DNA of 25,934 nucleotides, from positions 1 to 25,934 of IMG/VR virus record IMGVR_UViG_3300006738_004506; one strand, given 5' to 3'. How positions within the stretch are numbered: the first letter of the stretch is position 1; each line of letters opens with the position of its first letter. Made by a program: the position numbers and the translations under genes. The notes under the pieces are model-generated. The model was not told the origin of the DNA. It worked only from the letters and a program-made list of their open reading frames with translations, and made no database searches. The DNA is from a virus. Positions 1-25,934 of the stretch are shown here, piece after piece.

Positions 1-450
1 GCTAAGGATCTTTATGTCGGTGATGACGTGATGCTTTTGTCGGATGCTGCGGTTCTTAACTTCGGTGCTGACAAGGATGTGAGCTTGACTCACGTTGCTG
101 ACACTGGATTGCTGCTTAACAGCACGATGGCAATTCAGTTCAACGATGCAAGCCAGTATATTAAGGCTTCCAGCGCTGCTGACCTTGATCTCGCTGCTAC
201 CACCGATATTAACCTTGACTGTACTACAGTTGATGTTAATGCTGCTCTGGATGTGTCGGGCGAGGCTACGCTTGCTAGTGCCCTAACTGTTGCTGGTACA
301 ACGACGGTCATGAGCGTGGCAGCCGACGTGAGCCAGGCCTGGGAGGACATTCCATCCTTCATGATTCAGGGAACTGATGCTGGGGGGAATGTTACTAACT
401 TCCGGCTCATGGTTTCTGGTGGTATTCTAAGAGCCGCACAGGGAACTTGA
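1..450 (+). CDS. Phage fibre/virion-like protein, C-terminal part (5' truncated)
   Basis: The frame is open from base 1, so the N-terminus lies outside the window; at least 149 residues are present. The visible part is low in Cys and rich in Ala, Asp, Thr and Val, with short repeated strand-turn units (LNFGADKD, LDLAATTDINLD, VNAALDVSGEATL, LTVAGTT). This is the pattern of trimeric beta-helical tail fibre or other surface proteins of phages. The last 30 residues (IQGTDAGG ... FRLMVSGG) match the end of the protein at 4893-5246, suggesting a shared terminal module. A strong terminator follows directly, so this gene ends an upstream transcription unit. Virion location is inferred from composition and context; the exact role (fibre, fibril, decoration) cannot be read from the sequence. 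Confidence 0.7.
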   Translation, partial: AKDLYVGDDVMLLSDAAVLNFGADKDVSLTHVADTGLLLNSTMAIQFNDASQYIKASSAADLDLAATTDINLDCTTVDVNAALDVSGEATLASALTVAGTTTVMSVAADVSQAWEDIPSFMIQGTDAGGNVTNFRLMVSGGILRAAQGT

Positions 451-480
451 TAATCTTAGATAACATAACTGGTTTTTTAA

Positions 481-508
481 ACAGGGGGCTTCGGCTCCCT
501 GTTTTTTT
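481..508 (+). terminator. Rho-independent terminator with cUUCGg tetraloop
   Basis: Bases 481-489 (ACAGGGGGC) pair with 494-502 (GCTCCCTGT) around a TTCG loop, giving nine pairs with one G-U. The closing C-G pair makes the very stable C(UUCG)G tetraloop. A run of seven T follows at 502-508. It lies 30 bp after the stop of the virion gene and separates it from the J-domain gene. Confidence 0.92.
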
Positions 509-510
509 AT

Positions 511-526
511 ATCTATTTATAATATG
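511..526 (+). promoter_or_regulatory. Post-terminator AT motif ATCTATTTATAATATG (candidate phage promoter)
   Basis: This 16-mer matches the one at 10178-10193 at 15 of 16 bases. Both copies begin a few bases after the T-run of a terminator and end in ATG. Here that ATG is the start of the J-domain gene, and no Shine-Dalgarno is present. It may be a phage-specific promoter giving a leaderless or nearly leaderless transcript. Promoter function is inference. Confidence 0.4.
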
Positions 527-1147
527 TCCCGCATAAAACTCAAAAAGCTAACTCTTCAATATGCCTTTCTAAAATTAGAGAAAGAAGAAGTAGAAGAGGC
601 TTGTTCCGGCCAAGAAAAAGAAATTCAAGAATATATGAGAAAGTATTACCCAGAATACTATGAAGTTTCTCCAGAGGCTGAGGAGAAGCCCAAACAAGAA
701 GACGCTGAAAATAAAGCAGAGAAGACAGACAATAAAGAGGAAGATATACCCGAGGATTCTGAACCAGAAGATATAGAAGAGTTCGAAGAACGAGAGTCAA
801 TTCCAAAAAACAAGGATCTTAGGACTCTTTATCGTAAGATTGTATCAAAAACACATCCAGACAAAATAGGAGATGATAAATATGCTGAAGTATTTAATGC
901 TGCGGCCAGAGCCTATGAAGAAGATAATCTTGCGAAGCTGTTAGAGATAGCCGGCACGCTCAATATAGAATTAGTGGAACTATCCCCAGAATCCGTCGCT
1001 CTCTTAGAAAATAACATAAAAATGTTAGTCAAAGAAGTACATAATATGAAGCAGTCTACAGCCTGGGCTTGGGCAAACGCCGAAACCGAGGAACAAAAAC
1101 AAAAGATTATCAAGTTTTTAATGGATTCAAGGGGAATTAAAAAATGA
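524..1147 (+). CDS. J-domain (DnaJ-like) protein
   Basis: A 207-aa protein with an Asp/Glu/Lys-rich, probably coiled or disordered N-terminal half (about residues 15-95). A J-domain-like segment follows at about 94-140: LRTLYRKIVSKTHPDK carries the HPD tripeptide (111-113) that stimulates DnaK ATPase, followed by a helix ending in AARAYEEDN. There is no Gly/Phe region, zinc finger or DnaJ C-terminal domain, so it is a stand-alone J protein that would recruit host DnaK to a phage-specific client. Short J-domain proteins are known in large marine myoviruses. The ATG lies directly behind the AT motif at 511-526 with no recognisable Shine-Dalgarno. It overlaps the next gene by 4 bp (ATGA), so the two are probably translated together. 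Confidence 0.8.
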   Translation: MSRIKLKKLTLQYAFLKLEKEEVEEACSGQEKEIQEYMRKYYPEYYEVSPEAEEKPKQEDAENKAEKTDNKEEDIPEDSEPEDIEEFEERESIPKNKDLRTLYRKIVSKTHPDKIGDDKYAEVFNAAARAYEEDNLAKLLEIAGTLNIELVELSPESVALLENNIKMLVKEVHNMKQSTAWAWANAETEEQKQKIIKFLMDSRGIKK

Positions 1148-1503
1148 ACGAACAAAGTAAAAGACAAATAGCAGTTGTAGTTAATGACGATGATCTTCGC
1201 CCAATACTGAAGAATATCTTTATTCTTATTGTGAAAAGAAATAGCACTCTCAGAGAAGAAGCCCTTAAAGCGCTCGATAAGGAAATCAACGAAGGCGAAC
1301 CATCAGATATTATAAAGGCTATGACAGGACTTACAGCCGTGGCGGCACAAATGGCTGTAGAGCTTCAGGACGTTGCTGCCCTAGTACACCAAATGAATGA
1401 TCAAGTGGAAGAGGAAGAACTACTCTCCCCCGATGCAGAGGTCATTGAAGATTTGCCTAATCTGCCGGAAAACAGTCTCAGAATTAGTGACTGGAGTGAA
1501 TAG
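1144..1503 (+). CDS. Small acidic protein of unknown function
   Basis: 119 residues with no domain I recognise. Residues 1-90 look helical (LRPILKNIFILIV; LREEALKALDKEI; IIKAMTGLTAVAAQMAVELQDVAALVHQM); the C-terminal 30 residues are acidic and probably disordered. The start overlaps the J-domain stop as ATGA, so it is probably a translational partner and could be the client or adaptor of that J protein (inference). Its last 84 bp are antisense to the 3' end of the VWA lipoprotein gene on the other strand, with no room for a terminator between them. Confidence 0.6.
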   Translation: MNEQSKRQIAVVVNDDDLRPILKNIFILIVKRNSTLREEALKALDKEINEGEPSDIIKAMTGLTAVAAQMAVELQDVAALVHQMNDQVEEEELLSPDAEVIEDLPNLPENSLRISDWSE

Positions 1504-2685
1504 GCGATCGTGCTCGCCACGAACCAACTCTAAAAAAGTATGATGATGTTCAAGTAGGGCAAAGATGAATATTTCAAAGCCTCCATCGAGCGCCAATTGA
1601 TTGACTTCTCTCACGTCTGTGCCAACAATTGTTTGAGATATCTCGTCTGTCATTAGTATTATTACTTTTTGGTTCCCGCTTTCCCAGCCAAAGGGATACA
1701 GCCCGTTCATCGACCATTTTAGAGCGTCGATTGATGGTTCGACACCACCGTCAGGAAGCTGACGGATGGACTCAAGATATGGAAGAAAATCCACAGCGTC
1801 AACGAAGTTTGTGACCATCTCAGAATGACGGGTTAAAGCTGGCTCATATGCCCCAAGGGAATGTCTACCTATGACAGCCAGACCAAATCGAAAGTTGCTT
1901 GTCAAAGGGTCGTCTAAAAGAGGAGCAATGCCCTCTATCATTGATTCTATCTCGTCATCAAACGATCCGGAAATATCGATAATAAAGACAATATCCACTC
2001 CACGATTATCGAAGCCCTCATCAACTTCACCATCGCAGTCGTTGTCTAAATCATCACAACGCTCAGGTACAGGCAAAACCTGTCCATCACAAGGCCCGTC
2101 AAAACCACCCTCTTGGCAATATCTAACTCCTGCCCTGCATTCGCCAACAGCCATTGTGCCAGCCGGCCCATCATAACAAACAATGGCTGTTGTGTTGGCA
2201 ACTCCTTCGTCAATTGTTCCGTTACAGTTATTGTCTAATCCGTCACACACTTCCTCTTGCGGGCCAACGTGCCCATCACAGAAAAGATCTGACTCTTCAC
2301 ATTTCATTACGCCAGGAGTGCAGACGCCCACACCATAATCTGCTCCTTCAACAAACCCGCACAGCATGTGTTGTTCTGGATATGTTTCGTCTACGGCTCC
2401 GTCGCAGTCATTATCTATTCCATCACATTCTTCGCTTGTTGGTGCAACTGCACCATGACACTCTCCCCAACCATTAAAAGTACATCTCCTGGTGCCATAT
2501 GAACATTGTCCCGGAATAGTAGGGAGTTTAGCTGGGTTCATGTTGGCATATATTTCACCAAGATGATTGCACACCTGTTCTTGTCCCGGCGTACACTCTA
2601 GCGCAATTAACTCATCATCATCTAAACATGCAGAGCAGCTTGCGAGCAAGATCGCGGGCACCAAAAATAATAATAAACGTCTCAC
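1420..2685 (-). CDS. VWA-domain lipoprotein with three MopE-type Asp/Cys repeats
   Basis: A 421-aa exported protein. Residues 1-17 form a lipoprotein signal: RR, a hydrophobic stretch, then lipobox LASC with Cys17. Three repeats of the form CDGxDNxCxGxxDE stand at about 87-100, 147-160 and 210-223; these are the metal-binding motifs seen in MopE-like surface proteins. A von Willebrand A domain follows from about 230, with an intact MIDAS start DISGS (237-241) and a later MTDE. Cys content is high, consistent with the periplasm or cell surface. Such architectures are typical of Myxococcota/Bradymonadota-like bacteria and unusual in a phage, so host capture is likely. The start is GTG at 2685, overlapping the stop of the upstream gene as GTGA, with GAGGA just upstream. 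Function unknown; adhesion or surface blocking is possible. Confidence 0.85.
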   Translation of the reverse strand: MRRLLLFLVPAILLASCSACLDDDELIALECTPGQEQVCNHLGEIYANMNPAKLPTIPGQCSYGTRRCTFNGWGECHGAVAPTSEECDGIDNDCDGAVDETYPEQHMLCGFVEGADYGVGVCTPGVMKCEESDLFCDGHVGPQEEVCDGLDNNCNGTIDEGVANTTAIVCYDGPAGTMAVGECRAGVRYCQEGGFDGPCDGQVLPVPERCDDLDNDCDGEVDEGFDNRGVDIVFIIDISGSFDDEIESMIEGIAPLLDDPLTSNFRFGLAVIGRHSLGAYEPALTRHSEMVTNFVDAVDFLPYLESIRQLPDGGVEPSIDALKWSMNGLYPFGWESGNQKVIILMTDEISQTIVGTDVREVNQLALDGGFEIFIFALLEHHHTFLELVRGEHDRLFTPVTNSETVFRQIRQIFNDLCIGGE

Positions 2686-3152
2686 TTCATCGTATCCTCA
2701 GCGCAACTTTCAAAAGTCGAATATAATACCATGGTCATGACGGTACTATTGAATACACGAAATCGAATCTTCTTCAAGGGAAGATCTTCCATATTATACA
2801 TCGCCGTCAAAACAATTGGAGGCGTATTATCTGATTGGGAAGGGGTTTTAAAAGCTAGAAGGAGTGAGTTCCCAGGGCCGTTTTGTAAGATCCCAGAAAT
2901 ATAGCCATCTTTTATTACTTCGGGTATTCCGATTTGAGCGGAAGACTTATCACCTGGGAAGGTGGTTATCCTATCGCTAATATGGATGACCCACTTGCAG
3001 TTATTGTTCTGCCCCGGCATATAAAATGTGGATTTTGCCGCAAATACAGTTTGATGTATATTGTTGGCTTTTGTTTGGTAATAAAGAGCCGCGGCGCAAG
3101 AGATAGCAAGTATCCCCAGAAGTATAACTCTTTTTGTAAGGAATTTAGTCAA
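2682..3152 (-). CDS. Membrane-anchored or secreted protein of unknown function
   Basis: 156 residues. A basic N-terminus (TKFLTKR) is followed by a hydrophobic segment at about 9-25 (VILLGILAISCAAALYY), which is either an uncleaved anchor or a signal peptide. The rest is polar and beta-rich (WVIHISDRITTFPG, LLLAFKTPS, RFRVFNSTVMTMVLYS). The two Cys in that domain (in NNNCKW and FESCAED) could form a disulfide in the periplasm. The start is TTG at 3152, with an excellent AAGGAGAG Shine-Dalgarno 4 bases upstream. It is the middle gene of a three-gene minus-strand unit and is translationally coupled to the VWA lipoprotein gene. I do not recognise a family. Confidence 0.65.
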   Translation of the reverse strand: MTKFLTKRVILLGILAISCAAALYYQTKANNIHQTVFAAKSTFYMPGQNNNCKWVIHISDRITTFPGDKSSAQIGIPEVIKDGYISGILQNGPGNSLLLAFKTPSQSDNTPPIVLTAMYNMEDLPLKKIRFRVFNSTVMTMVLYSTFESCAEDTMK

Positions 3153-3162
3153 GATACTCTCC

Positions 3163-3417
3163 TTACGGGAGAGGGCTTATCTCAACTACCTTTCCCTTGG
3201 GAGATAAAGTAATAAAAGGCATCTTCTTTATCTCTTTAATAAGTATCTCGTTGTTTGAGCTTTTTGTTTTCTTTTCTATCCAGACAAGAATTTGTGTTTT
3301 TTCTTTAATCTGTCCAATGTATGACCACTCACCCTCGACCTTTTGCCAAATTTGAGGAAAGTCAATACTTTGGCTTCCAAATATTAAAAGTCCGAACAAC
3401 ATAATGTTGTTTATCAT
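3163..3417 (-). CDS. Small, probably secreted protein of unknown function
   Basis: From the ATG at 3417 the product is 84 aa. It begins with a short hydrophobic segment (IMLFGLLIFG) that could be a signal sequence, followed by a small polar domain (WQKVEGEWSYIG, ILVWIEKKTKSSNN). The frame also stays open upstream to a GTG at 3483 (106 aa). I prefer the ATG because the GTG lacks a Shine-Dalgarno and would leave only 15 bp for divergent promoters facing the protease gene. It is the first gene of the minus-strand trio, 10 bp before the membrane-anchored protein gene. No family recognised; the signal peptide is weak because it lacks basic residues. Confidence 0.5.
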   Translation of the reverse strand: MINNIMLFGLLIFGSQSIDFPQIWQKVEGEWSYIGQIKEKTQILVWIEKKTKSSNNEILIKEIKKMPFITLSPKGKVVEISPLP

Positions 3418-3498
3418 ATCTTGATCCAATCCTTTCGTGAAATTAATAACCAGATTTACTGTGGATAAATAGTATCCCTTCACTCTAGTTACTACGAT
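3418..3498. promoter_or_regulatory. Divergent intergenic region of the exported-protein cassette
   Basis: These 81 bp separate the minus-strand trio from the plus-strand protease gene and must carry the promoters for both, unless they are read from far away. The minus strand has CTATTTAT at 3464-3471, facing the trio, the same octamer as in the motifs at 511 and 10178. I see no good -35/-10 pair in either direction. Limits depend on the start chosen for the small secreted protein. Confidence 0.35.
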
Positions 3499-4398
3499 AT
3501 GAAGAAAAAAACACCTTTTTACGTCAAGTTTCTTACAATATGGTTACTTTGCCTGACAAGTTGTATGACCGGTTGTGCCACGATTAACTTTAGTCAAGAG
3601 AAAGAAGTAGGGTTGTTGCCGATGCACGCGTTTGTACAAATTCAACAATCTGTGGAGCTTGAAGGTTGTGGGCAAGATCCTGAAACTAAGGAAAGCAAAT
3701 GCCAAAAAGCAATAATGCGTTATGTCTCTTCCGGTGCGTATGTTTTTCACAGTGAGGTATCTGAAGGTTTTTCTTACGCCTTAACGGCCGGTCACTCCTG
3801 CCAATCCAGTATTCCAAAGGTTCAAAACATCAACGGATACAAGGTGACGAATAATGGCTCAGTCTTTACGGCTGTAGGTTTAAATGGTTCACGACATGAC
3901 GCAGAAGTAGTAAGTATTAATTCTCGCTTCGATCTTTGTTTGTTAAGAGTTTCAGATGTACTAGGGAACCCTCCTACTCTCAAAATAGCAAAAAAGGTAC
4001 CTAGGCGAGGAGAGCTTGTTACAAATATGGCTGCACCTCATGGATTATTCTGGCCTGGGACAGTGCTACTGTTTAAAGGAATTTTCTCAGGGTATCACAG
4101 TAGGGGGTATTCTATTTATACAATCCCCACAAAACCCGGATCTAGCGGGTCTCCAATTTTAAATGATAAAAATGAACTTATAGGAGTTATTTTTGCTGGC
4201 TATTCTATCATCGAGAATGTTGGGCTATCTTCACCGCTTATAGCTATCAGAGTATTTCTTAAAAAGTCAATAGTTAAAGGGGAAATGGAACTTTTCGAAA
4301 AAAGTAGAAAGTCTTCTGGTACAGATAGACAAACTACAATAGAAAGAAGCTGGATGCAAAAGATGAAAACAAAACTTAGTGAAGTTTTCGGTCAGTAA
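3499..4398 (+). CDS. Trypsin-like serine protease lipoprotein
   Basis: 299 residues. The N-terminus is a lipoprotein signal: KKK, a hydrophobic stretch, lipobox LTSC (Cys22), with a second possible Cys26 in MTGC. The mature part has the chymotrypsin-fold triad in order: His99 in LTAGHSC, Asp145 in SRFDLCLL, and Ser216 in GSSGSP, followed by the usual ELIGVIFAGY strand. No PDZ domain follows; the C-terminal 50 residues are charged. It would be a periplasmic or surface-anchored peptidase. It lies divergently next to the VWA/MopE lipoprotein unit, giving four exported proteins in a row, which suggests a common job in the host envelope. No clear Shine-Dalgarno precedes the ATG. The fold call is firm; substrate unknown. 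Confidence 0.85.
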   Translation: MKKKTPFYVKFLTIWLLCLTSCMTGCATINFSQEKEVGLLPMHAFVQIQQSVELEGCGQDPETKESKCQKAIMRYVSSGAYVFHSEVSEGFSYALTAGHSCQSSIPKVQNINGYKVTNNGSVFTAVGLNGSRHDAEVVSINSRFDLCLLRVSDVLGNPPTLKIAKKVPRRGELVTNMAAPHGLFWPGTVLLFKGIFSGYHSRGYSIYTIPTKPGSSGSPILNDKNELIGVIFAGYSIIENVGLSSPLIAIRVFLKKSIVKGEMELFEKSRKSSGTDRQTTIERSWMQKMKTKLSEVFGQ

Positions 4399-4413
4399 AA
4401 TACTTAAGTAACT

Positions 4414-4896
4414 ATGGCTGAACAAAATTTTCAAAATATTCAAAGGGCGCTCGACCAAGCTCCTTCTGTCGTGGGTGCAGGGTCTGCAAGATTTCCCTTA
4501 TCCGTTAGTCTGAGCGGCTCACCAGTACCCGTTGGGACAAGCGAGACTTTAATTCACACCTTCCCGGTTAATACTAATGCCATGGAAGAATTATATGTGT
4601 ATGCCTACAATTATTCCACTTCGGATTACAATTTGTCAATGTCATTTGCTACTGATTCCTCAGATGCTTTCGTAATAAACAATATTATAACGCCGGTATC
4701 GTCTATGACTGGGCTTACTTTATGTTATCCAGGGATCCCCCACAAAAGCACAGACATATCTAGCCCTTTAAAAGTATTTGTCAAAACCAAAGATAACGCT
4801 TCGGCTATAAGTGTCCTCGGTTATGTGATCCGATACTACCCTGTTGATAACGGCGGTAATACCCAGGCAACGACCTACGGATATAGTACAGAATGA
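4414..4896 (+). CDS. Small beta-rich phage virion-like protein
   Basis: 160 residues, no signal peptide, little charge, many Ser/Thr/Val/Tyr. After an N-terminal helix (NFQNIQRALDQA) come strands such as PLSVSLSGSPVPVGTSETLIHTF, ELYVYAYNYS and ISVLGYVIRYYPV, suggesting a beta-sandwich. The 4-bp ATGA overlap with the next gene, itself fibre-like, supports a virion role (fibre, tip or head decoration). No specific family recognised. The leader has no clear Shine-Dalgarno. Confidence 0.6.
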   Translation: MAEQNFQNIQRALDQAPSVVGAGSARFPLSVSLSGSPVPVGTSETLIHTFPVNTNAMEELYVYAYNYSTSDYNLSMSFATDSSDAFVINNIITPVSSMTGLTLCYPGIPHKSTDISSPLKVFVKTKDNASAISVLGYVIRYYPVDNGGNTQATTYGYSTE

Positions 4897-5246
4897 GAGA
4901 TCCTATTCCGCGTAGGCTGCTGGGGCCGATCACAATTGTGATGGGCGGGGATCAAGTACCATCCGGTTCTAGTGGTGGAGGCGGTGGCGACGTAACAATC
5001 ACAAACAATATCAACGGCTATATATTAAGGGCTACTGGTGATGCGAATAGGGTAGAGGGTATTCCACAACTTCAATATGATTCTAGCCGCGCTACCTTGA
5101 CTGCCAGCGCTGGTATATACATTTCCGGTTCAAATGACCCAGGAGATAACTATTTATATCTACATGGAACTGATAGTACCGGCGCAAAAAAGCAGTTTAA
5201 GATTGAGATAAGCGGGTCTATGTTTAAAGTCATATCTCAAGCCTAG
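4893..5246 (+). CDS. Fibre-like virion protein with shared C-terminal module
   Basis: 117 residues. A short N-terminal part (PIPRRLLGPITIVMGGD) leads to a flexible Gly/Ser linker (GSSGGGGGD) and then beta-rich fibre sequence (ILRATGDANRV, LTASAGIYISGS). The last 30 residues (LHGTDSTGAKKQFKIEISGS ...) align with the end of the protein at 1-450 in GTD-G, F-K/R and SG positions, so both may carry the same terminal trimerisation or attachment module. It is coupled to the gene before by ATGA. The small size suggests a short fibre or adaptor. Confidence 0.62.
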   Translation: MRDPIPRRLLGPITIVMGGDQVPSGSSGGGGGDVTITNNINGYILRATGDANRVEGIPQLQYDSSRATLTASAGIYISGSNDPGDNYLYLHGTDSTGAKKQFKIEISGSMFKVISQA

Positions 5247-5255
5247 GAGAAAAAG

Positions 5256-5495
5256 ATGTGGAATTCTATTACTAAAAGGTTCATTCTTAATGAGGATGTC
5301 AAAGTTGATCCACTTGCCTCTGTTCAGGCATTATACGATATAATTACGAATGTTAAAGTGTCAACTCAGAGGGACAACAAAAGAATACACGTAGCCAAAG
5401 AGCATGTAAGAAATATTAAAAGACAACTTCGAAGTCTTAACGAAAAAGTTTCGAAGCTTGAAGAAGAGCTTAGTCTACTAAACGAGGAAAAATAA
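5256..5495 (+). CDS. Small coiled-coil protein
   Basis: 79 residues. The N-terminal third (MWNSITKRFILNEDVKVDPLA) is followed by one long basic then acidic helix with heptad spacing (VRNIKRQLRSLNEKVSKL and onward), predicting a coiled coil from about residue 40 to the end. A strong AGGAGA Shine-Dalgarno precedes the ATG. Its stop touches the start of the 1112-aa gene, so the two are probably co-translated. A structural or scaffold role is guessed from context only. Confidence 0.6.
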   Translation: MWNSITKRFILNEDVKVDPLASVQALYDIITNVKVSTQRDNKRIHVAKEHVRNIKRQLRSLNEKVSKLEEELSLLNEEK

Positions 5496-8400
5496 ATGGG
5501 CGGTGTTTATGGTAAGACCGGGCATATGTCTCATTTATATGACAATCCCGATTTAACATTCCAGGAAATGAAAGAAATTCTACAAGCCGCGGCCAACGCA
5601 GACTTAGATGTAGAAGAAAAGCTAGATGGGCAAAATCTATATTTATCTTACTCAATACCAGAGGGGAAAGCCAAAGCTTCTAGGAACCTTACGCATCTTC
5701 GTAACAAGGGTGTTGATGCAATGGGATTAGCTAATAAGTTTGCTGGGCGTGGTACACTGTATGATGCCTTTACAAATTCTTTTGATGCTTTCGAAAAAGC
5801 AGTAGAAACAATGAGCCCAGAAGCTAGAGAGAAGGTTTTTGGGCCAGATACGAACTTTTGGTACAATGCAGAAGTGATGGATCCGGATAATCCAAATATT
5901 ATCAACTATGATTCTAAAACACTCAAAATACACGATAAAGGTCATTATCGATTTGACAGGAAAGCAAAGGACGGAAAAGGGGACAAGATTTTTGAGGATT
6001 TCACAGAGAGGTTAGAAATCTTAGATTCGCATCTTGATAGAATACAAAAAGCCCTAGAGAATCATGACTTTTCACTTATAAGAGACGCGGCTCTTCAATT
6101 AAAAAAGATGTCTGATGATGTTCCCTTGCGTACAGTCATTACTAAAATTAACTCTATTATCGGTAGAGAGGGACTAAATGATAACGATACTGTAGGTGAT
6201 TATTTATACAAACGAGTTCACAGTGGGTTAGATACCGATCTCAATGATTTAAAAAAGGAAGAAATAACAAACTACTTGTTGAAGCTCCCAAGTAATGTGG
6301 GACTTAGGGCAATCAAAAAAGGACTATCTCCAGAAGATACGCAAGACCTAAATGCTATTATAGCATCAAAATCCAATATACTTCAACAAGCGATTCAGCC
6401 AGTTGAAAATGTGATTCATGATTTTACTGTAGAGTTGCTAAAAGGAATGGAAAGCCGGTTTATTCTTGATAACGATAAGGAAACCGAAAGACTTCAAAAT
6501 AACTTAGCAAACGCAGTAAACGCCCTTACGGCAACAGGTTCAGAAGATCCTGCCGCCATAGAGATAATGCAAAGGCACCTAAACAAGATTAAGGACTTTG
6601 TGAATATCTCTACCCCTATTGAGGGAGTTGTTTTTGATTATAACGGGCACACTTACAAATTCACCGGTAATTTCGCCCCTCTTAACCAGATTTTAGGAAT
6701 GGTTGACCCTACAAAATATAGCCGCGGCCCACAAAACCCCGAAACAAATAATGAGTCCTTAATCTTTTCTAAAAATATTATAAAAGAAGAGGAAGAGAAA
6801 ATAGCTTCTGAGCCAAGCAAGGCTGAGCGTTTTGTCTTGTCTTTGCCCAAGTTCACGCCTACTGAGGCCTGGGGTGATCCTCACTCCATGGAAAGACAAC
6901 AGATACAGAGAATATTTGATACTGTTGGTGGCGGAGCGACCATCTCTGAAAAATTACAATTTCTAAACGACACAATCCAGAACCCTCGGGGAGGGATTAG
7001 GTCTCCTAGGCGTATTATTAGTATGTTAATAATTTTAGAATCCTTAAAGGCGGTAATCGAGTCATTTCAGGATGCGCCGGCAGGTTTTGTTTTTGAGGGA
7101 TTTATGGCCGCTTTACTTCGCGGAAAACAAGTAGCATCCAGAACAGAGAAAGGCAATCTTCCTATTCAGGATTTGATAGCATTCTCAGAACTAGGGAATG
7201 GCAGAGATGTGCCGGTCAGTCTTAAATTATTAAAAGGCTTGGCACCTGGCAAAACAGGGAAAATAACTAATATTGAAGGAAGTTATACCAATTTAGTTGA
7301 GGCGATGGACGAATTTGGGCAAATGGTTTATATTGTTGGGCGCAAGGACGGGAAACACATTGTTTTAGAGAAGTTTACGCTCACCCAAGATAACTTCCTG
7401 AGGGCTCTAGTTACGGGCTTCAAAGGCGAACTAGTAAAAGAGGCTAGTTTATTCCAACTTCCAGGGAAAACAAATGAAGAATCTATAGAATTTCTGGAAA
7501 GTATAAAAGACTGGCCAACTAAATATGAATATTTACAAACAACTGCCGGGTACGACCCAAGAGAGAGAGCTAGAAAGTTATCTAAAAAAGAAAAAGAAGA
7601 GAAAGTAACTATTTCGGATGAAGTTCCGGATGGAGAAAATATAGAAGCAGAAACTACAGAAGAACTCCCAGGAAATCGTAAAACAATAAACTACTCTGTT
7701 GAGGAAAACAGAAGATTATGCAGCGAATCCTTGCTCTTAGAATCATCTCAAACACAGTGGTCTATTAGTCCAGCACAGCTACGGAATATCGCCACCTCAG
7801 TTGATTATGAAAAATTGGGTTCTTTGCCTTATGATAGTCGTCACATCACAGGAGTAGCCGAAAAGTATATGAAGTATTTGTCTGACAATTTGTTGAACGT
7901 ATTTGAAGCAACTAAAGAACTGTCGGAAAATATAACACAGTATTTTACCTTTAGACGTCGTAGCAAGGCTATTAGTTCTGGAGAGGAAGCTATTCAGAAT
8001 TCTGACACGATTGGGCAAGAAATGACCCAACAAATATCACAAGACCAAGGACTTGGGGAAACATTGGTCAAAGAAGCGGCCTATACTCCAGGGTTAACTA
8101 ATTCTGGCGACCAAAGCGGGAAAAGAATAGCCCTCTTCCCAGGCAAGTTTAAACCACCTCACCGAGGACATTATGAATTTGCAAAAAAAGTAGCCAAAAG
8201 AAAAGATGTAGATGAGTTGGTCATATTAATTTCACCCTCTTCCAAACCTGAGGTTAATCCTCAGCAATCTCTAAGTATTTGGAATAAGTTTTTAGATTCT
8301 CCTGACGCTCCCGATAATATTCAAGTCGAAATCGCAGACTACCGTAGTCCAATTACTTCAGTCTACGAATATGTAGCTGATCCCGTCAAGGCTCGCTCTG

Positions 8401-8834
8401 GAGATACTATCATGCTTATTAAGAGTAGTAAAGATTTTGGAGACACGCGCTTTGAGGGCGCTCAATCTTATGCTGAAAGAAATAATCCCGGAGTAAGTGT
8501 CGAACTAATAGAAGAAGACCCAGTGAGCCGTCCAGATGGAACCCCTTACAATGGTGAAGATGCTAGAGAAGCTATAGCCATGAATGACGCTGTCCTTTTC
8601 AATACTTTTGTACCAAAAGTTATCGATTCAGATGAAATATGGAATATTTTTCATCCAAACGAATCATATAACGAGCACGTAGACTTTATGATAGACGAGA
8701 TCTCGGCGATGGGATCCGGAGCCGTTTCTGGCGGTGGTTCTGGCTTCGGTCCACCCAATACCTATAACCCCTATACTCCCGGTAAAGTAAAAAAACCTAA
8801 AGTTAAGCGGGCAAAACGACAAAGGCGGAAGTAA
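5496..8834 (+). CDS. Large two-enzyme protein: ligase-like adenylation domain plus HxGH nucleotidyltransferase
   Basis: 1112 residues. Near the N-terminus VEEKLDGQN has the KxDG motif I of RNA/DNA ligases, with Lys42 the expected AMP-accepting residue. A charged helical insert of about 320 residues separates it from IEGVVFDYNGHTYKFTG (375-391), which resembles ligase motif IV (EGVVF) and motif V (Lys388). The middle (about 450-680) has a globular region I do not recognise (FVFEGFMAALLRGKQ). From 877 a cytidylyl/NMN-adenylyltransferase-like domain starts with FPGKFKPPHRGH; its HRGH at 889-892 is the nucleotide-binding signature. A later GEDAREAI resembles the closing motif of that fold. The tail is Gly/Ser then Lys/Arg-rich. 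Large phage proteins combining such domains are usually annotated separately as RNA ligase or NMNAT; joint action in RNA repair or NAD metabolism is inference. Confidence 0.75.
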   Translation: MGGVYGKTGHMSHLYDNPDLTFQEMKEILQAAANADLDVEEKLDGQNLYLSYSIPEGKAKASRNLTHLRNKGVDAMGLANKFAGRGTLYDAFTNSFDAFEKAVETMSPEAREKVFGPDTNFWYNAEVMDPDNPNIINYDSKTLKIHDKGHYRFDRKAKDGKGDKIFEDFTERLEILDSHLDRIQKALENHDFSLIRDAALQLKKMSDDVPLRTVITKINSIIGREGLNDNDTVGDYLYKRVHSGLDTDLNDLKKEEITNYLLKLPSNVGLRAIKKGLSPEDTQDLNAIIASKSNILQQAIQPVENVIHDFTVELLKGMESRFILDNDKETERLQNNLANAVNALTATGSEDPAAIEIMQRHLNKIKDFVNISTPIEGVVFDYNGHTYKFTGNFAPLNQILGMVDPTKYSRGPQNPETNNESLIFSKNIIKEEEEKIASEPSKAERFVLSLPKFTPTEAWGDPHSMERQQIQRIFDTVGGGATISEKLQFLNDTIQNPRGGIRSPRRIISMLIILESLKAVIESFQDAPAGFVFEGFMAALLRGKQVASRTEKGNLPIQDLIAFSELGNGRDVPVSLKLLKGLAPGKTGKITNIEGSYTNLVEAMDEFGQMVYIVGRKDGKHIVLEKFTLTQDNFLRALVTGFKGELVKEASLFQLPGKTNEESIEFLESIKDWPTKYEYLQTTAGYDPRERARKLSKKEKEEKVTISDEVPDGENIEAETTEELPGNRKTINYSVEENRRLCSESLLLESSQTQWSISPAQLRNIATSVDYEKLGSLPYDSRHITGVAEKYMKYLSDNLLNVFEATKELSENITQYFTFRRRSKAISSGEEAIQNSDTIGQEMTQQISQDQGLGETLVKEAAYTPGLTNSGDQSGKRIALFPGKFKPPHRGHYEFAKKVAKRKDVDELVILISPSSKPEVNPQQSLSIWNKFLDSPDAPDNIQVEIADYRSPITSVYEYVADPVKARSGDTIMLIKSSKDFGDTRFEGAQSYAERNNPGVSVELIEEDPVSRPDGTPYNGEDAREAIAMNDAVLFNTFVPKVIDSDEIWNIFHPNESYNEHVDFMIDEISAMGSGAVSGGGSGFGPPNTYNPYTPGKVKKPKVKRAKRQRRK

Positions 8835-8844
8835 TTATAATACT

Positions 8845-9636
8845 ATGAAAAATATAGATAGACAACAAATGATAGCCGAACAAGTAATTCGCGAACACGT
8901 TCGTAAAAGAATTAAAAATAAGATCCTAGAACAAAGACAGAATGAAGGTAAGCTTCGAAAAGTAATTCGTCGGATGATACTTGAAACGGAAACAGGCACA
9001 GAAGAGCCAAATAGCTTTACTGGAATAAATGTGCTAGCTGATTTATTAAAAAGCATCGTACCTGTCCTGGGAGATGGTTACAAAATGCTTACTACTTCAG
9101 AAGCGCAGAGGCAGTCATTTAGGACTCATATAATCCACGCTGTTAAGAATACTTTACGTCCGATTGAAGTTAATAAAGACGCAGAAGACGTCAAAGAACG
9201 CTTTGAGTATGAAATTGATGCCGATATCCTTTTAGAAAAAGTAGCTATGGTTGTTGATGATGAGGCCGCCGAATCCGTCGAGGGTGAGTTCATCGATATC
9301 GAGGACTCCGCACCAGTAGAAGATGAGTTTGTAAGAGTTAACGATCAAAATGAAACAGGTCGCAACTTTGCTGCGGAAACATTTAAAAAAATAGAAAAAC
9401 AAATAGTAGACGCCTATGACCTATTGGCGGATGATGAAGACCGTAATATGTTTTATGAGTACCTGCTTACGAATCTTCTCCTCTATTTTGATAAGTTTGA
9501 AGATGAGTTGGCCAATGAGCTTCCAGATGTTTCTACCAAGGAATATGAAGAAGAGAAGCATGACACTGCATCTGCCGGCAGCGAATTCGCACCCGACGCC
9601 CCAGCCGGCGAAGCAGATCTCGGCTTAGAACTTTAA
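8845..9636 (+). CDS. Acidic helical protein of unknown function
   Basis: 263 residues. The first 47 are strongly basic and helical (IREHVRKRIKNKILEQR; LRKVIRRMILE); the remainder is strongly acidic and mostly helical with a disordered Pro/Ala/Asp tail. The basic N-terminal LRKVIRRMI stretch resembles short basic helices common at the ends of T4-like marine phage proteins, possibly nucleic-acid binding or packaging signals (from memory, not checked). It follows the 1112-aa gene by 10 bp with TATAAT but no Shine-Dalgarno before the ATG, and is the last protein gene before the RNA region. Confidence 0.6.
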   Translation: MKNIDRQQMIAEQVIREHVRKRIKNKILEQRQNEGKLRKVIRRMILETETGTEEPNSFTGINVLADLLKSIVPVLGDGYKMLTTSEAQRQSFRTHIIHAVKNTLRPIEVNKDAEDVKERFEYEIDADILLEKVAMVVDDEAAESVEGEFIDIEDSAPVEDEFVRVNDQNETGRNFAAETFKKIEKQIVDAYDLLADDEDRNMFYEYLLTNLLLYFDKFEDELANELPDVSTKEYEEEKHDTASAGSEFAPDAPAGEADLGLEL

Positions 9637-9645
9637 AAATAAAAC

Positions 9646-9673
9646 TTAACACTTTCTCAGGGCTCGTTATAAT
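9646..9673 (+). promoter_or_regulatory. Sigma70-like promoter TTAACA-N16-TATAAT
   Basis: TTAACA at 9646-9651 and a perfect TATAAT at 9668-9673 are separated by 16 bp. The predicted start is about 9680, exactly the first base of the inverted repeat there. No ORF with a start and Shine-Dalgarno follows before the tmRNA promoter, so it should drive an untranslated RNA, with readthrough into the tmRNA possible. Confidence 0.6.
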
Positions 9674-9679
9674 AGCTGC

Positions 9680-9746
9680 AAGCTGTTTAACAACTAATCT
9701 AAACTATTCTTTACTTCTTACTACTTTATTCTAACTATAACAGCTT
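9680..9746 (+). ncRNA. Candidate small RNA: 8-bp terminal stem enclosing a G-free loop
   Basis: AAGCTGTT (9680-9687) is the exact inverse complement of AACAGCTT (9739-9746). Bases 9686-9742 contain no G at all (57 nt), made of A/C/T with a pyrimidine-rich middle and repeats such as CTAAACTAT and CTAACTAT. Such an RNA would be a closed hairpin with a long single-stranded loop. The promoter at 9646-9673 would start transcription at the first base of the stem. No Rho-independent terminator follows. The 9637-9821 interval holds no gene otherwise. Identity as an RNA gene is inference; it could instead be a replication or regulatory DNA element. Confidence 0.4.
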
Positions 9747-9781
9747 AAAACTCTGCTAGCATATAAGTAAGAATAAATAAG

Positions 9782-9810
9782 TTGACAACTCTAGCGTATT
9801 GCTATATAGT
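9782..9810 (+). promoter_or_regulatory. Sigma70-like promoter of the tmRNA
   Basis: A perfect TTGACA at 9782-9787 and TATAGT at 9805-9810 are spaced by 17 bp. Transcription would begin near 9817, a few bases before the mature tmRNA 5' end at 9822, leaving a short leader for RNase P to remove. It is the clearest host-type promoter in the window. Confidence 0.85.
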
Positions 9811-9821
9811 ACTATAGTAAT

Positions 9822-10145
9822 GGGGGTAACCGGTATCGATTGACGGGGAAGTAGAAAAGGTGCAAGGGTGAGGGAAGCGTGGCTCACTAAAAACGCTTAA
9901 ACTTTTAATCGCAAACGACGATTTTAACATGGAGATGGCAGCTTAAAAACCTGACCTCTCTTGAGGCGACGGCAGCCGATAAACAGAAAGCCGTATTTGA
10001 GAACCTTAAGGCTTTTGATTATCTCAGCCACAATAAGATGATCTAGTCAAGCGGGCTGTCCGACGAAAAAAACAGGCCTAACCTTGTGAATGACCTTTCT
10101 GTGAAACTGGACAAGACGGGAGTTCGATTCTCCCTACCTCCACCA
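9822..10145 (+). ncRNA. ssrA: Transfer-messenger RNA (tmRNA)
   Basis: 324 nt, one-piece. The acceptor stem is GGGGGTA (9822-9828) with TACCTCC (10135-10141), including the G3-U70 wobble recognised by alanyl-tRNA synthetase, then discriminator A and an encoded CCA (10143-10145). The T arm is GGGAG-TTCGATT-CTCCC at 10118-10134. Pseudoknot PK1 is visible: GTGAG (9868-9872) with CTCAC (9883-9887), interlocked with AAGCG (9875-9879) and CGCTT (9894-9898). The resume codon GCA at 9911 opens the tag frame. It rescues ribosomes stalled on broken mRNA, with SmpB supplied by the host. The promoter upstream and terminator downstream make it autonomous. Phage tmRNAs are known but not common. Confidence 0.97.
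9911..9946 (+). other. tmRNA tag reading frame, ANDDFNMEMAA-stop
   Basis: Codons from GCA (9911) to TAA (9944-9946) encode ANDDFNMEMAA, to which the tmRNA alanine is added first. The E. coli tag encodes ANDENYALAA. The start AND and the final AA are kept, but the ClpX/ClpA-binding end reads MAA instead of LAA, and the tag is one residue longer. Confidence 0.93.
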
Positions 10146-10170
10146 GCCGCCCTCGGGCGGCTTTTTTTTT
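10145..10170 (+). terminator. Rho-independent terminator of the tmRNA
   Basis: AGCCGCC (10145-10151) pairs with GGCGGCT (10156-10162) around CTCG, followed by nine T (10162-10170). The stem starts on the last A of the tmRNA CCA, so termination leaves a short trailer for 3' trimming. Confidence 0.95.
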
Positions 10171-10177
10171 GTGGGGA

Positions 10178-10193
10178 ATCTATTTATTATATG
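10178..10193 (+). promoter_or_regulatory. Second copy of the post-terminator AT motif (candidate phage promoter)
   Basis: ATCTATTTATTATATG differs by one base from 511-526. It lies 7 bp behind the tmRNA terminator and 20 bp before the PhoH start. The ATG it ends in is out of frame with PhoH and closes after eight codons, so conservation is not explained by coding. If transcription starts near that ATG, PhoH would have a leader of about 23 nt. Confidence 0.45.
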
Positions 10194-10213
10194 CCTTTAA
10201 GATTGGTGGTAAA

Positions 10214-11521
10214 TTGACAAAAACTCTTATACTTGATACTAATGTTTATTTAACAGACGCACAGTCTCTTTTTTCTTTTGGGAGAAGTAACGTTGCAGTT
10301 CCAACTATTGTACTAGATGAGATTGACCGGCACAAACACCGACAAGATACAGCAGGCTTAAATGCCAGGACAATGAATCGAGTGTTAGATAAGCTTCGCT
10401 CAAAAGGAAGTTTATTACATGGCGTTCCACTTGGCAGCGGAAAAGGTAAAGTCTTTGCCGCACAATATGATCCAAGATATATGCCCGCCGGCATGGATCA
10501 AGAAGACTCCGATAACAAAATAATTGCTGTTGCTCTTCGACTGAGAATAGAGGGCCACGATATCGCCGTGATCTCTCGTGATCTTAATATGCGAGTTAAA
10601 TGTGACTCGTTCGGGATAGAGTGCTATGATTATCAGCCTCAACAAGCAGTAAAATCTGTAGAAAACCTATATGACGGCTCTTCGGAGATTGTTGTACCTG
10701 ATGAGTTGGTGGAGAATTTCTACAACGATATAGAAGTCTTTCTGCCAGACCAGAAATCAAAATTGTTCCCAAATCACTATTTGGTGCTTAAATCAGAGAA
10801 AGATCCAAAGAAGACAGCGCTTTGTCGATTCAAAAACTACGAAACACCTCTGCAAAAGATTTATACTTATCGAGACATCTGGGGACTTTCGGCGAAAAAC
10901 AAAGAACAGAAATACGCCATGGATCTCCTTTTTGACAAAGACATTCAGATAATATCCTTGACAGGACAGGCAGGAACTGGTAAAACACTTATAGCAGCAG
11001 CTTGCGGACTAGAACAGGTCTTACATAATACAAAAGCTAACGGCGGGTACGATAAATTGATAATCACAAGGCCAGTACAGCCCATGGGTCGAGATATTGG
11101 GTTTTTGCCCGGCACTCTAGAGGAGAAGATGTTGCCCTGGATAGCTCCTATACGTGATAATTTAGAATATCTTTTTGGGGACAAGACGGCACTTCAGATG
11201 CACATGGAACAAGGAATTGTAGAGATTGAGGCCATGACATATATTCGAGGCAGGTCGATCTCAAACGCCTTTATGATAGTTGACGAGGCACAAAACTTAA
11301 CAACTCACGAATTAAAGACTATAATAACTAGAGTGGGGCATGGTACTAAATTAGTCCTGACAGGCGATATTCAACAGATTGATAATTCATATGTTGATGC
11401 TGTCTCGAATGGGTTGACTCACGCTGTAGAGAAATTTAAGGAATATAGCATTTCTGGGCATGTGACGCTATACAAGGGAGAGAGATCAAAATTGGCAACT
11501 TTAGCGGCTGAAATCCTGTGA
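10214..11521 (+). CDS. phoH: PIN-PhoH ATPase (PhoH2-type RNA helicase/nuclease)
   Basis: 435 aa from the TTG at 10214. The frame is open further upstream to a TTG at 10169, but that lies inside the terminator T-run, and GGTGGT stands just before 10214. Residues 5-145 form a PIN nuclease domain: LILDTNV (Asp8), VLDEIDRHK, EDSDNKIIAVAL and VISRDLNMR supply the acidic cluster. The C-terminal part is a PhoH ATPase with Walker A GQAGTGKT (251-258), Walker B AFMIVDEAQN (Asp357) and LTGDIQQID. PhoH2 proteins are reported to couple RNA unwinding to PIN ribonuclease activity; phage copies are common, their role unsettled. It starts the 16-kb plus-strand run and overlaps the next gene as GTGA. Confidence 0.92.
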   Translation: MTKTLILDTNVYLTDAQSLFSFGRSNVAVPTIVLDEIDRHKHRQDTAGLNARTMNRVLDKLRSKGSLLHGVPLGSGKGKVFAAQYDPRYMPAGMDQEDSDNKIIAVALRLRIEGHDIAVISRDLNMRVKCDSFGIECYDYQPQQAVKSVENLYDGSSEIVVPDELVENFYNDIEVFLPDQKSKLFPNHYLVLKSEKDPKKTALCRFKNYETPLQKIYTYRDIWGLSAKNKEQKYAMDLLFDKDIQIISLTGQAGTGKTLIAAACGLEQVLHNTKANGGYDKLIITRPVQPMGRDIGFLPGTLEEKMLPWIAPIRDNLEYLFGDKTALQMHMEQGIVEIEAMTYIRGRSISNAFMIVDEAQNLTTHELKTIITRVGHGTKLVLTGDIQQIDNSYVDAVSNGLTHAVEKFKEYSISGHVTLYKGERSKLATLAAEIL

Positions 11522-12186
11522 TAACTTATATTACTGAAAAAGTAGAAAATACTACTCGATATTTTAAATTTGGAAGCATTGAGGTTGAAGAGTTGGAACC
11601 TCCACCAGAGAACGTTAGCCTAGATGCAGTATTTAAGGCTGTCGAGAATCATTTTCCATCACACTATTTCACAGGCTTGAAAAGTGTTAAAATTGGCAAT
11701 TTTATTGACCTTCGGGACAAGAATTTCACTGCCCTTTACGACGATGGAATATTCTATATTAATCACGACCAAGCTGATTCTAAAAGCATTCTAGATGATG
11801 TAGTTCATGAGTTTGCTCATCATTTAGAAGCAGTATACACAGATTTGATCTATGGAGATAAGTCAATTGTTCGCGAATTCATTGGAAAAAGGACTAGCCT
11901 AAAATTTGAACTTCATAGCGAAGGGTACTGGTTGAAGGATTATAATTTCGATAATCTAAGGTATGACGAAAAATTTGATGAGTTCCTATACAAGCGTCTC
12001 GGGAAGTCAATGCTCCGGATGGTCACGACGGGATTATTCATAAGACCTTATGCGTCGGTCTCTTTAAGGGAGTATTTTGCTACTGGATTTGAAGCTTACT
12101 ATTTAGGGAAGCGCGACACCCTAGAAAAAATTAGCCCAATGCTATATGATAAGATTAATGAACTTCATCATCAGAGAAATTTTTAA
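11518..12186 (+). CDS. Putative HExxH zinc metallopeptidase
   Basis: 222 residues. DDVVHEFAHHLEAVY carries HEFAH (97-101), the zinc-binding and catalytic motif of zincins. A downstream LREYFATGFEAYYLG helix offers Glu185 or Glu192 as a third ligand, as in gluzincins. No signal peptide is visible, so it should act in the cytoplasm or be packaged. The start is GTG, overlapping the PhoH stop by 4 bp, so it is translated with PhoH. Specific family not recognised; catalytic activity is inferred from the motif only. Confidence 0.7.
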   Translation: MITYITEKVENTTRYFKFGSIEVEELEPPPENVSLDAVFKAVENHFPSHYFTGLKSVKIGNFIDLRDKNFTALYDDGIFYINHDQADSKSILDDVVHEFAHHLEAVYTDLIYGDKSIVREFIGKRTSLKFELHSEGYWLKDYNFDNLRYDEKFDEFLYKRLGKSMLRMVTTGLFIRPYASVSLREYFATGFEAYYLGKRDTLEKISPMLYDKINELHHQRNF

Positions 12187-12201
12187 GAAAGCAGGTTACA
12201 A

Positions 12202-13041
12202 TTGGCAGGTAAACACATCTCTTATTCTGAGTGGCGGAACTGGCATGTTTGCCCTCACTACCATAAACTCACTTACATTGATAAAGTAACTCAGTTCCAG
12301 GGCAATATTTTTACAGCCTTTGGCAAAGCTCTTCACACTGTTTGTGAGTTTACTTTGACTTCCCCCGAAAAGTACAGGGAAGCCGGCGCTATTGAGGCGC
12401 TAGTTAAAGAGCAGTTCTTGAAAGAATTGAAGGCTCTGCCCGAGAGTGAGCAGCAAAGAGCTAAACGTGATTTCAAACTCAAAGAGTGGCTTGTAAGTGG
12501 AATAGAAATCATTCCTGACCTTTACCGTTGCCTGACCGACAAGTTTGGCAAGCTGGGAGAGGACTGGGAAGTGCTCCGAGCAGAAGAGCAACTCTATGTG
12601 CCCATCACCGAATTCACGGAAGCAGAAAAAAACTTCAAAGGCTTTATCGACCTTGTGGTTTATTCCAAAAAGGATGAAAAGGTTCACCTGATTGATTGGA
12701 AGACCTGCTCGTGGGGATGGAAGCGTGAAAAGAAGAGCGACAAAATCCTCGCTTACCAGCTTGTCTTCTATAAGCATTTTTATGCTCAGAAATATGAAGT
12801 AGACCCAAAAGATGTGGATTGTCACTTCGTTTTGCTGAAGCGGACAGCCAAGGCCGGAAAGAAGGCAGAGTTTGTGCGTGTAACGGCAGCTAAAAAAAGA
12901 ACAACTGACGCCCTTAACGCCTTGACAAAAGCATTGCATAATATCAATAAACAGAACTATATTAAGAACCGGGCAGCTTGTACAAATTGTAAAGACCGCT
13001 TTGGAACTTGTGAGTTTTACCAAACGGAACATTGTCCATAG
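12202..13041 (+). CDS. PD-(D/E)XK nuclease, RecB/Cas4-like with Fe-S cysteines
   Basis: 279 residues from TTG. The order matches RecB/Cas4-type exonucleases: ISYSEWRNWHVCPHYHK with Cys17; FGKALHTVCE with His45; FKGFIDLVV (Asp150); HLIDWKT (Asp165, Lys167); and AYQLVFY (Gln186). Near the end Cys260, Cys263, Cys270 and Cys278 provide three ligands that with Cys17 would hold a 4Fe-4S cluster. It probably degrades or processes DNA ends in phage replication or recombination. There is no CRISPR array or cas1/cas2, so it is not a CRISPR adaptation gene here. The coding sequence looks richer in G+C than its neighbours by eye, which may mean separate acquisition. Confidence 0.85.
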   Translation: MAGKHISYSEWRNWHVCPHYHKLTYIDKVTQFQGNIFTAFGKALHTVCEFTLTSPEKYREAGAIEALVKEQFLKELKALPESEQQRAKRDFKLKEWLVSGIEIIPDLYRCLTDKFGKLGEDWEVLRAEEQLYVPITEFTEAEKNFKGFIDLVVYSKKDEKVHLIDWKTCSWGWKREKKSDKILAYQLVFYKHFYAQKYEVDPKDVDCHFVLLKRTAKAGKKAEFVRVTAAKKRTTDALNALTKALHNINKQNYIKNRAACTNCKDRFGTCEFYQTEHCP

Positions 13042-13053
13042 GAGGATATTCTT

Positions 13054-14328
13054 TTGACAGAGAAAAAGAAGATAAAAATATTAACACTGAGCGACCACCC
13101 CTTGTTGCCTTCTGGTGTCGGCACTCAGACAAAATATATAATACAAGCATTATTGGATAGTGGAAAATTCTCTGTCCTTTCTCTAGGTGCAGCCGTAAAA
13201 CATAAAGATTATACTCCTGTACGTGTCCAGGGCTATGAGGAAGATTGGCAAATCATCCCAGTTGATGGTTATGGTACACAAGAGCAAATTAGAGCACTCT
13301 TGGCACAATATGAACCAGATATACTTTATTTCATGACCGACCCTAGATTCTATCATTGGCTATGGGGAATGGAACATGAAATCAGACATGCTGTTCCTAT
13401 GATTTATTACCATGTATGGGATAATAGGCCTTATCCGGTTTACAACAAATCTTTCTATGATTCTAACGATATGATCGCCACTATTTCGAAGGTGACGAGT
13501 GATATTGTCCAGACAGTCTCCCCAGATGTTAAAGAGCAGTATATTCCTCATGCTGTTGACACAACTATTTTTCGCCCAGCCGAAACGCCGGAAGAAATTA
13601 AAAAGTGTGTAGAAATAAGAGATGCTGTCCCTCATATGAATGAGGATAAGTTTATAGTATTTTGGAATAACCGAAACGCCCGCCGCAAACAGAGTGGCAC
13701 GTTACTGTTCTGGTGGAAAACCTTCTTGGATAAAGTAGGACATGATAAGGCTACCTTAATTATGCATACTGATATCCGAGATGAACATGGGCAGCCTTTG
13801 GACTATATCCTAGAACATTTGGGACTAAACAAAGGACAGGTTGTATTTTCTGTTCAGAAGATGCCGGCTGAAGAATTGTGTAACTTCTACAGATGGGCAG
13901 ATTGTACGGTAAACATTGCTGACGCAGAAGGGTTTGGATTGGCAACTCTAGAGTCTCTTGCTTGTGCAACTCCAATCATCGTGTCAATGACTGGTGGCTT
14001 ACAGGAGCAAGTAACAGACGGAGAAGAGTGGTTTGGCGTCGGACTTGAGCCAACTTCTAAGTCACTAATAGGTTCTCTAAACGTGCCATTTATTTATGAG
14101 GATAGGGTCAGCGAAGAGTCTTTTGTCAATGCTTTGGAAAAGATATACAACATGACGCCCGAAGATCGAACAGCCCTAGGACAAAAAGGTCGGGAACATG
14201 TAATGAAGAATTATAATTTCGAAAACTTCAAAGAAACTTGGGTTAGAACAATGTTAGAACTCCATGAAAGTTGTGGATCTTGGGAGAATAGAAAAAATTA
14301 TCAATCTTGGGAGTTAAACACAGTATGA
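13054..14328 (+). CDS. GT4-family glycosyltransferase
   Basis: 424 residues, start TTG with a strong AGGAGG 7 bases upstream. A Rossmann-type N-terminal half (KIKILTLSDHPLLPSGVGTQ) contains the Gly-rich acceptor loop of GT4 enzymes. The C-terminal half has IPHAVDTTIFRP, FWNNRNARRKQSG and the donor-binding EX7E motif in AEGFGLATLESLACATPII. GT-B retaining transferases of this class use nucleotide sugars. It is the first gene of the glycan cluster and overlaps the next glycosyltransferase by 4 bp. Donor and acceptor cannot be told from sequence. Confidence 0.9.
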   Translation: MTEKKKIKILTLSDHPLLPSGVGTQTKYIIQALLDSGKFSVLSLGAAVKHKDYTPVRVQGYEEDWQIIPVDGYGTQEQIRALLAQYEPDILYFMTDPRFYHWLWGMEHEIRHAVPMIYYHVWDNRPYPVYNKSFYDSNDMIATISKVTSDIVQTVSPDVKEQYIPHAVDTTIFRPAETPEEIKKCVEIRDAVPHMNEDKFIVFWNNRNARRKQSGTLLFWWKTFLDKVGHDKATLIMHTDIRDEHGQPLDYILEHLGLNKGQVVFSVQKMPAEELCNFYRWADCTVNIADAEGFGLATLESLACATPIIVSMTGGLQEQVTDGEEWFGVGLEPTSKSLIGSLNVPFIYEDRVSEESFVNALEKIYNMTPEDRTALGQKGREHVMKNYNFENFKETWVRTMLELHESCGSWENRKNYQSWELNTV

Positions 14329-15629
14329 GCAACAAGGTTAAAAAAGTATTATTAGTCGGCCCAATCCTGTCGAATAGTGGGTATGGTGAGCATGCCAGGT
14401 GTGTTTTGCGTTCTCTTATCAGGAACATAGAGAAGTTTGATATTTATATAGCACCAACATCCTGGGGCGCAACGTCTACAGACACCAGGGACACACCCGA
14501 AAACAAATTCATCATTAATTGCATCAAGAGGACACAACAGTATAAGGAAGGTAAATATGACATTTCCCTCCAGGTTGCTCTTCCTAATGAGTGGAAGAAA
14601 ATAGCTCCAATAAATATAGGCATCACAGCGGCGGTTGAAACAGATAGGTGTAACCCAGAATGGATCCGCAATTGTAATGAGATGGATAAGGTTATTACGA
14701 TATCTGAGCATGCTAGTACATCCCTCACTAAGCACGCTTACCCACTACAGGATAAACAAGGGAACCATGTTGGAACCCTTAGTTGTGAGAATAATCCCAA
14801 GGTGATAGGGTACCCAGTCAAGGAATATATTCCTGATGATTTCTCTAAAAATTTAAATATCTCAGAGAAATGTTTCTTATCTGTTGCTCAGTTCGCTCCA
14901 CGAAAAAATGTTGAGGCTCTTATCCGATCTTTTGTGGAAGAATTTAAGGAAGAAGAAGTTGGACTAGTGTTAAAGGCAAATATGGTAACAGACTCAATTA
15001 TTGACCGTCGAAACACCAGCCAACTAATTGGGCAAATGCTTAAAGCGATAGACCCAAAGGATAAACGCAAATGTAAGATTCATCTATTACACGGACGCCT
15101 AACCGAGGCCGAGCTTCATTCATTGTATAGCGATCCTAGAATATTCGGATATGTAACGACTACTCATGGAGAGGGTTTTGGACTCCCGGTATTTGAAGCA
15201 GTATATTCAGGGCTTCCGGTAATAGCACCAACTTGGTCTGGGTATTTGGATTTTTTAAAGGCCCCGGTAGTAAACGAGACATCCGGAAAGGTAAGGTCAA
15301 AAAACCTATTCCTTAAAACTCGTTTTGAGCTAAAGCCGGTAGATCCCCGTGCAATTATGCAAGGAATTATCATAGAAGGGTCACAATGGGCATATATCGA
15401 TGAAAAGCATTTTAAGAAAAATATGAGATCGTTATTAGAATCTCCTACATCTTATAGAAATGATGCAAAGATATTACAAGAACACATAAGAAATAAGTTT
15501 TCGGAAGAAAAAATATACTCTAAATTCTTAAATGAGATATTGGATTCCCTTGGCAGCCATCCCGATTTAGCTCCGAAACCGGGGTTAGACGAGGATGACT
15601 TTGCTTTATTTAAGACACAAAATCTCTGA
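14325..15629 (+). CDS. GT4-family glycosyltransferase
   Basis: 434 residues from the ATG at 14325, which forms ATGA with the previous stop; an in-frame TTG at 14307 is less likely. The N-terminus VLLVGPILSNSGYGEHAR holds the glycine loop. Later come ITISEHA, LSVAQFAPRKNVEALIRSF and the EX7E motif in HGEGFGLPVFEAVYSGLPVI. The fold is GT-B retaining. It differs from the neighbour in sequence, so it is probably a second specificity rather than a recent duplicate. The 1-bp stop/start overlap with the next gene (TGATG) points to one translational unit. Confidence 0.88.
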   Translation: MSNKVKKVLLVGPILSNSGYGEHARCVLRSLIRNIEKFDIYIAPTSWGATSTDTRDTPENKFIINCIKRTQQYKEGKYDISLQVALPNEWKKIAPINIGITAAVETDRCNPEWIRNCNEMDKVITISEHASTSLTKHAYPLQDKQGNHVGTLSCENNPKVIGYPVKEYIPDDFSKNLNISEKCFLSVAQFAPRKNVEALIRSFVEEFKEEEVGLVLKANMVTDSIIDRRNTSQLIGQMLKAIDPKDKRKCKIHLLHGRLTEAELHSLYSDPRIFGYVTTTHGEGFGLPVFEAVYSGLPVIAPTWSGYLDFLKAPVVNETSGKVRSKNLFLKTRFELKPVDPRAIMQGIIIEGSQWAYIDEKHFKKNMRSLLESPTSYRNDAKILQEHIRNKFSEEKIYSKFLNEILDSLGSHPDLAPKPGLDEDDFALFKTQNL

Positions 15630-16483
15630 TGAAGAAAAAATTAATCCTTCAACCCGGCAAAATGGGGGATATAGTTATCACCACTCCGATCGCACAATAT
15701 TATGCGGATCAAGGATACGAGGTAGTGTGGCCCGTATTTGATAACTATATAGATTATTTTAAACAGTTCCCAGACATCAAGACATTCTCCTTGGGGGTGT
15801 CGATGAATCCTTATGTTTATTACACAAATACACGCATCGATGCAAATAACCCAGATGTGTTTATAATGGCGGGGGTTGAATTCTTTCGAAAGTTGGCGGC
15901 GTGGTTGACCAAGCAACCCGACCAAGAAGAATACGAGGTTTTAGATTTTTGTTTTACATTTCCAGGACATCGTAATGACATAAATAATCAAATGACCCAG
16001 ATTTTCTCAAAAAGAAATAGAAACTGGATTGACTTAAAATATTTTCTCGCCAATGTTCCTCTGCAAGAGAGGTGGAATTATAGCTGGACCCGCGACTTAG
16101 AAAAAGAACAGAAGCTCTATAATTTTATCACTTCTTACGCTAAAGAAAAGTATGGATCCGAAAAATATTCCATAGTACACCAGTATAAGAATGGAAAAAA
16201 ACTCCCAGAAGTGGAAGTATCCAATCCAATCAATTTCTCTTATATTAAAGGTTACGAAATATATGACTGGACGATGGTGTTAGAAAATGCCCAAGCTATT
16301 ATGTGTGTAGATTCGTGCTTGGCTAATTATGTGGAAGTTATACCATCTCTGAAAAAGGTAACTAAACATTACCTTGGAAGCGAAGAGCCTCACTTCCACC
16401 CCTACATGAGAAACATCTTAATTAACAACTGGATAAACCACTCGGAGTCTGATGTGGCGTATAACGAATTTTCTCTGGACTAA
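15629..16483 (+). CDS. GT9-like (heptosyltransferase-type) protein
   Basis: 284 residues. LILQPGKMGDIVITTPIAQYY is the typical N-terminal strand-loop-helix of ADP-heptose:LPS heptosyltransferase-like GT9 proteins (GxxGD). The C-terminal part has YDWTMVLENAQAIMCVDSC, matching the donor-domain pattern in which a conserved Asp contacts the sugar. It is shorter than classical WaaC/WaaF (about 320-350). Next to an HldE-type pair it could transfer an activated heptose, but GT9-like proteins in phages may have other substrates. Confidence 0.72.
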   Translation: MKKKLILQPGKMGDIVITTPIAQYYADQGYEVVWPVFDNYIDYFKQFPDIKTFSLGVSMNPYVYYTNTRIDANNPDVFIMAGVEFFRKLAAWLTKQPDQEEYEVLDFCFTFPGHRNDINNQMTQIFSKRNRNWIDLKYFLANVPLQERWNYSWTRDLEKEQKLYNFITSYAKEKYGSEKYSIVHQYKNGKKLPEVEVSNPINFSYIKGYEIYDWTMVLENAQAIMCVDSCLANYVEVIPSLKKVTKHYLGSEEPHFHPYMRNILINNWINHSESDVAYNEFSLD

Positions 16484-16486
16484 GAA

Positions 16487-16885
16487 GTGTTAACAGGATT
16501 CACTAACGGATGTTTTGACATTATACATGTTGGCCACCTAAGATTAATAAGTTCTCTTACTGAGAGAGTAGATCATCTAGTGGTTGGTATCGATAGTGAT
16601 CGAATGGTGAGATCTTCCAAGGGTAATGACCGACCCTATAATAACCAAGAGGATAGAAAATTTTTCCTTGAGAATATTAAAGGCGTGGCGGAAGTTTTTA
16701 TCTTTGATTCTCACGACGAATTAAGATCCCGGTTAGAGAACTTAAACCCGGATCATATGGTGGTAGGGTCAGATTACAGACACAAAGAGGTGATCGGATC
16801 AGAACACGCAAAAACTTTATCTTTTTTTGAGGTTATAGATGGATATTCAAGCACTGAAATCTTACAATATACTTCTTCTGGGTGA
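16487..16885 (+). CDS. HldE/RfaE domain-II-like sugar-1-phosphate nucleotidyltransferase
   Basis: 132 residues from GTG. FTNGCFDIIHVGHLRLI is the cytidylyltransferase HxGH signature in the form used by the C-terminal domain of HldE. The same family trait ends the protein at DGYSSTEILQ. HldE domain II adds AMP to heptose-1-phosphate to give ADP-heptose. The kinase half is encoded by the next, overlapping gene, so HldE function is split and in reversed order. TagD and FAD-synthase-like enzymes share the fold, but the TNGCFD start and the neighbour favour HldE. Confidence 0.8.
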   Translation: MLTGFTNGCFDIIHVGHLRLISSLTERVDHLVVGIDSDRMVRSSKGNDRPYNNQEDRKFFLENIKGVAEVFIFDSHDELRSRLENLNPDHMVVGSDYRHKEVIGSEHAKTLSFFEVIDGYSSTEILQYTSSG

Positions 16886-17633
16886 TAGTTGCACAGACAT
16901 GTATCATTATGGGGTGTGTGAGCGTCTGAGTCAAGAAGCGCCAGTTCCCGTCTTTAAGTTGATTTCGACGGAACACAAACCCGGCATGGCATCAAATGTA
17001 GAAAAAAATATTCTGGCATTCAACAATAAGGTAACTCTAGTATCTAATGACCCTTCTTTAATAACAAAAGAGAGGTTCATCGATAATAAATTCAACCAGC
17101 AACTTTTGAGAATAGATAAAGGCGAGGGAGCTTCACTCCAGCCATTATCCAAAATCCCTAACAACATAGAAGACTATGACTGTGTAATTATCTCTGATTA
17201 TAATAAGGGGTTTCTTAGGCACGAAGAGTGCTTAAAGATATCTTCTCTGTGTGCGCGACATAAAATCCCTTTCTTTGTTGATAGTAAAAAGCAAGATTTA
17301 TCATGTTTTGAGGGTGCTATTTTGAAGATAAATAAAAAAGAAGCTGAACAGGTGGTAAAATATCCTATAAACTATGATATAATTATTACATTGGGTGGCT
17401 CTGGTGCCCAATGGTTGGACAACTGTATACCTTCGATCGCGACTGAAGTGTTTGATGTTTGCGGCGCAGGAGATACTTTTTTTGCATCTTTGGTAGAGGA
17501 ATTTTTGAATACAAAAGATATGATAAAATCTATACAATATGCCAACCGGTGCGCGTCCATAACTGTATCAAAAATTGGAGCCCACGCTCTGACTGCCGAA
17601 GAGGTCTGTGAAGTAAATGAAATTAAAGTCTAA
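16839..17633 (+). CDS. PfkB-family kinase, HldE domain-I-like
   Basis: 264 residues. ILLLGDSCTDMYHYGVCERLSQEAPVPVFK matches the N-terminus of HldE kinase domains; HKPGMASNV (PGGAANV in HldE) and DVCGAGDTFFASL (catalytic Asp, anion hole) are the PfkB motifs. SDYNKGFL corresponds to the SDYGKG strand. HldE domain I phosphorylates heptose-7-phosphate at C1. It overlaps the nucleotidyltransferase by 47 bp with TGAGG before the ATG. It is shorter than E. coli HldE domain I (about 320), so some loops are trimmed. GmhA, GmhB and HldD homologues are not seen here and would have to come from the host. Confidence 0.8.
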   Translation: MDIQALKSYNILLLGDSCTDMYHYGVCERLSQEAPVPVFKLISTEHKPGMASNVEKNILAFNNKVTLVSNDPSLITKERFIDNKFNQQLLRIDKGEGASLQPLSKIPNNIEDYDCVIISDYNKGFLRHEECLKISSLCARHKIPFFVDSKKQDLSCFEGAILKINKKEAEQVVKYPINYDIIITLGGSGAQWLDNCIPSIATEVFDVCGAGDTFFASLVEEFLNTKDMIKSIQYANRCASITVSKIGAHALTAEEVCEVNEIKV

Positions 17634-18387
17634 AATCGCATCTGCAAGTTCAATCGAGGAAAAGATCCTCTGCCTACAGGACTCCTATAAGGGGAGAGAT
17701 TGTTATATCTTGACTTGCGGTCAATCATTGAACGAGTATTCTAAAAAGGAACTTGATGATCTTTTGGCAGACGAATTAGTCCTCAGTGTGAAACAGGCAT
17801 ACAACCGGCACCCCGAGATTAGTGATTTTCACTTTTTTAATTGTTGTAATCTTCCTGTAGGAGAGGATAAATTCATACATTACGACTATAAAGATTCCGA
17901 TACTATTTCTATAACTTCTAGTAATTATTCTCCCGCTCTTCGGTGGTCTCCGTATCAAGAACATGATATTTTCCTAAAAGTCCCGATCCGAACGGAGAAA
18001 AACAATGAGTTTATTTGCCGCACTAAGAACTTTGATAAGTTTCTCCTAAGCAACGGACACCAAAGACCATCAGGGCCAGGGATCATGCTAGAGACAGTCA
18101 TATATACAGCAGTTCATCTTGGGGTAAAGAACATATATGCCCTTGGTTGGGACTTGAGCGCCAAGAACATCACCAAGGTTGACGAATATAACCACTTTTT
18201 TGGTTCAACATTGGATTTGTTGAACCGGGGAGACATGTTAGATTGGGAGATAGGGGAAACAAGATCCGCATCAAAAGAGTTGTATTATTGGCTACAGTCC
18301 AAGGGAATATCTTTACATCTTGTTTCATCTCAAAGTTCTCTATATGAAAACATACCCCGTGTTAGATTAGAGGATATCCAACAATGA
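17617..18387 (+). CDS. GT42/DUF115-like putative sugar transferase
   Basis: 256 residues. DCYILTCGQSLNEYSKKELDDLL resembles the N-terminal nucleotide-binding loop (GxGPSL) of GT42 sialyltransferases and MptE-like DUF115 proteins. PSGPGIMLETVIYTAVHLG followed by VKNIYALGWDLS resembles the SG-x(n)-A-x-GYKEIYLSGIDF region of Cst-type sialyltransferases. The order and spacing fit that fold, but identity is low. With NeuB- and NeuA-like genes downstream, transfer of a CMP-activated nonulosonic acid is plausible (inference). It overlaps the kinase by 17 bp and the cupin by 4 bp. Confidence 0.55.
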   Translation: MKLKSKIASASSIEEKILCLQDSYKGRDCYILTCGQSLNEYSKKELDDLLADELVLSVKQAYNRHPEISDFHFFNCCNLPVGEDKFIHYDYKDSDTISITSSNYSPALRWSPYQEHDIFLKVPIRTEKNNEFICRTKNFDKFLLSNGHQRPSGPGIMLETVIYTAVHLGVKNIYALGWDLSAKNITKVDEYNHFFGSTLDLLNRGDMLDWEIGETRSASKELYYWLQSKGISLHLVSSQSSLYENIPRVRLEDIQQ

Positions 18388-18749
18388 AGAAGCCTGATAC
18401 CTCATTAGTTAATTTTGTCCCAAAGGGGTGGGGATTCGAAAAATGGATCGCCAACTCAGAAGAATATTGTGGAAAGCTTCTATATTTCGTAAAAGGAAAA
18501 CAATGCTCTTGGCACTATCACAAGCTTAAAGATGAGGTCTTTTATGTACAATCTGGACGAGTTCTAGTAAAATATGGTGAGTCCGATGATATTAAAGAGT
18601 CCAACGAGCTTATTTTATCAAAGGGTGAGAGGTTCCACGTAACACGAGGACTTCGCCATCGTATTATTGCTCTTGAGGATACTGAGTTATATGAATTTTC
18701 AACACAGCATTTTGATAGTGATAGCTATCGCCTAGCGAAAGGAGATTGA
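18384..18749 (+). CDS. Sugar-phosphate-type cupin
   Basis: 121 residues forming a single cupin barrel. CSWHYHKLKDEVFYVQSGRVLVKYG is cupin motif 1 with two His and a Glu as metal ligands; LRHRIIALEDTELYEF is motif 2. The opening PKGWGFEKWIANS resembles the C-terminal cupin of mannose-6-phosphate isomerase/GDP-mannose pyrophosphorylase-type proteins and cupins of surface-sugar clusters. Role could be sugar isomerisation or metal-dependent binding. AGAGGA lies 9 bases before the ATG, which overlaps the previous stop. Confidence 0.75.
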   Translation: MKKPDTSLVNFVPKGWGFEKWIANSEEYCGKLLYFVKGKQCSWHYHKLKDEVFYVQSGRVLVKYGESDDIKESNELILSKGERFHVTRGLRHRIIALEDTELYEFSTQHFDSDSYRLAKGD

Positions 18750-18837
18750 TTATTAACTATACAATTCTCTGTGGCATAGTGTATACTGTTCCTGAGAGAA
18801 AATTATTTACCTCAATGTAACAATGTAAGGATGTACA
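18750..18837 (+). promoter_or_regulatory. Only sizeable gap in the glycan cluster; possible internal promoter
   Basis: These 88 bp are the longest break in the 16-kb run from PhoH to the end. TATACT at 18782-18787 could be a -10, but no matching -35 is seen at 16-18 bp. A run of ATGTA-like words precedes the start, and AAGGA at 18827-18831 is a good Shine-Dalgarno for the first NeuB gene. A promoter separating the two halves of the cluster is possible but weakly supported. Confidence 0.3.
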
Positions 18838-19677
18838 ATGTCAGATACTAATGCTTTTATTATTGCAGAAGTGGGGATCAACCACAACGGAGATATAAAA
18901 ATAGCAAAAAAGCTTATTGATATCGCCCATAGTTCCGGCTGTGACGCAGTAAAGTTTCAAAAAAGAACTATCAATACCGTTTATTCCGAGGATGTCCTTG
19001 ACTGTCCCCGAGAGAGCCCCTGGGGAACCACCCAGAGACAACAAAAAGAGGGATTAGAATTCGGGAAGGAAGAATATGACATAATTGATGAGCACTGTAG
19101 AGAATTGGGGATCAAGTGGACATCCTCTGCTTGGGATATTGAAAGCCTATATTTTATTAATAATTACAATGTCCCGTTTCATAAAGTCGCTTCTGCTATG
19201 TTAACTCATGCAGAGTTTCTTAATGAAGTAGCTAAGTGCAGGAAACATACTTATATTTCCACAGGACTATCAACAATGGAACATGTCGATGCTGCGGTAG
19301 AAATATTTAAAAATAATGACTGCCCCTTTACTCTTCTGCATTGTGTGTCAACTTACCCGACAAAAGAAGAAGATAGTAATCTTTTGACTATAAAATCTTT
19401 AGAGGAAAAGTATGGCTGTGGTGTCGGATATAGTGGACATGAATCTGGCGGACTACCTACCCTTGTGGCCGCGGCATTAGGAGCACCAGTTATTGAGAGG
19501 CACATAACCTTAGATAAGGAAATGTATGGATCGGATCAGTCAGCTTCTTTGAATCCAAAAGAATTAAAAGAGTTGGTTTCCACTATTAGACAAGTTCAGA
19601 AAATTCTCGGGAACGGAAAAAAATCTTTACTCGACGATGAGATTCCAATTGCCAATAAATTAAGGTACTGGGAATAG
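18838..19677 (+). CDS. neuB: NeuB-family nonulosonate synthase, SAF-less (copy 1)
   Basis: 279 residues. IIAEVGINHNGDIKIAKKLID, VKFQKR, KVASAML, STGLSTMEHVD, LLHCVSTYPT, VGYSGHE and ERHITLDKEMYGSD are the ordered active-site motifs of sialic-acid synthases, which condense phosphoenolpyruvate with a six-carbon amino sugar in a metal-dependent TIM barrel. Bacterial NeuB proteins are about 340-350 aa because of a C-terminal SAF (antifreeze-like) domain; that domain is absent here and in the second copy. It might make N-acetylneuraminic, legionaminic, pseudaminic or a related acid; the motifs do not decide which. Two SDR genes and a CMP-sugar synthetase gene lie between the copies. Confidence 0.88.
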   Translation: MSDTNAFIIAEVGINHNGDIKIAKKLIDIAHSSGCDAVKFQKRTINTVYSEDVLDCPRESPWGTTQRQQKEGLEFGKEEYDIIDEHCRELGIKWTSSAWDIESLYFINNYNVPFHKVASAMLTHAEFLNEVAKCRKHTYISTGLSTMEHVDAAVEIFKNNDCPFTLLHCVSTYPTKEEDSNLLTIKSLEEKYGCGVGYSGHESGGLPTLVAAALGAPVIERHITLDKEMYGSDQSASLNPKELKELVSTIRQVQKILGNGKKSLLDDEIPIANKLRYWE

Positions 19678-19685
19678 AAGAAAAG

Positions 19686-20375
19686 GTGAAAGTATTAATA
19701 ACAGGTGCTACTGGGGGACTAGGGAGAGAGCTAGCATCTCAGTATGCTATGGCAGGACATGATTTATGTTTGGTAGCAAGGGACAAGTATAAACTAAACG
19801 ATATTAATTCTAAACTATCAAGCCAATGTAAAATATCGATTATGACGATCGCTGCCAACCTACAAGACCCAGAGGAATTAAATAAAGTAGTGTCTCAGGC
19901 TTCTTCCTGGGACGATGGTATAGATATCCTGATTAACTGCGCAGCTTTATTTAATGTAGAATCGATTACAGAAGTAGGTATAGATGATTTTGACTCTTGT
20001 TTTAACTTAAATGTTCGAGCACCATATTTTTTGTCAATATCTCTACAAAAAAAAGGTAATCTAAAGCAAATAATAAATATAGGATCATCTTCTGCTTACG
20101 CAGGGTTCAAAGATACCACCCTCTATTGTGCATCTAAGCATGCCCTCCTTGGACTTTCCAGATCATTATTTGAGGAATATAGAGACACTGGTACAAGAGT
20201 TTTCTTCATTGCTCCAGGGTCGATTCAGACACCCATGGGGGAAAAAGTACCCAATCAGGACTATTCTACATTTATCGATCCAAAAGAATTGGCCGAATAC
20301 ATTTATTCTACTACGAATAGAGACAGTAATATGATTATTCAAGAAGTGCGAGTCAATCGATACAATGTCCAATGA
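19686..20375 (+). CDS. Short-chain dehydrogenase/reductase (first of pair)
   Basis: 229 residues, start GTG at 19686. VLITGATGGLGRELA is the NAD(P)-binding TGxxxGxG motif, ILINCAALF corresponds to the NNAG motif, INIGSSSAY supplies the catalytic Ser, and YCASK gives Tyr147 and Lys151. The family oxidises or reduces alcohols and sugars. Its place between NeuB-type genes suggests modification of the sugar before or after condensation, or of the CMP-sugar. It overlaps the second SDR by 11 bp; the two are only distantly alike. Confidence 0.88.
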   Translation: MKVLITGATGGLGRELASQYAMAGHDLCLVARDKYKLNDINSKLSSQCKISIMTIAANLQDPEELNKVVSQASSWDDGIDILINCAALFNVESITEVGIDDFDSCFNLNVRAPYFLSISLQKKGNLKQIINIGSSSAYAGFKDTTLYCASKHALLGLSRSLFEEYRDTGTRVFFIAPGSIQTPMGEKVPNQDYSTFIDPKELAEYIYSTTNRDSNMIIQEVRVNRYNVQ

Positions 20376-21141
20376 TTATATGCAACTAAGACTGTTAGAC
20401 GGAAAAAGAGTTCTAGTTACTGGCGCAGCAGGCGGATTAGGTTCGGTGATCTGTGAGTATTTAGCTAAATTTGGAGCTATTGTATTTCTGACTGATAGCG
20501 ATAGAAGCAAGTTGCAGAAAACATACGAGTCTTTAAAAAAGAAAGAACACGATTGTTATATGAAATGCGCCGACCTGACAAATGATGAGCAGATTGGTGA
20601 ATTAATAGAATCGCTATATATACACACTTCCCAACTTGACGGAATTGTAAATTGTGCTGGGGTGACATTCCCCCAGAATACAGAGGTATATTCAGATAAC
20701 ATGTGGGAGAAGACGTTAAAAATAAATTTAACTGCTCCCTATAAGATATGCAAAAATATTGTGCCCCTAATGAAAGACCATGGTGGGTCAATTATTAATA
20801 TTACAAGTTTAAATTCTGAACTAGCTTTCCCCAACAACCCTGCTTATGTTGCCAGCAAGGGAGGTTTGAAACAATTAACTAAATCTTTAGCCATTGATTT
20901 GGGGAAGTATAATATCCGGGCAAACAACATAGGGCCAGGTTACATGAAGACAGAGATGACAAAAAGAAGCTGGTCTAACGAGAAAATATATAATGAAAGA
21001 AAAAATAAGACGGCCTTGGGTCGGTGGGGAAAGCCCGAAGATATTGCTGGCACGGTAGTATTCCTTTGTTCTAACCTATCTGAATATATCACTGGACAAG
21101 ATATTTATGTTGACGGCGGATGGCTGTCGAAAGGACTATAG
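20365..21141 (+). CDS. Short-chain dehydrogenase/reductase, FabG-like (second of pair)
   Basis: 258 residues. VLVTGAAGGLGSVICEYLAK binds NAD(P); NCAG, INITSLNS (Ser148) and YVASKGGLKQLTK (Tyr161, Lys165) complete the active site. The C-terminal GRWGKPEDIAGTVVFLCS followed by ITGQDIYVDGGW is the classical FabG/SDR ending, so the gene is complete. Similar SDRs accompany NeuB and NeuA in legionaminic-acid-like and LPS clusters, such as PtmA (recalled, not checked). Substrate unknown. Confidence 0.9.
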   Translation: MSNDYMQLRLLDGKRVLVTGAAGGLGSVICEYLAKFGAIVFLTDSDRSKLQKTYESLKKKEHDCYMKCADLTNDEQIGELIESLYIHTSQLDGIVNCAGVTFPQNTEVYSDNMWEKTLKINLTAPYKICKNIVPLMKDHGGSIINITSLNSELAFPNNPAYVASKGGLKQLTKSLAIDLGKYNIRANNIGPGYMKTEMTKRSWSNEKIYNERKNKTALGRWGKPEDIAGTVVFLCSNLSEYITGQDIYVDGGWLSKGL

Positions 21142-21142
21142 A

Positions 21143-21850
21143 ATGAAGAAAGACTTAAATGATATCTGCTTAATTATACAAGCCAGGCTTTCATCTGAGC
21201 GACTTCCAAAAAAAATGCTCTTGCCATTTTCTGATACAAACATTATGGACATCGCCCTAGAAAAAATAACCCATATCAAAGCTATAGACTGGAAAAAGTC
21301 TTTTTATTTGTCGGCGTATGAGCCAGAATTGAAAAATGTTGCAGAAAAGTACGGACTACAGGTTTTTCACAGAAGCAGAGAATCTGCGTTCTCAGAGGGA
21401 AATCCTATGGGAGAAATGTATGAATGGCATGATAAACTAGGTTTTAAATATTGTATTCTTATTAATGCCTGCGCCCCATTTCTAAAGCCAGAGACAATTG
21501 ATTCATTTATAAATTCATTTGCCAATAGCGAATCAGAGGGAATGTTTGGCGTAATGAAGAAGAAGAATTATTTTTGGAACAAGGGCGGAGAATTAGTAAC
21601 TCCATGGCCTGCCGGGCAAGACTGTCTAAACACGAAAGAAGTAGAAGAGACCTTAGAAGCTGCCCATTGTTTATATGCCGGGAGACTAGATACTATTAAA
21701 GATGGGGTATGGATGGGAGACTTTAATAGTCCAGGTGACATTGAACTTTTCCCAATGGAAGAATTTGAGTGCCTTGATATAGATTATCCTTGGGAATTTA
21801 AAATGTGTGAATCCATATATCTTTCAAATCAGAGGGAGAAACCAAAGTGA
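21143..21850 (+). CDS. CMP-sugar-synthetase-like cytidylyltransferase
   Basis: 235 residues from the ATG at 21143, with AAAGGA 9 bases upstream; the frame is open earlier but overlaps the SDR gene. CLIIQARLSSERLPKKMLLPF is a variant of the nucleotide-binding ARxxSxRLPxK signature of CMP-NeuAc/CMP-KDO synthetases and SpsF-like proteins. LINACAPFLKPETIDSFI matches the N-x-x-PF-P segment after the nucleotide site. Activation of the acid made by NeuB as a CMP derivative is the likely role, given the position directly between two NeuB genes. Overlap with the second NeuB is 4 bp (GTGA). Confidence 0.75.
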   Translation: MKKDLNDICLIIQARLSSERLPKKMLLPFSDTNIMDIALEKITHIKAIDWKKSFYLSAYEPELKNVAEKYGLQVFHRSRESAFSEGNPMGEMYEWHDKLGFKYCILINACAPFLKPETIDSFINSFANSESEGMFGVMKKKNYFWNKGGELVTPWPAGQDCLNTKEVEETLEAAHCLYAGRLDTIKDGVWMGDFNSPGDIELFPMEEFECLDIDYPWEFKMCESIYLSNQREKPK

Positions 21851-22680
21851 AAAAAACGTATATTATAGCAGAAATTGGGATTAATCATAACGGTGATTTA
21901 GACATAGCAAAAAAATTAATAGATATTGCTTCCGTATCCGGCTGCGATGCAGTTAAGTTCCAGAAGAGAAACCCAGATGCCTGCGTCCCAGAGCACCAAA
22001 AAGGAGTAATGAAGTCTACTCCATGGGGCGAGATGACATATTTGGAATATAAATATAAAGTAGAATTTGAAAAAGAAGAGTATGACGAAATTGATCGGTA
22101 TTGCAAGGAAAGAAATATTGAATGGTCAGCTTCTCCGTGGGATTTAGATAGTTTAAACTTTCTTATGCAATATGATATACCGTTTATAAAGATCCCCTCG
22201 GCAATGATTACTAACGAATCCCTAATGAAGGCTTCTGCAAAAACAGGGAAGAAGATAATTATTTCAACAGGGATGAGTACGGAAGAGGAGATCGACCAGG
22301 CCGTAGCCTGGACAAAGAACAACGATTTGGGTATTTTGCATTGCAATTCAACATATCCAGCCCCGTTAGAAGATCTTAATTTATCCTATATCAAGGAGCT
22401 TAAGAGAAAATATCCAGATCATGAAGTGGGATATAGCGGACATGAATTTCGATTAGGAACGACTGTTGCTTCAGTATACCTAGGGGCATCTATCGTGGAG
22501 AGGCATATTACCCTTGACCGCCAAATGTGGGGATCTGATCACCTAGGATCGGTAGAGCCCCAAGGATTAATAAAGCTTGTTAACGGAATCCGAGAGCTTG
22601 AGTTGTCTTATGGTGATGGCATTAAAGAGATAACCCCAGGTGAGAAGGTAATTCGAAAAAAATTAAGAAATAACCAATGA
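21847..22680 (+). CDS. neuB: NeuB-family nonulosonate synthase, SAF-less (copy 2)
   Basis: 277 residues, start GTG. The same motifs as copy 1 appear in the same order: IIAEIGINHNGDLDIAKKLID, VKFQKR, IPSAMI, ISTGMSTEEEID, LHCNSTYPAP, VGYSGHEF and ERHITLDRQMWGSDH. It too ends without a SAF domain. N-termini of the two copies are close (AE-GINHNGD-IAKKLIDIA-SGCDAVKFQKR) but the middle and end differ, so they look like an old duplication with separate substrates rather than a fresh repeat. Coupled to both neighbours by 4-bp overlaps. Confidence 0.88.
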   Translation: MKKTYIIAEIGINHNGDLDIAKKLIDIASVSGCDAVKFQKRNPDACVPEHQKGVMKSTPWGEMTYLEYKYKVEFEKEEYDEIDRYCKERNIEWSASPWDLDSLNFLMQYDIPFIKIPSAMITNESLMKASAKTGKKIIISTGMSTEEEIDQAVAWTKNNDLGILHCNSTYPAPLEDLNLSYIKELKRKYPDHEVGYSGHEFRLGTTVASVYLGASIVERHITLDRQMWGSDHLGSVEPQGLIKLVNGIRELELSYGDGIKEITPGEKVIRKKLRNNQ

Positions 22681-23720
22681 ATATTGACCTAAACACTGTC
22701 TGGAATAACTGTACATTAGTGTATAATCCCGCGAGCCCTGATAAAAGTTCGCCCGAAGAGTTATTGCTAAGGGGATCATACGCATGGGCTTCGTTTCTAC
22801 AAAAAATTAGAATGAATAACGGCGTAATCTCTAATAATGTTTGGTATGATGCGGTTAAAGATGTATGTTTTGGCGCAGATCTTACTTGGTTAAACGAGAA
22901 CCCACATAAGTCTTCTTTTATATGCAGTAGAGAATCTTTTTTAGATTCGGACAGATATGGAAAAAACTGTTTCACAAGACCATCGGGAAGAGAGCCGGCT
23001 AATTTACCACCATCTCATTGGCTCTACCGTGATATCATTACAGATATAAAGCGCCCTTCGGAAAACTCTGTATCCAGAGTGCTGGTTATTGGCGCTGGAC
23101 CATCTACTAAGGAAAATATTGATAAAATCAATTTTGAAGAATACGACAAGATTATATCTTGTAACCATTTTTTTATCTCTGATATATTAGGGGAAAATAA
23201 AAACAAGGTTGATTATGCTATCTTGGGAAGAGAGGTGGATTTATCTAGAAACAATAAGGACTTGCATAATTTTTTAAAGAATAGTGATACAAAGATTGTG
23301 TTTGAGACAGTAAACGATGGCTCGATGGAAAGAGACATTGCGACCCAGAGTGAATTTGTTAAAGAATATGCATCGCGAGTTAACTATGTTAATTTTAGGT
23401 ATAGGAGTAAGCTCGGATCTGCCCCGCGCTTGGTTATTTTGGCTTCGTACCTGCAACCGAGTTCAATTGATATTGTCGGGATGGATGGAAAATCAGAGAA
23501 TACAAAATTAGGAGACCTTCATAATCACGCATTCCAGAAAAATAAAAGATATAATCAGGCTACTGCCGGGTATCATTTGTGCAAAAGACAGTATGTTGAA
23601 TTTTGGGATTATGTCGCTAATGTTCTTTCTGCCGGCGGAAAGATAAAATTCAACAACCTAGGGGAGGGACACGAAATGAACCAATCATCTGAAATAACTA
23701 AAACAGGGATATTTAAATGA
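22677..23720 (+). CDS. DUF115/GT42-like putative sugar transferase
   Basis: 347 residues. The first about 125 residues are unrecognised (contains ASPDKSSPEELLLRGSYAW). VLVIGAGPSTKENIDKI, then DKIISCNHFFISDIL, forms a Rossmann-type loop and following strand as in DUF115 (MptE-like) and GT42 sialyltransferase families, where the G-GPS loop binds the nucleotide. APRLVILASYLQPSSIDIVGMDG corresponds to the later SG..A..LG..EIYLIGMD segment. It follows NeuB copy 2 and could be the second nonulosonic acid transferase alongside the gene at 17617. Family assignment is from motif shape only. Confidence 0.5.
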   Translation: MNIDLNTVWNNCTLVYNPASPDKSSPEELLLRGSYAWASFLQKIRMNNGVISNNVWYDAVKDVCFGADLTWLNENPHKSSFICSRESFLDSDRYGKNCFTRPSGREPANLPPSHWLYRDIITDIKRPSENSVSRVLVIGAGPSTKENIDKINFEEYDKIISCNHFFISDILGENKNKVDYAILGREVDLSRNNKDLHNFLKNSDTKIVFETVNDGSMERDIATQSEFVKEYASRVNYVNFRYRSKLGSAPRLVILASYLQPSSIDIVGMDGKSENTKLGDLHNHAFQKNKRYNQATAGYHLCKRQYVEFWDYVANVLSAGGKIKFNNLGEGHEMNQSSEITKTGIFK

Positions 23721-24673
23721 GTGTTTTTACTCCCCTCGAACTCATCATGTTCCAGACTCATAATGGAGTTTTTAGCAGGCTAGACTTAGTTGTCCGTTAT
23801 CTTTATTTAGAAGGGCTATACGGAGAAAAGGATTTCAAGGAGTGTCTTGATTTATATGAAAAAATGCAGCTTCAGCGCGCAGGAACAACATACCATATCA
23901 GTGGACGTCCGTGTAAGGAAGAATTCGAGATATTATCTGAAAGCTTTAAAGCCAGTGGGTATTTAGATGAATTCCCTCTGTTGGTTAATGAGGCTGGACA
24001 TCTCATAAACTCTTCACACCGAGCCGCATGTTCTTTATATTTTGAAATAGAAAAGTTGCCATATGAAATAGTGAAAGACTGGCGATCGGCCATTGTAAAT
24101 AAGAAAGCACAAAAAAAGACATATCTAGAGTACGGGAATGCTTGGTTTGAAGAGAATGATTTTTCAAAAGAAGAGATGAATATTATTCATACTAAGAGGA
24201 AAGAATTATTTCTATCGGTTGGGCACTGTTTTATTTTTGTTCTGTGGGATCCCGCAAAAGATGTTTATAAAGAGATTACAAAGGACATAGAAAAAGACTT
24301 TGAAATTTTAAAAGTTAGCGACTTCGAAATCAAAGATAAACAAAAATATGTAGAACTCGGGCTAGAACTTTATAAACCAGATGATATTCGAGAGTGGAAA
24401 CTAAAAGAGAAGTTTGAGAACATGGGCTCTTATAAGAATATTCGCATTATATATGCCCATAGATGGACACCAACATTCCGAAATAAAACACAGGAACCAA
24501 ATAAGATACTTTGTAAAGAGGTCGAAAAGGTTAAAAAACACATTAGAGAAACATACAAAGAGAACATCCCAGATTACTACTTTGATAACATAGTACATGC
24601 TGGTGACAACTTCGACCATACATCACAGATGATCGAAACAATTAAAAATTTTGAAAAACAAAATGAAAGTTAA
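23717..24673 (+). CDS. Unknown two-part protein: ParB-like N-terminus, NDPK-like C-terminus
   Basis: 318 residues. Residues about 85-125 (FPLLVNEAGHLINSSHRAACSLYF) resemble the ParB/Srx-type GxHRxxA strand-helix motif, here with His101-Arg102. From about 165 the order of elements recalls nucleoside diphosphate kinase: strand CFIFVLWDPA (cf. IIKPDA), helix, strand FEILKVSDFEI, helix KEVEKVKKHIRETY, and DNIVHAGDN with His294, which lines up with the NxxHGSDS segment carrying the phospho-histidine of NDPK. Identity is very low, so this is a fold hypothesis. It sits after the transferase, coupled by ATGA, and may phosphorylate or handle a nucleotide sugar. No known name. Confidence 0.45.
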   Translation: MSVFTPLELIMFQTHNGVFSRLDLVVRYLYLEGLYGEKDFKECLDLYEKMQLQRAGTTYHISGRPCKEEFEILSESFKASGYLDEFPLLVNEAGHLINSSHRAACSLYFEIEKLPYEIVKDWRSAIVNKKAQKKTYLEYGNAWFEENDFSKEEMNIIHTKRKELFLSVGHCFIFVLWDPAKDVYKEITKDIEKDFEILKVSDFEIKDKQKYVELGLELYKPDDIREWKLKEKFENMGSYKNIRIIYAHRWTPTFRNKTQEPNKILCKEVEKVKKHIRETYKENIPDYYFDNIVHAGDNFDHTSQMIETIKNFEKQNES

Positions 24674-25073
24674 CCACCTAACACAGTTTAAAGAATTTAT
24701 AACAGAGACACAACTTTCCCCAGATGATTTTTGTATAGTAGGGTCTGCTGTTTTGGCAACCCTGGGGATACGAGAGAATAATGATGTTGATTTTATCTGT
24801 CTTCGTCAAAATCGAGAAGAGATTAAAGAACTTTTAAATAAAAGAAAAGATAAATACAACAAAGTTGATCTCGTTAAAGAAGACTGGATTTTTTTCGATG
24901 AGAATTATACAGACGATATATTAATCAATAGTCAAGATAATCATTATAATGAATATGGGCTTAAATTTGTAAATATTGAACTGCTTTTCCGACGCAAGAG
25001 TGTCACTATGCGCAAAAAAGATAAGATGGATTTAGATAAGATAAGGGAATATATTGATAGAAGCGAGAATTGA
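24663..25073 (+). CDS. MNT-type minimal nucleotidyltransferase-like protein
   Basis: 136 residues from the ATG at 24663; an in-frame TTG at 24651 is possible. DFCIVGSAVLATLGIRENNDVDFI shows the GS...DxD pattern (Gly27-Ser28, Asp41, Asp43) of the polymerase-beta nucleotidyltransferase fold. The C-terminal LLFRRKSVTMRKKDKMDLDKI is basic. It might transfer a nucleotide to a sugar, tRNA or protein, or be a domain of a small antitoxin-like pair. Overlap of 11 bp with the previous gene and 20 bp with the next. Only the fold is supported. Confidence 0.55.
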   Translation: MKVNHLTQFKEFITETQLSPDDFCIVGSAVLATLGIRENNDVDFICLRQNREEIKELLNKRKDKYNKVDLVKEDWIFFDENYTDDILINSQDNHYNEYGLKFVNIELLFRRKSVTMRKKDKMDLDKIREYIDRSEN

Positions 25074-25548
25074 GGAAGTTATATTCGGGCCAGAGGAGAA
25101 TATTTCTGATTTTGTCATTGGTGAAATAAACAAAGCAAAAAACACAGTAGACATTATGGCTTTTTGGTTCACTTGGTTGCCAATTGCAGAGAGTGTTGTG
25201 ATGGCAAGCAAAAGAGGGGTAAAAGTAAAGATTATAGTTGATGAGCGCAGCGTCGAGAAAAAACAGAAAGATGTCCATAAAAATGAAATTGAAGTTGTAC
25301 CATATTTTTTAGATAATAATTTAAGAAATATGGTTAAAATATATAGCGGAGAGCTTTTACATTATAAGACTGTGCTAATAGATGATAACATTGTTTTAAA
25401 TGGGACATGTAATTTTTTTAACGGGTCTCTCAATCGCCACGAGGAACATTACATGAAAATTATAAGCAAAGAATTGAAATTAGTGTTTGATAAGCAATTC
25501 AATAAATTGTGGAATGAAAAATCTTATTTGGCAGAGGGAAAGAAATGA
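25054..25548 (+). CDS. Single-HKD phospholipase D-family protein
   Basis: 164 residues from TTG. LLHYKTVLIDDNIVLNGTCNF fits HxKx4Dx6G[ST]xN with His103, Lys105, Asp110 and Asn120; NTVDIMAFWFTW is the usual preceding strand. One HKD in a protein this size is the arrangement of Nuc-type endonucleases and mitochondrial-type PLDs, which dimerise to form the active site. No signal peptide is visible. It could cut DNA or RNA, or a phosphodiester in a glycan. Coupled by ATGA to the small gene after it. Confidence 0.82.
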   Translation: MIEARIEEVIFGPEENISDFVIGEINKAKNTVDIMAFWFTWLPIAESVVMASKRGVKVKIIVDERSVEKKQKDVHKNEIEVVPYFLDNNLRNMVKIYSGELLHYKTVLIDDNIVLNGTCNFFNGSLNRHEEHYMKIISKELKLVFDKQFNKLWNEKSYLAEGKK

Positions 25549-25684
25549 AGTCAGTCTACGGGGACGATTGCCTAACTTTTTTAACAGCCTCATCAGGAGA
25601 TTTAAAGTCAATATAGACGAGTATGAGAAGTTAGCCGGAAATATAAAACCATTAATGGATTTTTTAGTGAAAGTAGAATTATGA
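25545..25684 (+). pseudogene. Small gene split between two frames (possible -1 frameshift or indel)
   Basis: ATG at 25545 overlaps the PLD stop as ATGA with GAGGGAAAG in front, opening a frame (MKSVYGDDCLTFLTASSGDL) that ends at TAG 25614-25616. Another frame, -1 to it, ends at TGA 25682-25684, overlapping the HAD ATG at 25681 as ATGA, with plausible protein VNIDEYEKLAGNIKPLMDFL. A joined 46-aa product would fit the coupling on both sides. Slippery heptamers stand at T TTT TTA (25577-25583) and T TTA AAG (25601-25607); the first is also a T6 run where one missing T would explain the break. Programmed frameshift, mutation or sequencing error cannot be told apart here. No family recognised. Confidence 0.45.
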
Positions 25685-25934
25685 TTATTTACGTTGACAT
25701 AGATGAAACTATATGTTATCATGAGGATGAAGAGACCTCAAAAGCACGAGATTATACAAAAGCTATGCCCTATAAAGAACGTATACAAAAAATAAATAAC
25801 CTATACGACAATGGAAATACAATTGTATATTGGACAGCTAGAGGATCTGTTACTGGGCTAGACTGGACAGATTTGACGGCTGCGCAGCTAAAGAAGTGGG
25901 GAGCAAAACACCACGACCTTAAGCTTGGTAAACC
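25681..25934 (+). CDS. HAD-superfamily phosphatase, N-terminal part (runs off the window)
   Basis: 84 complete codons are present and the frame is open at the end. MIIYVDIDETICYHEDEE carries HAD motif I (Asp6, Asp8, Thr10: DxDxT). INNLYDNGNTIVYWTARGS holds motif II with the conserved Thr in WTARG. The later QLKKWGAKHHDLKLGK matches the small phosphatases found in capsule and polysaccharide clusters, which also end their first half in a helix then Asp-Lys segment. It would remove phosphate from a sugar or sugar-acid intermediate, for example the NeuB product of phosphorylated substrates (inference). Its ATG overlaps the previous stop as ATGA. Confidence 0.82.
   Translation, partial: MIIYVDIDETICYHEDEETSKARDYTKAMPYKERIQKINNLYDNGNTIVYWTARGSVTGLDWTDLTAAQLKKWGAKHHDLKLGK

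Follow-up and report, generated by a model that had tools for sequence, protein, structure and literature searches.

What is a phage doing with four exported proteins set between genes that likely encode parts of its virion, and do the four make up a single device? The window analysed here is the whole stretch of 25,934 nucleotides that forms IMG/VR virus record IMGVR_UViG_3300006738_004506, and the four genes, called A to D, lie within it among the following features, where gene numbers prefixed with g, like the genomic addresses discussed below, refer to the genes of a relative of 190,528 bp (G001).

524..1147, plus strand: J-domain-like protein, homologue of g155, the flank on the A side at address I (Pfam)
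1420..2685, minus strand: A, a VWA/MopE lipoprotein of 421 aa (Pfam, alignment, Foldseek)
2682..3152, minus strand: B, 156 aa, with an N-terminal membrane anchor and a periplasmic beta-barrel-like domain (AlphaFold, alignment)
3163..3417, minus strand: C, a small, probably secreted protein of 84 aa from an inner ATG (HMM match in 62/62 contigs)
3163-3483, minus strand: C as the listed ORF, with a GTG start
3465..3472, minus strand: CTATTTAT, a motif resembling a late promoter, some 55 nt ahead of the start codon (ATG) of C and putative driver of C-B-A, with counterparts in the C-D gaps of relatives
3485..3492, plus strand: CTAGTTAC, a motif likewise resembling a late promoter, 14 nt ahead of the start codon (ATG) of D
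3499..4398, plus strand: D, a trypsin-like lipoprotein of 299 aa, HtrA/S1 type, without PDZ (Pfam, PDB profile matches)
4414..4896, plus strand: conserved protein of unknown function, homologue of g161, the flank on the D side at address I

The module consists of two divergent transcription units, C-B-A on the minus strand and D on the plus strand, and within the former the stop of B overlaps the start of A by 4 nt. A first reading of the DNA, made from the sequence only, had described four exported proteins interrupting plus-strand virion-type genes. All four ORFs are indeed found at the positions and on the strands that it gave and the flanking genes do run on the plus strand, and their virion identity is likely; the ORFs at 1-450 and 4893-5246 show C-terminal repeats of a fibre-like kind, but PHROGs gave no convincing tail call for them. 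NeuB and other sugar-pathway genes also lie in the window.

What kind of proteins are these? In A, Pfam recognises three MopE metal-binding motifs (E 2.5e-13), each a CDGxDNxCDGxxDE repeat of the calcium-loop type, together with a VWA domain (E 3.3e-7). The latter is C-terminal, has the VWA fold and contains a complete MIDAS (DxSxS plus a downstream Asp), of which the D-x-S-x-S and MTDE elements are invariant in every sequence covering them among the 62 contigs described below. Foldseek aligned A with integrin headpieces (E 2.5e-10); A has an integrin I-domain-like fold and should bind a ligand via a divalent metal. Outside the VWA domain the structure model is of low confidence, and the arrangement of the MopE motifs is therefore left without interpretation. 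D belongs to the Trypsin_2 family (Pfam, E 1e-13), finds HtrA, DegP and Spl proteins among its PDB profile matches, and retains an invariant His-Asp-Ser triad (H99/D145/S216) in every sequence of the same set that covers it; with no PDZ domain detected by Pfam within its 299 aa, D looks like an active S1/HtrA-type protease lacking that module. A strict lipobox pattern is matched by A in 56 of 63 rows and by D in 57 of 63, the remaining rows holding ORFs that are cut short or given a wrong start, or sequences such as LLGTASC that the pattern fails to catch, and the Pfam lipobox model scores A at 15.9 bits, below its cut-off of 20 bits.

For B and C Pfam returned no family. The AlphaFold model of B (pLDDT 88.6) consists of an N-terminal helix, residues 2-32, and a beta barrel, with two invariant Cys in the periplasmic domain; a lipoprotein nature was ruled out because Cys19 is not conserved, and an identification by fold was dropped when Foldseek found nothing at E <= 0.001 in PDB or BFVD, with weak lipocalin/avidin-like matches only. 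For C the inner ATG, a codon common to its relatives, is the most likely start, and would leave a protein with a signal-peptide-like sequence. The sequence-only reading had taken A for a VWA/MopE lipoprotein, B for a membrane-anchored protein, C for a probably secreted one and D for a trypsin-like lipoprotein, and the motifs and domains of A, the helix of B, the N-terminus of C and the family of D, along with the lipobox patterns, bear out all four descriptions.

Do the four genes belong together? The A profile matched 63 loci in IMG/VR, in 62 of which, on 62 different contigs, D, C, B and A stand in identical order and orientation, with A 47-100% identical across these contigs. The set was found through A, so that the presence of A is given and that of B, C and D is not, and it represents fewer than 62 independent lineages since some contigs are near-copies from related samples. 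The nuclease gene d7 (12202-13041), some 8 kb from the module, served as query for an independent test, a search not conditioned on the module: D was present in all 35 clade loci reaching the site, and C and B were also seen in 33 of them, the contig stopping inside D in the other 2. The four genes are thus confirmed as a real module, their co-occurrence being far beyond chance, and the module almost certainly works as a unit. The earlier suggestion that four envelope-targeted proteins form one system, for which a search for co-occurrence had been proposed, therefore holds in 62/62 contigs and 35/35 d7 loci, the families being always together in this lineage. Its further remark, that no described phage system has this composition, also stands: none was found in searchable papers, nor did the searched literature hold any precedent for VWA or MopE phage lipoproteins.

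Beyond this lineage the set is hard to find. Neither A nor a close D was detected in the INPHARED phages, and the A and D profiles found no relative among the ~85,000 prokaryote genomes of GTDB, both at the sensitivity used; distant cellular relatives could escape, since the scans rely on short conserved patterns. Plasmid matches to A concern the MopE part only. PADLOC profiles matched none of A, B and C and gave D weak generic protease matches (E about 1e-4), and a known defence or counter-defence system was dropped for want of a match of weight. The 190 kb relative encodes a Gp23-type capsid protein and a contractile sheath, and judged from their genes the carriers are a lineage of large T4-like marine myoviruses, none of them cultured; among isolates, other genes relate them most closely, at 24-34% identity, to Microcystis phage Mel-JY01 and to Flavobacterium phages of the immuto group. 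In a clade further removed (d7 44-49%), most loci have a homologue of D, as a single minus-strand gene adjoining phoH, and 7 of 10 contigs encode an unlinked lipoprotein of ~715-750 aa that combines numerous MopE motifs with a VWA-like region at its C-terminus. B was not found in this clade, and co-localisation of C with D was rejected there because the small exported neighbours of D in L154, L169 and L176 are not conserved at other loci. In a still more distant phage (G005) A occurs alone, adjoining a VanY-type peptidase with a signal-like N-terminus. From this distribution A and D appear to be old in the group, and the four-gene linkage specific to one lineage. As to the host, a pattern scan placed A or D in no cellular genome, and the MopE motifs and tmRNA tags presumably hint at Myxococcota- or Bdellovibrionota-like hosts.

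When would the module be expressed? The motif [CA]TA[GC]TTACT before D is conserved in most close relatives. CTANTTA, variants of which lie in the C-D gaps of relatives, occurs 14 times, against 0.96 expected, in the 5.0 kb that lie upstream of genes in the 190 kb phage, a count that is descriptive because this genome also supplied the motif, and there it precedes capsid-region, sheath and other virion genes; several other genes of that phage, including the MoxR-like one, have TTGAC...TATAAT-like promoters. Within the window it is also found on the plus strand at 513, before the J-domain gene, and at 10180, before the probable phoH start. For the module itself no early-type TTGACA-TATAAT promoter stood above chance, and no terminator-like site was seen in it, the only terminator being at 479-504, upstream of the region. 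Since the motif at their starts also precedes virion genes, late expression of both units is suggested.

In the 62 contigs the module sits at four genomic addresses, as listed below.

Address I, the commonest and that of the window, flanked by the J-domain-like gene and g161: 34 contigs
Address II, between g45 (primase-helicase-like) and g222-M50: 13 contigs
Address III, beside an SLT transglycosylase: 12 contigs
Fourth address, in a further context: 3 contigs

At all of them the neighbours run with D and against C-B-A; in the 190 kb relative, with its 231 ORFs, no minus-strand operon other than C-B-A is credible. At address II the gene after D, at a distance of -4 to +17 nt, is g222, whose product has an N-terminal tail of ~45 aa, one transmembrane segment and a coiled coil, and an M50 protease gene comes next; in L010 the three genes are tightly packed, with 4-nt and 16-nt overlaps. 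The phage M50 match is strong (E 3e-57) and the gene is present in 6 of 11 contigs, the five longer than 140 kb all among them. A resemblance of g222 to Rz-like spanins is weak (E 7e-5 to 0.01) and may reflect only the shared transmembrane segment and coiled coil; A-D themselves were dropped as spanins, PHROGs giving them no spanin match and this neighbour alone a weak one. At address III the gene after D, which it overlaps by 4 nt, encodes a 103 aa protein with two transmembrane segments, and then comes the SLT transglycosylase, which is itself a lipoprotein in L077 and L078, and no g222 adjoins an M50 gene there.

The neighbours at addresses II and III, along with the VanY-type neighbour of A in G005, favour late action on the host envelope, for lysis or release, and a late remodelling of that envelope is, tentatively and at less than even confidence, the best explanation of the module. 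The genes would be transcribed late, together with the virion genes, and their products delivered to the periplasm and outer membrane, where A would grip a target through its metal site and D would cut envelope proteins. B and C co-vary with D and may keep the protease in place, supply it or hold it back across the periplasm, and the outer cell layers would so be remodelled near the end of infection, which would help lysis or clean release of the progeny. What appears to speak against this is that the commonest address (34/62) has no lysis gene after D, the SLT enzyme being ~38 kb off in the 190 kb relative, and that the spanin match is weak.

A different line of evidence comes from the way in which the four genes are inherited. 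Among 29 type-I phages the pairwise identities of B, C and D correlate closely (r 0.91-0.93, Mantel p 0.0002), with a correlation of only 0.14-0.24 between A and any of them. L016 and L018, for instance, share 95% identity in A, 34% in B and 42% in D. In the A tree L016, L017 and L018 form one clade (100/100), whereas in the D tree L018 groups with L064-L067/L084 (100/100), L016 with L068 (100/99) and L017 lies near L003/L046/L050 (100/99). The recombination break falls at the B/A junction, even though B and A touch, and from the correlations and the tree conflict B-C-D is one co-inherited block and A an exchangeable part of the module. Such well-supported swapping is expected of a specificity factor, and suits superinfection exclusion or surface remodelling, in which A would mask or capture a receptor and D degrade it, so that related phages could not adsorb to the infected cell or its debris. 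Lipoproteins of T5/T1-type phages act in this way (PMC9586334), and the NeuB and sugar-pathway genes of the window may alter surfaces. The known exclusion lipoproteins are, however, small and early (PMC9586334), where here there is a protein of 421 aa with a protease and late-type motifs; A is also the best conserved of the four module proteins, a poor fit to a receptor blocker in an arms race, and lysis-type neighbours are found at two addresses. Exclusion is less well supported than late remodelling for lysis or release, and is rather unlikely.

The exchange of A can also be accommodated in a broader and improbable scheme, an envelope sensing and proteolysis machine with no counterpart known, in which A, as an integrin-like, exchangeable recognition protein, would be coupled by B and C across the periplasm to the lipid-anchored D, feeding in some phages a bitopic substrate and M50, such that a surface event (another phage, a neighbour cell or envelope damage) would trigger a programmed late response. 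A further reading is regulated intramembrane proteolysis, with D as site-1 protease, g222 as substrate and M50 as site-2 protease, a counterpart of DegS-RseA-RseP that would report an envelope event sensed by A, B or C. The tight operon at address II, the architecture of g222, the strength and spread of the M50 match and the kinship of D with HtrA-type proteases all suit it, but D is not beside g222-M50 at addresses I and III and lacks a PDZ domain, and the g222 tail has no recognisable regulator fold and a topology that equally fits a spanin; this, too, is improbable. Less probable still is a late role in which the module would control protein quality in the periplasm or digest envelope proteins of the host, with A serving as a calcium-dependent scaffold and neither lysis nor exclusion being a dedicated task; this would account for the HtrA-like D, the calcium-type MopE loops and the universality in the lineage while leaving the MIDAS binder, the fixed four-gene architecture and the exchange of A unexplained. 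The sequence-only reading had proposed a candidate moron-type system. That the set is a moron in the sense of genes recently derived from a host and benefiting host or phage outside the lytic programme is very improbable and, as a recent acquisition, largely ruled out, for although it is divergent, has its own promoter motifs, sits as an extra between phage genes and has a slightly higher G+C in A (0.46 against 0.39-0.40), it is not sporadic but fixed in the clade (35/35), is old (A 47-72% identical), found no homologue among 85k cellular genomes at the sensitivity of the scans, has no terminator of its own, and carries the phage-type late motif of virion genes, its universal presence marking it as a core feature of the lineage.

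How does this module compare with systems already described? With T5 Llp and T1 Cor it shares phage-encoded lipoproteins of the host envelope, near tail or receptor-binding genes (PMC9586334); Llp is a small, early-expressed exclusion lipoprotein acting singly (PMC9586334), whereas here four proteins with VWA and protease functions carry late-type motifs, no sequence relation was detected, and A and D, at 421 and 299 aa, are large and have VWA or enzyme domains. Lysis cassettes (holin, endolysin, Rz/Rz1) show a similar mix of inner-membrane-anchored and lipid-anchored proteins, and Rz-like or transglycosylase genes lie tightly against D at addresses II and III, but A-D have no spanin-type sequence, have VWA and protease domains, and at the main address lie far from SLT. 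The MoxR-VWA pairs of jumbo phages, proposed as cytoplasmic chaperones for virion assembly (PMC7824862), also place a VWA domain in large myoviruses, and a MoxR-like ATPase with a probable VWA-type partner, recognised by eye, occurs elsewhere in the 190 kb relative and in G005; A differs in being an exported lipoprotein without an ATPase partner. The sigma-E pathway of DegS-RseA-RseP resembles address II in having an anchored trypsin-like protease, a bitopic protein and an M50 protease, there in one operon, but D has a lipid anchor in place of a transmembrane segment and PDZ, no anti-sigma domain is recognisable, and the genes are unlinked at other addresses. Among cellular MopE/VWA surface lipoproteins, a MopE-related protein of Sandaracinus has the same repeated CDGxDNDCDGxxDE, the match, at 36% identity, being partial and confined to the MopE part, where it covers 39% of the query, with no cellular neighbours of the B, C or D kind known.

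The module is then a multi-protein envelope programme fixed in a lineage of large ocean phages, for which laboratory phage biology has no model, as none of the cultured phages in the searched collection carries it. Linkage of the genes at four addresses and the swapping of A between B-C-D backgrounds allow clear tests, and should the module serve exclusion or egress, the very few envelope-acting phage systems known would be joined by one of a protease-plus-binder type. The pairing of a MIDAS VWA domain with a trypsin-like protease has a possible eukaryotic parallel in complement factor B, where the two are domains of one protein.

The 3' end of A, the VWA/MopE lipoprotein gene (1420-2685, minus strand), meets that of a small neighbour, one of four features of the window considered here:

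1144-1503, plus strand: u3, a small gene
5496-8834, plus strand: a 1112 aa protein
9822-10145, plus strand: a tmRNA encoded by the phage, scoring 89.7 bits in Rfam and given the tag ANDDFNMEMAA by ARAGORN
18838-22680, plus strand: two NeuB-family synthases, one CTP_transf_3 cytidylyltransferase and two short-chain dehydrogenases

The genes u3 and A overlap tail to tail by 84 nt, and in the comparison with relatives u3 is limited to the window and its near-identical contig. In the phages that carry the module beside an SLT transglycosylase (L069, L072-L082), A is immediately followed by a second trypsin-like lipoprotein-type gene, which in L072 matches Trypsin_2 with an E value of 1.9e-19.

Two further features come from relatives, among them the T4-like G001:

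L096 5879-7206 (G001) and L010 7015-8276, also L188 and L189: a phage-encoded M50 (RseP-like) intramembrane protease
L091 11678-12079 (G001): a 133 aa protein whose N-terminus, MNRRGMTLILVLMMSAF..., is hydrophobic and resembles that of a pilin/PilX protein

The protease, whose gene is usually overlapped by the bitopic TM/coiled-coil gene g222, is present in all five of the tested contigs over 140 kb. A Pfam search with the pilin-like protein gave no match.

The middle part of the 1112 aa protein (about 455-872) is missing from many relatives; a stretch resembling it seems to be a gene of its own in the more distant phage G005 (L086 15628-17064).

From its gene content, 18838-22680 is a predicted phage-borne nonulosonic-acid-type sugar pathway. 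Glycosyltransferase-like genes are interspersed with this set.

Directly downstream of the window's tmRNA lies phoH. The tmRNA tags in relatives are ANDDFEMEMAA, ANDDFQLAQAA and ANDDFLLAQAA, with ANDNVEVDYALAA/ANDNVSFDYALAA in the distant clade, where at most loci a D homologue (trypsin-like lipoprotein) stands singly next to phoH; such tags could help in naming the host.
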